64,000 nt of DNA. It comes from Sulfurimonas sp. GTDB taxonomy: Bacteria > Campylobacterota > Campylobacteria > Campylobacterales > Sulfurimonadaceae. The notes below the pieces were generated by a model. It was given only the letters and a program-made list of their open reading frames with translations. It did not search any database and was not told the DNA's origin. Both the position numbers and the translations under genes were made by a program. This document shows positions 1 to 64,000 of the stretch, piece after piece. Where the stretch lies: positions 78,978-142,977 of the forward strand of contig PPDH01000028.1 in the NCBI GenBank assembly GCA_002899765.1, written 5' to 3'. Every line of letters begins with the position of its first letter. Position 1 is the first letter of the stretch.

Positions 1-19
1 TTATAATGAGGAAAAAATA

Positions 20-1633
20 GTGAATCTTTTATCAAAAACCGCTCCGCTGGAGGAGTCCATCGCAAAGATGCAAAAAGTTTTGGAGGATGTCGGCTGCAAA
101 ACTAAAATGTCACAAGAGAAACATCCGCTACAAAGCTGTTACTCCGTTAATCTAAGCTCAGCAGAAGTACCAAAACACATCTACTCAAACGGCAAAGGAA
201 TCTCAAGCGAGGCATCCATGGCAAGCGCTTTGGGCGAATATATCGAGCGGCTTCAGACAAACAACTTTTTTAGCGATTTTTATCTTCCCTCCCGCAAACT
301 CTATCCCGATGAAGCGGTTTTTGAGTTTGGCGGAGATTTTTTAGATGATGAGCTTCTAAATATTTACGACCCTCATGGCGAACTCGGCGATGAGGATTTG
401 GTGGACTACAACAGCGACTACTCAGACAAAATAGTAACTCTGCCTTTTAAAAGATTTTCCGATAACAAAAGCATCTATTTTCCTCTAAATATTCTAAGCA
501 ATCTCTATGTAAGCAACGGTTTGGCGGCAGGCAATACGCCAAAAGAGGCACAAGTTCAAGCGCTCAGCGAGATTTACGAGCGTTACGTAAAACTCCAAAT
601 CATCAAAAACGCTTACGCACTGCCGCAGTTTCCTAAAGAAGTTCTTGCCTCGTTTACAAAAGTATCTGCCGATGTCATGGCGCTAAGAAAGAGGGGCTAT
701 ATCGTAGAGGTTCTTGATGCCTCGCTCGGCGGAGAGTTTCCCGTGACTGCCATCTCTCTTATAAACCCAAAAAATGCAACTCTTTTTGTCTCTTTCGGTG
801 CGCATCCGATTTTGGAAGTCTCCTTGGAGAGAACTATGACGGAGCTTATGCAGGGGCGTGACTTGGATAATCTTGAGAGTTTTGAGACTCCTACTTTTGA
901 CATGAGCATAGTCGCAGACAGCTTCAACTTAGAGTCTCATTTTGTAGATTCAAACGGAAAGCTGGGATTTGGATTTTTAAGCGCAAAAAAGAGCTTTGAA
1001 TTTACGCCATGGAGATATAACGGAAACGGTACTCAGGATGAGTTTGAATTTTTAACAAACATCGCCAAAGAGATGGACAGAGAGATTTACATGAGAGAGT
1101 ACGACTACCTAGGATTTTACTCATGCCAGATTCTTATTCCGAGTATCTCTGAAGTTTATCCCATAGAGGATTTAGTCTATAACAACAAAAACAGCGGTAA
1201 AATCATCCGCGATATGGTTTTAAACTTTAGCAAATATGACCCTGAAGATATTTTGGATGAAGTTGCATCACTTGACAACTCTTTGAGCATGGAGAAATAT
1301 ATCGGCGTTATCTTTGAAAACAACTTTACGATGGCAGAGTTTAAAGCGCAAAACCATCTCCTTCTGGGCGAACTGGAAGAGGCACTTGAACTTTTAGAGT
1401 TTGGAGAAAACTCACTTGGACATGTAGTCGCAGAGCTTATACGCATGCGTGAAGCGAGACTCTCTTTTGAAGAGCACAAAGAGGGGCTTTATGCAGTATT
1501 TACAAAAGCAAAAGTTGAAAAAGCGGTACGGATTTTGGATGCGGAGGAGTTTTTTATAGATGTGGGGTTTCATAACGATTACCATAACATGTTAGCATTA
1601 TATGACAGACTCGAAGTGAAAAAAAAGGGATGA
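20..1633 (+). CDS. ycaO: YcaO-family protein (E. coli YcaO type)
   Basis: YcaO proteins are ATP-dependent enzymes that modify peptide backbones; the E. coli type has been linked to RimO-dependent methylthiolation of ribosomal protein S12, although its reaction is not settled. The 537-residue protein is close to the E. coli length (about 586). The YcaO core fills roughly residues 50-400, with Glu-rich nucleotide/Mg-binding stretches at about 65-77 (ASALGEYIERL) and 176-190 (EAQVQALSEIYERY). The last 100 or so residues are helical, like the TPR-like tail of the E. coli protein. The start is GTG, supported by GAGG at 8-11; a TAG of the upstream frame overlaps it (18-20). The next gene follows after 4 bases, so they are probably co-transcribed. 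No partner precursor peptide is visible, which argues against a RiPP role. Confidence 0.85.
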   Translation: MNLLSKTAPLEESIAKMQKVLEDVGCKTKMSQEKHPLQSCYSVNLSSAEVPKHIYSNGKGISSEASMASALGEYIERLQTNNFFSDFYLPSRKLYPDEAVFEFGGDFLDDELLNIYDPHGELGDEDLVDYNSDYSDKIVTLPFKRFSDNKSIYFPLNILSNLYVSNGLAAGNTPKEAQVQALSEIYERYVKLQIIKNAYALPQFPKEVLASFTKVSADVMALRKRGYIVEVLDASLGGEFPVTAISLINPKNATLFVSFGAHPILEVSLERTMTELMQGRDLDNLESFETPTFDMSIVADSFNLESHFVDSNGKLGFGFLSAKKSFEFTPWRYNGNGTQDEFEFLTNIAKEMDREIYMREYDYLGFYSCQILIPSISEVYPIEDLVYNNKNSGKIIRDMVLNFSKYDPEDILDEVASLDNSLSMEKYIGVIFENNFTMAEFKAQNHLLLGELEEALELLEFGENSLGHVVAELIRMREARLSFEEHKEGLYAVFTKAKVEKAVRILDAEEFFIDVGFHNDYHNMLALYDRLEVKKKG

Positions 1634-1637
1634 ATAC

Positions 1638-2060
1638 ATGAGTTATGAAGAGTGGTTTGAACAGCATGCCTCAAAACATAAAAAGATAGTAGATAAGCTT
1701 TTAGAGCGCGGTTTAAGCGAAGATGAGATTATAGAGTATTTTGATTTTGAAAATATGGTAAAAGAGGAGAATGATTTCTGCCCGCTCTACAAAGAGAGTA
1801 AAAAGTGTCATGACATCAAAAAGCTAAACTGCTACCTCTGCGGATGCCCTAACTTTAGATTTAACGATGAAGGGCTTGGAGAATACAACGGCGTAAAAAT
1901 ACTAAGCCGTTGCGACATCAACAACGGCTCAAAACTCGCAGGCGGAGGAGCCATCCATCAAGAGTGTTCAAAATGCACAGTACCCCATCACAGAGCATAC
2001 GTAAAAAAGAAGTTTGATTTGGATTGGAAAAAAATCATGAAAGAGTCTAAAGCAGAGTAA
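1638..2060 (+). CDS. Cysteine-rich small-domain protein
   Basis: A 140-residue soluble protein whose centre carries clustered cysteines: FCPLY, KKCHD, LNCYLCGCPNF, SRCD, QECSKCTVPHH. This matches the 'cysteine-rich small domain' family often found near cobalamin genes; a Zn or Fe-S site is likely but not proven. The N-terminal 40 residues form an acidic helix pair. It starts 4 bases after the YcaO stop and probably shares its mRNA. The cob genes lie about 5 kb downstream, in line with the family's usual neighbourhood. Its stop codon sits in the loop of a terminator hairpin. The biochemical function is not known. Confidence 0.7.
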   Translation: MSYEEWFEQHASKHKKIVDKLLERGLSEDEIIEYFDFENMVKEENDFCPLYKESKKCHDIKKLNCYLCGCPNFRFNDEGLGEYNGVKILSRCDINNGSKLAGGGAIHQECSKCTVPHHRAYVKKKFDLDWKKIMKESKAE

Positions 2061-2078
2061 CCTCTGCTTAGATTTTTA
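2050..2078. terminator. Bidirectional intrinsic terminator between convergent genes
   Basis: An 8-bp perfect stem (2050-2057 with 2062-2069, core agcagag/ctctgct) closes a TAAC loop that is itself the stop codon of the upstream gene. It is followed by a T-rich run on the plus strand. It separates the Cys-rich gene from the chemoreceptor gene, which ends at 2081 on the other strand. Confidence 0.6.
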
Positions 2079-2080
2079 TT

Positions 2081-3196
2081 TTATTTGTGTCTGCTATTTA
2101 TCTCTTCTTTTAGCATTGCATCTAAAATCTCCATAACCGTATGACTTGCTTTTTCTGCATCTCTAAAATAAGTCATTACGTTTTTAGCCTCTTTTGTGCA
2201 TGTATTTTGCGCCACACAATCGACCGCTTTTTTGATGTTGTCATGTACAAGCGCATGCGGCGCATCAAGTTTTGCATAACTAGGAGTTTTGCTAAATTTT
2301 TCTTGACCGATTCCACTCTCATACCACATGCCCAAACGACACTCTTTATGAGAAGCAAATTTCGTATGTGCTTCTCCTTTAAAGACTGTTTTATAGCCGT
2401 TTGCTTTAAATAGAAGATGGTCTAGTTTAACTAAAACCATAAATATCTCATTTGTTACATCTTGATTGCTCTGCGCAATTTCTACGGAACTATCACGCAG
2501 AGAACTTATCTTATACTGCAAAGACCCTATCTGCTCGTTTGAACTCGTTGAGAGCTCCTCCATGGATTGAGAGTGTGCATGTACCTCTTGCGTATTTTGC
2601 TTGAGGCTTTGCACGGTTATCTCGACTTCGCTTGTAGCTTTTTGTGTTCTCTCTGCAAGTTTACGAACCTCATCGGCGACAACCGCAAATCCCCTTCCAT
2701 GCTCGCCGGCACGTGCTGCTTCTATGGCAGCATTGAGTGCCAACAAGTTTGTTTGATCACTTATATCTTTGATAAGATTGATAACCGCTGAGATATTTTC
2801 AACATTTGTATTAAGAGTGTTGACCTGATCGTAAGTGCTTGTAATGTGTTCGAGCAAAGAGTGCATGGTCTGCATAAGAGAGTTTGCATCCAAAAGTGAA
2901 TCATCTGCCTTTTGTGCATTGCTATGACTTCTCTTGTCTACCTCTTCAAGAGCCTTTAGATTTTGCGTCAGTCCATCTTGAAGATGGTGCATATCACTCG
3001 CACATGCCTCCGTTAAACCTTCGGTCAATGCTTTTATGAGATCATTCATAATCTGCTGATCGTTATTTTGAGTTGCTTTTTTTTCAAGCTCCTCTACTTT
3101 TCTTTTGGTTTCTTGCAGCTCTTTTTCGAGTCTTTGTATCTCTTTGTCTTTTGCATCGAGCTCTGCTTTATCTTTCTCATTTTTTCCAAAAAACAT
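2081..3196 (-). CDS. Soluble methyl-accepting chemotaxis protein with CZB domain (TlpD-like)
   Basis: A cytoplasmic chemoreceptor: no transmembrane segment is present. The N-terminal 50 residues are a charged coiled coil. The signalling hairpin is at about 140-190 and contains the conserved tip [20 protein letters not shown] followed by [15 protein letters not shown], which contacts CheA/CheW. The C-terminal CZB zinc-binding domain (about 255-345) shows the His of DHLLFK, the ECRLGMWY motif with its zinc-ligand Cys, and the His pair in HALVHDNI. The same architecture is found in Helicobacter pylori TlpD, which responds to oxidants such as HOCl; a similar role here is inferred. It is monocistronic and convergent with the Cys-rich gene. 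Confidence 0.9.
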
Positions 3197-3341
3197 TCTA
3201 ACCCCTTAGCATTTTTTTATAATTAAAAATAATATCTTTCTTTTATTGAATAGCATATTAAAGTATATAATAATATTTTTTACCATCTTTACTTTTACCT
3301 AAAGTAACCATCTTGTAATAAATATTTCCTACTATTTTGGC

Positions 3342-4724
3342 ATGAAAAAAGATAAAGTTTATGTCATAGACACCAACATTATTTTGCAAAATCTGCAAAA
3401 TATAGAGACCTTAAGCGATAATGGTTCTAACATAGTCGTAATACCCGAGACGGTACTGCTTGAACTTGAAGATAAAAAGAAACTCACAAACGAACTTGGT
3501 TACTACTCAAGAGAATTTGCCAGATTTTTAGCCTCCACCAAAATCAAAGAGATAGATTATAAAAAAAATTATAAGGTTGTAAAACTCTACAAAGGCGACG
3601 TAGTCATCCATATCATCTCAAAAGAGAGCTACGATACGCAAATAGAACAGCACCACATCTCCGAGAGCAACGACAAAAGGATTATAGAAGTTGCCGAAGT
3701 TGCAAAAGAGTACTACAAAGGGCAAAAAGTCATCTTTATCTCTATCGACATCTATGCAAGAACATTTGCGCTCTTTAAAAATATCAAGACACAAACACTC
3801 AATGACGACAAAAGCGAAGTTCCCGACTTCTCTTTTGTAAAAAGCACGCCGCTTGAGTCTATATACTTTAACAACTTAAATCTTCAAAATATTAAAGAGA
3901 TAGACAGTGAATACAAACCGGAGAATTTTTGCTATACATTTGAGTCGAGTGACGGAAACAGCGCGTACGGCATTGTGGCAAATGGGCGCGTGATGATTAT
4001 GGAGGAGAGCGATTTTAATCCTCTTGCCGTAAAACCTGCAAACCTGAAGCAGAAATTTTTTGTCAAAGCCATCATTGAAAATGTTTATAACCTGCTTGTA
4101 ATTGATGCCAAAGCAGGAAGCGGAAAAACGCTTATGTCTTTTGTGGCAGCGATGAGGCTTATGGATAAAGGACTTTACGACAAAATAGTCTATGTGCGAA
4201 ACTCCATAGAATCTATCGACAGAGGAGCAGAAGTTGGTTTTTTATCAGGCAATGACGAAAAGTTCCGCATCTACAATATGGCACTGAGCGATACCATAGA
4301 ATTTATAGCCAAAAAAAGACTCAAAAAGGGAGTAAATGCCGAAAATACCGAGTCCATCCGCTCTAAAACAGAAGAGCTTATCGCAAAGTATGACATCCAG
4401 ACACTCTGGCCGGGAGAAGCAAGAGGACGCACACTTAGTGAAGCTATCGTTATAATGGATGAGTGGCAAAACAGTAGCGAAAAGACGACACAGCTTATCC
4501 TCTCACGACTTGATGAGAGCTGCATGGCAATCGTTATCGGCTCAAACAGACAGATAGACAACCTTTATCTCAACAAGTACAACAACGGTCTGACAACGCT
4601 TTTAAAACAGACAAGAACAATTCACCCGGAGCTGGGTATGTTTGCCATAGAGCTTGAAAAAGCGGTGCGCGGAAAGTTTGCGGAGTTTAGCGAACGCGTT
4701 TTTGAAAAGACTCATGACAAATAG
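3342..4724 (+). CDS. phoH: PIN-domain PhoH-family ATPase
   Basis: A two-domain protein of 460 residues. The N-terminal PIN nuclease-like domain (about 5-140) has the acidic pattern VIDTNIIL, ELEDKKK and FISIDI. The C-terminal PhoH ATPase (about 235-455) has the Walker A motif DAKAGSGKT and the Walker B-like VIMDEWQN. PIN-PhoH proteins are thought to act on RNA as helicase/nuclease and are tied to toxin-antitoxin biology and phosphate or stress responses. Length is normal for PhoH2-type proteins. The HD-domain gene starts 11 bases before this stop, suggesting translational coupling. The AT-rich upstream region (3197-3341) is shared with the divergent chemoreceptor. Confidence 0.88.
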   Translation: MKKDKVYVIDTNIILQNLQNIETLSDNGSNIVVIPETVLLELEDKKKLTNELGYYSREFARFLASTKIKEIDYKKNYKVVKLYKGDVVIHIISKESYDTQIEQHHISESNDKRIIEVAEVAKEYYKGQKVIFISIDIYARTFALFKNIKTQTLNDDKSEVPDFSFVKSTPLESIYFNNLNLQNIKEIDSEYKPENFCYTFESSDGNSAYGIVANGRVMIMEESDFNPLAVKPANLKQKFFVKAIIENVYNLLVIDAKAGSGKTLMSFVAAMRLMDKGLYDKIVYVRNSIESIDRGAEVGFLSGNDEKFRIYNMALSDTIEFIAKKRLKKGVNAENTESIRSKTEELIAKYDIQTLWPGEARGRTLSEAIVIMDEWQNSSEKTTQLILSRLDESCMAIVIGSNRQIDNLYLNKYNNGLTTLLKQTRTIHPELGMFAIELEKAVRGKFAEFSERVFEKTHDK

Positions 4725-6393
4725 ATTTATCAACGATACGATTTACAGTCACATAGAGTATACAAAGCTTGAAGGCAAAATCCTTCAAACCAAGATACTC
4801 AGCCGCCTGCAGTTTATCACTCAAAATGCGCTTGCCTACTTTGCTTTTCCCTCCATCAATACTAAAAGATATATACATAGTTTGGGAACAATGCACCTTG
4901 CTTCTCACATGTACAAAATCGCTCTCTTAAATGCAAAAAGTGACATTCGTTCACTCTTTTTTAAAGATCTCTACAAAGCGATTATAAAGATTGAATCCTT
5001 CCTCTCATTAGAAAATAAGATAAAAAAATGCTCCCTCTTTGAAGACGATACGCTCTACCAGTTTCTCATCCCGCTAAAAAACTCAAAAGAGAAGTATGCC
5101 TATCTTATCTCTCTTCAAGCGCTGCGCCTTGCAGCTCTTTTACATGACGCGGGGCATCTGCCTTTTTCACATCAAAGCGAATACGCGATGCAGAGCCTTT
5201 ATGAGAAGCTCTCTCTTTTAAAAGAGTTAAACAAGGAAGAACAAAGATTTCTTGCCTTTTATGAGAAACTGACAGATGAAAACTCTAATGTTCTTCATGA
5301 GGCGATGGGCGTGGAGTTTGCAAAAATGCTTCTTACCTATGAGTTGCTTCAAGATTTTGCCGCTAAGAATGACAGAGAGTACATCTCGCTTATCTACAAA
5401 ATAGTTGATTATATCCTTCAAGATACTAAATTTGGCGGATTTGATTTTAGCGTGTTGCACTCTTTTATTGATGCAACCGTAGATGCCGACAGGCTTGACT
5501 ACATAAACCGTGATATGCTTGCAAGCGGCTATATCGGCGGAGCGGTTGACCTGTTGCGCATAGCAAAACAGAGCGTTTTATGCCTTAGGGATGCAGAGTT
5601 TAAAGTTAGTTTTTTTGAGGGCGCCATTTTAGATATAGAACATATGCTTGAGATGCGTTTTAACCTCTACAAAAAAGTAATTTTTAATCATGAGATAGCA
5701 AAAAAAGATGCCATGCTTGAAAACCTTATCCTTTATCTCACCGCAGAACACTTTCTTAAACAGACGAGCTCAAAGCGAAATGACATCTCTATGCTATGGA
5801 GTTTTTTAGATGCTGCGTCCAACCAAAAAAGGCTCGATACAATCAGTATGCTTGATGAGAACTGGCTTATTTCACTCTTTAAAGAGGAGTATTTCATGCT
5901 TAGATACTCTAAAGTAAAAGAGACGCAAAAGATGCTTATGATTTTTGAAGAGGTGCTATTTGGCAAAAAGTATTTCCACTCTCTTTGGAAAAATCTTAAT
6001 GATTTTTATGATGTTTTGGGCTTTAGCATTACGCAAAAGTATCAGTTTCGCGAAAGTTTCGGTTATATCAGCAAAGCAAGACTATTTATCTTAAAAAGTT
6101 CGCTTCAAAATTTTGTTACATTTTATGAAAAGAGCAGTCACAACCTCTTTTTCTCTTACCAAATCGTCTCTTTTAACCTCGGTATCTCAAAAGATTTTTC
6201 GCTCTCTAACGGCAAAAATCTAATTCCCATAGATGAAGTCTCAACGCTTAGAAAAAGACTAAAAAAGTCGATGTTAAACACCGTTCCGTTTTTTATCTAC
6301 TGCAACAAAGAAGAGCTTACACCTCAGATGATAGAGAGCCTAAGAGAGATTTTGATATCGGTTTTTGAAAAAAATATAGAGTGGAAAACATAA
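4714..6393 (+). CDS. HD-domain phosphohydrolase (COG1078/YdhJ-like)
   Basis: Belongs to the dGTPase-like HD superfamily. Metal-site motifs in order: a His in KRYIHSLGTMHLA, the HD pair in LRLAALLHDAGHLPFSH, and the Asp in VDADRLDYINRDM, which is diagnostic of COG1078. The product is about 559 residues, somewhat longer than usual because of a helical C-terminal extension. An in-frame upstream ATG at 4654 lies deep inside phoH; the ATG at 4714 is preferred because it gives the short overlap typical here and is preceded by the purine run GAAAAGA at 4704-4710. The substrate is unknown; nucleotide or dNTP hydrolysis is typical of the family. Confidence 0.82.
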   Translation: MTNRFINDTIYSHIEYTKLEGKILQTKILSRLQFITQNALAYFAFPSINTKRYIHSLGTMHLASHMYKIALLNAKSDIRSLFFKDLYKAIIKIESFLSLENKIKKCSLFEDDTLYQFLIPLKNSKEKYAYLISLQALRLAALLHDAGHLPFSHQSEYAMQSLYEKLSLLKELNKEEQRFLAFYEKLTDENSNVLHEAMGVEFAKMLLTYELLQDFAAKNDREYISLIYKIVDYILQDTKFGGFDFSVLHSFIDATVDADRLDYINRDMLASGYIGGAVDLLRIAKQSVLCLRDAEFKVSFFEGAILDIEHMLEMRFNLYKKVIFNHEIAKKDAMLENLILYLTAEHFLKQTSSKRNDISMLWSFLDAASNQKRLDTISMLDENWLISLFKEEYFMLRYSKVKETQKMLMIFEEVLFGKKYFHSLWKNLNDFYDVLGFSITQKYQFRESFGYISKARLFILKSSLQNFVTFYEKSSHNLFFSYQIVSFNLGISKDFSLSNGKNLIPIDEVSTLRKRLKKSMLNTVPFFIYCNKEELTPQMIESLREILISVFEKNIEWKT

Positions 6394-6415
6394 AGGCTAA
6401 AAAGTTAAATCGAAG

Positions 6416-6452
6416 CTTCTAGTTCCCATCAAGAGATTGCGCGAACTAGAAG
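6416..6452. other. Hairpin-forming inverted repeat
   Basis: A perfect 10-bp stem (cttctagttc at 6416-6425, gaactagaag at 6443-6452) around a 17-base loop, placed between two convergent genes. There is no clean T-run on either strand, so a terminator role is plausible but not certain. Confidence 0.4.
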
Positions 6453-6474
6453 GTATTAAAACAACTGCCCTATT

Positions 6475-6765
6475 TTACTTTTTAAACTGAGCTGCGGCAT
6501 CTTTTAGAGCTTTGCTTAGAATTACCCACGCACTCTCCACATCTTCTTTGAAATGTTCCCACTTCTCTTCACCTGCCTCATCAAGTTTTTTCAGTTTTGC
6601 TTTTGTAACCTCAAACTTATCCTCAAGTTCTTCAACCCGTTCAATATATTTTATATGAGCGTTAGCAGCATATACTTTACTTTTTGCTTTAAACTCTTCT
6701 ATTTTGGCTTGAACCAAATTCAACTCTGCTTCTATCTTTTGTTTATAGGCATCTTTCATACTCAT
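6475..6765 (-). CDS. Small coiled-coil protein, function unknown
   Basis: 96 residues, almost entirely charged helix with heptad-like spacing (KIEAELNLVQAKIEEF, RVEELEDKFEVTKAKLKKL). There is no signal peptide, membrane segment or cysteine. A good ribosome site (AGGAGGTAA read on the minus strand, about 6770-6779) precedes the ATG, pointing to strong expression. It resembles the short coiled-coil stress-type proteins annotated in many bacteria, but no catalytic motif is seen and no function can be given. It stands alone between the HD gene and cobQ, transcribed away from cobQ. Confidence 0.7.
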   Translation of the reverse strand: MSMKDAYKQKIEAELNLVQAKIEEFKAKSKVYAANAHIKYIERVEELEDKFEVTKAKLKKLDEAGEEKWEHFKEDVESAWVILSKALKDAAAQFKK

Positions 6766-6947
6766 AACATGTTACCTCCTGCTTTAAACAATTAACCGAT
6801 ATGCAAGCCATACCCACAACTCTGCCGATTTACCCTATTTTATTGCAACTAATCTTAATTTAGAGTAACGTTAATTTCTTATCTATAAACTCAATATCAT
6901 GAAATATTATTTTAGATAAAATAAAAAAAATTATAAAAAGTCCTTGA

Positions 6948-8345
6948 ATGAACTCACTTAGTATATTCGGTACAAGCAGCGATGCTGGCAAATCAACTCT
7001 TAGTTTTGCACTTACTTATCTTTTGCACCATCGCGGCATCAGCGTCGCTCCGTTTAAAGCACAAAATGTCTCTAACAACTCACATGTAACGGATGAGGGC
7101 GGCGAAATAGCCATTCCTCAATACTTTGCAGCAGAAGCTATCGGACTTAAAACTACTACAAACATGAACCCTGTTTTGCTAAAGTCGGGTTCAAAAAACA
7201 GCGCGCATCTTATCATCAACGGCAAAAGCGTGGGGGAGAAGGATGTACATGCGTATTACCGTGACATAAAAACACTCCAGCCCATCGTAAAAGAGGCATT
7301 TTTAAAACTCAAAGAAGAGTATGATGTTGTTATAGCCGAGGGAGCGGGAAGCCCTGTTGAGCTAAATCTTATGGATAAAGATCTCTCAAATATCTACGTG
7401 GCAAGTGAATTTAATACAAAGATTATCTTAGTTGCAGACATTGAGCGCGGTGGAGTTTTTGCCTCCATCTACGGTGTTTACAGACTGCTGCCAAAAAAAC
7501 TGCGTGAGAATGTCATAGGCGTAATCGTCAATAAATTTCGAGGCGACATAACTCTTTTTGATGAGGGCAGAGCCATTATAGAGAAGAAGTTCGGCATCAA
7601 AGTTTTGGGTGTCGTGCCTTACAAACCATTCAATCTAGGCTTTGAAGACAGCCAGTCTATGATGAACTATGTTCAAGAGAGCAAAAATGCAAAGATAAAA
7701 GTGGGAGTGATAAAGCTTCCGCACATCAGCAACTTTACCGACTTTGAGCCCCTTATAGCCGACAAAGAGATAGAACTCTCCTTTGTCTCAAATCCCGCTC
7801 AAACCTCTACATGTGACTTGATTGTTCTTCCGGGAAGCAAAAGAGTAGTGGAAGATTTAGCATGGTTAAGAGAGCGCGGATTTGAGGAGATTTTAACTTC
7901 AAAAAAACAAACGGTAGTCGCTATCTGCGGCGGCTACGAGATGATGTTTAAACAAATACTAGACCCAGACGGAGTCGAGTCTGAACTTCAAGAAGTAAAA
8001 GGTTTTGGACGCATAAAAGGCGAGATAGTATTTGCGAAAGAGAAGATAGTCAAAAAAGGGTGCTACCATCTTTTCGGCTCTATGATTTGCGGATATGAGA
8101 TACATAACGGTGTTGCTAAAAAAAGAGTCATGAAAAAGAAAAATCTCTATGCAACCTTTGTTCACGGCATCTTTGAGAGCGATGAATTTAGATATAAATT
8201 ATTCTCAAAGATTGACGAAAACTATGCAGGTTACAACTTCAAAGAGTACAAAGCAAAAGCCATAAAAGAGTTTGCCGAACATGTAGAGCAGCATGTAGAT
8301 GTTGATTTTATAATAAAAGAGCTGGCTGCGAAAAATTTACTTTAA
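6948..8345 (+). CDS. cobQ: Cobyric acid synthase CobQ/CbiP
   Basis: Glutamine-dependent amidation of four carboxylates of adenosylcobyrinic acid diamide in cobalamin synthesis. The N-terminal synthetase domain carries the P-loop-like GTSSDAGKSTL (residues 8-18), then FKAQNVSNNSHVT and the EGAGSPVELNL motif. The C-terminal class I glutamine amidotransferase-like domain shows VVAICGGYEMM, with the nucleophile Cys in place, and the later FVHGIFES His. The length of 465 residues is somewhat shorter than many CobQ proteins, mainly in the C-terminal domain. The other cob genes follow after an interval holding a small secreted-peptide gene. No cobalamin riboswitch could be recognised upstream. Confidence 0.92.
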   Translation: MNSLSIFGTSSDAGKSTLSFALTYLLHHRGISVAPFKAQNVSNNSHVTDEGGEIAIPQYFAAEAIGLKTTTNMNPVLLKSGSKNSAHLIINGKSVGEKDVHAYYRDIKTLQPIVKEAFLKLKEEYDVVIAEGAGSPVELNLMDKDLSNIYVASEFNTKIILVADIERGGVFASIYGVYRLLPKKLRENVIGVIVNKFRGDITLFDEGRAIIEKKFGIKVLGVVPYKPFNLGFEDSQSMMNYVQESKNAKIKVGVIKLPHISNFTDFEPLIADKEIELSFVSNPAQTSTCDLIVLPGSKRVVEDLAWLRERGFEEILTSKKQTVVAICGGYEMMFKQILDPDGVESELQEVKGFGRIKGEIVFAKEKIVKKGCYHLFGSMICGYEIHNGVAKKRVMKKKNLYATFVHGIFESDEFRYKLFSKIDENYAGYNFKEYKAKAIKEFAEHVEQHVDVDFIIKELAAKNLL

Positions 8346-8408
8346 AGTTATGAGATTGCTAATATTTGGCACTCTTTTTTACAAACCGTGAAAAAACTCA
8401 CGCTCTTT

Positions 8409-8495
8409 GGAACCGATGGCTTGCCTTCGGCATGAGAGTGCTTATAAGCCACTGCTTTTAAAGTTTCTCTTTAGCGAAGGCAAGCCATCGCTTCC
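8409..8495. repeat. Long imperfect inverted repeat downstream of cobQ
   Basis: Arms of 21 bases (8409-8429 and 8475-8495) match at 20 of 21 positions; the 16-base core cgatggcttgccttcg pairs perfectly with 8475-8490. The 45-base spacer contains no gene. The 319-base gap between cobQ and the 44-residue peptide gene holds only this structure and AT-rich sequence. It may be a palindromic dispersed element, an mRNA 3' stabiliser or a cobQ terminator without a T-run. Confidence 0.7.
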
Positions 8496-8664
8496 TAAAA
8501 AACAGTTAAAAATTTCAGCTCTTGAAGTTCTTTTGTAAACCTAAACCCAACCTTAAAAACCAAACCTACATGTAAATCCATAAAAAGCTTAAAAGCTAAA
8601 TCAGATAAAATTACTCTGATTTAAAAATACTAGAGGGTAAAGCTCTCTTACCAAAGGATAAAAA

Positions 8665-8799
8665 ATGAAAACATTGATTTTACTAATCGGATTAACACTA
8701 GGTGCTCTTCAAGCTGACAACATCGTAACTTACGATACAAACAACGGAAATAGCACTGAGGGTATTAAAACCAATCACCCAAATCAAGACCTTTACTAA
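8665..8799 (+). CDS. 44-residue secreted peptide in the cobalamin cluster
   Basis: A short gene with a clear ribosome site (AAAGGA at 8653-8658) and an ATG. The product begins with a Sec-type signal peptide, MKTLILLIGLTLGALQA, with a probable cut after LQA. This leaves a mature peptide of about 27 polar residues rich in Asn, Asp and Thr and ending NQDLY. It lacks cysteine or a lipobox. A strong intrinsic terminator follows the stop by 8 bases, so it looks like a self-contained transcription unit placed between cobQ and cobU. I do not recognise a family. The ribosome site, signal peptide and terminator together make it much more likely to be real than chance. Confidence 0.65.
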   Translation: MKTLILLIGLTLGALQADNIVTYDTNNGNSTEGIKTNHPNQDLY

Positions 8800-8807
8800 G
8801 TCTTAAT

Positions 8808-8836
8808 CTCCATCCACTTTTGGATGGAGTTTTTTC
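8808..8836 (+). terminator. Strong intrinsic terminator
   Basis: A perfect 9-bp stem (ctccatcca 8808-8816, tggatggag 8821-8829) with a 4-base loop, followed by six T residues. It sits just after the 44-residue peptide gene. Confidence 0.9.
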
Positions 8837-8913
8837 ACACTCTTCTTCTCTTCTTTAAACACAAATCTCTTTATAAAACCCCACTTTTTCATTTCATTAG
8901 ATAAAATTTCAAG

Positions 8914-9417
8914 ATGAAAACAAAAAAAGTACTCTTTATCGGCGGTATTAAAAGCGGAAAATCTCTAAATGCAGAGATATACACACTTAAAAACTCTTTG
9001 CAAAAACCAATATATCTGGCGACCACAGAGTTTATAGACGATGAGATGCAAAAACGCATAGACGCTCATAAACTCCAAAGAAGTGCCCGGTTTGAAACTA
9101 TCGAAGAACCTCTGAAACTCTATGAAACAATTTCCAAACAAAAAAATGCCGTTTTAATCGAATGCGTCAGTATGTGGATAAACAACATGTTATATCATGG
9201 TTTTGATTTTAGCGAGATGAAAAAAGAACTTGAAGCAATTTTGACGCTTGATAAAACAGTGGTTTTTGTTCTAAACGATGTCGGAAGCGGCATTATCCCA
9301 GACAACGCTTTAGCACGTGAGTTTATAGATATCGGCGGAAAATTATCACAGCTTATAGCCTCAAAGTGCGATGAAGTCTATCACACGATAGCAGGTATAT
9401 CGACGAGGATAAAATGA
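8914..9417 (+). CDS. cobU: Bifunctional adenosylcobinamide kinase / guanylyltransferase CobU
   Basis: Phosphorylates adenosylcobinamide and transfers GMP to give adenosylcobinamide-GDP, the activated lower-ligand acceptor. The Walker A motif GGIKSGKS is at residues 10-17, followed by YLATTEF and RIDAHKLQR, where the guanylylated His lies in this family, and the ECVSMWINNML segment. At 167 residues it is close to Salmonella CobU (about 180). Its end overlaps cobS by 4 bases (ATGA) and cobS overlaps cobC likewise, so cobU-cobS-cobC form a translationally coupled operon. Confidence 0.92.
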   Translation: MKTKKVLFIGGIKSGKSLNAEIYTLKNSLQKPIYLATTEFIDDEMQKRIDAHKLQRSARFETIEEPLKLYETISKQKNAVLIECVSMWINNMLYHGFDFSEMKKELEAILTLDKTVVFVLNDVGSGIIPDNALAREFIDIGGKLSQLIASKCDEVYHTIAGISTRIK

Positions 9418-10142
9418 GAAATATTTTTAAAGGTTTTGCCCTTGCCATCTCGATGTTAACGACTCTTCCTTTTTTCAAGATTCACGACTTTAACAAAGGC
9501 ATAAACGGTTATGCCGTTATGTTTTATCCTCTTATCGGTTTTATCTTAGGAGCTGTTTTATGGGGCGTTTACCTGCTTTTAGCTCCTTATGCCCCATCTT
9601 TACATGTAGGCATTATCATCTTTGTTCTATGGGTTTTGCTAACAGGTGCACTTCATCTTGATGGTTTTAGCGACACGGTTGACGGGCTTTATGTAAAAAA
9701 AGAGAGAGCGTTGGAGGTTATGAAAGATTCACATGTAGGCGGCATGGGGATGATAATGAGTGTTACTTTTTTAATAGCAAAAGCCTCATCTCTGGCTCAT
9801 TTTGAACTCTTTTACCTTCTGCCTCTCATCTTGCTTCTCTCAAGATTAAATGCTGTTTTGGCAATCTACTTCTATCCATATATCAGCCAAAGAGGAATGG
9901 GAACTTTAGCAAAAGAAGAGTTTACAAAACCACAGATGTTCATAGCACTTTTCTACTCATTTTTGATAGTTCTGGCATATAACAAACTGCTCCTTTTTGT
10001 TAGCGCTTTGTTAGTTTTGTTTGTTATAAAAAGTTTTTTCATCAAAAGATACGGCGGCTTTAGCGGGGATATTTACGGCTTTACTATTGAGGTGACGGAG
10101 CTGATTCTTTTAAACATTTTGCTCTTTGGTTTTTTTACATGA
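9414..10142 (+). CDS. cobS: Adenosylcobinamide-GDP ribazoletransferase CobS
   Basis: Membrane enzyme that joins adenosylcobinamide-GDP with alpha-ribazole (phosphate), the last assembly step of cobalamin. The protein of 242 residues is hydrophobic, with several membrane helices. The conserved loop LHLDGFSDTVDGLYVKKERALEVMKDS (about 82-108) carries the Asp-rich active site, followed by HVGGMGMI. The start overlaps the cobU stop (ATGA) and the stop overlaps the start of the phosphatase gene, consistent with coordinated production of the nucleotide-loop enzymes. Confidence 0.93.
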   Translation: MRNIFKGFALAISMLTTLPFFKIHDFNKGINGYAVMFYPLIGFILGAVLWGVYLLLAPYAPSLHVGIIIFVLWVLLTGALHLDGFSDTVDGLYVKKERALEVMKDSHVGGMGMIMSVTFLIAKASSLAHFELFYLLPLILLLSRLNAVLAIYFYPYISQRGMGTLAKEEFTKPQMFIALFYSFLIVLAYNKLLLFVSALLVLFVIKSFFIKRYGGFSGDIYGFTIEVTELILLNILLFGFFT

Positions 10143-10678
10143 GAGTAACGCTAGTCAGACATGCAGAGGTTGATGAAAAATATCATGGTTGTTACAACGG
10201 ACACAACGATATCGGTTTGTCAAAAAAAGGCTCCCTTCAGGCAAAAGAGCTTGCAAAAGAGCTTGACGCATTAAAGTTTGATGCGGTTTTGTGCTCTGAT
10301 TTGAGACGTGCAAAAGAGACGCTTCAACACTCTTTACATGCGAAAGATGCCTTCTATACAGATAAGTTAAGAGAGAAGTCTTGGGGCAGACATGAGGGGC
10401 TTAGTTTTGATGAGATAATATCGCAGGGCGAGATAGAGTATCTTGACTTTTTGCAGTGGATTGAAGCGCTTGAGGGCGAGCCTTACAAAGAGTTTGTAAA
10501 GAGAGTGAATGAATTTTTTTTGGAGTTTTTACCCTCACTAAAAAAAGAGTCTGTTTTAGTTATAACACATGCAGGAATTATCCGAGTTTTACTCTCTATC
10601 ATCAACTCTACAACACTAGAGAAGGCTTTTGGCATAAAAGTTGAAAATGGTTCGTTAAGCATACTTGAAATATGCTAG
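10139..10678 (+). CDS. cobC: Histidine phosphatase, probable alpha-ribazole phosphatase CobC
   Basis: Removes the phosphate of alpha-ribazole 5'-phosphate or of adenosylcobalamin 5'-phosphate. The phosphoglycerate-mutase fold motifs are present: LVRHAEVD at the N terminus (RHG-type loop, the His being the phospho-acceptor), CSDLRRAKET, the WGRHEG segment with the catalytic Glu region, and VITHAGIIR with the second His. The 179-residue length is usual. The function within the broad family is assigned from its 4-base overlap with cobS. It is the last clear cobalamin gene of the cluster. Confidence 0.88.
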   Translation: MRVTLVRHAEVDEKYHGCYNGHNDIGLSKKGSLQAKELAKELDALKFDAVLCSDLRRAKETLQHSLHAKDAFYTDKLREKSWGRHEGLSFDEIISQGEIEYLDFLQWIEALEGEPYKEFVKRVNEFFLEFLPSLKKESVLVITHAGIIRVLLSIINSTTLEKAFGIKVENGSLSILEIC

Positions 10679-10711
10679 AATAAACCAAGATTTAAGAAGC
10701 AAGGTCGAGAA

Positions 10712-11911
10712 ATGAACACCATTTTAAAATTTTTAAAGAACAAGATTGCACGGTTAAAAAAAGCTTTGGGCATAGTAGATAAAAAAGTGCTTATCTCCTT
10801 TGAACTTTCCGAATTTATACAAGAGACCGAGTCTGCACTTCAAAATCTTCCCCAAAACTATAAAAAGCTTTATGAGCTTCATCCTGCTGAAATACAATTT
10901 TTCGTAAACAGGGAAAAAGAGATAAAAGAACTTCAAAAATCTTTTACAAACTGGACAAAAAACCGTTTTGTCACATGTGCGATAATCGGCGAAAAGGGAT
11001 GCGGAGTCAGCTCGATGCTAAGCTCGTTCCTAGCTACAATCCCTCAGACCGAAACGATAAGAGGCGAACTGCATGAGAAAATATTTACAAAAGAGGACTA
11101 TTTTCAATATTTCAACACTCTTTTGGGGACTAAAGAGATTACTACAAACAAAGAACTTATCGATTTTTTAAACAATACCCAAAGTGCAAAAATCATAATT
11201 TTAGAGAATCTCCACCATATGTTTTTAAAAAAAGTGGGTGGATTTGAGAGTATTAAGATGCTCTTTGAGCTTATCTCTTACACGACAAAAAAGGTGCTTT
11301 GGATTGGAGTTTTTACTCCTGAGACCTGGAATTTTCTTTACAAAACCATCTCCCTCTCAAACTACTTTACAAGCGAAATCTTTATGGAGCCTCTAAGCCA
11401 AGAGAGCATAAAAGAGACTATCTCTAAACGTAATGAGTATGAAAATCTAAAGATAGAGTTTCTTCCAAAAGAGGAGAGTCTTGCAGGTGCAGCATTTGAG
11501 AAGCTCGAAGATGATTAGAAACAGCTTTTTTTAAGTGATAAATTTTTTAAACAACTGCATAAGCTCTCAAACGCAAACATCTCTCTTGCCATGCTTTACT
11601 GGGTGCGCGCAATTGAGAAGATAGAGGAGAGTATCGTTTATGTAAAAGAGATAGAGGACCTTGACTACTCCTTTGTTAAAACCCTACCTTCTGAAGCTCT
11701 CTTTGTGCTCCAAGCGCTCATTCTCCACGACGGCTTAACGCTCCATGATTTTGCCATTGTGATGAGTGATTCGGACGAAGAGAGCCGCAATATGCTGATG
11801 CCTATGCTTGAAAAAGGGCTTTTAATCCAGCCGCATAAAAAATACAACATAAATCCAGCCATCTATAAGCACATACATGACTATCTTTCTTCTAAAAACT
11901 ATATACACTAA
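10712..11911 (+). pseudogene. AAA-type ATPase-like gene interrupted by an in-frame TAG
   Basis: A 400-codon reading frame broken only by TAG at 11516-11518 (codon 269). The frame continues with KQLFLSDKFFKQLHKL and on to a normal end at 11911. The N-terminal half is a P-loop-type domain: IIGEKGCGVSSML occupies the Walker A position but has Val where the catalytic Lys should be, and KIIILENLHHMF resembles Walker B. The C-terminal part (about 300-399) looks like a winged-helix region. Because of the missing Lys, ATP hydrolysis is doubtful even in the intact form. The MscS gene follows after 12 bases, suggesting one operon. One base change (for example GAG to TAG) would account for the stop. If the stop is real, the product is a 268-residue fragment. 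Confidence 0.65.
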
Positions 11912-11923
11912 CGGGGCGCACGA

Positions 11924-12823
11924 ATGAAATTTATAACACTGTTTTTTATGAGCTTTTTCACACAGATACTTTTTGCCGCGGATATTTTGCAAAATGCAGA
12001 TATTTCACAAGACAATAACAACTCAAACGTAGACCCCATGAGCATCCTAACAATCATATCATTCTCAAAAGTTATCTGGACACTCCTCTTTTTTGCTCTT
12101 GCTTACGTCTCCATAACTCTTTTTACAAAAGCTCTGGAATTTTTTGCAGAAAAGAGCTCTCGGCTGAGAATACCAATAAAAGGGCTCGTTCCGATTATAA
12201 GAATAGTTCTTTGGACAGCTTTTGTAATCATCATCATCAAAGTAATCTACAATCTTCCAAAAGAGATGCTTCTGACGGCTCTGGCTTCCGTCGCTCTTGC
12301 TGTTGGTTTTGCAACGCAGGATCTGCTGAAAAATATATTTGGCGGAATCATGCTTCTTTTTGACCGCCCTTTTAAAGTCGGCGACAAGATAAAAGTAGGT
12401 AAAAATTACGGTGAAGTTATAAATATAGGTCTACGTGCTACACGGATTGTGACTCCTGATGACTCGATGGTTGTAGTCCCAAACATGGAGCTTATGAACA
12501 CCTCCGTCTCAAACAGCAACTCAGGCGAGCTCTACTGCCAAGTTGTTGCCCAAATTATGCTCCCCATTGATGCGCCCATGGATAAAATCCGTAAAATCGC
12601 TATTGAAGCGGCTCAAGTATCAAAATACATCTATCTTAACGAACCCATTGTCGTACTTTTTTAAAATAAGATGAATGAGAACAAGTCATATCTGGAGATG
12701 AAACTAAAAGCTTATGTAATGGATATACGCTATGAGTTTGCCCTCCAAAGCGATATGACCGAGACGGTTATAAAAGAGCTTCTAAAGCAGGGTGTTATAA
12801 ATAAAAATGAGCGCTCGGATTAA
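11924..12823 (+). pseudogene. MscS-family mechanosensitive channel interrupted by an in-frame TAA
   Basis: Codes for a small-conductance mechanosensitive channel: signal peptide (ending ILFAAD), two to three membrane helices, then the pore-lining helix and beta domain ALASVALAVGFATQDLLKNIFGGIMLLFDRPFKVGD. TAA at 12662-12664 (codon 247 of 300) ends the product right after EPIVVLF. The same frame then continues for 52 codons (NKMNENKSYLEMKLKAYV onward) in the pattern expected of the MscS C-terminal alpha-beta domain. The extended stop (12821-12823) overlaps the extended stop of the convergent gene, which supports the longer form as ancestral. It probably forms an operon with the ATPase-like gene. 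Confidence 0.75.
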
Positions 12824-13623
12824 AAAAAATATCCGATTGAGAGAGAAAAAGAGTGTTTACCTGCAGAGTCACTGAGTCCATAATCATAGTATGCGCCCAT
12901 GAACCAGTGCCGATTTATATCTAAAGAGTAGCCGATTCCGAGTATTTGAATGGCAGCTATATCTCTATAGATACTCTCATCTGCCGTGTATGAGAGTGTA
13001 TAACTCTTGTCTGAGTTTGGTTTGTGAGCAATCCCGATATGAAATGTCTGAGTGTTTTGATATGAAACGTATCCAAAATCCGAATCATTTACAAAAGTAT
13101 AGTTATAACCTCCAAAGAGATAGTTTTTTTCATCTGCAAAATAGCTAAACTAAAATCCTACTCTGTAGTCAAGCGCCTCATTGCCGTAAGGGCTTTTATA
13201 TGTCGGGAAAATTAGCGCGGTTAAAAGATTGAGAGAAAAGGTCTCGGTTGTGGGGAGTTTGTAAAAAAGGCTGAGCGTAGCATCATCCCATCCGCTGCCA
13301 TCTTGAGTATCAGAGTGATAGCGGGAGATGACGGCTTGCAGCGTTATCTTGTCCATGTAAAAATCACTCTGCATAAAAGTGTTTATCGTATCGGCACTCT
13401 CTTGCATAGTGTAGTTTGTCTGCGAAAATCCCATGCCAAAAATAATATCAAAATGGAACTCTTTTGCGCTGCTATTGATGCTGCATCCACTATAATCAAC
13501 CAAATCACTAAAAGGTGTTTGCGGACACTTATCATACATGTCCTCCACGCCGTCAATATCACTATCTATATATGCCATGCAAAGTGCAACGCTTGCAAAA
13601 AATAGCAACACTATTTTTTTCAA
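12820..13623 (-). pseudogene. Outer-membrane beta-barrel protein with TSP3-like repeat, interrupted by TAG
   Basis: Signal peptide MKKIVLLFFASVALCMA, then a short calcium-binding thrombospondin type 3-like stretch (DSDIDGVEDMYDKCPQTP), then alternating beta-strand sequence of a porin or transporter-like barrel. TAG at 13150-13152 (codon 158 of 268) ends the product after DYRVGF. Beyond it, the frame stays open for 109 codons with clear barrel character and finishes on an aromatic strand, SFSFSLSIGYFF, the usual signature for outer-membrane insertion. Start is TTG within a TTGA junction with the upstream gene. It lies last in a two-component operon and may be its regulated output. Confidence 0.7.
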
Positions 13624-13955
13624 TATCTGCCGCCTTGATGTTTCGGCTGGGATGGTTGCATGCCTCTTTGCTGCAGCTGCCTTGCACCCATCATTCTGTT
13701 TTGATTAATCCTATTTTCAAAATAATTTTTATTTGTATTTTTTTCCTGCTGCATACCGCCTTGAAGCATCTTAAGTGCATTTGACCTCTGTTCTTCATTC
13801 ATAGCGGCGATTTGCGCTTTGAGACGGTTCATCATCTCAACTCTCTCTTTTGGCGGTGCTTCTTTCATCGCCTCTATCTGCGAACTGATATCGTCTGCAT
13901 GACAAAAAGCTCCAAGAAGCAGCAAAACGGTAAATATATATTTTTGCTTGTTCAT
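13620..13955 (-). CDS. Small periplasmic helical protein, unknown
   Basis: 111 residues with a signal peptide (cleavage likely after FCHA). The mature part is helical and Met/Gln-rich (KERVEMMNRLKAQIAAMNEEQRSNALKMLQGG), ending in a Gln/Pro-rich tail. The composition recalls small periplasmic metal- or stress-sensing proteins such as the Spy/CpxP type, but I see no LTxxQ motif and do not assign it. It starts 1 base after the histidine kinase stop and overlaps the next gene by TTGA, so it belongs to that operon. A sensor-linked accessory role is an inference from position only. Confidence 0.65.
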   Translation of the reverse strand: MNKQKYIFTVLLLLGAFCHADDISSQIEAMKEAPPKERVEMMNRLKAQIAAMNEEQRSNALKMLQGGMQQEKNTNKNYFENRINQNRMMGARQLQQRGMQPSQPKHQGGRY

Positions 13956-13956
13956 T

Positions 13957-15012
13957 TTATCCTCTTACTACATTGTTTAAATGAATCATAAAAACAGTTC
14001 CTTTTGAAATTTCACTCTCAAGTTCAATGCCTATTTTTAGCGCATCGCAAAACTTTTTTACGATATGCAGACCAATTCCCATCCCTCTCTCTTGTTCCTT
14101 GTAAAATCTCTCAAAAACCATCTTTGGATTCTTCATTCCCTTGCCGCCATCCTCAATCCTAAGCATTTTTTGGTTTGCATCAATATCTATTTTTACAAAA
14201 CCGTTTACTTTGTTGTACTTTGCGGCATTACTTAAGATATTATCGATAATGCGCACTATGGCATCATGATTTGCTTCAAGTAAAAGCGTTGAGGCGTTGA
14301 GCGAAAAAGTGATGTTCGGGTAGAGTTTTTCAAAGAGCGCAACTCTCTCTTTTAAAAGCTCAAGAAGGTCAATCTCCTCTTTTTGGCAGGCATGCCCCTC
14401 AAGATAACTTCGCAAATTATCCCCAAGTGATGCTATGGTATCAATGCTTTGAGAGACTCTTTTGATTTTTTTCTCATCACCGCTCATGACATGCAAAAGG
14501 CTTACATTAAGGCGCAAAGCAGCAAGCGGCGTGCCGAGGTCATGGAGTATATCACGGCTAAATTCCTCCGTGAGACGCAGCGCATTTCTTAGAGGATGAA
14601 GAGCATAAAGTGAAAAAAGCAAAGAGAGTACGGTGAGTGCTAAAAGCGCTAAAAGATACTGTTTTAAAACCGTAATTTTTATATCTTGAAGATACTTTTG
14701 GTATTTGTCTCTCTCAAGGTTTAGCTTAAGTGCATATTTGTCATTTTTAGGAATGGAAAAGTGGGCAAAAAGCTCGCCTCCATCCTCCATCAAACGGTAG
14801 AGTTTTTTAGGCTCAAGTTCTACAAAATCAAACAGATATTCCTCGCATTTGAGCGTATAACTGCACAGCTGCATCTCGGAGTACACCTTCTCTTGAAACT
14901 CATGTGTTTGTTTCAAATAGTACAGATATGCAAGTACTCCGCCCAAAAGAGACAAAGAGAAAAATAAAACACCAAAACTCTTTAAAAACGACTCTCTTTC
15001 AGCTCTTCTCAA
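13957..15012 (-). CDS. Sensor histidine kinase
   Basis: Inner-membrane two-component kinase of 351 residues. Helix 1 is at about 13-32, the periplasmic sensor segment at 33-113 (two Cys: LCSYTLKCEEYL), helix 2 at about 114-136. The HisKA box FSRDILHDLGTPLAAL carries the phospho-acceptor His, followed by the HATPase_c domain with N-box DNILSNAAKY, G1 IEDGGKGM, F-box VFERFYK and G2 GMGIGLHIV. The start is TTG inside the end of the response regulator gene (14-base overlap). The periplasmic domain is too short to identify the signal. Confidence 0.88.
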   Translation of the reverse strand: MRRAERESFLKSFGVLFFSLSLLGGVLAYLYYLKQTHEFQEKVYSEMQLCSYTLKCEEYLFDFVELEPKKLYRLMEDGGELFAHFSIPKNDKYALKLNLERDKYQKYLQDIKITVLKQYLLALLALTVLSLLFSLYALHPLRNALRLTEEFSRDILHDLGTPLAALRLNVSLLHVMSGDEKKIKRVSQSIDTIASLGDNLRSYLEGHACQKEEIDLLELLKERVALFEKLYPNITFSLNASTLLLEANHDAIVRIIDNILSNAAKYNKVNGFVKIDIDANQKMLRIEDGGKGMKNPKMVFERFYKEQERGMGIGLHIVKKFCDALKIGIELESEISKGTVFMIHLNNVVRG

Positions 15013-15625
15013 TGCGGTATCCTATGCCACGAATATTGATAATATCCCACTCGGTAATAGATTTAAGTTTGTTGATAGCCACACGCAAAGCACTCTCACT
15101 TGGATGCTCCATTACATCAAAAAGAGACTCTTTGCTTAATGTTCTGCCTATATTTGTGATAAAAAGCCGCAAAAGAGGAAGTTGAACATCTCCTAAAGAG
15201 AGAAGCTTCGCATCTTTTTTTACCTCGTCATTTTGCGGATTGTAGCTGATTTTTCCATAGGAAAGGAGTGTCTGCTTTTTTAAAAATCTCGCTTCAATTC
15301 TCAGCAGCAACTCTTGTGGATAAAACGGCTTTTTTATATAGTCGTCCGCTCCGACACGAAACCCTTTTGTCATGGCATCAAGGTCGGTCATGGCACTGAT
15401 AAAAAGGGCGGGGGTAAAATCATCGGCACTGCGAAGCTGCTCAAGCAAGTCAAAGCCGTTTATCTGCGGTACGTTTACGTCGAAAATGTAAAGGTCATAC
15501 CTCTTTTGCCACGATACTTCACAAGCTGCATTGCCATCCATAACCCAATCAACCTCATACCCGCTCTCAAGCAACATCTCATGAATGGTTTCGCCAAGAA
15601 TGGTATCGTCTTCTAAGAGTAAAAT
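14999..15625 (-). CDS. OmpR-family response regulator with a disturbed 5' end
   Basis: Receiver domain with the phospho-Asp in YDLYIFDVNVPQINGFDLL, switch Ser in ALFISAM and Lys in IKKPFYP, then a winged-helix DNA-binding domain (ESLFDVMEHPSESALRVAINKLKS, IRGIGYRIE). The first standard in-frame start (15577) would remove the conserved acidic pair. The proper frame extends upstream as LLLEDDTILGETIHE to an ATT at 15623-15625, and a TAA lies four codons before it. An ATG at 15639-15641 is one base out of frame across a run of six A. Either a 1-base indel, slippage on the A-run, or a rare ATT start applies. It is paired with the overlapping kinase gene. Confidence 0.75.
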   Translation of the reverse strand: MLLLEDDTILGETIHEMLLESGYEVDWVMDGNAACEVSWQKRYDLYIFDVNVPQINGFDLLEQLRSADDFTPALFISAMTDLDAMTKGFRVGADDYIKKPFYPQELLLRIEARFLKKQTLLSYGKISYNPQNDEVKKDAKLLSLGDVQLPLLRLFITNIGRTLSKESLFDVMEHPSESALRVAINKLKSITEWDIINIRGIGYRIEKS

Positions 15626-15704
15626 AGCCGTTTTTTATCATTTTTATTTGAAACACTACAGCGAAATAAGAACTCTTCCAAAAATTAAATACTCTTATTA
15701 AACA

Positions 15705-15772
15705 CAGATTGCTTCGTCATTCTTCCTCGCAATGACCGTCATTGCGAGCTTCTTTAGAAGCGCGGCAATCTG
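15705..15772. repeat. Dispersed palindromic repeat, copy 1
   Basis: About 68 bases with cagatt/aatctg at its ends and a perfect inner palindrome ctcgcaatgac-c-gtcattgcgag. A second copy lies in the opposite orientation at 56691-56754 and is nearly identical across its length. It is intergenic and noncoding. Similar 'attgcgag...gaagcaatc' elements are known to recur across many bacterial genomes. Confidence 0.85.
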
Positions 15773-15798
15773 AGGGCTTGTTTATTCAAAATATTCAA

Positions 15799-16338
15799 TT
15801 ATGCAATCGACTCAAACGCTGCAAAATGGTTTTGTGAAGCATCTAAAAGATGAGAGTAAACCTGTCCTAAGAGCGTTATGTCAGTCTCTTCTAGCGTACT
15901 TTGCAAGTCTGCAATATCCGTCTGCTCTATCAAAATACCCACACTTAGCGCATCTTCGGATGAGAGTGAGCCTTGCGCTAAAAGCGTTGTGTAGAGATCT
16001 TGAATCTCACTATTTATATAAACACCTGCTTCATCGCTTATAGTCGTTGTATCCACTCCTGCTTTTGAAGCTACTTCAAGGAGTTTATCATAATGTTTCT
16101 GTTCAGAATTTGAAATAACATCAAAACTCTCTATGCCGGTTAGCTCATAAAGTGCATCATAAATATCACGAGCCATCTTCTCCTCTTCAATCATGTAAAG
16201 AAGAGACTCAACCTCCGCTTCATTAAGAGTAATGTCCTGAATCTCTCCGTCTTGAACCATCAAAGCATGTACCGAACTCTTTTGCATCTCTGCACCGTTT
16301 CCCATTTTTTGCATCTGTTTATTTTGTACTTTTTTCAT
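15799..16338 (-). CDS. DUF2202 ferritin-like protein
   Basis: 179 residues. The DUF2202 core begins at about 40 with EVESLLYMIEEEKMARDIYDAL and continues ISNSEQKHYDKLLEV, giving the E...EExxA and ExxH pattern of a four-helix ferritin-like di-iron fold. A second helical pair fills 110-179. The first 38 residues are Met/Gln-rich and lack the signal peptide seen in many relatives. The start is firm because AAGGAGAT precedes the ATG. The function is unknown; redox or metal storage is inferred from the fold. It is upstream of, and on the same strand as, the two-component genes but separated by the repeat. Confidence 0.75.
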   Translation of the reverse strand: MKKVQNKQMQKMGNGAEMQKSSVHALMVQDGEIQDITLNEAEVESLLYMIEEEKMARDIYDALYELTGIESFDVISNSEQKHYDKLLEVASKAGVDTTTISDEAGVYINSEIQDLYTTLLAQGSLSSEDALSVGILIEQTDIADLQSTLEETDITLLGQVYSHLLDASQNHFAAFESIA

Positions 16339-16417
16339 CTTTATCTCCTTGTGTAAGTTACTTAAAATATTATTTCCGCTATTTTCTCAAGCCAGCATTC
16401 AAGCTCATTAAAAAACA

Positions 16418-16678
16418 TTATCTGCCTCTGCCTTGACGCATTTGTGAGCCGCTGCCGTCTTGTGCACCGCTTCTGCTTTGACGCATACTGCTTGATGCGG
16501 CTTCTCTATCCTGCGGACTTAACGCCTGCATACGAGATTGCATCTCATTTTGAAATGAACTACGATCTGCTTCTGCGACGCTTCCTCTTGCTGCTCTAAG
16601 CTCCTCTGTGCTCATAGCACTATAATCAACTGCAAAAACAGCAACTGCACTTAAGAGAATCAAACTTAACTTCTTCAT
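16418..16678 (-). CDS. DUF1104 small periplasmic protein
   Basis: 86 residues: signal peptide (MKKLSLILLSAVAVFA), then MSTEELRAARGSVAEADRSSFQNEMQSRMQAL, the recognisable DUF1104 core of Campylobacterota, and a Ser/Gly/Gln-rich, Arg-ended tail. The function is unknown. It may be expressed with the DUF2202 gene 80 bases downstream. The Met- and Gln-rich style is shared with the 111-residue protein of the two-component operon, suggesting a related periplasmic role. Confidence 0.75.
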   Translation of the reverse strand: MKKLSLILLSAVAVFAVDYSAMSTEELRAARGSVAEADRSSFQNEMQSRMQALSPQDREAASSSMRQSRSGAQDGSGSQMRQGRGR

Positions 16679-16811
16679 AACTTATCCTTTTGTTTTTGAT
16701 AACGGTATTATGAACTTATTGCATTAGCGGAGTGTTAGCGGAGAAAAATATATTTTAGAATTGAGGAGCGTGAAAACATCTCCTTTTTTGATGCTTTTTC
16801 TGCTTCTTATA

Positions 16812-17018
16812 TTAAACCCTCTCAAGAAGCTTCTTTAAGATATAGAGTTTCGCTCTTAGATCTTCAGTCTCCTCTTCATCCTCTGTATTTTTTATCTCTT
16901 TTTTTGTCTGCTCTATCTTCTCATGAAGCTTCTCTCTTAGCTTTTCTTGCTTTTTTTCATCTTCTATTTCACTAAAGAAGAGCTTCTCTATCCCTTTAAA
17001 TACCTTGTCAATCTTCAT
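16812..17018 (-). CDS. Short coiled-coil protein coupled to the Na/Pi-type transporter
   Basis: 68 residues, highly charged helix (DEKKQEKLREKLHEKIEQTK) with no signal peptide or membrane segment. The start at 17018 is chosen over an upstream ATG at 17060 because it gives the exact 4-base ATGA overlap with the transporter gene. Its coupling suggests a cytoplasmic partner of the transporter's PhoU-like tail, which is an inference. No family is recognised. Confidence 0.6.
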   Translation of the reverse strand: MKIDKVFKGIEKLFFSEIEDEKKQEKLREKLHEKIEQTKKEIKNTEDEEETEDLRAKLYILKKLLERV

Positions 17019-18769
17019 TCTTTTGCTCCCAGTGTTCTGATATCTATATCCTTTATCCACAATATTGTAGCAACTTGCAGCAACTTTTGTGTTACGTCGT
17101 AGGCGAATGCGCTGTCATTGATAAGCGATGTCGCCATCTTGGAGTCAATCTTCTTCTCTCGTATGAGCGTGTCAATTCTGCTGTTTTTTATGTTATCCAA
17201 CGCCTTTGTGCTCTCTCTTAGAAGCTCGATAGTAGAGATAACATCCAAATCATCGTCATGCTCTTTTAACTTCTCTATAGCATCAATGGTCTTAGCAATG
17301 TAAACCCTTAAGTTGTCGTACTCCTCTTTAACAGATTGGTTTTTTGATTTGGAGTAGTAAAAGATGTTTTTTTGCAGATCTCTCATGTTTTTTAAAGCCT
17401 CTACTATCTCGCGTGAAGCAAGCTTTAAGTCGTAAACCCTATTTTGGTCATCTTCGTTCATGTTCTCCTGAGAAAGCGTTGCATAGTGAATAATATCGCC
17501 GTAGAGCGACTTAATCTTGCTCGCATAAAACTCGCTTACATCCGTATTTATAGCTATTTCCGAATTTTTCACAACCCCTTCTATATCTTTGTTTCCTATA
17601 AACTCGTGACGGTGTAAAAACATGGAGTGCGAGATTGCCTCAATAGCGCTGTTGTAGAGGTGGCTTATCTCTTTTTTTATAGACTCAATCGCCGCGTCGG
17701 GCACGTTGATAACGATATTGTCAAGATAGAGAGGCTTTAGCGCATAAATATTCACCTCTATAAAAAGCGTCTCTAAATACTTTACAAGTCTGTGAGTAAA
17801 AGGAGATACTATTATTACCCCGATAAGATTAAAAATAGTGTGGAAAAGTGCAAGCTTCATGGCATAATCATTTTCGCTAATACCAATATTAAATGCCAAA
17901 AATGTCGTCAAATTACTCAGCGGATATAGGAAAAGTATCGCTACAGATGCGGTTATGATGTTAAAGATAAAGTGCGCAACCGCGACTCTCTTACCGTTTG
18001 AATTTGATGAGATAGCACCAAGAACCGCCGTAATCGTCGTACCGACATTTGCACCGATTGCCAGCTCAATCGCATTGATATACACAATCTGGTTTGTTGC
18101 AAGAGCCGTAATGATAAGCGCCATGGTAGCACTGCTTGACTGCATGATTACGGTTGCGAGCACTCCAAGAGAGATATACACCAAAGCACCCAAATATCCC
18201 TCAACCGCGAACTTTGACATGTCAAGAGTCTTTTGCAAGACCTCAAAACCGTCTTTCATGTAATCAATCCCAAGAAAAACAAATCCAAGCCCAAGAAGTA
18301 TCTTTCCAACTCCCTGATAACTCTTGCTATCAGCAAACTTAAGTACTGCGCCAAAGATTATCATAGGCATTGCATAAGTCGCTATGTCTATCTTTACGCC
18401 AAATGACGAAACTATCCAGGCTGTTGTCGTCGTTCCTATGTTTGAGCCGAATATTACCCCGATAGCACCGCTAAGTGTGATAAGCTCTGCGCTTAAAAAT
18501 GAGATAATGATAACCGAAACTAAAGAGGAACTCTGCATAAGAGCAGTTGCGATAACCCCAGTACCTATAGCTTTTGGCAGGGTATCGGTACTAACCTGTA
18601 AAGCTTTTTCAAGCACCCCTCCGCTAAAGAGTTTAAAACCGTCCTCCATAAAAAGCATACCGACCAAAAATATAGCAACCCCGGCTATAATGATTTTGTA
18701 GTCGTCGCTGTAAAAGACCACAAATGCAAGGAAAAGCAAAAAAAACTGAAAATAGTACTTTTTAAACAT
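17015..18769 (-). CDS. Na/Pi cotransporter family protein with PhoU-like tail
   Basis: 584 residues. Two repeated Na/Pi-cotransport units occupy roughly 20-170 and 190-330, each with the GxxxTAxxQSSS-type motif: GVIATALMQSSSLVSV and GVLATVIMQSSSATMALI, plus FGSNIGTTTTAW and IGANVGTTITAV. A cytoplasmic PhoU-like helical domain fills about 350-584. Substrate is probably phosphate with sodium, but members of this family also act in other contexts. A short coiled-coil gene is coupled at its end. The region upstream contains only a gene relic. Confidence 0.88.
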   Translation of the reverse strand: MFKKYYFQFFLLFLAFVVFYSDDYKIIIAGVAIFLVGMLFMEDGFKLFSGGVLEKALQVSTDTLPKAIGTGVIATALMQSSSLVSVIIISFLSAELITLSGAIGVIFGSNIGTTTTAWIVSSFGVKIDIATYAMPMIIFGAVLKFADSKSYQGVGKILLGLGFVFLGIDYMKDGFEVLQKTLDMSKFAVEGYLGALVYISLGVLATVIMQSSSATMALIITALATNQIVYINAIELAIGANVGTTITAVLGAISSNSNGKRVAVAHFIFNIITASVAILFLYPLSNLTTFLAFNIGISENDYAMKLALFHTIFNLIGVIIVSPFTHRLVKYLETLFIEVNIYALKPLYLDNIVINVPDAAIESIKKEISHLYNSAIEAISHSMFLHRHEFIGNKDIEGVVKNSEIAINTDVSEFYASKIKSLYGDIIHYATLSQENMNEDDQNRVYDLKLASREIVEALKNMRDLQKNIFYYSKSKNQSVKEEYDNLRVYIAKTIDAIEKLKEHDDDLDVISTIELLRESTKALDNIKNSRIDTLIREKKIDSKMATSLINDSAFAYDVTQKLLQVATILWIKDIDIRTLGAKE

Positions 18770-18839
18770 TAACGACCTTAAATAAAATAACTCTGATTCA
18801 GCATACTACTATCTTTTGTTTTAAATTTGCTTTTTTATT

Positions 18840-19035
18840 TTTTTGAAAAAACCTACGGCATTAACCTCTCCAATAGCTCGAAGAAGAAATAAAACCGATA
18901 ATAGCCATCCTATATAAACTATAAAATCTAAACCAAAGATATCAAAAGCTTGGAAGGATTGAGAAGTCGCACACCATCATTAGTAAGCAATGCCTTATCA
19001 AGACCGCTTTTTCCGCCAAGAGCCAACCTAGACTT
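18840..19035 (-). pseudogene. Relic of a DUF3995 membrane protein gene
   Basis: The minus strand encodes two frame-broken pieces that align with the intact DUF3995 gene at 28979-29389. One is LGGKSGLDKALL then, in another frame, TNDGVRLLNPSK (intact copy: FGGKIGLDKSLP, PDGKRLLNPAK). The other is GWLLSVLFLLRAIGEVNAVG (intact: GWAICIVFLLRSIGEFNTVG). The middle part is deleted and both ends are missing. The 342-base gap between the transporter and the next gene holds this relic and a sigma-54-like promoter. Confidence 0.75.
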
Positions 19036-19052
19036 AAACAATTATAACAATA

Positions 19053-19070
19053 TTGGAATTATTATTGCTT
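19053..19070 (+). promoter_or_regulatory. Sigma-54-like promoter
   Basis: TTGG at 19053-19056 and TTGC at 19065-19068 give GG-N10-GC, the -24/-12 spacing of RpoN promoters. It lies about 44 bases upstream of the ATG at 19112. Confidence 0.6.
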
Positions 19071-19111
19071 GTTATATTTTAATAAAATCGTTTAAACTAA
19101 AAGGAGTAGAA

Positions 19112-19594
19112 ATGAATATCCAGTCAATTCCCGTTAGCTCATTAATAGCACTTGATATGCCTCAAAAGAAAATTTTTGATTCAAACATAAAAGATATTAA
19201 AAATACCCTTGAAGAGCCTAGCGAATCACAAAGGCAACAGGCACTTGAACAACAGGCGCAAACAAAAGCACATACCGTTTATCGCTCAGGAAACAATATT
19301 ATAGGAGTACTTTGGGCTGATGGGAGTGTCGGTTTTGGCAGTAATTCATCAGTAGCAAGCGAAGCTATAAACAATGCATATAATTCTAATGAATTACAAA
19401 ACCTAAAGGGTGAAGCTTTAACAGAAAAACTTGCACAAATTATCGACAAAGCTTTTTCAAAATACGGTTCCGGTGTCGATGCCCAAACTTATGCACCAAA
19501 CGATGCGCCAAATCGTGGATATTTATCACATCAAATCGACTGGATGCAAGACTACCCCTTATCAACAAAGCGGCTTGATAATATTTATGCCTAA
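19112..19594 (+). CDS. Unknown 160-residue protein behind a sigma-54-like promoter
   Basis: The ATG at 19112 has AAGGAG at 19101-19106. An earlier in-frame ATG at 18950 would run through the DUF3995 relic and is rejected. The protein is soluble: a short N-terminal segment (MNIQSIPVSSLIAL), a Gln/Glu-rich helix (SESQRQQALEQQAQ), then a compact domain with HTVYRSGNNIIGVLWADGSVGFG (beta strands) and helical ELQNLKGEALTEKLAQIIDKAF. There is no signal peptide. The family is not recognised. The short N-terminal style resembles the other two sigma-54-linked genes at 21663-22253 and 31584-32588. A link to flagella is a guess based on RpoN use in this group. Confidence 0.7.
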   Translation: MNIQSIPVSSLIALDMPQKKIFDSNIKDIKNTLEEPSESQRQQALEQQAQTKAHTVYRSGNNIIGVLWADGSVGFGSNSSVASEAINNAYNSNELQNLKGEALTEKLAQIIDKAFSKYGSGVDAQTYAPNDAPNRGYLSHQIDWMQDYPLSTKRLDNIYA

Positions 19595-19630
19595 TAGATA
19601 ACACTTCCGCCTACTGTTTATGTTTGAGTA

Positions 19631-20398
19631 TCATTTAAAATAACTGTTATAAAACTGTTTTGCCGTTCTTGCACTTTTGCTTGCCCTGCTTTGTGCAAAG
19701 CGAAGAGCCTCTACATGTAGAAGTTCTCTATCGCCTTTGTACTCTTTGAAGTAGCTCTCAACTACTGCTAAATACTCTGCTTGAGAGCCGTGATAAAAAG
19801 AGAGCCATAGTCCAAATCTGTCACTTAGCGAAATCTTCTCTTCTACGCTGTCGCCGTAATGTATCTCACCGTTATTGCCTATTTTCGTGCCCTCGTTGTC
19901 GCTATGATACTCTGTAATAAGATGTCTTCTGTTTGATGTTGCATATATTTTTACATTCTCAGGCGGAGACTCTATAGAGCCTTCTAAAATTCTTTTTAAA
20001 CCCTTATACCCTTTTTCACCCTCTTCAAACGACAAGTCATCGCAAAAGATTATAAACTTATACGGCAGATGACGAATCATGTCGGATATCTCTATCAAAT
20101 CGTCCAAATCCTCTCTGTCTATCTCGATAAGACGCAATCCTTTGGAGGCATAACTGTTTAAAAGAGCTTTGATAAGTGAAGATTTTCCGGTTCCTCTTGC
20201 TCCCCATAAAAGTACATTGTTTGAGGGCAAATTGCCTAAAAAACGCTCCGTATTTTTAATAAGTTCCTCTTTTTGCCTCTCTATTCCAACTAAGTCGTCA
20301 AATATGATATTTTCTATGTATTTTACGGGTTTTAAAAACTCTTTTTTTGCCCGCCAGATAGCTGCATTATAATCTTTAAAATCAATTCTATTATTCAC
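19631..20398 (-). CDS. DUF815 P-loop ATPase
   Basis: An AAA+-like ATPase of 255 residues, COG2607 type. Walker A GARGTGKSSLIKAL is at about 66-79 and Walker B FIIFCDDLSF at about 115-124. The sensor-like motif IYATSNRRHLI precedes a DRFGLWLSF segment typical of DUF815. The cellular role is unknown. The gene overlaps the end of ybaK by 8 bases and is probably co-transcribed with it. Confidence 0.82.
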   Translation of the reverse strand: MNNRIDFKDYNAAIWRAKKEFLKPVKYIENIIFDDLVGIERQKEELIKNTERFLGNLPSNNVLLWGARGTGKSSLIKALLNSYASKGLRLIEIDREDLDDLIEISDMIRHLPYKFIIFCDDLSFEEGEKGYKGLKRILEGSIESPPENVKIYATSNRRHLITEYHSDNEGTKIGNNGEIHYGDSVEEKISLSDRFGLWLSFYHGSQAEYLAVVESYFKEYKGDRELLHVEALRFAQSRASKSARTAKQFYNSYFK

Positions 20399-20861
20399 TT
20401 TTTATATCCTCAAATTTAGCGTTTGTAAGTGTTTTTAAATCATCTGCTCTTAGTTCGACTTCCAACCCTCTTTTACCTGCACTGACAAAAATACTTAAGA
20501 AATCGCGTGCGGTTGAGTCTATGATAGTTTTTAACCTCTTTTTCTGCCCTATCGGGCTGACTCCGCCCAAAATATAGCCTGTCGTCTTTTGAACGTCTTG
20601 CGCATCTGCCATAGCCGCTTTTTTTGCACCGAATGTTTTTGCAACGGCTTTCATGCTTAGTTTTGAAGAGACGGGAACTACGGCAACGACTAACTCTTTT
20701 GTATCGATAGCAACAACCAAAGTCTTGAACACTCTTTGAGTTGAAATGCCGAGTTTCTCAGCCGCTTCATCGCCGTAAGAGTCACAAGAGCTGTCATGAG
20801 TATAGTGATGTACTTTATGCTCTATTTTACTTTTTTTAAGAAGGTCTATACACGGTGTCAT
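20391..20861 (-). CDS. ybaK: Cys-tRNA(Pro) deacylase YbaK/EbsC
   Basis: Editing-domain protein of 156 residues that hydrolyses Cys-tRNA(Pro). Diagnostic features are QRVFKTLVV with the catalytic Lys, VVAVVPVSSKLSMKAVAKTFG, and GYILGGVSPIGQKKRL. Its length and order match E. coli YbaK. It acts in the cytoplasm to preserve translation fidelity. It overlaps the DUF815 ATPase by 8 bases; the beta-lactamase gene upstream on the same strand ends 47 bases before it. Confidence 0.9.
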   Translation of the reverse strand: MTPCIDLLKKSKIEHKVHHYTHDSSCDSYGDEAAEKLGISTQRVFKTLVVAIDTKELVVAVVPVSSKLSMKAVAKTFGAKKAAMADAQDVQKTTGYILGGVSPIGQKKRLKTIIDSTARDFLSIFVSAGKRGLEVELRADDLKTLTNAKFEDIKSE

Positions 20862-20907
20862 ATTGTTTTATATCTTTTTTCTAATTTTACATCAATTTTG
20901 TAACCGC

Positions 20908-21627
20908 TTATCTTTTCAAATACTCCAAAGCTATTTTCTTAGCCTTCGCTCCGTTTGCGCCTTCGCCTTTTATGTTAAAAGCAAAAACGGTAGTTTTATC
21001 ACGGTTTTGCACAAAACCCACAAACCAACCTGCTCCGCCGCAGCTTCCTGTTTTTCCACCGAGTCTATAAGTATCGCTTTTTTCTAAAGTGATAATATCT
21101 TTAGCCGTCTCCATTACATGTTGCGGCATTTCTAAGTTATTACGCATAAGCCGCGCTAGAAAATCAACCTGTTCGTTTAGAGAGATTTTGAGGCTTCCAT
21201 TTCCAAGCCAAAAGTCCGTAATAGTATTGGAAGTATCCGCATTGCCGTACTGAGCTCTGCTCACATACTCTCGCATCCTCTTTTCGCCTATGCGACTAGC
21301 CAACTCTTGATAAAACCAAACGGCAGATACGGCTATGGCAGAATGCATAGTATGGTCACGGTTCCACACTTCATACTCCCGTTTTACCCCATCCCACTTT
21401 ATAACCTCATTCTCATCTTTAACGACTCCGCTATCAAGAGCTATCATAGAGTTAAGGATTTTAAAAGTAGAACACGGACTAAACCTCTCATCTGCCCTTA
21501 TTCCAAAAACTGTTTTTTCTGAACTGTTCAAATCCAATATAACCGCACTTCCGTCATACTTGCCGAAATTCGGCTCTAAAGCATAAAGCGGTAAAATAAA
21601 TATAAATAAAATCAATAATTTTGACAT
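20908..21627 (-). CDS. Class D (OXA-type) beta-lactamase
   Basis: Periplasmic serine beta-lactamase of 239 residues. Signal peptide MSKLLILFIFILPLYA. Class D landmarks are complete: STFK (residues about 53-56; Ser nucleophile and carbamylated Lys), SAV, YGN, the FWLG tryptophan loop, and KTG within GGKTGSCGGAGWFVGF. Class D enzymes are chromosomal in many Campylobacterota (OXA-61 relatives in Campylobacter), so this need not be an acquired resistance gene. No integron or insertion-sequence signal is seen nearby. The substrate range cannot be told from sequence. Confidence 0.93.
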   Translation of the reverse strand: MSKLLILFIFILPLYALEPNFGKYDGSAVILDLNSSEKTVFGIRADERFSPCSTFKILNSMIALDSGVVKDENEVIKWDGVKREYEVWNRDHTMHSAIAVSAVWFYQELASRIGEKRMREYVSRAQYGNADTSNTITDFWLGNGSLKISLNEQVDFLARLMRNNLEMPQHVMETAKDIITLEKSDTYRLGGKTGSCGGAGWFVGFVQNRDKTTVFAFNIKGEGANGAKAKKIALEYLKR

Positions 21628-21662
21628 GTGAAAAATCTACAAACTTTCTATTTTTTAAAAAC

Positions 21663-22253
21663 TTAACTTTTTACGCCCAATATACTCATTAACTCTTGTA
21701 TATTAGAGTCATTGTCCATTTTTTGCATCATGCTTTGATGCACTTTTTGAGTGTAGGAGTCGTTCAAGATAACCTTTTCATAGTAGTCTTGTTTGGATGT
21801 TATGCCATTTTCTTCTAAAGCTTCCTTGAAATAGCTCTGCAAAGATGTCATATAATCGGTAATTTTTTTGTTATGCTGTGTTGTGAATTTCTCTTTATCA
21901 AGCATCTCTTGATGTGTGGGGTCATTTTTCAGATACTCTTTTATCTGTGCTTTTTCACCTCCAGAGAGAGTATTATCATTAGTCATGGTTCCGACAAAGT
22001 TCCAAAAATCACGGTTTATTCCGCCTACCACACTAGAGGATGGGATATACTCGTTTAACCATGAAGGCAGAGAAAAAGCTTCAAGAGGAAGAGTATCTGC
22101 CTCTGCCAACTCTTTTGCCTCTTTTGAAATAGTAACGCTATCAGTCTTTACATGTACATCTTGCGATGACTCCATATCTCTGGTGCTTGAGCCGTTATTA
22201 CGAGAATAAGTATTATAAGCATTGTACATGTTGTTTGAGTTATTCACAGTCAT
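21663..22253 (-). CDS. Unknown 196-residue protein behind a sigma-54-like promoter
   Basis: A soluble protein without signal peptide. The Asn/Tyr/Ser-rich N terminus (NNSNNMYNAYNTYSRNN) is followed by KTDSVTISKEAKELAE, a short motif type seen in several secreted or flagella-linked proteins of this group. A helical domain from about 70 to 196 contains LPSWLNEYIP and repeated polar helices ending MQELMSILGV-like (NIQELMSILGVKS). The start has AAGGAGAT just upstream. A GG-N10-GC promoter sits about 45 bases upstream. No function is recognised. Confidence 0.7.
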   Translation of the reverse strand: MTVNNSNNMYNAYNTYSRNNGSSTRDMESSQDVHVKTDSVTISKEAKELAEADTLPLEAFSLPSWLNEYIPSSSVVGGINRDFWNFVGTMTNDNTLSGGEKAQIKEYLKNDPTHQEMLDKEKFTTQHNKKITDYMTSLQSYFKEALEENGITSKQDYYEKVILNDSYTQKVHQSMMQKMDNDSNIQELMSILGVKS

Positions 22254-22294
22254 GTTGCATCTCCTTGCTACAAATAATCATTTCCGTTATTTTT

Positions 22295-22312
22295 AAGCAA
22301 CTTTTATGCCTA
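22295..22312 (-). promoter_or_regulatory. Sigma-54-like promoter
   Basis: Read on the minus strand: AGGCATAAAAGTTGC, with GG at 22310-22309 and GC at 22298-22297, separated by 10 bases. This is close to the RpoN consensus TGGCAC-N5-TTGC. It precedes the 196-residue unknown gene. Confidence 0.65.
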
Positions 22313-22335
22313 AAAAATGAGTGTTTATTTAAAAT

Positions 22336-22560
22336 CTATTTGGATGCTATCTTCATAGCAAGCTTGCGGGCAAAAGGAAATACAAGCAATATAGTCGGAA
22401 ATGCAATAGCATACGCGACTAACCATGCATGTATCCAAATTGAGACAAAATTATCTACTAACCCTAAGTTAATAAATGTAATCGCTCCCGACATGATAAA
22501 ACTCATAAAACCCGAGAGCAAAAGTGCCTGAACCTGATGAAGATATTTTACTGAAACCAT
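22336..22560 (-). CDS. DUF2798 two-helix membrane protein
   Basis: 74 residues with two membrane helices: ALLLSGFMSFIMSGAITFIN and WLVAYAIAFPTILLVFPFA, matching the short DUF2798 family (pattern LLSGxMSxxMSG...N.G and W...W.xAYxIAFPxxL). A basic tail (ARKLAMKIASK) faces the cytoplasm. The function is unknown. It lies 12 bases after the RhuM gene on the same strand and could be read from the same mRNA. Confidence 0.78.
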   Translation of the reverse strand: MVSVKYLHQVQALLLSGFMSFIMSGAITFINLGLVDNFVSIWIHAWLVAYAIAFPTILLVFPFARKLAMKIASK

Positions 22561-22572
22561 TTTTTTCCTTCG

Positions 22573-23571
22573 TTATTTTTCGCGTTGCAATTCTAAAAGT
22601 TGTTTATCAAAATCACTTAAATATTCTCTATCTTGAACAACTCTATATTTTTCATATTCATCCAAAGCTAGCGCAACCGCTACTTCATGAGAGATTTTGC
22701 CTTTATGTTCTAATACTTCTTTTTCATTGAACTGTAAAAAAGCATCAAGTTTTGCCACCCAATCTTTCATGTACATTACTTGTTTGTTTTTGGCTTGAAA
22801 CTCGGCATAGTCAAGATACATCGTTACGATTCGATTGAAAAAGTCTAACTCTTCTAACGAGAGGTAATTTTTGGCTACAGCCACATCGGCTCTTCTGATT
22901 TTTCCATGTGGTGAATTTTTCCAACTTGTAAGCCCCATGTTTTGCTTATTGCTACCCACTCTGTTGTAAATAATTTCAGCGGCTGTTTCACCAACTATTG
23001 CGAAGTGGAGCTTATTTTGCACGGTTGCAAAAAACTCCTTACTTATCTCATGATTTGGGTCATAGTCCGCACTACACTGTGCATAAATATCGGTAATCTT
23101 TTGATAAAGTCTTCTTTCACTGCTTCGTACATCTCGAATTCTCTCTAACTGTTCATCAAAATAATCTTTACCAAATATCTGCCTTGGGTCTTTGAGTCGC
23201 TCATCATCCATGGTAAAACCCTTGATGATAAACTCTTTGAGGTGTGCTGTAGCCCACTGACGAAATCTTGTCCCTTGAAGTGATTTGACTCTATAGCCTA
23301 CAGAGATAATTACATCAAGGTTATAGTACTTTATAGGCTTGTCTGAATGAGCAAAGTGCAAATTTTGCACATTGCTTTTTTCTTCTAGTTCACCCTCTTT
23401 AAAAATATTATTAATATGTTTTGTGACAACTGTTCTATCTCGTCCAAAAAGTTATGCCATTTGTATTTGTGTAAGCCATACCGTTTCGTCTTGCACTAGA
23501 ACATCTACCTTGATTTTTCCATTTTCAGACTTATAGAGTAAAAACTCTGTTGGTTGTAGTTGTTTATCCAT
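22573..23571 (-). pseudogene. RhuM-family protein gene interrupted by an in-frame TAA
   Basis: A 333-codon frame starting at 23571 (ATG, preceded by GGGG). The N terminus (TVWLTQIQMA) and the sequence after the stop (LFGRDRTVVTKHINNIFKEGEL) together form the conserved RhuM N-terminal wHTH-like region. They are split by TAA at 23452-23454 (codon 40). The rest carries the family core YYNLDVIISVGYRVKSLQGTRFRQWAT and the C-terminal FAIVGETAAEIIYNRV and KIRRADVAVAKNYLSLEEL. RhuM proteins occur on pathogenicity and defence islands; their mechanism is unknown. Relatives usually have Glu or Gln at the stop position. Internal initiation at the ATG-like codon near 23370 would give a 265-residue form. 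Confidence 0.8.
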
Positions 23572-23980
23572 CTATTCCCCCAAGATATTTACTATCAGAT
23601 TTATCACGGTTTCTTTTTGTTGCGGGTCGCTTTTGGCAGTCATCAAAATCCAAAACGAACTTTGCTTCTTTTGGCTCAATGTTTACATATAATAAGTATT
23701 CATTGTATCTTTGGATTTGTAGTAGCGATATAGTCTCGTTTAACTCTTTAAGCTCTTTTTGAACTGTTGCATTTTTTGCAACAACTGATTTTTTATCAAG
23801 TTCACCCTCTTTGAAAATATTTTTTATATGTCTTGAGATAACAGACTTATCTCTATCAAAAAGCAATTCCATCTGCTTCTGACTCAGCCATACAGTATCA
23901 TTTTCAAGTGATACATCAAGCTTTATCTCTCCGTTTATATCTTTGTAGATGATTATGTCTGACTTGATTTGATTATTCAT
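23564..23980 (-). CDS. Truncated RhuM-like N-terminal domain with unrelated tail
   Basis: 138 residues. The first 70 or so are a RhuM N terminus (VWLSQKQMELLFDRDKSVISRHIKNIFKEGEL, then KKSVVAKNATVQ), a divergent paralogue of the adjacent gene. After ATVQ the expected catalytic-core sequence is absent and is replaced by about 65 residues (KELKELNETISLLQIQRYNE onward) with no RhuM similarity. It overlaps the next RhuM start by 8 bases. It may be a deletion-fusion remnant or a regulator that retains only the DNA-binding part. Confidence 0.6.
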   Translation of the reverse strand: MNNQIKSDIIIYKDINGEIKLDVSLENDTVWLSQKQMELLFDRDKSVISRHIKNIFKEGELDKKSVVAKNATVQKELKELNETISLLQIQRYNEYLLYVNIEPKEAKFVLDFDDCQKRPATKRNRDKSDSKYLGGIDG

Positions 23981-23990
23981 TGTCTTTTCC

Positions 23991-24830
23991 TTATTTCAAA
24001 CTATCTTTACTGCTCAAAGTTTTTTTCTTCTCGCTGGCAAGCTTTCTCTCTACTTTTTTGATGTCTTCTTCAGGTTTTACATTTTCAGGGGTTATACCAC
24101 GAGAGATGAGCGTATCTCTTACCGCTTTGTTGTTTGTTACATGTTCGTTTGAAATTTGATTTTCACTTTTCATGCCTTTTTCTTTTGCATTGTAAATAGT
24201 GATTTCCGTTGCAAACTCTTTTGCCTTGAGTAAAATTGTAGGCATAAAATCGGCTAAAGGTTTGTTTTTTATATTCCATTTCTCTTTCATCTGTGCCGTT
24301 GTACGATTAAAAAGTGCTTGGTCGCCTTTGCTTCTGATGAGTGCAAAATTGTCATTGCCTCCCGTTTGTTCATAAATCACTTTTGAGAGTTCTTTTTCCG
24401 TTTGAGCCAATTTAACTCTAGCCTCTACTCTATCGTTTTCCAGTAATCTCTGTTCAATAAGTTCGGCTTTTCTTGTTTGAAGAGCGAAGTAAGTTTGTGC
24501 GAAAGCAATCTGCTCTTTTTTGCTGTCACCATTTTGAGCTATGAGATAACACGCATAGCGGGTAAGCATGATATCATCAACTTCTTTTTTTGCACCAGAA
24601 CCTATTTCAACCATTTTGTTGACATCAACAAAATGGTCTGCAATATTTTGACCCGAGACTTCACAAGCAGTTTTTGCTTTTGAGATAGCATTTTGAAAAT
24701 TACGCCATTCGGTATAACCAAGTAGCTGTTGTAAATCTCTTGCAAACCAAAACTCAACTTTGTCATCTGTTTGATTTGCAAAATCTTCAAAATTTTTAGT
24801 CAGACTATGGATAACTTCTTTTTCTATCAT
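23991..24830 (-). CDS. dinD: DNA-damage-inducible protein D (DinD family)
   Basis: 279 residues. The BRO-N-like beginning (VEFWFARDLQQLLGYTEWRNFQNAISKA) and GAKKEVDDIMLTRYACYLIAQNGDSKK are diagnostic of DinD. The C-terminal half carries ALIRSKGDQALF and KPLADFMPTILLKAKEFATEIT. E. coli DinD is SOS-induced and inhibits RecA filament activity; the same role here is possible but untested. It is 10 bases upstream of the truncated RhuM gene and on the same strand, so the three accessory genes probably form one transcript. No LexA box was identified. Confidence 0.88.
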   Translation of the reverse strand: MIEKEVIHSLTKNFEDFANQTDDKVEFWFARDLQQLLGYTEWRNFQNAISKAKTACEVSGQNIADHFVDVNKMVEIGSGAKKEVDDIMLTRYACYLIAQNGDSKKEQIAFAQTYFALQTRKAELIEQRLLENDRVEARVKLAQTEKELSKVIYEQTGGNDNFALIRSKGDQALFNRTTAQMKEKWNIKNKPLADFMPTILLKAKEFATEITIYNAKEKGMKSENQISNEHVTNNKAVRDTLISRGITPENVKPEEDIKKVERKLASEKKKTLSSKDSLK

Positions 24831-24916
24831 CGATGCACTCCAAAGATCAAATAATTACAAACATATTAGCAAGAAAAACAGATAGTAATAAAAAATATTG
24901 CAATTTGTCATATTAA

Positions 24917-25489
24917 TCAGTGAACCCTTGCAGTATCGACTAAAAACTCCATCCCAACTCGTCCAATGTTCTCTAAATGAATATGATTTTTCTCATCAAT
25001 ATTTTCGTCATTCACATATACATGTTTTATCTCTAAAATCAAAGGCTCGTATCTGTTATTTAATTCTACTGTTTTGACAAATTCACAAAATAAAGCACAC
25101 TTTGCATCTTCAACCATCGGTGTAAAATCCGCTAAAACGCTCTTTGTTTTAATGCCGAATTTTTCACATTCGCTTATCTCTTTTGGCAGATTTTCGCTTG
25201 TCTTTATCAAATCTTGCAACAACTCTTTATGAGCCAGATTTATGGTGCAGAGCCTGTTCTTGAGAATATTTGCAAAGGTATCTTTGAACTCTTGCGTATC
25301 CTCTTTTTTTGCGATGGAGACCATCACGAGAGGCGGCTCGGAACTCAAAGGGGAAAAATAACTAAACGGTGCAAGGTTGACAACACCCTCATCTTCTGTA
25401 GTTATCCAAGCGATAGGACGAGGGAAAATTGTATTGCTCATCACGCTGTATTTTTTTGATTCGCTTAGGGTTGAGAAATTTAAAATCAT
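24917..25489 (-). CDS. Flavin reductase-like domain protein
   Basis: 190 residues with the FMN-binding split-barrel pattern: FPRPIAWITTEDEGVVNLAPFSYFSPLSSEPPLVMVSI near the N terminus, then FKDTFANILKNRLCTINLA. Members bind FMN and reduce it with NAD(P)H or act as flavoproteins. No partner monooxygenase is nearby. It ends 86 bases before dinD's start and begins 30 bases after the ApeA-like gene, so it could be read from the end of the defence operon. A housekeeping role is equally likely. Confidence 0.85.
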   Translation of the reverse strand: MILNFSTLSESKKYSVMSNTIFPRPIAWITTEDEGVVNLAPFSYFSPLSSEPPLVMVSIAKKEDTQEFKDTFANILKNRLCTINLAHKELLQDLIKTSENLPKEISECEKFGIKTKSVLADFTPMVEDAKCALFCEFVKTVELNNRYEPLILEIKHVYVNDENIDEKNHIHLENIGRVGMEFLVDTARVH

Positions 25490-25519
25490 TTTAATACCTT
25501 TTGTTCTATGTGTTCAAGT

Positions 25520-26932
25520 TCATGATATTCTTTTTTTATTATTAACTTTATTGAGCTTTTCTTTCAATGGATAATAGTTTTCAATAACACTATTAATTTC
25601 TTTATCATTAAATCCAATTACCTTCAAAAAATGCAACTGAAAAATTACCTCCATTGTCTGGCAGAGAGACCACAGTTCATCACCATTCATTGCAGCAACA
25701 TTTTTTAAATCTTCATTATAGTGTGTAAGATAATTTCTTGTATCAACTATTTTTCTGATAATTGAAGTTCTTTTTTTGCTATTGCCTAACTTATTTTTAA
25801 ACGGTTCTATTATTTGTTGTACTCGTTTACTAAAACTAATTTCATTCCCATACTTTAACCGTCCATTAAGCCAGTCTCTTTGTTCTTCTGGGCATTTTTC
25901 AATCATCATCTTAACAAGAGAATCAAATTCATTTAAATCCATAAGCGTTTCATCACTGGTTCTTCTATGATATGTTTCTAATCCTTGAGCCAAAGCTAAA
26001 AATTTTCCTTCCAGATATTTATATGAATCTGTTTTGGTTGAAAAGTATAATTCTATGGCTGGAGATAGATCTTCGTAGGCATTTAACCAGTTATTAAAAA
26101 TATCTTGAGCATTAGATTTTATTACTCCATAAGTAAAGAGCATTTTATGCATACTTTTATTTGGAATTTTTTCTGAATGTGGAATGCTTTGATAATAAAT
26201 ATAAATTGGCACAGAAGATGGCTTACCTTTGATAACTTCTCTTTGTATTTCCAGTGATGTTGCCGTTAAGTTTTTTAAGGTAACAATATCATCAACAGCA
26301 AAACACATGAAATTAGTCAATTTATATGCTATATCTGTAAAATCTTTTAAAGGTTTCAAGACATTAGATTTTAATTTAAAATACATATTTTGTGTTATTT
26401 TTATTTCAGTAGTTGTATTTGAAGGTATAGGGACAGACGAACCAAAACAAATTTCTAATTGTATTCCATTATTTAAGAGATATAAAATATTTTGAGGCTG
26501 TGTATAATTTATCGTAACTGTATTTAACTCAAAATAATCTTTCATTTGAAAACCACCAATACCAATCCACTCATCAATACAATCAACAGAAAATGACAAC
26601 GAATCAAAAGTCACTTCTTCATCTTTATCATAAGCAACCCCGCTTAAAACTTTATTTACAATAATTTTTGATTTTGATATTCCACCAAATGAGAAATCTT
26701 TATTAGTATAAAAACAATTTTCTAGTGTAACTAAGCCGTCATCTTCAATATGACCAATAACTCTGATAAGGTTTAAATTATTAAATTCATGAATAGTGCT
26801 ATCAAATGACCCAAGAACTTCAAGTTCAATACTCCCACCATCATGAATAGTTAATACCCCAGGAATTTTATTGTCTTTTTGCTCTGGTAACCAAAAATAA
26901 CCTGTTTTTACATATTCTTTTTCAATTCTCAT
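25520..26932 (-). CDS. ApeA-like anti-phage HEPN protein
   Basis: 470 residues. The N-terminal half (about 1-270) is beta-rich, as in the ApeA N-terminal domain (GYFWLPEQKDNKIPGVLTIHDGG). The C-terminal half is a HEPN domain with the RNase motif R-x4-H in DTRNYLTHYNE (about residue 408). Preceding helices include FLALAQGLETYHRR, typical of Apea-like HEPN. ApeA is a single-gene abortive-infection defence in which HEPN is thought to cleave RNA. Here the gene is the last of a four-gene overlapping operon (4 bases shared with the GNAT gene), which is not the standalone form I know of. Confidence 0.75.
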   Translation of the reverse strand: MRIEKEYVKTGYFWLPEQKDNKIPGVLTIHDGGSIELEVLGSFDSTIHEFNNLNLIRVIGHIEDDGLVTLENCFYTNKDFSFGGISKSKIIVNKVLSGVAYDKDEEVTFDSLSFSVDCIDEWIGIGGFQMKDYFELNTVTINYTQPQNILYLLNNGIQLEICFGSSVPIPSNTTTEIKITQNMYFKLKSNVLKPLKDFTDIAYKLTNFMCFAVDDIVTLKNLTATSLEIQREVIKGKPSSVPIYIYYQSIPHSEKIPNKSMHKMLFTYGVIKSNAQDIFNNWLNAYEDLSPAIELYFSTKTDSYKYLEGKFLALAQGLETYHRRTSDETLMDLNEFDSLVKMMIEKCPEEQRDWLNGRLKYGNEISFSKRVQQIIEPFKNKLGNSKKRTSIIRKIVDTRNYLTHYNEDLKNVAAMNGDELWSLCQTMEVIFQLHFLKVIGFNDKEINSVIENYYPLKEKLNKVNNKKRIS

Positions 26933-27372
26933 TTTTCAACTTCCATCTCACTAACCAAGCCCCACTCCAAAACCTTCTCGCGGTTTTTAAAGATTGCCAT
27001 AGCAGTGTTCATCTTATCAAACCCTAGTTTTGCATAAAACGGTTCTTTTCCTACACTGGCAAAAAGTAGGATTTTGTTGTAGCCTTTTGAAAACTCTACA
27101 AGCTTACTCACTATAGCTTTGCCGATTACTTGCCCTTGATACTCAGGGTGAATCGCTACATCGGCGATGTATGAGACATCTACTCCATCTGCCAAAGCTC
27201 TGCCGACACCGACTATTTTCGCATCATCATACACAAAACATCTGTATCTGCTGTTTGTAAAAACTGTTTTTAAATCCTCTGCTTTTTTGTCTCCAAGTGG
27301 AGCTATTTTGTAGAGGTATGAGAGTTCATCCCAGTCAATATTGTTGATTTCATATTTCCATTTTAGTTTCAT
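26929..27372 (-). CDS. GNAT-family N-acetyltransferase
   Basis: 147 residues with the acetyl-CoA-binding motif ADVAIHPEYQGQVIGKAIVSKL (the RxxGxG loop appears as QGQVIGK) and a C-terminal strand-helix ILLFASVGKEPFYAKLGF, standard in GNAT enzymes. The target is unknown. It shares 4-base overlaps with Fic on one side and the ApeA-like gene on the other, so it is made with them. GNAT enzymes can act as toxins or as protective enzymes; which applies is not visible. Confidence 0.85.
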   Translation of the reverse strand: MKLKWKYEINNIDWDELSYLYKIAPLGDKKAEDLKTVFTNSRYRCFVYDDAKIVGVGRALADGVDVSYIADVAIHPEYQGQVIGKAIVSKLVEFSKGYNKILLFASVGKEPFYAKLGFDKMNTAMAIFKNREKVLEWGLVSEMEVEK

Positions 27373-27959
27373 TTCTTCTCTCCAAACATAAAAGCCATCA
27401 ACCGTTCATACCTTCCACCATCCGCCTCTTTGAGTGAAGCGATGTACTCTGTTCTTGCAGTAGAAATTTCAGTAATATCTCCACCCCACCTTAGCATGTC
27501 ACGTCCATGTTTCAGTAGCCACAAGTCGGTTGCAAGCCTTGCCCATCTGCCATTACAGTTAGCAAACGGATGGATTTTGACCAGAATGTGATGAAATCTT
27601 ACGGCAGTATCTTTGTAATCCCACTCTTTTTCCCGGTATTTCAAATCATCTTGCAACTGATACAAAGCTTGGTGGATTTTATTTACTTCGACACCTATGG
27701 AAGTCTGAGTAGTGCGAAACTCACCTGCCCAGCTCCATACATCACCAAACATATCATAATGCAGTTTACGAAAAAAGCTAATATTGAACTCTATCTTTTT
27801 AAGTATTGAGGGTGTTAATGTGTAGTGAATGTACGCTTTTAAAATATTTTGCGCTTCGGCTTCATCAAGCTCTTTACGCGAAGTGATTTTTTTAAGTTTT
27901 AAGCCAGATATATCATCAAGAGGAGTTTCCCCCTCTTTATCAAACTCTATCATCCCCAT
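27369..27959 (-). CDS. Fic-domain protein (mobile mystery protein B type)
   Basis: 196 residues. The Fic core is preceded by FGDVWSWAGEFRTTQTSIGV, as in mobile mystery protein B. The catalytic loop reads HPFANCNGRWARL: His and the terminal Arg are kept, the acidic Mg-binding residue is Asn and the first Gly is Cys, so catalysis may differ from standard AMPylation. Starts are possible at 27959 or 27953; the second gives a 4-base ATGA overlap with the XRE gene. An inhibitory (S/T)xxxE(G/N) helix was not identified. It is probably the toxin of an XRE-Fic pair. Confidence 0.82.
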   Translation of the reverse strand: MGMIEFDKEGETPLDDISGLKLKKITSRKELDEAEAQNILKAYIHYTLTPSILKKIEFNISFFRKLHYDMFGDVWSWAGEFRTTQTSIGVEVNKIHQALYQLQDDLKYREKEWDYKDTAVRFHHILVKIHPFANCNGRWARLATDLWLLKHGRDMLRWGGDITEISTARTEYIASLKEADGGRYERLMAFMFGEKK

Positions 27960-28324
27960 ATCTGCGATTTCGGCATTTTAGCTATCATCACTTTTTCTTG
28001 TGTTAGCATCTTTTTCTGTGCTTCACTATCAACGGCTTGGTCTTCCAAAGCAGAAGTTTGCAGCACTCGTTCTACAATCTCCTGCGCTTTCTTTTGAACT
28101 TGAGATTTATAGAGCGATTTAGCAGAGTGTTTGGGTTTTATAGAGAGTTCACAATCTAAAGCCATAGCAATCTTTTCGAGTGTGTCAAATGAAATATCAC
28201 TCCCTGCAAAAGTTCGCTTAACAGTAGCGATTCCTATACCTGCACGAGTTGCAATTGATTCATAAGGAATAGAGAGTGCCTCTTTTTGACTTTTGAGTTC
28301 ATTTAAAATTAAAGTTTTATACAT
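27950..28324 (-). CDS. XRE-type helix-turn-helix regulator / antitoxin
   Basis: 124 residues. The HTH covers about 16-62 (IPYESIATRAGIGIATVKRTFAGSDISFDTLEKIAMALD). The C-terminal part is charged and helical (SAKSLYKSQVQKKAQEIVERVL), as expected for a partner-binding tail. It is the first gene of the overlapping operon with Fic, GNAT and the ApeA-like gene. Two related palindromes directly upstream (28338-28400) suggest autoregulation. It differs from the usual mobile mystery protein A, so the pair is of mixed type. Ribosome site AAGGAAG precedes the ATG. Confidence 0.8.
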   Translation of the reverse strand: MYKTLILNELKSQKEALSIPYESIATRAGIGIATVKRTFAGSDISFDTLEKIAMALDCELSIKPKHSAKSLYKSQVQKKAQEIVERVLQTSALEDQAVDSEAQKKMLTQEKVMIAKMPKSQIWG

Positions 28325-28337
28325 TACTACTTCCTTA

Positions 28338-28400
28338 TAGTATCATCTCTAATACTATAATGTTATCATAATATTACAATAAATGTATCATGTATGATAC
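28338..28400. promoter_or_regulatory. Two related palindromic operators upstream of the XRE-Fic operon
   Basis: Site 1: tagtat (28338-28343) and atacta (28352-28357). Site 2: gtatcat (28385-28391) and atgatac (28394-28400) around GT. Both share the half-site TATCAT/ATGATA. Placement just upstream of an XRE regulator gene fits autorepression. Confidence 0.6.
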
Positions 28401-28423
28401 TATTAATAAAGTTTTACTCTTAC

Positions 28424-28579
28424 TCAATGCTGATGTTCAGCCTTAAAAATCTCTTCCACCGCTTCATCCGTGAGCTGTTCTGTCTCCAAAATCTTGCCGC
28501 TTGCTACGAGTGCGATTCCTGCTAGTTCATGATTTGCGTTGAGCATTGACACAAGTGTATTTTTTTTAATTTTATCCAT
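28424..28579 (-). CDS. 51-residue small acidic protein, unknown
   Basis: An ATG with AAGG upstream begins a 51-residue product with a basic start (MDKIKKNTLVSMLNAN), a central small-residue stretch (ELAGIALVASGKIL) and an acidic end (LTDEAVEEIFKAEHQH). It starts 17 bases after the MmcQ gene stop on the same strand, so it is probably co-transcribed. No membrane helix or signal peptide is convincing. The family is not recognised. Confidence 0.55.
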   Translation of the reverse strand: MDKIKKNTLVSMLNANHELAGIALVASGKILETEQLTDEAVEEIFKAEHQH

Positions 28580-28596
28580 AGAAAATCCTTTTATCT

Positions 28597-28947
28597 TTAT
28601 CTACCAAGTAACTCTTTTTGTTTTTTGGTAAGTTTATCGTAAACAAGCTCATACGAGTGGTCTATAAGTTCTTTTAAAAGTGCATCATCCACATCGCCGC
28701 CGAGTGTTACGGTGTTCCAGTGTTTTTTGTTCATGTGGTAGCCGCCTTTGATGGACTCATACAAAGAGCGGAGTTCCATGGCGTAGATGGGGTCGCATTT
28801 TAGGTTTATAGATAGCGGCTTTTCGTCTGCCGTAAGGGCAAATATTTTGTCGGCGATGCGATATACCCGCACCGTTTTATCAAACGGATAATCAAAAGTC
28901 GCACCTTTTTTTGAAAGTAAGTAACTATCCATTTCTTTAAAATTCAT
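28597..28947 (-). CDS. MmcQ/YjbR (DUF419) family protein
   Basis: 116 residues with the family marks DYPFDKTVRVYRIADKIFAL, SINLKCDP and the late GGYHMNKKHWNTVTLGGDV followed by a two-helix end (LLKELIDHSYELVYDKLTKKQ). YjbR-like proteins have a CyaY-like, DNA-binding-type fold, but their function is not established. It is probably cytoplasmic. The 51-residue gene follows it; the DUF3995 gene precedes it by 31 bases on the same strand. Confidence 0.88.
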   Translation of the reverse strand: MNFKEMDSYLLSKKGATFDYPFDKTVRVYRIADKIFALTADEKPLSINLKCDPIYAMELRSLYESIKGGYHMNKKHWNTVTLGGDVDDALLKELIDHSYELVYDKLTKKQKELLGR

Positions 28948-28978
28948 CTTTTTATCCTCTCAAATTTTAGATTTATAG

Positions 28979-29389
28979 TTATATATTACTCGCTAAAAAA
29001 GCATAAGCTAAAGCCAAATATAAACACAAAGGTGAGTAAAACAGCGTATCATATTTTGCAAAAGGAGTGTTTTTTATCCTCTTAAAAAACCCGACCGTAT
29101 TAAACTCTCCTATGCTTCTTAGTAAAAAAACTATACAGATAGCCCATCCCAAAAAGCTGTATAAATCATTGCTGTAATCATAATAAAGTTTATAGACAAC
29201 AAAAGCAAAACTTAGTATAACGATGCCTACTAGAAAGGTTAAAGGTTTTGCCGGATTTAAAAGCCGTTTTCCATCTGGAGTTGTAGGAAGTGATTTATCT
29301 AAGCCAATCTTTCCGCCAAACACCCAGTAAAAGTGAAAAAAAGATATGACTGTCAAAATAATAATTGTACTTACGGCAATTAGATGCAT
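28979..29389 (-). CDS. DUF3995 four-helix membrane protein
   Basis: 136 residues and four hydrophobic segments (about 1-24, 48-68, 76-95, 115-134). Marks of DUF3995 are FYWVFGGKIGLDKSLP near the N terminus, LLNPAKPLTFLVG, and FLLRSIGEFNTVGFFKR. It acts in the inner membrane; its function is unknown. A decayed second copy lies at 18840-19035, showing that this family was once duplicated here. It is probably transcribed with the MmcQ gene. Confidence 0.82.
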   Translation of the reverse strand: MHLIAVSTIIILTVISFFHFYWVFGGKIGLDKSLPTTPDGKRLLNPAKPLTFLVGIVILSFAFVVYKLYYDYSNDLYSFLGWAICIVFLLRSIGEFNTVGFFKRIKNTPFAKYDTLFYSPLCLYLALAYAFLASNI

Positions 29390-29445
29390 ATTGCTTTTCC
29401 TTAGCCTAAATATTTAAAGTTTTATTATAACTTTATTCAACTAAA

Positions 29446-29973
29446 TCAATGAAAAACTCTATTCCACTCCTCTAACTTTTCTTGGCTGTAAAAGCGTGAG
29501 GGAGTAGGAAGAAACCCAAACTTTATACCGTTTTTATCGCAAAACTCTTTTATCTTATATATCTCGTCTCTTATGTTTTGCACGCTTTTTTCAAACGACT
29601 TTCTGGTAAAGTAAACCTCTTTTGTTCTGCCGTTTGAGAGAGTTTTTATGATATTTTCAGTGTTATACTCTATGACATGTATTAACTTATCGTCACCGTA
29701 ACTGCATACATCTTTTTGGTTCATCTCCACGCTTAGTATAAGGTCACTTAGTTCTATGTCTTGCTCTTTTAAAAATTCTTTTTGTCTTTTCACATCACCC
29801 TTTAGACTCTCTTTGCCAAACACCTCGGGAAGCAGTCTCCAAAAGAAGTTCTTAGCCCTGCCGTAAAAGAATTTGGCATCGTTACATGTCACATCGGGAT
29901 TGAATGTTCCTATGATAAGTATCTTTTTACCGACAAGCGGATAAAGGTCTAAAAATTTGTGTTTGATTATCAT
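29446..29973 (-). CDS. Uracil-DNA glycosylase superfamily protein (hypoxanthine-type, tentative)
   Basis: 175 residues. The N-terminal loop IIGTFNPDVTCNDAKFFYGRAKNFFWRLLP resembles motif 1 of family 6 glycosylases that remove hypoxanthine or uracil (GSFPG...YYGHPRNxFW). The end segment LPTPSRFYSQEKLEEW takes the place of the motif 2 loop. The middle is helical. It would excise deaminated bases in DNA repair, but the active-site Asn or Asp is not certain, so substrate and activity are inferred. It is transcribed away from the dsrE-like gene. Confidence 0.6.
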   Translation of the reverse strand: MIIKHKFLDLYPLVGKKILIIGTFNPDVTCNDAKFFYGRAKNFFWRLLPEVFGKESLKGDVKRQKEFLKEQDIELSDLILSVEMNQKDVCSYGDDKLIHVIEYNTENIIKTLSNGRTKEVYFTRKSFEKSVQNIRDEIYKIKEFCDKNGIKFGFLPTPSRFYSQEKLEEWNRVFH

Positions 29974-30027
29974 CCAAATACTTTGTAAAAAATATAAAAA
30001 ATAATAATACCATATTTTTTCTGAACT

Positions 30028-30061
30028 GTTTTTGCCTGTTGTTTATCATTTAAATTATAAA
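30028..30061 (+). repeat. Promoter-proximal repeat, copy 1
   Basis: 34 bases matching 31541-31574 at 31 positions; the other copy spans the -12 element and leader of a sigma-54-like promoter. In this copy the -24 GG reads TG, so the promoter looks broken. No other feature is seen in 29974-30160. Confidence 0.6.
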
Positions 30062-30160
30062 AGACATAACCATTTTCTATTTATTTCACCAATTTCATTT
30101 AAAGACACTATATAGTCTTGAAACTAAATACAGTAATTTATGTCGAATTTTAAAGAAAAA

Positions 30161-30182
30161 TTGTGTGACTCTTGTCACACAA
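30161..30182. promoter_or_regulatory. Crp-type operator upstream of dsrE-like gene
   Basis: Perfect inverted repeat with 9-base arms (ttgtgtgac, gtcacacaa) and a 4-base spacer; the core TGTGACTCTTGTCACA matches the Crp consensus TGTGA-N6-TCACA. It is centred about 84 bases upstream of the ATG at 30256. Confidence 0.8.
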
Positions 30183-30255
30183 CAAAGTACTCAAATTTTC
30201 TACAATTCTCACATGCATAAAAAAAAATGCAAAATTATCTTAACGGAGGGTTGAA

Positions 30256-30693
30256 ATGAACCTCAAAAAATTAGTTGCAGGAATTCTTGGAGTCTTTTTG
30301 TTGGTATCAAGTGTAAACGCAGGTACAAACGAGAATAAAAATGTGAAAAAAATAGTCGTGACTATCACAGATAGTTCCATAGTAAAATCGGGTTTTGGTT
30401 TAGCAGTTGCAAATGCGATGCAAGATGCAGGAGTTCAAAGTACGGTTTTTGTCTCCGCCGAAGCAGTCGATTTCGCACTCAAAGACGGAAATCCTGAAAA
30501 ATTTGCAGGAAGTTCTGCGCAAGAGTGGATAGCACAACTCATCAAAAAAGGCGGTAAAGTCAAGATTTGTGAGGGTTTTGTAAAACTTGGCGGTATTAAA
30601 AAGTCAGATATGCTAGATGGTGTCGGTGTCTCATCTCCTGCTGATTTAGCAGGTGCACTTTACGCTCCAAATACCAAAGCGATGACTTTCTAA
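30256..30693 (+). CDS. Periplasmic DsrE/DsrF-like protein
   Basis: 145 residues. A signal peptide (cut after VNA) precedes a DsrE fold of about 115 residues: KKIVVTITDS, GFGLAVANAMQDAGVQSTVFVSAEAV, and a single Cys in GKVKICEGFVKLGGIKKSDM at the position of the sulfur-carrying cysteine of this family. Export makes it a likely periplasmic sulfur-handling protein, consistent with sulfur-oxidising Campylobacterota. A strong Crp-type palindrome lies upstream and a Crp/Fnr regulator gene follows 79 bases downstream. It has a GGAGGG-type ribosome site. Confidence 0.8.
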   Translation: MNLKKLVAGILGVFLLVSSVNAGTNENKNVKKIVVTITDSSIVKSGFGLAVANAMQDAGVQSTVFVSAEAVDFALKDGNPEKFAGSSAQEWIAQLIKKGGKVKICEGFVKLGGIKKSDMLDGVGVSSPADLAGALYAPNTKAMTF

Positions 30694-30771
30694 CTCTTTC
30701 ATACAGTGATTTTTACTGTAAAACATGATATGATTTTTTCATGTCATGTTACCTCAACACTAGGAGCAATC

Positions 30772-31401
30772 ATGCAACTTCAAGATTACCAGTTTTTTAA
30801 ATCCTTAGAACCACATGTCATGCAAAAAGTGTTAGAAGATGTAAAAAAAGTCTCTGTCGGAGTCGGCTCTTTTCTTTATTATCAGGGCGATATAAATGAC
30901 GGGATTTTATTTTTACAAAAAGGTTCTGTCAAAGTTTTTTTACACTCCGACGAAATAGGCAAAGGGGAAATCACCCTTTACTACATAACCCCTGGAGAGC
31001 AGTGCCTTGTCAATACACTAAGCACTATTTCCCAGACTCCGGCAACTGCAACGGCAATTGTAGATGAAAGTATAACAGGATGGTTGGTTCCTGCAAAAAC
31101 GATGCAGTGGCTTGTTGAAAATTCTCCTGCCTACAGAGAATTTAAAGTTGCTTTTTGTGCTCAAAGACTCGGACAGATATTTCAACTTGTTGAAGAACTT
31201 CGTTTTAAAAGAATGGATCAAAGACTACTCAACTGGCTTTTTGTGCAAGGAAGAGACACCATACATACAACCCATGAACAAATAGCAACTATTTTAGGAA
31301 CCTCAAGAGAAGTGATAAGCAGAATTTTAAAGAATCTTGAAAAAGAAGGAGTTGTTTCACTCGGTCGCGGTTGGATAAAACTTATTCAAGAGCTTCGATA
31401 A
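30772..31401 (+). CDS. Crp/Fnr-family transcriptional regulator
   Basis: 209 residues from ATG 30772 (AGGAG upstream; an in-frame ATG at 30706 has no ribosome site). The cyclic-nucleotide-type beta-barrel sensor fills about 10-120 (VGVGSFLYYQGDINDGILFLQKGSVKVF) and lacks the N-terminal cysteine cluster of oxygen-sensing Fnr. The C-terminal HTH is IATILGTSREVISRILKNLE; R-E-x-x-S-R at the recognition helix keeps the Arg-Glu and Arg used by Crp to read TGTGA. Two TGTGAC-N4-GTCACA palindromes on either side of the gene (30161-30182, 31505-31532) are its likely sites. The signal is unknown. Confidence 0.88.
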   Translation: MQLQDYQFFKSLEPHVMQKVLEDVKKVSVGVGSFLYYQGDINDGILFLQKGSVKVFLHSDEIGKGEITLYYITPGEQCLVNTLSTISQTPATATAIVDESITGWLVPAKTMQWLVENSPAYREFKVAFCAQRLGQIFQLVEELRFKRMDQRLLNWLFVQGRDTIHTTHEQIATILGTSREVISRILKNLEKEGVVSLGRGWIKLIQELR

Positions 31402-31504
31402 TTCCCACATGCCAAACTATAAAAAATGATTCCTAAAAATGTTTTATAGCAACATCTATCTGCATAATTTCTCCTTTTTTTGTTAATTTTTTACAAACAA
31501 AATG

Positions 31505-31532
31505 ACCTTATGTGACAAAAGTCACATAAGGT
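31505..31532. promoter_or_regulatory. Long Crp-type operator palindrome
   Basis: Perfect inverted repeat with 12-base arms (accttatgtgac, gtcacataaggt) around AAAA. It shares TGTGAC-N4-GTCACA with the site at 30161. It directly abuts a sigma-54-like promoter (31534-31549), so bound regulator would overlap or flank the polymerase. Confidence 0.85.
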
Positions 31533-31533
31533 T

Positions 31534-31549
31534 TGGTATCGTTTTTGCT
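31534..31549 (+). promoter_or_regulatory. Sigma-54-like promoter
   Basis: TGGTATCGTTTTTGCT, with GG at 31535-31536 and GC at 31547-31548, 10 bases apart. It lies 35 bases upstream of the ATG at 31584. Confidence 0.65.
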
Positions 31550-31574
31550 TGTTGTTTATCATTTAAACTGTAAA
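31541..31574 (+). repeat. Promoter-proximal repeat, copy 2
   Basis: The intact partner of 30028-30061 (31 of 34 identical). It includes the -12 element and the leader up to the ribosome site of the gene at 31584. Confidence 0.6.
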
Positions 31575-31583
31575 GGAGTGGTT

Positions 31584-32588
31584 ATGGAGACTTCTACTGC
31601 TTATCAAAGCTACTTAAATGTAATGCAAAATTACCAAACAACGCAAGGGCGCAAGGATTATCAGGCTCCTTTTGCCGAGAGTTTTGAGCTTATTTACTCA
31701 AAAGCGCAGGAAGAGGATATCAAACTCTCAAATGCCAAAAACTTTTTGGAGTCACTCTCTCAAAGTGAAATAAGAACACTTCAAAAATACTCTGGTCTTG
31801 CAGATTCTATCAATGTAAACTCGCTCTCTGCAGAGGGTGCGTACAATCTGCTGATGCACGACAATGAACAGTATGATTTTGACGGCAACGGAACTGCGGA
31901 AGTGGGAATAGGCAAACATATATTGCCTGTACCTAAAAATATGCCTGCTGACGTTCAAGAAGCGTATATTTCGGCTATGAACTCTCTTAGCGACAAAGAC
32001 AAACTTATGGCGATGACGCTGACATTTGACCCCGCACACTTGGATTCGGTTATAAACAACAAAGCTTATACTCCGACAAATATGGACTACAACTACCTCA
32101 AAAGCAGAGTCGAAAATATGCTAAATCCTCAAAACGGGGGCTATACATCTGTTGAAGCAAAAGAGAGCATAACGGCATTTTGGAACGCTTTTGATGCCGC
32201 TTATACTGGAGACAAAACTCAAAGCTCACAAAGTCAAAGCGAAGAAAACAGCGCGGTAGAGAAATTTTTATATGACCTTCGCACAAAAGGAGCTGCAAAA
32301 TTCTTAGCCGACTTAAATCAAGAGAAGATAGACAAGATGGTCGAAGAGTATAAACAGAAACTCATTGATGAGATGGGCGACTCTCCCGAAGCTATGGAGA
32401 AAATCGCAAAACTTGTAGATGAGTTCAAAAAGAACCTTATTGAAGAGATGAAAGAGAAGATGGAGGAGGAGTTGAAAAATAAAGATGTAAATTCTGTAAA
32501 GATAGACACCTTTATCATGACAATGCTCAACAATATGCAAGAGGAAGAGACAAAACCGTTAGAAAAATTACTGCAGTTTAAAAACTAG
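31584..32588 (+). CDS. Unknown 334-residue protein behind a sigma-54-like promoter
   Basis: Start at 31584 with AAAGGAG upstream; an upstream in-frame ATG at 31533 would begin inside the promoter. The protein is soluble and has no signal peptide. At about residues 96-107 YDFDGNGTAEVG looks like an EF-hand-type Ca loop (DxDGNGxxE). The C-terminal third (about 245-334) is a long charged coiled coil (DEFKKNLIEEMKEKMEEELK). No family is recognised. It and the unknown proteins at 19112 and 21663 share promoter type and a polar N terminus, hinting at a common programme, possibly flagellar or surface-related. Confidence 0.7.
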   Translation: METSTAYQSYLNVMQNYQTTQGRKDYQAPFAESFELIYSKAQEEDIKLSNAKNFLESLSQSEIRTLQKYSGLADSINVNSLSAEGAYNLLMHDNEQYDFDGNGTAEVGIGKHILPVPKNMPADVQEAYISAMNSLSDKDKLMAMTLTFDPAHLDSVINNKAYTPTNMDYNYLKSRVENMLNPQNGGYTSVEAKESITAFWNAFDAAYTGDKTQSSQSQSEENSAVEKFLYDLRTKGAAKFLADLNQEKIDKMVEEYKQKLIDEMGDSPEAMEKIAKLVDEFKKNLIEEMKEKMEEELKNKDVNSVKIDTFIMTMLNNMQEEETKPLEKLLQFKN

Positions 32589-32597
32589 AGCATTTCT

Positions 32598-34160
32598 TTA
32601 CCTTTTTCTATACCCTTTGTTGCTTATCCCGCGTCCTGCGTAGTTTTTCTTAAAGCATGACTGGCAAATTCCATAAGGTGAGTTTGGCGGTAGAGGCGCG
32701 TTGCACATTCTGCACTTTGTAGCGAGCTGGCTCTGCTGAAGCGAGTTTTCTATGAACTTGTTCAGAACTCCTCTTGCGGCTCTAGCTCTGTTTGCATCTA
32801 CAAAATAGTCGCTAAATCTATAACTGAGCCAGAGATAGAGTGAAATCTCCTTTACCATATCTTCGGCGCGCAGAAGCTCATCCGTTGTGAGCGCATAACT
32901 TCCGCTTAAAGGCGGAGCAGTGTATGGAATAGGCATATTTTTTTCAAGCGCTCCTAAATAACTTTCATATGCTGCAATTATATATGGCGATTTTAGCGTA
33001 AGCGGCGCACATGCCAGATGGTACTTTGTGGCGATATCGAGATCATAACTATCCACCAAAACGGAAACTTCTAACATGTCATCTAGGTTTGTAGCTATAA
33101 AAGGGCCGTCAAACTCCATATTTTTTGCAAAAAACTTTAGTATCTCATGAAGCGACTTCTCTTCAAGTATGCTTCCGACAAGCTTTATATGCTCTAAGTT
33201 TGCCATCACTTTAAAAGGTATGGTTATAGTCTTTGCTTCTTTATAAAAGTTCTTTTTGATAATGTTTAAAACATCACCGCTCAAAGCTCCGACATAGCCG
33301 TTTTCATGCAAACCAAACCTTCCCGCACGACCCGAAATCTGATGAATCTCGCTTGGGAGCAGATTTCTGTCATTTACGCCATCAAACTTCTCGGCTTTTG
33401 AGAAAAGTATAGTTTTTATGGGCATATTCAGCCCCATTGCAATGGCATCTGTTGCCACGAGTATCTGCGTCTCGCCTGCACGGAATCTTCTTGCCTCTTC
33501 GCGCCTTACTTCGGGAGAGAGATTGCCGTAAACAACGCTAACACTGAAGTATTTGGAAAAAACCTGCTTGAGCTTTAGCACGTCTTTTCTGCTAAAAGCG
33601 ATGATTGCCGTGCTAGGTTCTACATCCTTTTCATAAGTAGGCTCGTTTAGAAGTGTCAACGGATTTTTTCTCTCAAACTCTACTATCTCAAGCTCTTCTC
33701 CCAGATACGCGGCTAGTGCGATAACTGCTTCCTTCGCATTTGGCGAACCTGTCATGATAATCTCTTTTGCAGGTGCGCCGATGATAGCATTTGCCCATGC
33801 CCAGCCGCGGTCGCGGTCATCTAACATCTGCACCTCATCAATAACGCAGACATCCACATCCACATCAAAGTTTACCATCTCGATAGTTGAACTTATATGA
33901 GAGGCATCTTCGCTTACAATCTGCTCTTCACCCGTTATTAAAGAGACTTCAATCCCACTCTCTTTTAGCTCCTCATACCCTTCGAGTGCCAGGAGTCTAA
34001 GCGGTGCCAGATAGTAGCCCGTATCGGCATTTTTAAGCTTTTGCATCGCCTGATATGTCTTTCCACTGTTTGTCGGTCCTATGTGAAGAGTCAGCTTTCT
34101 TCTCATGTCACGTGCAAGCGGAAAGAGATTTTTAAAGTCTCTTATGGTGCGTGCCAACAA
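32598..34160 (-). CDS. SUV3-like DEAD/DEAH-box helicase
   Basis: 520 residues. Superfamily 2 helicase motifs in order: I LHIGPTNSGKTYQAM, Ia APLRLLALE, II VCVIDEVQML (DEVQ), III MTGSPN, IV AIIAFSRKDV, V ATDAIAMGLNM, VI HQISGRAGRFG. The spacing and DEVQ box match mitochondrial SUV3-type RNA helicases, and the C-terminal Cys pairs (CRMCNAPLPPNSPYGICQSC) may hold zinc. A role in RNA turnover is inferred. The gene upstream ends one base before it, so they are co-transcribed. It is convergent with the unknown gene ending at 32588. Confidence 0.88.
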   Translation of the reverse strand: MLARTIRDFKNLFPLARDMRRKLTLHIGPTNSGKTYQAMQKLKNADTGYYLAPLRLLALEGYEELKESGIEVSLITGEEQIVSEDASHISSTIEMVNFDVDVDVCVIDEVQMLDDRDRGWAWANAIIGAPAKEIIMTGSPNAKEAVIALAAYLGEELEIVEFERKNPLTLLNEPTYEKDVEPSTAIIAFSRKDVLKLKQVFSKYFSVSVVYGNLSPEVRREEARRFRAGETQILVATDAIAMGLNMPIKTILFSKAEKFDGVNDRNLLPSEIHQISGRAGRFGLHENGYVGALSGDVLNIIKKNFYKEAKTITIPFKVMANLEHIKLVGSILEEKSLHEILKFFAKNMEFDGPFIATNLDDMLEVSVLVDSYDLDIATKYHLACAPLTLKSPYIIAAYESYLGALEKNMPIPYTAPPLSGSYALTTDELLRAEDMVKEISLYLWLSYRFSDYFVDANRARAARGVLNKFIENSLQQSQLATKCRMCNAPLPPNSPYGICQSCFKKNYAGRGISNKGYRKR

Positions 34161-35396
34161 CTAATATCTCTGCTTTTTAAGTATCTCGTCATGTATGTTG
34201 TGAACAAATCGTCTCACGCTCTTTCGCACTATTTTTGGCGAAATGTCAAGAGAAGAAGGCAGCAGTTCTAAGAGCACCGTATAGACTTTGTCATGAAGAG
34301 CCTCCTTGCTTAAATGAAGCAGCTCAGCATACGAGCCGCACTCCTCTACAAGAGCCTGCAAATCTGCTAAAAACTGCTCTTCATGCTCTCTTTTTGACTC
34401 ATTTACTGCCTCGCTGAAATCAAGCTCGTTTGCCCCCCAGATATCTTCTAAAAGAGAGTTAAGCTCTACATGTAGCTCTAAAATGTACTCTTGAGAAATC
34501 TCGGCATAAGGGAGTTTCAGACTCTCTTTCATTCTTACCAAAAGCTCTTCGTCATGAAGCTCTATCTCCACATCTCCAAGTTCGCCAGCGATAATACTAG
34601 ACAAAATCCCCTCTTTTAAAAGCGGGTAAGAAACCTTTGTCTTTGGCGGAGTTGCGCGGAGTGCGCCCACTATCTCTTTTTGACTCAGATAGGGGTGAGG
34701 CTCTTTGAGATTTTTTATGAAAGAGTCAATCTCCTTTTGTTTTTTGAGAGTAACTCGCTCTTTTTCTTCTAAAATTTCCTCTACAAGCTGTGCTTCATCG
34801 CATTCTTGAAGATACTCATACTCGTAAACTTTCGTGTTAAGCGTGAGTATCTTGTGAAAACTCTGTCCATACAAAATATAATGAAGAGAAGCGTTAAACT
34901 CCAAAGAGTCGTCAATGTCAAAAAAAGCGTCAACTTTTTTCTCAACTCTCTCTTTTTTGAGGTTGTATCTGATGTGACGGAGTTTTGACTCCATCTTCTC
35001 TATAGTTATTTTTTTGCTTCTGACATCGGAAAAAGCCTCATGTAAAAGCACTGCCTCTTCCTGTGTCACATTAAGCTCGCCTATAAGAGCCTCTATCTTA
35101 TCATCCCTATCAAGATTCGGCTCTTTTGGCGTAGTTGATTTATAAACTTTGCCCTCGTTTGCAAAAAAGTTTAAAATGTCAGAGCGAAAATCTCCATTCC
35201 CCTCGCTCCACAGCATTCTTGAGAGCTTCACAAGCATATCTTTACTCTGGTCTATATCATAGATTCCAAGTGTGTTAAACATCTCGCTTAACGTATGCGA
35301 ACTTACTCTTGCAACTCCTACATCAAACGGGTCATCATCAAAATATTTTCTAATTTTTTGGTTTATTTTTGTATTTTTCTTATTTTTCTTTGCCAT
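34161..35396 (-). CDS. Unknown 411-residue helical protein coupled to the helicase
   Basis: A highly charged, mostly helical protein. The N-terminal tail is very basic (AKKNKKNTKINQKIRKYF), then DDDPFDVGVARVSSHTLSEMFNTLGI. Several Glu-rich helices follow (EEILEEKERVTLKKQKEIDSF). There is no signal peptide, membrane helix or catalytic motif. The adjacent helicase begins right after the stop, suggesting a shared RNA-related job; the basic tail fits nucleic-acid or ribosome contact. No family is recognised. It begins 48 bases after the efflux permease gene. Confidence 0.7.
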   Translation of the reverse strand: MAKKNKKNTKINQKIRKYFDDDPFDVGVARVSSHTLSEMFNTLGIYDIDQSKDMLVKLSRMLWSEGNGDFRSDILNFFANEGKVYKSTTPKEPNLDRDDKIEALIGELNVTQEEAVLLHEAFSDVRSKKITIEKMESKLRHIRYNLKKERVEKKVDAFFDIDDSLEFNASLHYILYGQSFHKILTLNTKVYEYEYLQECDEAQLVEEILEEKERVTLKKQKEIDSFIKNLKEPHPYLSQKEIVGALRATPPKTKVSYPLLKEGILSSIIAGELGDVEIELHDEELLVRMKESLKLPYAEISQEYILELHVELNSLLEDIWGANELDFSEAVNESKREHEEQFLADLQALVEECGSYAELLHLSKEALHDKVYTVLLELLPSSLDISPKIVRKSVRRFVHNIHDEILKKQRY

Positions 35397-35443
35397 GCAA
35401 AATTGTAGCCAAAAGGGTTTAAAAATAGAAAAAAATTTTGATT

Positions 35444-38400
35444 CTACGGTTTCTGCAAATCAGACTCTTTAGTAAATTTCAAATAAAGTAGTGGCAATAC
35501 GATAAGCGTTAAAAGTGTAGAACTTATCAAGCCGTTTATAACCACGATAGCAAGAGGTCTTTGAATCTCAGAACCCGGACCCGTGGCAAACAACATAGGC
35601 AACAGACCCAATGCAGCGATGGAAGCCGTCATAAGAACGGGACGAAACCGTTTAAGCGAACCCTCTTTTACTGCATTAAAAATAGTATGTCCCTCTTTAA
35701 CCAAATAATTAAAATAGTTTACAAGCACGACACCGTTTAATACAGCAATACCCAAAAGTGCAATAAATCCGACCGATGCGGGAACAGAAATATACTCGCC
35801 GCTAAAGTACAATCCTGCAAATCCGCCAATCAGAGCTAAGGGTACATTTATCATAACAAGTATGGCTTGAGTTATAGAGTTAAACGAGACAAACAGCAAA
35901 ATAAATATTAAAAAAAGTGCTATCGGTATGATTAAGGTAAGTTTTGCAGCAGCTCGTTGCTGATTTTCAAACTCTCCTCCATAAGTTACATAGTAGCCTG
36001 CAGGCATTTCAATATTTTGCTCGATTTGCACTTTTGCTTCTTCAACAAAACTTACCAAATCACGACCCTCTACATTGCTCTGAACTACGGTTTTTCTGTA
36101 TCCGTTTTCGTGTACTATTTGCACAGGTCCGGTTGTGTTTTTAAAGCTTATCAGATTAGAGAGCGGGATACTTTTCCCATCTTCTAAAATGTAGTAGAGT
36201 TTTTTCAGCTCATCCAGCGATTTATACATGTTCTCCTCACCTTTTACCATCATGTTGATGCGGCGCATGCCCTCTTGAACAATGCCTACTTGAACACCCG
36301 TAACCATTACTTTCATAAAATTTGCTATCTCATGTTCATTTACTCCGTAGTAACCGAGTGCTTGTTGATTGAACTCCAGTTCAAAGTACTCGACTCCCTC
36401 GTTACTCTTTTTATAAACATCACTGCTTCCTTTTATGTTCTCTAAGAGAGTTTTAATCTCGGAAGCTATTCGCTCAAGCTCACCATGGTCGTCTCCAAAT
36501 ATGTCTATAGCCAAATCACCGCGGACACCTGTCAGCATCTCTGATACTCTCATCTCAATGGGTTGAGTGAAAACATACTCAACACCGACCATACTATCAA
36601 GAGACTCTCTTATCTGGTTTTTTATCCACGTCCTTGAGGGCACGCGCCACTGCTCCATCGGTTTTAAAATGAAAAAAGTATCTGTATCGTTAAGACTCAT
36701 CGGGTCAAGTCCAAGCTCGTCGGTTCCTGTACGTGCAACAATTGATGAAATCTCCGGTACGTCGCTCATCAGTTTTGTCTGAATCTTTTTGTTTAACTCT
36801 ATGCTCTCTTCAAGACTTATAGACGGCAGAGATTCTATCATGGCAATCATAGTTCCCTCATCCATCGTCGGCATAAAAATTTTTCCTGTTTTTGAAGCAA
36901 GATATAAAGAGCCTGCAAAAAGAAGTATTACCGTTGCAAATACGGTTGTAGTGTGTTTAATAGAAAAATCAAGAGAGGGTTTATACAACTTTAATAGATG
37001 AGTGATTAACCAAGACTCTTTATCAGGACGGATTTTTAATATAAATGAACTAAGAACCGGAATAAGAGTAAGAGATAAAATCAAAGAGCTAAAGAGTGCA
37101 AATACTATACTAAGCGCAACGGGCTTAAACAGTTTCCCCTCTAAGCCTTCTAAAGTAAGAAGAGGCATAAAAACGATGATGATTATAAGCACTCCCGTTA
37201 CGATTGAAGGTGCCATTTCAATGGCAGCAGTGTGGATAATATGGAGCTTGCTCTCATTTTTATACTTTTCATCTCCAAGTTTTGCCGTTATGTGTTCAAC
37301 CATAACTACCGCAGAATCCACAAGCATACCCACGGCTATCGCCAACCCTCCTAAGCTCATAAGATTAGCACTAAGTCCGAAATAGTCCATAGCTATAAAA
37401 CTCATAAGAAGTGCAAACGGTAAAATAATCGCAACACTAAGGGCAGAAGCAAAATTTCCAAGAAGAAGCAACAGTATTATAATGATTAAAATAACAGCTT
37501 CAAAAAGTGATGTTTTTACTGTGTCCGTTGCCAAATCAACCAGCTGCGAACGGTCATAAAATATATCTATTTTTGTATCTTGTTGAAGCATCGCTTCCAT
37601 TTCGCTAAGTTTTGCTTTTACCTCGTTTAAAACTTTTTGGGTATTCGCACCTTTTAATCCTAAAACAACTCCTTGAACAGCCTCTCCGCCTCCGTTTTTA
37701 GAAGAGAAGCCCGCACGCGTAAGATACCCTACATGTACATCTGCAATATCATCTATCGTGATTACTTTTCCATCTATTAAAACAACGCTTAATTTACGGA
37801 TATCAAATATGTCGTTAATTCGTCCGACGCTTCGCACAAGAATACTGTTTACTCCCTGAGTCACTCTTCCTGCGCAGTCGTTAAGATTGTTTTTCTCAAG
37901 AGTTGACATCATCTGCTCTAAAGTTATACCGTAAGTACGCATAGCATCAAACTTTGGCGTTATCTCATAAGTTTTCACCTTTCCGCCAAGAGCATTTACC
38001 TCCGCTACACCGCTTACTGAGCGTATTTTCGGTGAAATTACCCAATCAAGAAGAGAGCGTTTTTCCGTTAAGTTAAGGTTTTTAGACTCTATTGTAAACA
38101 TCAGTATCTCACTAAGAGGCGTACTGATTGGTGCTAATCCTCCTTCCATATTTGTAGGCAGTTCATCCATAATGGAGTTTAGACGCTCGCTTACCTGCTG
38201 ACGCGCCCAGTATATGTCGGTTCCCTCCTCAAAGTCTATTGCAATATCGCAAATACCGTATTTTGACGTTGAGCGCATCATGGTTTGATGAGGAATACCA
38301 AGCATACCCATCTCAACCGGAATAACTATGCGGGATTCAACCTCATCGGGTGTCATTCCGCTTGATTTCATTATTATCTTTACCTGTGTAGGCGAGATAT

Positions 38401-38518
38401 CGGGAAAAGCGTCAACGGGAAGATTATTGTATGACTTTATACCAAATCCCAAAAGTACGAGCGCAAGCAGAGATACAAAAAGCCTCTGAAAGAGTGCAAA
38501 AGAGATAAGATTGCGCAT
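35444..38518 (-). CDS. Heavy-metal efflux RND permease (CusA/CzcA family)
   Basis: 1024 residues, full length for HME-RND pumps with 12 membrane helices and two large periplasmic loops. Family marks: PVDAFPDISPTQVKI near the N terminus, DYFGLSANLMSLGGLAIAVGMLVDSAVVMVEH (proton-relay Asp and Glu in helix 4), and Met residues across the porter region. It drives export of metal ions such as Cu/Ag or Zn/Co/Cd across both membranes with the adaptor and TolC-type partner encoded next to it. The metal cannot be fixed from sequence alone. It shares its start base with the adaptor's stop. Confidence 0.92.
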   Translation of the reverse strand: MRNLISFALFQRLFVSLLALVLLGFGIKSYNNLPVDAFPDISPTQVKIIMKSSGMTPDEVESRIVIPVEMGMLGIPHQTMMRSTSKYGICDIAIDFEEGTDIYWARQQVSERLNSIMDELPTNMEGGLAPISTPLSEILMFTIESKNLNLTEKRSLLDWVISPKIRSVSGVAEVNALGGKVKTYEITPKFDAMRTYGITLEQMMSTLEKNNLNDCAGRVTQGVNSILVRSVGRINDIFDIRKLSVVLIDGKVITIDDIADVHVGYLTRAGFSSKNGGGEAVQGVVLGLKGANTQKVLNEVKAKLSEMEAMLQQDTKIDIFYDRSQLVDLATDTVKTSLFEAVILIIIILLLLLGNFASALSVAIILPFALLMSFIAMDYFGLSANLMSLGGLAIAVGMLVDSAVVMVEHITAKLGDEKYKNESKLHIIHTAAIEMAPSIVTGVLIIIIVFMPLLTLEGLEGKLFKPVALSIVFALFSSLILSLTLIPVLSSFILKIRPDKESWLITHLLKLYKPSLDFSIKHTTTVFATVILLFAGSLYLASKTGKIFMPTMDEGTMIAMIESLPSISLEESIELNKKIQTKLMSDVPEISSIVARTGTDELGLDPMSLNDTDTFFILKPMEQWRVPSRTWIKNQIRESLDSMVGVEYVFTQPIEMRVSEMLTGVRGDLAIDIFGDDHGELERIASEIKTLLENIKGSSDVYKKSNEGVEYFELEFNQQALGYYGVNEHEIANFMKVMVTGVQVGIVQEGMRRINMMVKGEENMYKSLDELKKLYYILEDGKSIPLSNLISFKNTTGPVQIVHENGYRKTVVQSNVEGRDLVSFVEEAKVQIEQNIEMPAGYYVTYGGEFENQQRAAAKLTLIIPIALFLIFILLFVSFNSITQAILVMINVPLALIGGFAGLYFSGEYISVPASVGFIALLGIAVLNGVVLVNYFNYLVKEGHTIFNAVKEGSLKRFRPVLMTASIAALGLLPMLFATGPGSEIQRPLAIVVINGLISSTLLTLIVLPLLYLKFTKESDLQKP

Positions 38519-39585
38519 TATTCGTCCTCTTTGAGTCTATTTTGCAATATACTCGTTGCAGTTACGGCAATTGGCTCTTTGAGCTCCTCTTTATACTCAA
38601 GATAACAAACTTCACGATTCTCGGCAAGCACATCTACCCTCAGAGCGCTATATGTTTGACCTTTTTTAATAAATACAATACTCTCGTTATCTTGTCTAAC
38701 AAGAGCTTTTTTATCAATCATAAAAGCGCGTTTTGCAACACTAAGCTCAACTTTTGTTCTAAGCCCCGCCACAAGATTTGCCTCTTTTGGCAGAGAAAAA
38801 CGAATATATCTCGTTTGATTAAGAGAGTGCATAGTAGGAGACATGAGCAGTATCTTTGATTTTATCTCATCTGCACCGACTCTTAAGATGACATCTTGCA
38901 AAGGCTGCAGAGTTTTTGCAACTGCTTGAGGAATATCTGCCTCTAACCAATTATCTCCATCCGTTTTAATAACAAAAAGAGCACTTGAGGGAGAGATATT
39001 TTTACCCACTTGGATATCCGTTTGTAAAACTACCCCTTTTACCCAAGAGCGAAGTTCTATATTTGAAAATATAACAAGCTCTTTGAAGAGTTTTTGCATC
39101 ATATCTTGTGTTGCTCCATAAGATTGAAGCAGCGCTTTTGCAGCTTGAAGTTTTATAGTATCTCTTTGCATCTTTTCATCTGCTATAAAACACTCTTTTT
39201 GAGCGATAATCTCCTCTTTGCAGAGTTGTGCTTTACGATTTGCTTCATTTTTACTGTATGAGAGTTCTACCCAACTGTTAATTGCCTCTTTTTGTGCTTC
39301 TATCCATTGCTCTGAACTCAAAATTGCAAGAACCTCACCCTTCTCAACATGCTCAAACTCCGTTTTATGCAGCTGCAGTACTTGCGCTTGATATGGCACG
39401 GAGATTGTATGCAGAAGCTTTGGCGGAGTAGTAACTTGCATCATGTAAGCATCAAGAGGTACATGTGTAACCTCTTTTGCTTTAGCACTCTGAATCTGCC
39501 AGCTTTTTTCCTCTTGAGACGTAAACGTAATATCTGCCATCAGAGAAAGTGCAAATATCATCTGAGTCATAATAATTTTTTTCAT
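38518..39585 (-). CDS. RND efflux periplasmic adaptor (CusB/CzcB-like)
   Basis: 355 residues with a signal peptide (MKKIIMTQMIFALSLMA). A barrel-sandwich/lipoyl-like half sits at YQAQVLQLHKTEFEHVEKGEVLAIL and its mate near IELRSWVKGVVLQTDIQVGKNISPSSALFVI, with a helical hairpin between them. Beta-barrel and membrane-proximal parts fill the C-terminal half. It links the inner-membrane pump with the outer-membrane channel. The ATGA at 39585-39582 couples it to the extended TolC-type frame. Confidence 0.87.
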   Translation of the reverse strand: MKKIIMTQMIFALSLMADITFTSQEEKSWQIQSAKAKEVTHVPLDAYMMQVTTPPKLLHTISVPYQAQVLQLHKTEFEHVEKGEVLAILSSEQWIEAQKEAINSWVELSYSKNEANRKAQLCKEEIIAQKECFIADEKMQRDTIKLQAAKALLQSYGATQDMMQKLFKELVIFSNIELRSWVKGVVLQTDIQVGKNISPSSALFVIKTDGDNWLEADIPQAVAKTLQPLQDVILRVGADEIKSKILLMSPTMHSLNQTRYIRFSLPKEANLVAGLRTKVELSVAKRAFMIDKKALVRQDNESIVFIKKGQTYSALRVDVLAENREVCYLEYKEELKEPIAVTATSILQNRLKEDE

Positions 39586-40778
39586 AATTGTTCCTTCATT
39601 TGTAAAACGCTATAGAGTTCAAATAGTGTTTTGTAATATTTTTTATAGTGTTCAATAAGCTCTTTTTTAAGACCAAAAAGTTATCTTTGGCTCAAAAGAT
39701 ATTCAATTACGGAAGCCTCCCCCAAATCATAAGCACTCTTTACAAGCGGCATTAGTTCATTTTCATACTTCTGTACCATGGCTTGATATGAATTTATATT
39801 CTCAAAATTTTGTGCCAGTTCTTTTTTAAGCGCCTCTGAATGGGAACTCTTTTGAAGTTTTACTCCCTCTTTTTCATACATGAGTGCACTTTTCTTATGC
39901 AAAGCCGCCGCGCGATTATCTTCATTAAAAGATGTTGTAAAATTAAGCGGCATAGATAATGAGAAGACAAATCTATCCGTATCAAGCTCATTTTGATAGG
40001 CTGCTCCAAGAGTAAACGAATCAAAAGAGACGTTATATCTCTCAAAATCACTCTGGTATGTTAAGATTTTTTTATCAAGCGATTGCTCTTTAAGCGTCTC
40101 GTTTTTATAATCAAAATGCAGCTCTTTTATAATAGGCATAGTATCTTTGCAAGACAACTCTTTTTCTCTAAAAAAAGCCAAAAGAGTTTTGGACTCTAAA
40201 TTATCACGAGAAATCTTTACTTCATTTTCATAAAGCTTATACTCGGTTTTAATTCTATCTAGCTCTATTTGAAGCGATAAAAGATCTTTTTTAGAAATCT
40301 CGCCATACTCGTAGGCTCTCTTTTTTTTCTTATAAAACTCTTCAAAAGCCAAAAAAGAGTCTCTGTACTGCAGACTGCTTTTTTGGTTTAAGCAGTTAAC
40401 ATGATAGAGAAGCTTTACATCTTGGCGCAAAAGAAAAAAATCATGCTCTAGCTCTAAAATCTCTGATTCGTTTTGATATTTAAGAGATTGCATTGCAGCT
40501 TTTTTTACATTCGGGTGCATTATATTTTGCGCTACTCCGACGCTGTACTCATATCCTGATTTGTCCAAATCAGGCTTTGCGTACGCCCCCTCTGCCGAAA
40601 ACTCAAGAGGTTCATTAAGTCCGACAGCTCTATTTTGTGAAGAGTGGGCATTTTTAAGCGCCTCTATCGATTTTGCCAGAGGATGTTCATTTTGCAGTTT
40701 TTGCAAGATTTCATCTAAAGTGATTGTTGCAGCACTTAAAGAAAAAACACCGACTAAAAGAGACAATATTATTTTCAC
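39582..40778 (-). pseudogene. TolC-type outer-membrane efflux protein interrupted near its end by TAA
   Basis: Signal peptide MKIILSLLVGVFSLSA, then the two-repeat helical tunnel and barrel of outer-membrane efflux proteins (LDEILQKLQNEHPLAKSIEALKNAH; the second repeat ends GEASVIEYLLSQR). TAA at 39681-39683 is codon 366 of 399. The same frame continues LFGLKKELIEHYKKYYKTLF, the normal last helix of the family, and stops with TGA at 39582-39584. That TGA forms an exact ATGA overlap with the adaptor start, which supports the longer frame as the original gene. Without the tail, the closing helix would be missing. Confidence 0.85.
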
Positions 40779-41098
40779 TTAGACTCCTTTTGTATTAATG
40801 TGCCATCAAGCGCATTAATAACAAGATTGTAGTTCCGTGTAGAGGCATTATATATTAAATATTTACCCGATGTTGTCAATTTAATACTTTGAGTCTCCTG
40901 CTGCGTTAACTCTTTGATTATAGATTTTGCCTTCTCTTCATCTATTTTAGAGAGTTGATTCATTCTAGCTTTTTGCGGATATTTAAGTTTAAGAGGCTGT
41001 TTATCTGCTCTCTCAAAATAGAGAGTATCCGAAACACTCATACTCTGACCCGAAGCAAAAATGACAAACGGTATAATCCATAATATAAAAATTTTCAT
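40775..41098 (-). CDS. Small PepSY-like periplasmic protein
   Basis: 107 residues. Signal peptide (ending VIFASG), then a PepSY-like unit: KIDEEKAKSIIKELTQQETQSIKLTTSGKYLIYNASTRNYNLVINALDGTLIQKE. The mature protein is basic-polar without cysteines. It overlaps the TolC-type gene start by 4 bases and belongs to the metal efflux operon. The role is probably inhibitory or metal-related; this is inferred from location. Confidence 0.65.
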   Translation of the reverse strand: MKIFILWIIPFVIFASGQSMSVSDTLYFERADKQPLKLKYPQKARMNQLSKIDEEKAKSIIKELTQQETQSIKLTTSGKYLIYNASTRNYNLVINALDGTLIQKESK

Positions 41099-41173
41099 AA
41101 TTTTCCTTTTTTTTTGTACATAAGCGTATGCTTGTATGTTTTAAAATTTATAAGTTGTATTTGTTAAAAAGGA

Positions 41174-41488
41174 TTATGCGATAGGAGGTTTAAAGAAGTT
41201 AAAATAGTCCAAAGATAGAAATGTTTTGTTGTATTTAAAAAGTGAGTCTCTTTTTTGGATAGTTGGAATATAAACCAACTTTTGCGTAAACGGATATGCT
41301 GCATGATACTCTACATGTATCTTACATAAGGTATCTGCTTCTTCATTTAAGTCAATAACCGAGGTTTCACTAATGCAGCTGTTTACGGAGCAGTGATTTT
41401 CCCCTAAAGCGGCAAAAGCATAATCATGCGTTACTGAGAAAGTTATAGCAGATAAAAGTAAAAGCAGCCATATTTTTTTTAAATTCAT
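41174..41488 (-). CDS. Small periplasmic His/Cys protein of the efflux operon
   Basis: 104 residues. N-terminal signal peptide (cut near AFA), then LGENHCSVNSCISETS and later LCKIHVEYHAAYPF, giving three Cys and several His that could bind metal. It ends FFKPPIA; a similar short Pro-Pro tail (RAPPKIS) closes the protein at 56359-56625 beside the zinc genes. Short exported proteins of this kind precede metal transport operons in several bacteria. It is the first gene of the efflux operon. Confidence 0.65.
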   Translation of the reverse strand: MNLKKIWLLLLLSAITFSVTHDYAFAALGENHCSVNSCISETSVIDLNEEADTLCKIHVEYHAAYPFTQKLVYIPTIQKRDSLFKYNKTFLSLDYFNFFKPPIA

Positions 41489-41644
41489 AGTCTCATTGTA
41501 CTAAAAAACAGTTAATAAAACTTCATTTAAAAGTGCTCTGCCGCACTATTTGTGCAATATCTCCTTCTTTTTTATATTTACGATTACAGCCGCTTTTAAC
41601 AAAAAACATCATAAGATTTAGGATATCAGTTTTTAGGCAAATTA

Positions 41645-43729
41645 ATGAAGATAAAATCGCTTTATATATCTGCGGGTGAGAAAAATGTAGGTGCTCTTTT
41701 TGTCTCTATGGGCATGATGGAAGTGCTAAAGAGAAACTTGCACAGGGTTGCTTTTTTCCGCCCTATAATTCTTTGTAAAAACATTCGCGACAAAGATATC
41801 GACTTTATTTTACAAAAATATGAACTTGACATGGAGTATGAAGATGCTTACGGTTTTGACGTGGATTACATCGAAAATATGATTGCATCAAAGCGCAGCG
41901 ACGAGCTTATAAATGAGCTTATCAAAAAGTTTAAAAAGCTCGAAGAGAGTTATGATTTTATCCTTTGCGAGGGGATTAGAAAAGCGTTTTTGACACCTAC
42001 GATAGAGTATGATTTAAATATGCTTCTTGCCCAAAACTTCGGCTCATCAATCATAAACATTATAAATGCAAAAGATAAATCGGTGCAGGATATTTACGAA
42101 AATATATTGATAGAGAAAGAAAATCTGCTCTCTCATGAATGTTCTCATTTTGCCACATTCATAAACAGAGTTGATGAGAGAGATTATCTAAAACTAAAAG
42201 AAAAACTAAAAGACAGCGGCGAAAACATCTATATTTTAAAAGAGGTAAAAGAGCTTGACATCCCAACTATAGAGGATGTTGTAGAGGTTTTAGATGCTAA
42301 AATCGCGCACTGTTTCAATGCCTGCAACACTAGAGCCGTAAGAGGATTTAAAATAGCCGCAAACTCAGTTGAGACCTTTTTAGGCTCCATAGAAGAAGAC
42401 AATCTTGTTATCGTTGAGGCGGATAGGTCTGAGATTATGCTTGGAATAGTAGCTGCTTTTTACTCAAAAGAGTTTGCAAACATAAGTGCTATTCTCTTTG
42501 TCTCTAACACAAAACTTCATCCAAATATTCAAAAAATAGTTCTAGGGCTTAAAGATTATAATATCCCTATTTTATCGGTACCTTTTGATAGTTATGAGAG
42601 TGCAAAAAAATTATCTCATGTATACTCAAAACTAAGAGGCAGCAGTGAGAGAAAAATTGCTCTGGCACTTGGGCTATTTAACTTCTCGGTGGATATAAAA
42701 GCTATTGAGCAGAGGATTCAAACGCAGCAGAGTGAAGTTATGACTCCCATGATGTTTGAGTATAAACTCTTTGAGATGGCTCGTCAAAATAGAAAAAAGA
42801 TTGTTTTACCCGAGAGTGTGGATGAGAGAATACTCAGAGCTGCAGAGATAATCCTTCGCCGTGACGTAGCGGACATCATACTTTTAGGAGATGAAGAGGA
42901 GATAAAAGAGAGCTATCAAAGGTTTGGTCTAGACCTTAGCAGAGCTTCTATAGTAAATCCAAACGAATCAGCTCTTATGGAAGAGTTTAGCAATGTTTTT
43001 TATGAGCTAAGAAAAAAGAAGGGTTTAAGCTAACAAAATGCAAAGGACGCAATGATACATGTAAACTATTTTGCAACTATGATGGTACATCTGGGTTATG
43101 CAGACGGTATGGTAAGCGGCGCCGTGCACTCAACCGCAGACACCATAAGACCGGCTCTTCAAATCATAAAAACCACACCTGATGTAAACATAGTCTCAAG
43201 CCTCTTTTTTATGTGTCTAAAAACAAAGGTTTTGGTCTACGGCGATTGCGCGCTCAATCAAGACCCAAATGCCGAAGAGCTTGCACAAATCGCTCTCTCA
43301 TGCGCGAAAACGGCACGTCTCTTTGGGATGAAGCCCAAAGTGGCAATGCTCTCTTATGCAACGGGTGAGAGCGGAAGCGGGGAGGATGTAGATAAAGTGC
43401 GCCAAGCGACACAAATAGCACGAGACATTGAGCCTGAGTTGGAGATTGAAGGACCTATCCAATACGATGCGGCGATTGACAAAAGTGTTGCGTCTCTTAA
43501 GCTTCCAAATTCAAAGATAGCCGGAGTTGCAAATGTTTTTATCTTCCCTGATTTAAACACGGGAAACAACACTTACAAGGCGGTTCAGCGCTCTACAAAT
43601 GCAATAGCAATAGGACCGGTTTTGCAAGGACTTAAAAAACCAGTAAATGATTTAAGCCGCGGGTGCAGCGTAAAAGATATTGTAAATACTATCCTCATTA
43701 CGGCAATTCAAGCAGGACAGACAAGTTGA
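41645..43729 (+). pseudogene. pta: Phosphate acetyltransferase interrupted by an in-frame TAA
   Basis: 695 codons in total. N-terminal P-loop-like domain (ISAGEKNVGALFVSMG), DRTGG domain at about 215-325, and the PTA_PTB catalytic domain from about 370 (KIVLPESVDERILRAAEI). TAA at 43031-43033 (codon 463) cuts inside the catalytic domain; the frame resumes [19 protein letters not shown] and includes [20 protein letters not shown] and [12 protein letters not shown], all conserved. Relatives often have an acidic or other polar residue at the stop site. The enzyme converts acetyl-CoA and phosphate to acetyl phosphate. Both halves (462 and about 225 residues) would lack activity alone unless they reassociate. 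Confidence 0.9.
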
Positions 43730-44892
43730 AAATAGCAGTGATAAACTCAGGAAGCTCATCTATAAAGTGTAAAGTTTTTCTTATGCCTAGTGAAGAGATG
43801 TTAGCGCATATCGTTGTTGAGAAAATCGGCGAAGAGAGCTCTCTTATAACCTTTGTGCAAAAAGAGAAAACATTCACGCAAAAAGAGGTTATAGCAACAC
43901 ATCATGAAGCACTTAAGAAGATAAATAACATGTTAAACGAACAAGATATTGTCGCAAACTTTGCTTCACTTGATGCCATGGCGCATAGAGTTGTTCATGG
44001 AGCAGAGCATTTTAAAAAAGCCGTTGTAATTAACGATGCGGTTTTGCAAATGATAGAAGAGCTTATCCCATTAGCACCGCTTCATAACGAAGTTAATCTT
44101 GAGGGAATCCGCATCAGCCAAAAAAAGGCTCCAAACGTAGCGCAAGTTGCAGTTTTTGACACTGCATTTCATGAAACTATGCCAAAAGAGGCATATCTCT
44201 ACGCGCTGCCTTATGAGCTCTATGAAGGGCATAAAATCAGGAAATACGGTTTTCACGGAACCTCACATGCTTTTGTTATGAGAGAAGCTGCAAAAGCGAT
44301 GCAAAAAGATGCTAAAGAGCTTAACATGATAACACTTCATCTTGGAAACGGCTCAAGTATCTGTGCCATAGAAAATGGCAAAAGTATCGATACTTCTATG
44401 GGATTTACTCCTTTAGAGGGGCTTATCATGGGCAGCAGATGCGGAGATATAGACCCCGCCGTCGTGCTTTATCTTCAAAGAGAGATTGGTCTTAGTGTAG
44501 ATGAAGCGGATGATATTTTGAACAAATACTCAGGACTTCTAGGCATTTGCGGGCAAAAAGATGTAAGAGAGATACAAAAAAGAGATGATGAGCTCTCTCG
44601 TCTGGCTCTTTCCATGTTAACGCGAAGGATTAAAAAATACATAGGCTCTTATATGGCTCTTTTAGGAAGGGTTGATGCGCTGGTTTTTACGGCGGGAATA
44701 GGCGAGCACTCATCATCTCTTAGAGCAGAAATTTTACAAAATCTTTAACTTTTTGGAATTGTTTTAGACACAAAAGCAAACCTCCAAAATGCCACGCTTA
44801 TCTCAAGTGCGTCAAGCAGAATAAAAGTGTTTGTAATTAAAACGGATGAGGAACTCGAAATTGCAAGAGAGTGTGCAGAACTTTTGAGATAA
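43726..44892 (+). pseudogene. ackA: Acetate kinase interrupted by an in-frame TAA
   Basis: 389 codons from TTG 43726, which overlaps the pta stop as TTGA; the ATG at 43663 is rejected because the protein should begin KIAVINSGSSSIK. Active-site landmarks: AHRVVHGAEHF, VFDTAFHETMP, YGFHGTSHAFV, GSRCGDIDPAV and FTAGIGEHSS. TAA at 44746-44748 (codon 341) stops the product after AEILQNL. The frame then gives LFGIVLDTKANLQNATLISS and ends with IKTDEELEIAREC, where acetate kinases carry a catalytic Glu. So the truncated form would lack an active-site residue. It makes ATP and acetate from acetyl phosphate. Confidence 0.9.
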
Positions 44893-44939
44893 CTCTGTTA
44901 TGTTATACTGCCGCATATAAAAAAATGGAGTGTACCCAC

Positions 44940-45497
44940 ATGAAACGAATTTTACTAGCACTGTTTGTGCTTCTCTTTGTATCCGGCTGCGTCGATAAAA
45001 AAAGAGTTTTAAATATCCAAAACGAAGGACTCTGCTCGGCTCCCGTTGCAACCATTTATCTAAACGACATTGAAGTAAAAAACGGTGATGAATCATTTCA
45101 CATAAGCAAAGAGGAGATTAGAGACGCACTTACGGTCTCTCTTAAAGCGACAAAATGTTTTAGGGTTTCTATAGATAAAAGGGATAAAGAGTCTCTAAAT
45201 GTAGAGAATGAGTATCTGCTTGATACAAAAGCTGCTCTCTTTAGAGAAAAAGAAATCTCAGAAAAAAACATCTTTAAAAAAGAGATAAAAGAACTTCTCT
45301 CTATGACAATCTCTGTTTATGCGTACAACAAAAGCAAAGATGTAAGCGCTACGACAAAAAGCGAGCTTGTCATAAATAAGTCCAAAATTTTGGGCTTTAC
45401 AACTACGCCCGAACAAGAGAGCGACAAAAAAATGATTCTTACAAATGCGGCAAAGAAGATTTCTATTCTGCTAAAAAAGGGCTTTTACAAACTTTAG
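44940..45497 (+). CDS. Outer-membrane-type lipoprotein, unknown
   Basis: 185 residues from ATG 44940; earlier in-frame ATGs lie within the ackA tail. The signal peptide ends in the lipobox LFVSGC, so the protein is lipidated. The mature part alternates strands and helices (IYLNDIEVKNGDESFHISKEEIRDAL) and has two further Cys. No family is recognised; the layout resembles lipoproteins that dock onto outer-membrane complexes. The MFS gene follows 27 bases downstream. Confidence 0.7.
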   Translation: MKRILLALFVLLFVSGCVDKKRVLNIQNEGLCSAPVATIYLNDIEVKNGDESFHISKEEIRDALTVSLKATKCFRVSIDKRDKESLNVENEYLLDTKAALFREKEISEKNIFKKEIKELLSMTISVYAYNKSKDVSATTKSELVINKSKILGFTTTPEQESDKKMILTNAAKKISILLKKGFYKL

Positions 45498-45523
45498 TAA
45501 AAATAAAAAAAGGATAAAAAAAT

Positions 45524-46747
45524 ATGACCACAAAAGATAGATTCTCCATACTGCCCATATCATCCCTCTTTTTTGCAATAGGGTTTTTGGCTGTCGGGTA
45601 CGGAATGATTTTAACTTTTATCGGTGTTCATCTAAAAGAGACGGGTTCAAGCAATATCGCTATCGGTCTCATCAACGCATCCTTTTTTCTCGGCGCCATC
45701 GGTGCTTCTATCTTCAGCCAGAAGATAATACTGAGCGTGGGGCATATAAGAAGTTTTGCCACATTTGCATCAATAATGATTATAGGTTTTTTAGGTCATA
45801 GTCTCTACTTTAACGAAATATTTTGGGCGATTTTGAGACTCTTGTCGGGATTTGCATATTATGGACTGCTCATCATTTTAGAGAGCTGGCTTAATGAAAA
45901 AAGCGAGACAACGCACAGGGGGAAGATTCTTGCAATCTACACGATTATCTTTTATCTCTCAACTGCAATCGGTCAGCTTCTGCTAAACATTACTAACCAA
46001 AGCGGTTCGCTCTTTTTTGTAATCGGCTCGATTTTGGTTCTTTTCTCGGTTATCTTTATCTCCATGACAAAGATAAAAGAGCCTGCTTTAGAACCTTTTG
46101 AGAGATACAGCCTCCCTAAAATATTTAGTATTGCACCATTAGCGCTTGCAAGCAGTTTCATAGGTGGTTTTTTTGTCGGCGGTTTTTTTAACATGATACC
46201 GGTTTTTATAGTAGAGACTTTTAACTCAATCCAGACAGTTTCCATCTTTATGAGTGTTACCATCATAGGCGCGCTGCTCTCTCAATGGCCCATAGGGATC
46301 CTCTCCGATAAACTCGGAAGAAGAAAGATGATTGCATTTAGCAGTTTTTTCATCACTTTTGTCTCTATCTTATTTTTACTCTCTGTATACGATGAGAACT
46401 ATTTCTATTTTTTAGGAGCACTTCTTGGAGTCGGGATATTCTGCCTCTACCCTTTAGCCGTAGCACGTGCGAACGATGTCGCTTCTGAAAATAAGAATAT
46501 TATGGAGATAAGCAGAACACTGCTTTTTGCTTATGGTCTAGGCTCTTTTGCCGCACCGCTTATCATAGGAGTAGGAACATATTTCTTTGATAATTTTATA
46601 TTTATCTCTTTTTTGCTTCTAAGCCTTTTTCTAGGTTTCTACTCGCTCTCAAGAGAGAGGGTAGCTGATGAGAATATGAGTGTTTTTGTCAATATTCCAA
46701 GTATCTCAGGCGCAGAGTCTCCTTCGCTTGACCCAAGAAGAGAGTAG
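45524..46747 (+). CDS. MFS transporter (YcaD-like)
   Basis: 407 residues and 12 membrane helices. N-half: FFAIGFLAVGYGMILTFIGVHLKETGSSNIAIGLI and a RLLSGFAYYGLLIILESWLNE stretch typical of YcaD-type MFS carriers. The loop between helices 8 and 9 has GILSDKLGRRKM. Substrate is unknown. It is probably co-transcribed with the lipoprotein and ends convergent with a small membrane protein gene, stop next to stop. Confidence 0.85.
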   Translation: MTTKDRFSILPISSLFFAIGFLAVGYGMILTFIGVHLKETGSSNIAIGLINASFFLGAIGASIFSQKIILSVGHIRSFATFASIMIIGFLGHSLYFNEIFWAILRLLSGFAYYGLLIILESWLNEKSETTHRGKILAIYTIIFYLSTAIGQLLLNITNQSGSLFFVIGSILVLFSVIFISMTKIKEPALEPFERYSLPKIFSIAPLALASSFIGGFFVGGFFNMIPVFIVETFNSIQTVSIFMSVTIIGALLSQWPIGILSDKLGRRKMIAFSSFFITFVSILFLLSVYDENYFYFLGALLGVGIFCLYPLAVARANDVASENKNIMEISRTLLFAYGLGSFAAPLIIGVGTYFFDNFIFISFLLLSLFLGFYSLSRERVADENMSVFVNIPSISGAESPSLDPRRE

Positions 46748-47224
46748 TTAACTTCTCTCTTTTGTCATGTAGATTAGTACCGAGAGAGACAAAATAAAAA
46801 GAGAGGTTCCAATCATCAGATAGAGTGCGTTTAACATTTTGTCATGGTTCTCTATAGCAATCTTAAAAACAACCATAAGAGTCTCTATAGAAAGCGCTAT
46901 AAGAATAGTTACCAAAAATTTTGTAAGTGTTCTTATCTCAATCTTTGCATTTTTTATATAACTTTTAAAGTAAACTTCCTGCTCCAAAATGGTTTTAGAG
47001 AGGTCAAAAATCGCAAGCCCCAAAGTCGCTGCGATTATAGGTTTGAAAATCGTATCTATGCTCAGTTTTGATGCCATAAGATTTGTAAAAAAATCACTCC
47101 CCGCATAAACTATAGCCGCACCTGAGAGAAACATCATAAAGTAACCTGCAAAAATATAGAAAAGTTTTGTTACATTGCTGAAAAATTTATCTTTTTCTAT
47201 AAGACCGAGTCTCTCTAAAATCAT
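46748..47224 (-). CDS. Four-helix membrane protein, unknown
   Basis: 158 residues with four hydrophobic segments (about 20-45, 61-78, 99-120, 130-152) and short charged connections (LEQEVYFKSYIKNAKIEIRTL). There is no catalytic motif. Its start is directly after the stop of the gene at 47225, so both are co-translated. It probably provides membrane anchoring for the partner. The family is not recognised. Confidence 0.65.
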   Translation of the reverse strand: MILERLGLIEKDKFFSNVTKLFYIFAGYFMMFLSGAAIVYAGSDFFTNLMASKLSIDTIFKPIIAATLGLAIFDLSKTILEQEVYFKSYIKNAKIEIRTLTKFLVTILIALSIETLMVVFKIAIENHDKMLNALYLMIGTSLFILSLSVLIYMTKERS

Positions 47225-47605
47225 CTAAAGCCTTAAATCCATAAAGACAATACTAGAACCCTCTTTTTTAGAAACCGTTATGCAGATGTTTGATGTTGCC
47301 GAGCTTTGGTAAGGCTGTGCAAAAGCAAAGTCGTTCTCTTTTATCTCCAGTCTCTCAAGCAGATAGCTTCTGTCTTTGTCTCTTTCGCTCTCGTCTACTC
47401 TGTATTTAAAAATATTTGCCGATGTCTGTTTTTTCGTAGTGCTGCTTACCACATAGACAAGTTCCAGCGACGGAAAAGTGCTAAAGAGAGTTTTAAAATT
47501 ATTCTCTTCATGACTGCAAAGAGGTGCGAGATTTTCTATGCTCTCTTCTATAAAAGACTCTATTTTCTTCCTATTCTGCGCATATACTTCCATGTATTCT
47601 TTCAT
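47225..47605 (-). CDS. Soluble 126-residue protein, PDC/Cache-like (tentative)
   Basis: Helix of about 30 residues at the N terminus (YAQNRKKIESFIEESIENLAPLCS), then an alternating beta region with FPSLELVYVVSSTTKKQTSANIF and NICITVSKKEGSSIVFMDLRL, which recalls PDC/Cache sensor folds. It lacks a signal peptide, so it would sense inside the cell if the fold is right. It is adjacent to and co-translated with a membrane protein. Function is not assigned. Confidence 0.55.
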   Translation of the reverse strand: MKEYMEVYAQNRKKIESFIEESIENLAPLCSHEENNFKTLFSTFPSLELVYVVSSTTKKQTSANIFKYRVDESERDKDRSYLLERLEIKENDFAFAQPYQSSATSNICITVSKKEGSSIVFMDLRL

Positions 47606-47690
47606 AAAAAAACCTCCATTTTGTAACTGCTTTATTATAACTGAGCAGATAGTTCTATAGCTCTTTTTAATGCCTAAATAATCATCAATT

Positions 47691-47702
47691 TATGTTAACA
47701 TA
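47691..47702. promoter_or_regulatory. Perfect 12-base palindrome upstream of ppsA
   Basis: TATGTTAACATA, 31 bases before the ppsA ATG, within an AT-rich promoter zone. It is a possible operator; no binding protein is implied. Confidence 0.35.
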
Positions 47703-47732
47703 TAGGCAATTTTTGCGAAAAAAGGCTTTTTT

Positions 47733-50114
47733 ATGAAATATATACGATTTTTTAGTGAGCTGAATATAAACGATGTTCCTATCGTCGGCGGCAAAAACGC
47801 TTCGCTTGGAGAGATGTATCAAAAGCTCACTCCAAAAGGTGTAACTATCCCAAACGGTTTTGCAACTACAAGTGAGGCATACTGGCTTCTTTTAGAAGAA
47901 AACGGTATAAAAGATGAGATAGCCTCTACTTTAAGTGATTTAGATATACATGACACAAACAATCTTCAAGAGCGCGGGCTTAAAGTCCGCAATCTCATTC
48001 TAAACTCCCATCTTCCAAAAGCCCTTGTCGGTGAACTCAAAGAGGCATACAAAACTCTCTCAAACGAGTACAAAAAAGATACCGTTGACGTAGCGGTTCG
48101 CTCTTCGGCAACGGCGGAGGATTTGCCCGATGCCTCTTTTGCCGGACAGCAGGAGACGTTTTTAAATGTAAGTAGTGAAGATGAACTCTTAGAGTGTGTC
48201 TTAAAATGTTTTGCTTCGCTCTTTACCGACCGTGCCATCAGCTACAGAACAAGCCGCTCCTTTAGCCACTTTAAAGTAGCTCTTTCGGTCGGTGTACAGA
48301 AAATGGTGCGAAGCGATATATCTTCAAGCGGCATCATGTTTACGATTGACACAGAAAGCGGCTCAGAAAATCTCATACTCATAAACTCTATCTGGGGATT
48401 GGGCGAGAATGTTGTGAGCGGACGCGTCAATGCGGACGAGTTTTTTGTCTTTAAACCTACGCTCAAAGAGGGCAAAAGAACCATACTAAAACGCTCTTTG
48501 GGAAGCAAAAAAGAGAAAATGCTCTACGATAAAAAATCCCGCACCCTAAATATCGCAACTACAAAAGAGGAACAAAACAGTTTTTCAATAACCGATGATG
48601 AGGTTATGGAGCTTGCACGTGAGGCGGTAATAATCGAGGAGCATTACGGTCGCCCTATGGACATTGAGTGGGCAAAAGACGGTGATGACTCTAAACTCTA
48701 CATTGTTCAGGCAAGACCTGAGACCGTGAAAAACAGAGAGAACAAAAGTCTTACAAACGAGCGCTACTCACTTGATGAAGTAAAAGATGCAAAAATTTTG
48801 ACATCGGGGCGTGCGGTCGGCGATAAGATAGGAAGCGGAAAAGTTACAGTCATAAACGACACGACAGAGTTTGAACGTTTTAATAAGGGCGATATCTTAG
48901 TTGCAGACTCTACAAATCCCGACTGGGAACCTATCATGAAAAAAGCTTCCGCTGTTATCACTAACCGCGGAAGCCGTACATGTCATGCGGCGATTGTTGC
49001 ACGTGAGATAGGTGTTCCTGCCGTTGTCGGATGCACGAACGCTACAGAAGTGCTTCATGACGCTCAGATAGTAACTGTTAGCTGCGCACAGGGAGACGAA
49101 GGATATATTTATGAGGGAAGAGTTCCTTTTAGTGTTAAAACCATAGATATGAAAGAACTAAAACAGACCAAAACAAAAATTTTTGTAAATGTAGGAAATC
49201 CCGCGGAGGCTTTTGCTTTTGCAAAACTGCCAAACGACGGTGTCGGGCTTGCTAGAATGGAGTTCATCATGAACAACTCGATAGCTGCCCATCCGATGGC
49301 GCTTGTTGACATGTATAAAGGTAAAAGCGTCAAAGACGAAGAGAAGATACGCGCTTTTATGACTCCGTGCCGTGACACAAAAGAGTTCTTTTTGCAAAAA
49401 CTGAGCGAAGGCATAGGAATGATTGCGGCAGCTTTTTACCCAAAACCTGTCATTATCAGAACAAGTGATTTTAAAAGCAACGAGTACCGCAATATGCTAG
49501 GCGGACTTCTTTATGAGGCAGAAGAAGAGAACCCTATGATAGGCTTTAGAGGGGCAAGCCGCTACTACGACGAGAGTTACCGCGAAGCATTCGAGTGGGA
49601 GTGTGAGGCGCTAAAACGTGTGAGAGAAGAGATGGGGCTTAGCAACATCAAAATAATGATTCCCTTTGTCCGCACGCCTGATGAGGGAAAAAAAGTTATA
49701 GAGATTATGAACAAGCAAGCTCTTTCTCAAGGCAAAGATGGACTTGAGATATATGCCATGTGCGAAATCCCCGCAAATGTCATACTAGCCGACAAATTTT
49801 TAGAGCTGTTTGACGGCTACTCAATCGGCTCAAACGACCTCACGCAACTCACCCTCGGAGTTGACAGAGAGAGCGCAAAAATAGCCCATATATTTGACGA
49901 GAGAAACGAGGCGGTAAAAAGAATGTTACAAATGGCGATAAAAGCATGCAAAGAGAGAAGCAAATACATAGGCATCTGCGGACAAGCACCATCTGACTAC
50001 CCAGAGATTACAGAGTTCTTGGTACAAGAGGGCATAGACTCAATCTCGCTCAATCCAGACTCGCTCTTTAAAATGCGCCAGATTGTAAGTGATTTGGAAG
50101 AAAAACTCTCTTAA
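47733..50114 (+). CDS. ppsA: Phosphoenolpyruvate synthase PpsA
   Basis: 793 residues, full length. It converts pyruvate, ATP and water to PEP, AMP and phosphate, supporting gluconeogenesis in an autotroph. The N-terminal ATP-grasp domain shows [10 protein letters not shown] and [26 protein letters not shown]; the swivelling phosphohistidine domain is at [21 protein letters not shown] (catalytic His); the PEP-binding C-terminal barrel has [17 protein letters not shown] and [11 protein letters not shown] with the catalytic Cys. No stop disrupts it, in contrast to pta and ackA just upstream. A perfect palindrome precedes it and a REP-like palindrome follows. Confidence 0.95.
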
Positions 50115-50136
50115 ATAAAATAGAGCTGATTTTTCC

Positions 50137-50168
50137 ACTCGCTCCCACGCAGGAGCATGGGAGCGAGT
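50137..50168. repeat. REP-like palindrome after ppsA
   Basis: Perfect 11-bp stem (actcgctccca 50137-50147, tgggagcgagt 50158-50168) with a 10-base loop. It resembles the widely dispersed 'cgttcccacgc...gtgggaacg' palindromes seen in many genomes. It may also work as the ppsA terminator, though no T-run follows. Confidence 0.7.
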
Positions 50169-50189
50169 ATTGCATTTCCTGTAGTGTAA

Positions 50190-50211
50190 AAAAGTGGAGA
50201 TTCATTCTCAG
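50190..50211. repeat. 22-base direct repeat, copy 1 (beside higA)
   Basis: Identical to 51002-51023 and in the same orientation. Copy 2 is the last codons of the HhH gene (minus-strand product ending LRMNLHF); copy 1 lies outside any gene. The two copies enclose higBA. Confidence 0.8.
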
Positions 50212-50235
50212 AAGTGTTGTTGGATATTAAACTGC

Positions 50236-50604
50236 TTAATGCGCGAGCTGCCCTTTCCCGAACAGACTCTCAAAAGGTATTTTAAACTGCTCGTGCAGAT
50301 TTCTTATCATTGTTACTGTTAGCTCTCTTTGTCCGCTTAAAATCTTAGAGACTCTCGTTTCATCTCCGAGTGCGGCGGCTAAATCTTTTTGCTTAAGATT
50401 TTCCTGCTCCATTCTAAACTTTATAGCTGAAATCGGGTCTGGAGCGTCTATTTTGTAGTGTTTTGCCTCATAAGCTTCAATAAGTGTCGTAAGAACTTCA
50501 AGCTCATCAAACTCTTCGCTGTCTGGCACGGCATCCATAAGAACCTCGACTCTTTGAAGCGCACTTTCATAATCTTGCTCGTTTTTAATAGGTTTTATAT
50601 TCAT
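50236..50604 (-). CDS. higA: HigA-type antitoxin (XRE)
   Basis: 122 residues from ATG 50604 (GGAGA upstream); a farther in-frame ATG at 50655 lies within higB. The N-terminal part (YESALQRVEVLMDAVPDSEEFDELEVL) is the acidic toxin-binding portion common in HigA of this type. The C-terminal HTH is KQKDLAAALGDETRVSKILSGQRELTVTMIRNL. It neutralises HigB and represses the operon. The order is higB first, then higA, as usual for Hig systems. Confidence 0.88.
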   Translation of the reverse strand: MNIKPIKNEQDYESALQRVEVLMDAVPDSEEFDELEVLTTLIEAYEAKHYKIDAPDPISAIKFRMEQENLKQKDLAAALGDETRVSKILSGQRELTVTMIRNLHEQFKIPFESLFGKGQLAH

Positions 50605-50605
50605 C

Positions 50606-50905
50606 TTATATCTCCGTTGCATTGATTTTGTCATACTCTTTATGTGTACCGACAAATCTTATAAATATAATTGAAGCATAATAATTTATCTTAACTATCA
50701 ATCTATATTTATTTCCATGTATATTAAACACAACTCTGCCCTCTCCAATAATACTTGCATTTTTATATTGAGCATTTATCTCATTTGGAGTTTGCCAAGA
50801 AGCTTTTAATGCTTCATGGTACCAACTCTGTAGTGAAGACTTACTGTCACTATATAAAGGATTTTCATAAAATTGCTTCAGTGTTTTATTGAAAATAATT
50901 CTCAT
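50606..50905 (-). CDS. higB: HigB-type mRNA interferase toxin
   Basis: 99 residues from ATG 50905. RelE-fold features: SLQSWYHEALKASWQTPNEINAQY, a basic central strand (RVVFNIHGNKYRLIVKINY) and the ending IFIRFVGTHKEYDKI, all characteristic of HigB. It cleaves mRNA on the ribosome. Spacing to higA is one base. The module lies between two copies of a 22-base direct repeat, which suggests it was inserted into the end of the HhH gene. Confidence 0.88.
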   Translation of the reverse strand: MRIIFNKTLKQFYENPLYSDSKSSLQSWYHEALKASWQTPNEINAQYKNASIIGEGRVVFNIHGNKYRLIVKINYYASIIFIRFVGTHKEYDKINATEI

Positions 50906-50999
50906 AGGTTTATTGTACTTTATTCTCGACAATACGTCAAGTATTATATGTCAATGCAGATTTTTGGTTTCTACATGTAGAGTTGTTTCTTTTTCTTTG

Positions 51000-51695
51000 T
51001 TAAAAGTGGAGATTCATTCTCAGGTGCGTTTTTTGAGATGATTTTCTTATTTTTTCAATAGTATTTTTACCGACACCTTGAATTTTTAAAAGTTCTTCTT
51101 CTGAAGCATTTTGCACTTCTTTGATGCTTTTTAGTCCATGTTCATAAAGATTTTTTGCTGTTTTTATACCAACGCCATCTAATTTTGTAAGTTGCTTATA
51201 GAAAAACGAATAAGGAAAATCTGCATCAATAAATTTATGTTTTTCCCAATATTTTGCAAACAATTCGTCTTCTTTTACCGCTTTTTCTAGTAAAGAAATC
51301 TTTTTATCTGTATCTATGCTTTGTTCAACAATTTTTCTAAATACAATTAAAAATTTGATATATTCTTTATCATCAACATAACCTATATCCGATGAATGTT
51401 CACTGTCTATATTGAGTGAATACTCAGGTTTAATATAAGGAAGCCATATTCCATGCCACTCTTCTTTGGCATATTGTGGTGGAGCATCTTCCCCTCTATA
51501 AATTTCGTTGTGATGGATTAAAACATCTAAAGGAGTTCTTAATTGCAAGGTTACAGAAAATCGCATCCCATCAAAAACTTCAGAATCTCCACAGTCCCAC
51601 TCTTCTAAAGGTTTGTTTTGAATTTCCCCGACTGTTTTTACTGATTTAACTTCTTGAATCGGCTTTTGAAAAATATTTTTTATGAATTGAAACAT
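51000..51695 (-). CDS. Helix-hairpin-helix protein, unknown role
   Basis: 231 residues. The N-terminal two-thirds is of unknown fold (EEWDCGDSEVFDGMRFSVTLQLRTPLDVLIH). The C-terminal about 70 residues carry two HhH units, KLDGVGIKTAKNLYEHGL and KIQGVGKNTIEKIRK, which bind DNA backbone without sequence preference. Its last codons are part of a direct repeat flanking higBA. It may belong with the two unknown genes downstream in minus-strand order (51707, 52504) as an accessory unit, but these are read before it on the minus strand with gaps of 11 and 50 bases. Confidence 0.65.
   Translation of the reverse strand: MFQFIKNIFQKPIQEVKSVKTVGEIQNKPLEEWDCGDSEVFDGMRFSVTLQLRTPLDVLIHHNEIYRGEDAPPQYAKEEWHGIWLPYIKPEYSLNIDSEHSSDIGYVDDKEYIKFLIVFRKIVEQSIDTDKKISLLEKAVKEDELFAKYWEKHKFIDADFPYSFFYKQLTKLDGVGIKTAKNLYEHGLKSIKEVQNASEEELLKIQGVGKNTIEKIRKSSQKTHLRMNLHF
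51002..51023. repeat. 22-base direct repeat, copy 2 (3' end of the HhH gene)
   Basis: Exact partner of 50190-50211, 812 bases away. Confidence 0.8.
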
Positions 51696-51706
51696 GTGAC
51701 TCCTTA

Positions 51707-52453
51707 TTATCTAATAAATCCACCTTTTATTTTTGCATACTTTATTTTTTCGATTATATCATCACATGATTCATTCATAAAATATGCTTCTAAACATGAA
51801 AATAAAGTTTCAGAATATTCACTTAGCGTGTAAGATGTATGATTGCTTATATTTTTATGTTCATCTTGGCTTGTTCGAGTTTTAATATGAATTAAACCTA
51901 AATGAGCAAATTTATTTAATGATATAGACATAATTTCTGTTTTACTGCTTACATAATTACTAAGAGAAAAAGAGTCCCCATTTTTCTCTATATTGTCATA
52001 ATACACACAATAATAAATTTTAAAATCATCTCTCGAAAATGTTGCTAAATTATAAAAAAGCTGTTTTTCGTAATAGTTGAGTCCATTGTTTTCACTAAAC
52101 ATTTTCACTAGATATGCCATCATGTATATTTGTAAATCATCATCCAAGTCTATTACCTTATTTAATGCCTCTACAAATAAGGTTTTTTTATTTTCATCAT
52201 CTTCTATATTTTTTATATACTCATTTATTTCTATATTTGAGATTTTATTAAAGCTTTTGATAAATGTGTTTATTTTCATATTTATATTAAAAGTTCTTAC
52301 TTGTCTCAGAAGAGAAATAATCTTACTTCCGTCTGAAGCAATTTCAGAAACCTCTTTTACAATAGGAAAGTTTTTTTGAATGCTTTCCCATAAATCGTTG
52401 AAACCTAGATAATTCATTGTTACACTCTCCAAAAGATTGATTAAATCTGACAT
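51707..52453 (-). CDS. Unknown 248-residue protein of accessory patch
   Basis: A mostly helical protein that lacks a signal peptide and membrane helices. Segments include MNYLGFNDLWESIQKNF and KEVSEIASDGSKIISLLRQVRTFNINMK (N-terminal helices), then FNLATFSRDDFKIYYCVYYDN-like strand-helix text and a final wHTH-like piece FAHLGLIHIKTRTSQDEH. The winged-helix reading is tentative. The codon use is more AT-rich than the neighbours and the gene lies among accessory genes, consistent with horizontal origin. No family is recognised. Confidence 0.6.
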   Translation of the reverse strand: MSDLINLLESVTMNYLGFNDLWESIQKNFPIVKEVSEIASDGSKIISLLRQVRTFNINMKINTFIKSFNKISNIEINEYIKNIEDDENKKTLFVEALNKVIDLDDDLQIYMMAYLVKMFSENNGLNYYEKQLFYNLATFSRDDFKIYYCVYYDNIEKNGDSFSLSNYVSSKTEIMSISLNKFAHLGLIHIKTRTSQDEHKNISNHTSYTLSEYSETLFSCLEAYFMNESCDDIIEKIKYAKIKGGFIR

Positions 52454-52503
52454 CTCAAAAAATTGAGATGATTTTTAACTACTATGAATATTCATATATA
52501 ACT

Positions 52504-53007
52504 TTATAATATTCCAAATAAAGCACTAGTTCCAGCACCTATGATACTAGCGACAGTTGAATTCTCAAAAAGTTGTTTTAATAAAATTTTTGCTTCTTCA
52601 TCATTTGTTTTTGATACTTTTTCTACTAAGTCATTGATTGTAATATTTACAGTTTGTGAATTATGATTTACTATTTGTAATTGCTCTCCATGCACTGAAC
52701 CAATATTAATCACAGAACTACTTGAATCATTTTTTTTCTGCATTAAATCATTCTCACAATACAATGTGAGCAGATGATGATGTTTTGTGCCACGACCTAA
52801 TGTTCCGCCTTTCATAAATTTTAAATCAGTTACTTTATATTCATGCTCTCTTGCACCTAATTTAACTTTAATGATATCATCTATTCCAATATCAGGTTCT
52901 TCAGTATAAGGAATTAATAATTTATTCTCTTTTATATTACGGTTACACTTATATTCACTACCTGCAATTACTACTATATCTGGATATGCTAATGCGTTAA
53001 AATCCAT
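52504..53007 (-). CDS. Unknown 167-residue protein with C-terminal small-residue helix
   Basis: ATG 53007 has GGAGA upstream and is chosen over 53025. The first about 90 residues form a beta domain (PDIVVIAGSEYKCNRNIKENKLLIPY, then DIIKVKLGAREHEYKVTDLKF). Then comes VINIGSVHGEQLQIVNHNSQTVNITIND, an amyloid- or RHIM-like strand pattern. It ends with a helix (DEEAKILLKQLFENSTVASI) and IGAGTSALFGIL, a small-residue hydrophobic tail that might insert in membranes. Proteins with such layout occur among bacterial defence effectors; this is only suggestive. It lies just upstream of the 248-residue gene on the same strand (50-base gap). Confidence 0.6.
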   Translation of the reverse strand: MDFNALAYPDIVVIAGSEYKCNRNIKENKLLIPYTEEPDIGIDDIIKVKLGAREHEYKVTDLKFMKGGTLGRGTKHHHLLTLYCENDLMQKKNDSSSSVINIGSVHGEQLQIVNHNSQTVNITINDLVEKVSKTNDEEAKILLKQLFENSTVASIIGAGTSALFGIL

Positions 53008-53087
53008 GTTGTCTCCACTTTTCAAATTTGCTCAATTATATCTATATGTTTTAGCTAGTTTTCAAAATATTGCAAATTGAAATATTT

Positions 53088-53275
53088 TTATATACCTTCC
53101 ACAATCCTAATCTCTTCATCACTCAACCCGTAAAGTTCATACACCATTTTATCTATCTCTTTGTAGGTTTTGGTTATTTCTATTTTTAGTTTACATGTAA
53201 GTGCTTTGTCATTTTCAAAGATGGCTTGCCACTCTTGTTTGAAGTTGTATTCTTGAAAGTTGTTGCATATAATTT
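53088..53275 (-). pseudogene. Relic of a restriction-modification methylase C terminus
   Basis: The minus strand reads YNFKQEWQAIFENDKALTCK and then EIDKMVYELYGLSDEEIRIVEGI before a stop at 53088-53090. The last motif is typical of the extreme C terminus of Eco57I/type IIG-like methylases (IDKMVYELYGL..EEI.IVE). No start or catalytic part remains. The 400-base interval 53008-53408 holds this relic and nothing else recognisable. Confidence 0.7.
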
Positions 53276-53408
53276 TCCGTTGTTTTTATTGTTGCTTGTA
53301 TCTTAGCTTATCCTTGCTATACAAATAGTTAAACTATTTTTAATTATGTCAATGAGTTACTTTATGCAGCTCTATTCATATAAAGTTTAATCAGAAACTT
53401 GCACTAAA

Positions 53409-55979
53409 CTAAGAGTGGAATTTTTTTCTAAAAAACTTCTCAACTTCCATCACTGCGACCAGCGTTAAAGCGATAAGAAGCAGTGTTGCCCATATCTTTA
53501 TGCTAACAGGCTCAACGCTAAGTATAGACTGCATAAAAGGTGTGTACATGGCTATCATATGAATACCTTGTGCAGAAATAACCGATATCCATAAGAGTAT
53601 ATTTCTAGCATGATTGATTTTAAAGATGGAGTTGTTTTCACTTCGTGAATTAAAGGTATGAACATTTTCAAAAAGTACCATCATAAGCAGTGTAATATTT
53701 CTCGCCGCTTCCTCTTGATATCCAAACTCAAGCAGAGTATAAAAAAGAGCAAATGCCGAGATGCCCATGTGCAAACCGCCTACGACGACTCTGCTAATCA
53801 TAGTTTTGTTAAATATAGGTTCTTTCGGGTCGCGCGGTTTACGTTTTAGTACTCCTGGTTCCGCTTTTTCAACTGCCAATGCTACATCTTGTATGCCGTT
53901 TGCAACAAGGTTAAGCCAGAGTATCTGCACAGGCAGAAGCGTGATAGGTATGAAAAATATGATTGAGAGAAGCACAAGCACTATCTCTGCAAATCCGGTA
54001 CTGATAAGAAGATGGATAACTTTGCGGATATTGTCATACGCAACCCGTCCCTCTTCAACACCGTTAACGATAGAGCCGAAATAATCATCCGTTAGTATCA
54101 AATCACTAGATTCACGTGCGACATCCGTACCGCTTTTACCCATAGCGATACCTATGTTTGCAAATTTGAGTGCGGGTGCATCGTTTACGCCGTCTCCCGT
54201 AACTGCTACAAAGTGACCAAGTTCTTGAAATGTTTTTACTATTAGCTGCTTTTGTTCGGGAGAGACCCTTGCAAATACGCGTTTGTTTGCAATCTCCTCT
54301 TTTATGGCTCCGCGCTCCCTCCAGTGAGAAATCGCAACTCCGTCCATTATCTCATCTCTACTTATTGCTATACCGAGTTCTTTTGCTATATAAAATGCCG
54401 TATTTGGGTGATCCCCTGTTACCATAACCACTTCAATCCCCGCCTCTTCTGCACTGCGCAGAGCCTCTTTGACTCCCTCTCGCAACGGGTCGGTTATAGC
54501 AGCAAATCCAAGATATATATAACCATCCTCTGCAATGTCGCTTCCGTCGTTAACTCTGTATGCTAAGGCTATATTTCTAAATCCTTTTGCCGCCCACTCA
54601 TCCACCTGTTTTAACACAAACTCTTTCTCATCCTTGCCAAGTGCGCTTTTAGTAAGTATAACCTCTGGTGAGCCTTTGATAAAATCAACTTTTTTGCCAT
54701 TAATCTCATAACTTGCCGCCGAGTATTTATTGAGAGGTTCATAGGGAGTTAGTGCAAGGGCTTTTGTGTTTTCATACTTTTTAAAAAGAGTCTCATCAAG
54801 CAAGAGAGCATATCTAGCTAAGGCTATATCAACTTGATCACCTATAAAGACAAACTCATCACTCTCTTTGCGGTGAGTTGATTCGTTGCACAAAAGAGCA
54901 CTTAGAACTACATGTTCATCTACCGCTTCACTGCTGCTATATGTTTTATCAGGGCTTATAAAGTGTTCAACGCTTAGAGAGTTTTGCGTCATCGTTCCTG
55001 TTTTGTCACTCGCAATAAACGTACATGAGCCAAGTCCTTCAATTGCGGAGAGTTTGCGCACAATAACATTTCTCTTGCTCATCACACTGCTTGCAACACT
55101 AAGCGCAACCGTAATTGCGACAGGAAGCCCCTCGGGAATGGCAGATACCGCAAGTGCTACCGTAAGAAAAAATATATCTTTTAGCGGCATATCCTGATAG
55201 ACACCGAGCATGATAATAAGCAGCGCAACACCGCTGATAATTTTTGAGATATTGAAAGAGAACTTCTCCATACGCAGCATAAGCGGCGGTTTTGCAATCT
55301 TTACCTCTGCTAAAAGAGAGGCGATTTTACCAACTTCCGTCAGCTCGGCTATTGCCGTTACGACTCCGATTGCACGCCCTTTTGTAACCAAAGAGCCGCC
55401 GTATAGCATATTCTGCCTCTCGCCTATAGGCTCATCTTCATCTTGAGAGATATATTGCGGATTTTTGCTTACTTCGATAGACTCGCCTGTAAGAAGCGAT
55501 TCGTTTACCTGCAGATCATTCGTTTCTATAAGACGTATATCAGCTGGAGCCTTTACGCCTGATTCAAAAAAGACAATATCACCGACTGTCACATCTTCGC
55601 TGAGTATCTCGACTTTGTTGCCGTCTCTTAGGACATTCACATAAGTTTTGATTACTTTTCTAAGAGCATCTGCCCTCTCGCCTGCATTATACTCTTGATA
55701 TGTTCCCACAACGGCATTTACAAGAAGTGCCGCCATAATAAAACCGGCATCGCTAAACTCTTTAATGGCTAAAGATATAACGGCAGCGATAAGTAGAACA
55801 TAAATAACAGGACTTTTAAACTGCTGGGTAAATATATTTAAGAGAGTACGCTTCTCACCTTCGGGCAAAATATTTTTACCATAATGCCGAGCGCGCAAAG
55901 CTACTTCATCACTGCTTAATCCGTCGATGCTGCACTCTAAATCCCTAAGCGTCTCTTCTGCGCTTTTTGTATGAAACAT
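53409..55979 (-). CDS. P-type cation-transporting ATPase (type II)
   Basis: 856 residues. Actuator domain with LLTGESIEVSK, phosphorylation loop SDKTGTMTQNSL with the phospho-Asp, nucleotide-binding domain (KGSPE), hinge VTGDGVNDAPALK, and a C-terminal six-helix block. Membrane helix 4 has SAIPEGLPVAIT, the ion-site pattern of the PMCA/SERCA group; helix 6 reads LNLVANGIQDVALAVEKAEPG, unlike classical Ca-ATPase, so the cation is uncertain (Ca, Mn or a monovalent ion). It acts in the inner membrane. It is monocistronic, with a small lysine-rich gene upstream. Confidence 0.9.
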   Translation of the reverse strand: MFHTKSAEETLRDLECSIDGLSSDEVALRARHYGKNILPEGEKRTLLNIFTQQFKSPVIYVLLIAAVISLAIKEFSDAGFIMAALLVNAVVGTYQEYNAGERADALRKVIKTYVNVLRDGNKVEILSEDVTVGDIVFFESGVKAPADIRLIETNDLQVNESLLTGESIEVSKNPQYISQDEDEPIGERQNMLYGGSLVTKGRAIGVVTAIAELTEVGKIASLLAEVKIAKPPLMLRMEKFSFNISKIISGVALLIIMLGVYQDMPLKDIFFLTVALAVSAIPEGLPVAITVALSVASSVMSKRNVIVRKLSAIEGLGSCTFIASDKTGTMTQNSLSVEHFISPDKTYSSSEAVDEHVVLSALLCNESTHRKESDEFVFIGDQVDIALARYALLLDETLFKKYENTKALALTPYEPLNKYSAASYEINGKKVDFIKGSPEVILTKSALGKDEKEFVLKQVDEWAAKGFRNIALAYRVNDGSDIAEDGYIYLGFAAITDPLREGVKEALRSAEEAGIEVVMVTGDHPNTAFYIAKELGIAISRDEIMDGVAISHWRERGAIKEEIANKRVFARVSPEQKQLIVKTFQELGHFVAVTGDGVNDAPALKFANIGIAMGKSGTDVARESSDLILTDDYFGSIVNGVEEGRVAYDNIRKVIHLLISTGFAEIVLVLLSIIFFIPITLLPVQILWLNLVANGIQDVALAVEKAEPGVLKRKPRDPKEPIFNKTMISRVVVGGLHMGISAFALFYTLLEFGYQEEAARNITLLMMVLFENVHTFNSRSENNSIFKINHARNILLWISVISAQGIHMIAMYTPFMQSILSVEPVSIKIWATLLLIALTLVAVMEVEKFFRKKFHS

Positions 55980-56016
55980 ACGATGTTATTTCAAAAAAAG
56001 TTTACTCAACTTAAAG

Positions 56017-56166
56017 CTACTTTTTCTTCTTAATACTCTTTTTTTCTGCTTTTTCTTTCTTTTTAAAGTCTTTAATGTTCTTTTTGACCTCTTGCTTAAG
56101 CTCTTTTTTCAGTATCGCTTTTAACTCTTTTTTTACGATTTTTTGAACTTTTCTCTTGTCAATCAT
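56017..56166 (-). CDS. 49-residue lysine-rich small protein
   Basis: Open frame of 50 codons with AAGGAT before the ATG. The product is nearly half lysine and fully helical (KRKVQKIVKKELKAILKKEL), ending KKKK. It could bind nucleic acid or acidic partners; no family is known. It starts 187 bases upstream of the P-type ATPase start, both on the minus strand. It is real if homologues exist; the evidence is the ribosome site and the regular helical pattern only. Confidence 0.45.
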   Translation of the reverse strand: MIDKRKVQKIVKKELKAILKKELKQEVKKNIKDFKKKEKAEKKSIKKKK

Positions 56167-56358
56167 CTTAAATCCTTTAAGTTTATATGTTATATCATAG
56201 TCCCAATGAGCTTAATTTAAACTATTGTGATTATAGTTTATATACGATTTTGACAGTATCAAATAGTGTTTAAAAACCTAGTCTACCCCGATTGCGTGAA
56301 GTACATAACGATTAAGAAATTTTAATAATATCAGTAAAAATATGATAAAATTGCGCCG

Positions 56359-56625
56359 ATGAAATTTAACGTACTGCTATCAATACTCTTTGCTATTGTT
56401 ACAAGCTTTGCCGCTATCCATGAAGTAGAGCATATTGAACATAACGACAGTTCTACTTGTTTAGTCTGTACCGTCAATAGCAACTTGGTATCTGCAGATG
56501 CGGTTAAATTTGCTTCAGATGTTGAGCTTTTTCACTTTGAAGCGATTGCTCACAATGCCCCTGTTTCATATCTACATGTAAAAACATACTCAAATCAAAA
56601 CCGAGCCCCTCCAAAAATATCCTAA
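56359..56625 (+). CDS. Small exported His/Cys protein beside zinc genes
   Basis: 88 residues. The signal peptide runs to about residue 18 (LFAIVTSFA). The mature part starts AIHEVEHIEHNDSSTCLVCTVNS, with four His and a CxxC pair, an evident metal-binding segment. It ends with NQNRAPPKIS. Related layout (His/Cys near the N terminus and a short Pro-Pro tail) is seen in the first gene of the efflux operon (41174-41488). It is upstream of the zinc porin, znuA and znuB, so zinc handling is the natural guess. Confidence 0.65.
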   Translation: MKFNVLLSILFAIVTSFAAIHEVEHIEHNDSSTCLVCTVNSNLVSADAVKFASDVELFHFEAIAHNAPVSYLHVKTYSNQNRAPPKIS

Positions 56626-56690
56626 AAAATAAACAATTATTACTATTGTCAAAACTATAAATTGAGCGCTCTGAATAATTAAGTTTTTGG

Positions 56691-56754
56691 ATTGCCGCGC
56701 TTCTAAAGAAGCTCGCAATGACAGTCATTGCGAGGAGTTTACGACGAAGCAATC
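56691..56754. repeat. Dispersed palindromic repeat, copy 2
   Basis: Reverse-oriented and nearly identical to 15705-15772, with inner palindrome gctcgcaatgac-a-gtcattgcgag. It accounts for the core of the 310-base gap 56626-56935, which otherwise holds only AT-rich promoter sequence for the porin gene. Confidence 0.85.
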
Positions 56755-56935
56755 TATATTTAATCAGAGTATTCGATTATACACATGAGTATTTTTTCGA
56801 TTTGTACTATTTAGTAAAGACGTATTTAAAGAATGAGTTTTCTACTGTTTTAAATCTCATAAAATAACTCTTTTCTAAAAGGCGTATCATTAAAAGAAAA
56901 AAAATTATAAAAATAAATTTTAGGATAAAAAAATT

Positions 56936-58204
56936 ATGAAAAAAATATTATTATCAAGCGTACTCTGTACGGCTTTAGTTTACGGTGCAGATGTACTTCC
57001 TGTTGAAAAAAGAACTTTTGATCAGTCAAAATTCATTCCCGATATCTCTTTGATTCTAGATGCCTCTTATGTAGACAGAAATGTAAAAGATGACGAGGTT
57101 GGACATTTAGAACTTCCAGGTGTGGCTCATGGGCTTTTAGGTTCTCATTCACATGGGGATGACAATCATGCAACTTATAACGCAGAAAACGGATTTAATA
57201 TAAACTATGCAGAACTTGTACTCTCAAGCTCGGTAGACCCGTTTTTCACTATGGACGGCGTATTTCACTTCTCAGAAAACGGTGTTGAGATAGAGGAGCT
57301 TTTCTTTACCTCAAACGCTCTTGGATACGGCACAAAAATCAAAGGCGGAAAATTTAACTCGAACTTCGGGTACTTAAATGAGCAACACCACCATTATTGG
57401 GATTTTGCGGATATGCCTTTGGTTTATGAGGCATTTTTAGGAATGCACGGTATAAATGAAAAAGGTGCGCAGATACAGTGGACGGCTCCGACTCCGTTTT
57501 ATTTGATGGCAGGATTTGAAGTACTTCAAGGCGAAAATGAGCAGATGTTCGGAAATGAGACTATCGGCGACGTTGAAGACCCGATAGCAGCCGGCAAAGA
57601 TGGTCCAACCCTTTACATAGGGTATATAAAAGCATCTCACGATATAGGAAACACGACGCTTTTAGGCGGTCTCTCCTACGCACAAGGAAAATCAAGAATT
57701 GACCACAGCGGTGATGAAGAAAATCCACATGCATTTAGCGGCGATGCAAAACTTTACGGTGCCGATTTTGTAGTACTGCATGCTCTTGACTCTTACAAAT
57801 CTATCAAATGGCAGAGTGAGTATCTGCAAAGAGAACTAGACGGAACACAATATGCACTAGATACGGACGGAACAGTTCTTGGTTCGCCTTCAATGCTTAA
57901 AGAGCAGAGCGGTCTATATTCACAACTTATATATACACATGATAAAAATTGGAGAATGGGCGCAAGATACGATACAATCTTAAAAAATGATGTAACAAAA
58001 AACGGTTTGGATGTAGAACAACATAGCGGACTTGACAAATATACGGCAATGGTAGAGTACCACACAAGCGAGTTTGCAAGATTTAGACTTCAATACAGCC
58101 GTGATAATGCTATGTTTAACGAAGATGGCCAAAGAGAAAAAATTGACACTGTAATTCTTCAAGCAAATATCTCTATCGGTGCGCACGCGGCACATAGTTT
58201 TTAA
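56936..58204 (+). CDS. Zinc-linked outer-membrane porin-like protein
   Basis: 422 residues. Signal peptide (ending LVYGA), then a beta-barrel of about 16 strands. His-rich loops GLLGSHSHGDDNHATY and NEQHHHYWDFADMP point to metal binding. The C terminus (ILQANISIGAHAAHSF) ends in Phe, as expected for outer-membrane insertion. It is followed by znuA and znuB on the same strand and resembles proteins annotated as zinc-regulated outer-membrane receptors; no TonB box or plug domain is visible, so passive uptake is more likely. Confidence 0.8.
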   Translation: MKKILLSSVLCTALVYGADVLPVEKRTFDQSKFIPDISLILDASYVDRNVKDDEVGHLELPGVAHGLLGSHSHGDDNHATYNAENGFNINYAELVLSSSVDPFFTMDGVFHFSENGVEIEELFFTSNALGYGTKIKGGKFNSNFGYLNEQHHHYWDFADMPLVYEAFLGMHGINEKGAQIQWTAPTPFYLMAGFEVLQGENEQMFGNETIGDVEDPIAAGKDGPTLYIGYIKASHDIGNTTLLGGLSYAQGKSRIDHSGDEENPHAFSGDAKLYGADFVVLHALDSYKSIKWQSEYLQRELDGTQYALDTDGTVLGSPSMLKEQSGLYSQLIYTHDKNWRMGARYDTILKNDVTKNGLDVEQHSGLDKYTAMVEYHTSEFARFRLQYSRDNAMFNEDGQREKIDTVILQANISIGAHAAHSF

Positions 58205-58326
58205 GATGTCTACACTAGTTTCTATAATTATCTGCCTCGGCAGAGGCAAGCTTCAGTGCCATAGCGGCTAGCGTAGCAAATCGGGACTTTGTTCCGATTG
58301 CGTGTAAAAAATAAAAAGAGCAAATT

Positions 58327-59214
58327 ATGAAAAAATTATTAACATTACTAACACTTATAACGTTTCTGCCGCTAACGTTGTTAGCTCACCTAAATATTGC
58401 GGTAAGCTACCCATACATTGGCGCGCTTACCAAAACAATAGGCGGCGAGCATATTACGACTACGGTTTTGGCAAAGGGGAACTGGGATCCGCATTTTATT
58501 ATTCCACGTCCTTCTCTTATAACAAAAGTGAGAAATGCAGATGCACTTATCATGAACGGCGGGCAGCTTGAGATTGGCTGGCTGCCTCCTCTTATTAACC
58601 GTGCAGGAAATCCAAAGACTTCACCCTCCTCTGCAACATTTTTAAATCTTTCTCATCATGTAGAGCTTATAAACAAGCCAAGCGAAGTAGATAGAAAAGA
58701 CGGCGACATTCATCCCGATGGCAATCCGCACTTTCATCTAAGCCCGCAAAACATTCTGTTTTTGGCACAGACCATAAAAAAATTTTTAATCTCTATAGAT
58801 AAAGAACACTATGAGGTTTACGAAAAAAACTATGCTGATTTTTCTAAGATGTGGAACCAAAAGATGAATGAGTGGAGCCAAAAAATGAGCGATAAAAAAG
58901 GCTTAAAGGTTATCCAATTTCATGACAATTTAGCTTATTTTAACAAAGCCTACGGACTTATAAATATAGGCACTATCGAGCCTCTTCCCGGTATTCCGCC
59001 CTCATCAAGACATACCATAGAAACGATTGAGCTTATAAAAAAAGAGAATCCTTGCTGCATCCTCCATGATGTTTATCACTCAACAAAAACAGCTGATTTT
59101 ATCTCTTTAAAAACAGGTATAAAGATTGTTCTTATGCCACATGATTTAGAAGCGTTAGAAAATATTGACGACTTAGGCTCACTTTTTGATCATCTAACAA
59201 GCGCAATAAAATGA
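58327..59214 (+). CDS. znuA: Zinc/manganese ABC transporter substrate-binding protein
   Basis: 295 residues with a signal peptide (ending LLA). Cluster A-1 fold: GNWDPHFIIPRPSLI (first metal His), DADALIMNGGQLEIGWLP-like segment, HPDGNPHFHLSP (second His within a His-rich loop), QFHDNLAYFNKAYG (third His) and the C-terminal Asp/His region HDVYHSTKTADF. It captures Zn or Mn in the periplasm. The gene overlaps the permease start by 4 bases (ATGA). No ATP-binding subunit gene is found next to them. Confidence 0.88.
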   Translation: MKKLLTLLTLITFLPLTLLAHLNIAVSYPYIGALTKTIGGEHITTTVLAKGNWDPHFIIPRPSLITKVRNADALIMNGGQLEIGWLPPLINRAGNPKTSPSSATFLNLSHHVELINKPSEVDRKDGDIHPDGNPHFHLSPQNILFLAQTIKKFLISIDKEHYEVYEKNYADFSKMWNQKMNEWSQKMSDKKGLKVIQFHDNLAYFNKAYGLINIGTIEPLPGIPPSSRHTIETIELIKKENPCCILHDVYHSTKTADFISLKTGIKIVLMPHDLEALENIDDLGSLFDHLTSAIK

Positions 59215-59960
59215 CAGATATTCTTCTTGTACCAATTGCTCTTGTTATTATTCTGGTGATGCTTCACTCCTATTTCGGTATGGAGATATTAAAGCGCGGT
59301 ATCATCTTTACAGACCTTGCAATTGCGCAGTTTGCAGCTCTTGGTTCATCTATAAGTCTTGGCTATTTTCATGAAGAATATTTCTACCTCCTAACGCTTA
59401 GTTTCGCTCTTTTGAGTGCATTTCTTATAGCATTTGCTTCTACGCGCAAACTCCATTTAGAGGCGTTTATAGGAATACTTTATGTTTTAGGTGCAAGCGG
59501 CATCATGATGGTTCTCTCCCATTCTGCAGAGGGGATGGAGCACTTTAAGTCACTTCTTGCAAGCGATATACTCTTCACTCCTCCCATGGAAGTTGCAAAA
59601 AGCGGAGTTATCTACGCATTTATCGCTCTTGGACTCTACTTTATCTATCCAAGACTCGGCGGTTTTTTAAAAGAGCTTCTCTTCTTCTCGCTTCTTGCCA
59701 TCACCGTCACCTCGTCTGTTTCACTTGCAGGAGTTTTTGTCGTTTTTGTTCTTCTTATAGCACCGCCGTTTGTAGCGCTCTCTTTAAACTTTAAAAAACC
59801 TTTACTCGGGAGTTTCTTTTTTGGATGGTTTTTTAGCATAAGCGCGATTATACTATCATACTTTTACGACTTGCCGACCGGTTACAGTATCGTTTTTTTA
59901 GGCGCCGCTTTAACCGCGGCTGCGGTTTTGACAACATCAAAAAAGGCACATGAGGGCTGA
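59211..59960 (+). CDS. znuB: Zinc/manganese ABC transporter permease
   Basis: 249 residues, seven to eight membrane helices, ABC-3 family: GMEILKRGIIFTDLAIAQFAALGSSI at the N terminus and VSLAGVFVVFVLLIAPPFVALSL late, both marks of ZnuB/MntB-type permeases. It would need a ZnuC-type ATPase, absent from this cluster. Its ATGA start overlaps znuA. The next gene starts one base after its stop. Confidence 0.88.
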   Translation: MTDILLVPIALVIILVMLHSYFGMEILKRGIIFTDLAIAQFAALGSSISLGYFHEEYFYLLTLSFALLSAFLIAFASTRKLHLEAFIGILYVLGASGIMMVLSHSAEGMEHFKSLLASDILFTPPMEVAKSGVIYAFIALGLYFIYPRLGGFLKELLFFSLLAITVTSSVSLAGVFVVFVLLIAPPFVALSLNFKKPLLGSFFFGWFFSISAIILSYFYDLPTGYSIVFLGAALTAAAVLTTSKKAHEG

Positions 59961-59961
59961 T

Positions 59962-60273
59962 ATGGAATTTCCAAACGAATGGACGCAAAAAGAGTTTTTA
60001 CAAAACAAAAAAAAGCTTGAAGCCGAGGGTATAGAAGTACTTCTTATAGATACTATTCTCTCGCCGATTGAAAATGCGGATACAATCATTTATAATCCTT
60101 TTGAGCTAAAAAATAAGCCTGAAGGAAGCATCTTTGTATTTTACTGCGACAGCGGTAAAGCAACTTTAAACAGGCTTCAAGAATACAAAAAAAAATTTCC
60201 CAAACATCACTGTATCTCGCTAAGAGGCGGGAGAGGATATTGGCGCAAAAGCATGACGGTTTTTGATGACTGA
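59962..60273 (+). CDS. Rhodanese-like domain protein
   Basis: 103 residues from ATG 59962, chosen because GAGGG lies 6 bases upstream; an ATG at 59950 inside znuB is less suited. A single rhodanese fold is suggested by ENADTIIYNPFEL, the active-site loop FYCDSGKATLNRL with catalytic Cys, and CISLRGGRGYWRKS at the end. It is cytoplasmic. It may carry persulfide or just be a domain relic of that fold. It overlaps the DUF309 gene by 8 bases. Confidence 0.7.
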   Translation: MEFPNEWTQKEFLQNKKKLEAEGIEVLLIDTILSPIENADTIIYNPFELKNKPEGSIFVFYCDSGKATLNRLQEYKKKFPKHHCISLRGGRGYWRKSMTVFDD

Positions 60274-60589
60274 ATATGAAAAACAGCTAGAGAGCTTTAT
60301 ACAAAATTTGCGAAACGCCGACTTTTATGAAGCACATGAAGATTTAGAGGTTCTGTGGTATAAAAGAAGATTTGAAGTCTGTGATGAAGTAAAGCTTCTT
60401 AAGGGATTCATAAATGCCTCCGTCTCTTTTGAACTTTACAAAAAAGGCAAAACAGAAGCCTCGCAAAAAGTTTGGAACAACTATCTAAAATACAGGGATT
60501 TAATCGAGTGCATAAACTCTTCACATGTAGAAAAATATCGTCTTATCAGAGATGAAATTGAGAGAATCAAGAAGAGTTTTATAAAGTAG
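60266..60589 (+). CDS. DUF309 helical protein
   Basis: 107 residues, start ATG 60266 (a TTG three bases earlier is less likely). The signature FYEAHEDLEVLWYKRR matches the DUF309 pattern ExHExLExxW, followed by LLKGFINASVSFELYKKGK. The fold is an all-helical bundle; function is unknown. It overlaps the rhodanese-like gene by 8 bases, and the DUF481 gene begins 17 bases after it. Confidence 0.82.
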   Translation: MTEYEKQLESFIQNLRNADFYEAHEDLEVLWYKRRFEVCDEVKLLKGFINASVSFELYKKGKTEASQKVWNNYLKYRDLIECINSSHVEKYRLIRDEIERIKKSFIK

Positions 60590-60606
60590 TCGGTAAAATT
60601 TGCGTT

Positions 60607-61359
60607 ATGAAATTTTTACTGCTAATCACACTTATAACAACACAATATGTTTTTGCCCTAGTTTCAATCGCTCCTGTAGAGATTGGCGATAAACCCGGTT
60701 TCTCAAGCACTATCGAAGCAGCCTTAGAGACAAAAAGAGGAAATACCGACACAGACAGCTACAAAGCATCTGCAAGAACAACATACGACAGCAGCCAAAG
60801 CTATGTAACTTGGGCAGAAGTATCCGGAGCTTACGGAAAAGCGAGCGGTGAAGAGAATACAAATAAACTCTTTTTACATGCAAGATATATACATGCCATA
60901 ACAGACAAAACTCTAAGAGCCGAAGCTTTCGGACAACTTAAAAATGATAAATTCAAACAGATAAACAGCAGAGCTTTAATCGGCGGGGGAGTTCGATTTA
61001 AGATTTTTGATCTTCTTCAAAACGGCAAGGGATATTTCGGCATAGGTGCATTTTATGAAAATATACGTTACGAAAACGAGCTTATAAATCCATCTGAAGA
61101 CAATTTAAGACTAAACTCATACTTTGCTTACTCTGTTGACATAAACAAAAACTCCTCAATTGCATATACTCTATATTATCAGCCAAAGATTGACCGGCTA
61201 AACGACGATGTGCAGTCACATGAAGTTGAACTGAAATTGAGTGTATATGAAAATGTTTTTCTAAAATTCAGCCTCTCTTACGACACTGACAGCAAACCTC
61301 CGATAGGTGTTGCCAAATACGACTTTACTCAAAACACATCTTTTATCTTTAACTTTTAA
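60607..61359 (+). CDS. DUF481 outer-membrane protein
   Basis: 250 residues with a signal peptide (cut near VFA). The DUF481 barrel contains STIEAALETKRGNTDTDSYKASARTTYD, then LHARYIHAITDKTLRAEAFGQLKNDKF (typical family core), and ends in the aromatic strand FTQNTSFIFNF. It acts in the outer membrane, probably as a salt- or stress-related barrel; the function is not established. It is followed by an MscS gene 43 bases downstream. Confidence 0.85.
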   Translation: MKFLLLITLITTQYVFALVSIAPVEIGDKPGFSSTIEAALETKRGNTDTDSYKASARTTYDSSQSYVTWAEVSGAYGKASGEENTNKLFLHARYIHAITDKTLRAEAFGQLKNDKFKQINSRALIGGGVRFKIFDLLQNGKGYFGIGAFYENIRYENELINPSEDNLRLNSYFAYSVDINKNSSIAYTLYYQPKIDRLNDDVQSHEVELKLSVYENVFLKFSLSYDTDSKPPIGVAKYDFTQNTSFIFNF

Positions 61360-61402
61360 TTCTGCTTTTGTTATAATCAAAAAACAGATAAAAGGGTAGA
61401 AG

Positions 61403-62227
61403 ATGGATTTTACGAAATATAGCGATTTTGCCATTGTTTACGCTAGCGAGTACGGTTTAAAAATTGTTGCTGCTTTAGCAATATTTTTTATAGGAAAATG
61501 GGGCGTAAGAAGAATCACAGCCCTTACAAAAAAACTGATGCTAAGAGCTCAGGTAGATTTTACGTTGGTTGAATTTTTAGAAAACGTTATCTATTTTGCC
61601 CTACTCATTGTTATTATTCTGGCGTCGCTAAATGCACTCGGTATTAACACAACATCATTTTTAGCAATATTTGGCGCCGCATCTTTAGCCATAGGTCTAG
61701 CACTAAAAGATTCCCTCTCAAACATAGGCGCAGCAGTACTTATCATAATATTTCGTCCTTTTAAAGTTGGAGATTTTATTGATGCCGCAGGCGCATCGGG
61801 TACGGTAGAGCAGATAAACCTTTTCTCAACCATAATGGCAACACCCGACAACAAGACCATAATGATTCCAAACTCTTCGATTATCGGCTCAAATATAACA
61901 AACTACTCAAGCAAGCCTACACGTAGAATAAACCTCGTTTTTGGAATTGACTACAGTGATGACTTAAAACTTGCAAAAGAGACACTTATGCAAGTCATAA
62001 AAGAGGATGAGAGAGTACTTCAAGACCCCGCTCCTTTTGTAGCAGTCGGGGAGTTTGCAGATAACAGCGTAAACTTTGTATTTCGCGTCTGGGTAAAAAC
62101 AGAACAGTACTGGGATGTTCACTTTGACATGTTAGAAAAAGTCAAGCTTGCATTTGATGAGAAAGGAATCTCTATACCATTTCCGCAAATAAGCGTGCAT
62201 TTGCAAGGACAAAAGAGCGAGGATTAA
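61403..62227 (+). CDS. MscS-family mechanosensitive channel
   Basis: 274 residues, close to E. coli MscS (286). Three N-terminal helices end in the pore-lining GAASLAIGLALKDSLSNIGAAVLIIIFRPFKVGDFIDA. The beta domain TIMATPDNKTIMIPNSSIIGSNITNYS and the alpha-beta C-terminal domain complete the chain. It opens on membrane tension to release solutes. Unlike the copy at 11924-12823, this gene has no internal stop and could supply the function. It is convergent with the MFS gene, stop beside stop. Confidence 0.92.
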   Translation: MDFTKYSDFAIVYASEYGLKIVAALAIFFIGKWGVRRITALTKKLMLRAQVDFTLVEFLENVIYFALLIVIILASLNALGINTTSFLAIFGAASLAIGLALKDSLSNIGAAVLIIIFRPFKVGDFIDAAGASGTVEQINLFSTIMATPDNKTIMIPNSSIIGSNITNYSSKPTRRINLVFGIDYSDDLKLAKETLMQVIKEDERVLQDPAPFVAVGEFADNSVNFVFRVWVKTEQYWDVHFDMLEKVKLAFDEKGISIPFPQISVHLQGQKSED

Positions 62228-62228
62228 T

Positions 62229-63338
62229 CTATTTTACTTGAACTGCCTTTGTTTCTTGCCAAAGATATAGGGAGTAGGTTGCCATAAGTGCTATTAGAGT
62301 CGCACTTAAAAATAGGTAGCTTGGATAGAGCTCATAAACATACCCCGCGATTAAGGCTCCCAAAAATGCTCCAAATCCGTAAGTTATCCCTGAAAAAAAC
62401 TGCTGTGCAAGTGATTTATGCTTATAGAGATAAAAAAGATAGCTGATTGCCGCAGAGTGAAATAACGCAAAACTTAACGCATGAAATGCTTGAGCAATGA
62501 AAAGCATTGTAACATTCTCAGGAAATAAAAAAACTATAAACCATCTTAGAGCAGTTATAAAAGTTGTTGCCTGAAGTATCAAAAGCAGGTTTTTGCGAAG
62601 AAGAGTCCCTTGAAAGTAGAGCATAAAAATCTCAACAACGACTCCAAAACTCCATAGATATACGGCAATATCGAGCATTACGCCATGGTCGGTAACATAA
62701 ATTGTAAAAAAATTGTAAAATGAACCGAAACTTACCTGCATAAGCGTAAGTCCTGCCCACAATCTCCAATCTTTTAAAAGATTTATATCATTAGTAACCT
62801 CTTCGCTCCTCTGTAAAAGAGCATCGGCTCTCTTGGCAATTACAAATGCTACAGCCGATGTACTAAAAGTTAAAGCAAGAAGATACATAAGCGCAACACT
62901 TGGGGAGCTTAAAAATTTAACAAGTACCAGTGCGACCAAAATAAAACCTACCGAACCAAAGAGTCTTATCTTGCCATACTCCTCTTTACCAAGATATTTA
63001 AGCGATATGAGTTCAACATAAGGAAGAACTATGCTAAGCCCCACACCAAGAGTGATATTTGAAAAAAGAAGTTTATAAAAATTATCTAGTGAAAAGTAAA
63101 AAGATATGGCGCTAATACACATTATGATAAGAGATATATTAAAGCTTGCTACATTTATTTTTAAACCTTTTATAAATGCAAAAGGGACGATAAAACGCAC
63201 AAGAGGAGCCGCCGCAAATATGATGCCTATCTCACTTGCACCGTATCCGCTCATGGAGAGAACTTTAGGTAAAAAGATTATATAAACACCAATAATCGAG
63301 AAGTAAAAAAAGTAAAATATTGCTAATAAAATTGACAT
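62229..63338 (-). CDS. MFS transporter (MFS_1-like)
   Basis: 369 residues, 11-12 helices. Features: VLSMSGYGASEIGIIFAAAPLVRFIVPFAF in the first half, LKYLGKEEYGKIRLFGSVGFI (typical MFS_1-like A-loop) and the later QAFHALSFALFHSAAISYLF. It resembles the HcaT/nucleoside-symporter-type branch. Substrate is unknown. It is monocistronic and ends 1 base from the MscS stop. Confidence 0.82.
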   Translation of the reverse strand: MSILLAIFYFFYFSIIGVYIIFLPKVLSMSGYGASEIGIIFAAAPLVRFIVPFAFIKGLKINVASFNISLIIMCISAISFYFSLDNFYKLLFSNITLGVGLSIVLPYVELISLKYLGKEEYGKIRLFGSVGFILVALVLVKFLSSPSVALMYLLALTFSTSAVAFVIAKRADALLQRSEEVTNDINLLKDWRLWAGLTLMQVSFGSFYNFFTIYVTDHGVMLDIAVYLWSFGVVVEIFMLYFQGTLLRKNLLLILQATTFITALRWFIVFLFPENVTMLFIAQAFHALSFALFHSAAISYLFYLYKHKSLAQQFFSGITYGFGAFLGALIAGYVYELYPSYLFLSATLIALMATYSLYLWQETKAVQVK

Positions 63339-63436
63339 GCGGGATTATAACCTAAATATATACCAAATTATATGATATACTTTTACGAACTTAAAATAAA
63401 ATAAGAAATAACACAAAAGCTTAAAAAGGAGTGGTT

Positions 63437-63925
63437 TTGTTAAGAGAAATGCGTGATGAAGATTTTATAGTCTCAAAAACCGATCTCAAAGGTCGTATAA
63501 CTTACTGCAACCAAATTTTTATAAATATGGCGGAATACAGCGAAGAAGAGCTGCTGGAAAAACCTCATAGTATTATACGTCATCCGGATATGCCAAAAGC
63601 AGTTTTTAGATATCTATGGGAAACAATCCCTAAAAAAGAGGAAGTCTTTGCTTATGTTATCAATAAAACTAAAAACAACAATGCTTACTGGGTCTATGCA
63701 AATATAACAGCTTCGCTTGATGAGAAGGGAAATATCGTTGACTACTATTCCGTCAGACGCAGACCAAATCCCAAAGCTCTTGAAGTTATCATTCCGTTAT
63801 ATAAAAAAATGCTAGAAGTAGAAAAAAACAGCGGGGTGGACGCATCATTTAAGATTTTAACAGATATTTTACACGATAAAGGAGTAGGCTACAATGAGCT
63901 TATTATCTCTCTTCAAAACCAATAG
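63437..63925 (+). CDS. PAS-domain energy-taxis type protein
   Basis: The PAS fold fills most of the 162 residues: DFIVSKTDLKGRITYCNQIFINMAEYSEEELLEKPHSIIRHPDMPKAVFRYLWETI and a later VKNNNAYWVYANITASLDEKG-like stretch, as in Aer-type PAS. It probably binds FAD or heme to sense redox. The start is TTG 63437, since AAGGAG (63426-63431) would overlap the GTG at 63431. The next gene begins before its stop, giving a 32-base overlap, and appears to be its signalling partner. Confidence 0.78.
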   Translation: MLREMRDEDFIVSKTDLKGRITYCNQIFINMAEYSEEELLEKPHSIIRHPDMPKAVFRYLWETIPKKEEVFAYVINKTKNNNAYWVYANITASLDEKGNIVDYYSVRRRPNPKALEVIIPLYKKMLEVEKNSGVDASFKILTDILHDKGVGYNELIISLQNQ

Positions 63926-64000
63926 CAAAAAAGCAAGGCACGTACAAATACATGATGAAGCCGTAAAAATTCTTAAAAATGCCGCTGCAGGAAAACTCGG
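63894..64000 (+). CDS. Probable chemoreceptor signalling protein, cut by the window end
   Basis: Only the first 35 codons are present (SLLSLFKTNSKKARHVQIHD, then EAVKILKNAAAGKL). AAGGAG lies 14 bases before the ATG. The charged beginning and AAAGKL motif resemble the HAMP-like start of soluble chemoreceptors that pair with Aer-type PAS proteins in this group. Identity is an inference from context. Confidence 0.5.
   Translation, partial: MSLLSLFKTNSKKARHVQIHDEAVKILKNAAAGKL

Follow-up and report, generated by a model that had tools for sequence, protein, structure and literature searches.

The window analysed here, a stretch of 64,000 nucleotides from a Sulfurimonas sp. genome (G000), harbours a Crp/Fnr regulator gene (30772..31401, plus strand) that lies between two perfect palindromes, neither of which has a strand. 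Site 1 (30161-30182, centre 30171.5), located upstream of dsrE-crp, consists of 9-base arms around a four-base spacer (TTGTGTGAC-TCTT-GTCACACAA), and site 2 (31505-31532, centre 31518.5) of 12-base arms (ACCTTATGTGAC-AAAA-GTCACATAAGGT). As reported in a preliminary description of this DNA, the core TGTGAC-N4-GTCACA is common to both sites, on either side of the regulator gene. In the nearest relative (G005, Crp 94% identical), the spacer of site 1 reads AAGA on the same strand (L017/L046), which looks like an inversion of the palindrome's central bases.

Between site 1 and the regulator gene lies a dsrE-like gene (30256..30693, plus strand), whose 145-aa product matches PF02635 (9.6e-9) with 35.9 bits against a gathering score of 22.7 and thus belongs to the DsrE family. 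The protein is predicted to be exported, its N-terminus resembling a signal peptide by eye, and its Cys105, the candidate residue for sulfur transfer, is conserved in all six aligned sequences. A -10-like hexamer (TACAAT, 30201..30206, plus strand) starts 29 bases from the centre of site 1 and would place the operator at about -41.5 in the dsrE-crp promoter, the class II arrangement. The regulator itself (209 aa) combines a cNMP-type sensor domain (PF00027, 1.2e-8) with a Crp-type HTH domain (PF13545, 2e-12), the domain pair of the Crp/Fnr superfamily, and its recognition helix shows the R-E-x-x-S-R series noted previously (R179-E180-V-I-S-R184).

Directly against site 2 lies the sigma-54-type promoter that the preliminary description had recognized there (TTGGTATCGTTTTTGCTT, 31533..31550, plus strand; GG at 31535-31536, GC at 31547-31548), followed by a gene for a 334-aa protein (31584..32588, plus strand), homologues of which were found in 29 of 135 genus genomes. 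A Pfam search gave no accepted family for this protein, and its structure model is all helical, with a mean pLDDT of 59.7. By eye, it contains the stretch DFDGNGTAE, which resembles part of an EF-hand calcium loop. Further along, a gene for a Suv3-like helicase (32598-35396, minus strand), one 932-aa frame in G005 and G023, consists here of adjacent frames of 411 and 520 aa and looks interrupted by a single in-frame stop. Elsewhere in the window, the product of 20908-21627 (minus strand) is predicted to be exported and carries an S-T-F-K motif that, by eye, resembles the one in class D beta-lactamases.

A scan of the whole genome (2,390,858 bases, 45 contigs), as had been proposed earlier, detected the exact core TGTGAC-N4-GTCACA twice, at sites 1 and 2, and the many copies at unrelated genes that would have spoken for another Crp were not seen. 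In 100 dinucleotide shuffles of the window this core occurred on average 0.00 times, no shuffle holding two. The looser pattern TGTGA-N6-TCACA was found three times in the genome, against two for the control pattern; two of the three are sites 1 and 2, and the third (C2:32052) is located within an open reading frame, as is the one-mismatch site TGTGACTTATGCCACA (C25:34906). Site 2 is the only perfect TATGTGA-N6-TCACATA in G000 and the best consensus match of the genome; the only perfect extended match in G178 is the doxX-peroxidase operator directly after crp. A genome-wide regulon was sought and not found, either with TGTGA-N6-TCACA (3, 3, 5, and 3 copies against 2, 2, 5, and 2 of the control in G000, G005, G013, and G129, respectively) or with the extended pattern at up to two mismatches (17, 17, 9, and 6 against 12, 9, 14, and 9 in G000, G005, G178, and G356).

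A Crp clade and its operators

Related loci were collected from 135 genus genomes, from 228 family genomes searched with a DsrE alignment (7/228 matched), and from a phylum sample of 397 genomes searched with a Crp alignment, in which 16 matched at E 1e-55. Together, these searches led to 14 loci, picked by protein similarity and not by operators; the five weakest of the 16 phylum matches (G002, G012, G110, G180, and G208; E 2e-61 to 9e-56) were left out. When placed in a tree together with 26 further Crp proteins (25 of the 26 comparison loci L020-L045, L021 being left out, plus a G000 paralogue), the 14 sequences form a distinct clade, separated from the rest by a split with 100/99 support. 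The regulators L023, L028, and L029, from three of the five genomes left out, are placed outside it.

In an alignment to E. coli CRP, the DNA contacts R180, E181, and R185 are kept in 14/14 clade members, whereas the cAMP contacts E72, R82, S83, T127, and S128 are replaced in all 14. The window Crp scores 39.3 bits, against a cut-off of 266 bits for the NCBIfam CRP equivalog. Thus, the regulator probably reads a CRP-type site and should not respond to cAMP. FNR carries an N-terminal cysteine cluster for [4Fe-4S]; no such cluster is present in the window Crp, whose only cysteines are Cys78 and Cys129. Cys78 occurs in all 40 Crp proteins compared (14 clade members and 26 others) and Cys129 in 12/14 clade members versus 0/26 others, so that Cys129 was rejected as a mark of every clade member and neither cysteine is specific proof of a sensor. 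The Crp structure model (two sequences, mean pLDDT 47.4) is usable only in the HTH part, where pLDDT is about 80.

With respect to the operator, TGTGA-N6-TCACA was found less than 1.5 kb from crp in 12/14 clade loci versus 1/26 other Crp loci, 10 of which have TGTAA-N6-TTACA instead, mostly just behind the crp gene. Some paralogues with R-E-x-x-S-R (e.g., L041 and L045) adjoin these TGTAA-N6-TTACA palindromes. Therefore, the recognition helix alone is weak evidence and was rejected as proof of TGTGA binding; of the earlier proposal that the helix suits TGTGA, what stands is the association of the clade with TGTGA-type operators, the contact residues being present in 14/14 members and operators of this type in 13/14. 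The G000 genome also contains a second Crp gene (L050, contig 21, 44035-44670), directly after which lies TATGTAATCGTTGTCACATA (C21:44651), with TACAAT 30 bases from its centre, ahead of a short, probably secreted protein; an identical site is present in G005.

The operator precedes dsrE-crp or crp in 13/14 loci, as an exact TGTGA-N6-TCACA in 10 and with one differing outer base in three (G129, G219, and G225); among the 14 loci examined, only G500 has none upstream of crp. The dsrE-like gene lies immediately before crp in 11/14 loci, the exceptions being G219, G225, and G500. For 13/13 of these primary operators, a hexamer with at least 4/6 matches to TATAAT (a perfect TATAAT in G546, G356, and G504) begins at 29 or 30 bases, counted from the centre of the palindrome, compared with 0-7 of 13 loci at control offsets not overlapping 29-30. 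The class II position of CRP is -41.5, and all 13 operators would lie near it, as judged from -10-like hexamers, that is, from motif-inferred starts. That this operator recurs in different genera and families with a constant promoter spacing makes it very probable that site 1 is an autoregulatory operator and that dsrE-crp is under the control of the regulator, in line with the control of the DsrE-like gene suggested at the outset.

In relatives, the regulator is most often accompanied by a di-haem cytochrome c peroxidase (PF03150; four plus six tested), alongside a cytochrome c or DoxX-like gene. A second operator precedes the peroxidase gene in 10/14 loci (G013, G129, G178, G181, G138, G219, G225, G421, G500, and G504), that is, in 10/10 of those bearing the gene. 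In every case, a -10-like hexamer matching at 4/6 positions or more lies at 29-30 on the peroxidase strand, which would again place the operator at about -41.5. In G178, where this operator begins 7 bases past the stop codon of crp, it is followed by a doxX-like gene and the peroxidase gene. No peroxidase neighbour lies beside crp in G000, G005, G546, or G356, where the best peroxidase matches are elsewhere in the genome and extend over part of the query, at 47-55%. In an uncultured epsilonproteobacterial MAG (L106), a second DsrE-family gene (2847-3320, minus strand; PF02635, 8.6e-13) lies divergently beside dsrE-crp and shares the operator region with it; a -10-like hexamer for this divergent gene was not found at the expected offset. 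Two further operators (L136 3976 and L129 8670, with crp on plus) show a -10-like hexamer at 29 and lie before non-peroxidase genes, pointing to a possibly wider regulon in some of the genomes.

Site 2 and the history of the segment

The promoter beside site 2 has the GG-N10-GC (-24/-12) signature of sigma-54, which is present upstream of 10/11 inspected homologues of the 334-aa gene, and the genome encodes two sigma-54 genes (C8:67503 and C4:178336). Since GG starts three bases past the palindrome and GC lies at offset 28-29 from its centre, site 2 would be centred at about -41 from the presumed sigma-54 start. At the offset expected for class II, 29-30 bases from the centre of site 2, no sigma-70 -10-like hexamer was found, the best match being 2/6. 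The comparison supports both palindromes as operators of this Crp clade, and control of the sigma-54 gene through site 2 is plausible.

A decayed second copy of the sigma-54 promoter region was detected to the left of site 1 (30016..30064, plus strand), in which GG has become TG. It belongs to a 37-nt repeat at 89%, and 41/49 of its bases match both the G005 and the G023 promoters; the intact copy in the window spans 31533-31577. Next to the decayed copy lies a 15-codon relic (30079..30123, minus strand) of a 205-aa gene that is intact in G005, between the two promoter copies of that genome; the tblastn match (E 0.004, 86.7% over 15 aa) is antiparallel and collinear. G005 retains both copies, the left one with GG intact; thus, the repeat predates the split between G000 and G005, and its initial reading as a fresh insertion scar was revised. 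On the simplest reading of these remnants, the promoter region of the 334-aa gene had already received the dsrE-crp segment when that split occurred.

Site 2 is missing in G005, which keeps the gene and its sigma-54 promoter, in G023, where the 334-aa gene is 85% identical and no dsrE match was found, and from the left-hand promoter copies in both G000 and G005. Its absence from these four other copies of the promoter region indicates that site 2 is lineage-specific and derived, the simplest reading being that it arose after the G000/G005 split or was lost in G005 alone. Accordingly, its role finds no comparative support, given its absence from G005 despite the presence of gene and promoter. 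The earlier proposal that the Crp controls the RpoN-dependent gene is thus retained in part: site 2 fits the clade consensus, (TA)TGTGA-N6-TCACA(TA), perfectly, but it is confined to this genome.

Proposed regulation and rival explanations

The reading we favour, and consider probable when its parts are taken together, is that of a local, self-activating Crp that answers to a non-cAMP oxidant or sulfane-sulfur signal and holds back the sigma-54 gene through site 2. Of the mechanistic steps, class II self-activation at site 1 has the strongest backing, which is comparative: bound at about -41.5, the regulator should recruit polymerase as a class II activator, which would amplify the regulator itself and the DsrE-like protein. 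The regulator would also bind site 2, where it could touch the edge of the sigma-54 polymerase and hold back or poise the promoter, so that the 334-aa gene would be lowered when the DsrE unit is raised. With less confidence, the signal may be an oxidant or sulfane sulfur, perceived via Cys78 and perhaps Cys129; such a cysteine-based signal is suggested by Cys78, which is invariant, by Cys129, which is typical of the clade, by Cys105 of the DsrE-like partner, and by the peroxidase.

For site 2, holding back would be the first choice and co-activation the second, with an orphan site as the main rival. The first choice follows a precedent (PMC3900584): at the Pu, dctA, and glnAp2 promoters, the CRP of E. 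coli keeps the sigma-54 polymerase in a closed complex. A bolder version, which we regard as rather doubtful, is that this cAMP-independent clade, centred on DsrE and a periplasmic peroxidase, has captured the sigma-54 gene in the window species, a perfect class II-style operator directly against the -24 element allowing a cysteine-read sulfur or oxidant signal to set a flagellar-type sigma-54 promoter with no upstream enhancer site. If true, the capture would be a young rewiring that ties the handling of sulfur and peroxide in the periplasm to a sigma-54 programme.

The orphan-site explanation, according to which site 1 works and site 2 is either a leftover or new operator or an RNA hairpin that ends crp transcription or shields it from the sigma-54 unit, deserves serious attention, even though we lean against it. 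It fits the occurrence of site 2 in one genome only, and the same spot just after crp in G178 holds the doxX-peroxidase operator, so that the loss of such an operon could have stranded the site. An RNA hairpin is also predicted (-19.1 kcal/mol, z -7.9), but the terminator scan reported it on the minus strand only, the plus-strand T-tract test giving no support. Moreover, the genome's best consensus match can hardly be called decayed, and its centre at about -41 from the presumed sigma-54 start also speaks against this explanation.

It is improbable that another Crp-type protein, such as the contig 21 paralogue, owns site 2 or both sites. This paralogue does have a similar operator (TATGTAATCGTTGTCACATA) with a class II -10, identical in G005; nevertheless, TGTGA-N6-TCACA tracks the clade described here and not the other Crp loci, among which TGTAA-N6-TTACA prevails over it. 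Chance as the origin of the palindromes has almost no probability left: although TGTGA-N6-TCACA is not enriched over the control genome-wide, none of the window shuffles held two copies (mean 0.06), and the conservation of site 1 over genera and families at its fixed spacing already refutes chance for that site.

Comparison with known systems

A literature search at title and abstract level retrieved no description of a dsrE-crp-peroxidase unit, none of the papers searched by term combined DsrE, cytochrome c peroxidase, and Crp, and this Crp clade of Campylobacterota is apparently new to the literature. Its operator is clear, its promoter geometry is fixed, and its regulon is small, comprising the DsrE-like protein, Crp, and the di-haem peroxidase; these features make the regulator's signal directly testable.

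The window protein shares with the DsrE/DsrF family the PF02635 match and a conserved cysteine, but it is single and predicted to be exported, and the locus contains no dsrEFH cluster. With NssR and NssA-C, Crp/Fnr regulators of Campylobacterota, the window Crp has superfamily and phylum in common. NssR, as described in PMC1274295, has the motif TTAACnnnnGTTAA (TTAAC-N4-GTTAA) and the residues A180/Q181, whereas the window Crp has R179/E180 and TGTGA, the neighbours in its clade being DsrE and peroxidase.

The clade resembles E. coli CRP at class II promoters, with the same DNA contacts (R180/E181/R185), the same TGTGA-N6-TCACA, and the operator at -41.5. In contrast to E. coli CRP, the clade lacks the cAMP contacts and appears to act at few local sites, with no global regulon. 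The inhibition of sigma-54 promoters by CRP (dctA, glnAp2, and Pu) likewise pairs a sigma-54 promoter with a Crp-type protein or site; that inhibition was shown experimentally (PMC3900584), whereas the window presents a sequence arrangement, with the operator directly against -24. The window species provides a natural case of a clade operator placed against a sigma-54 promoter, a geometry in which E. coli CRP acts negatively.
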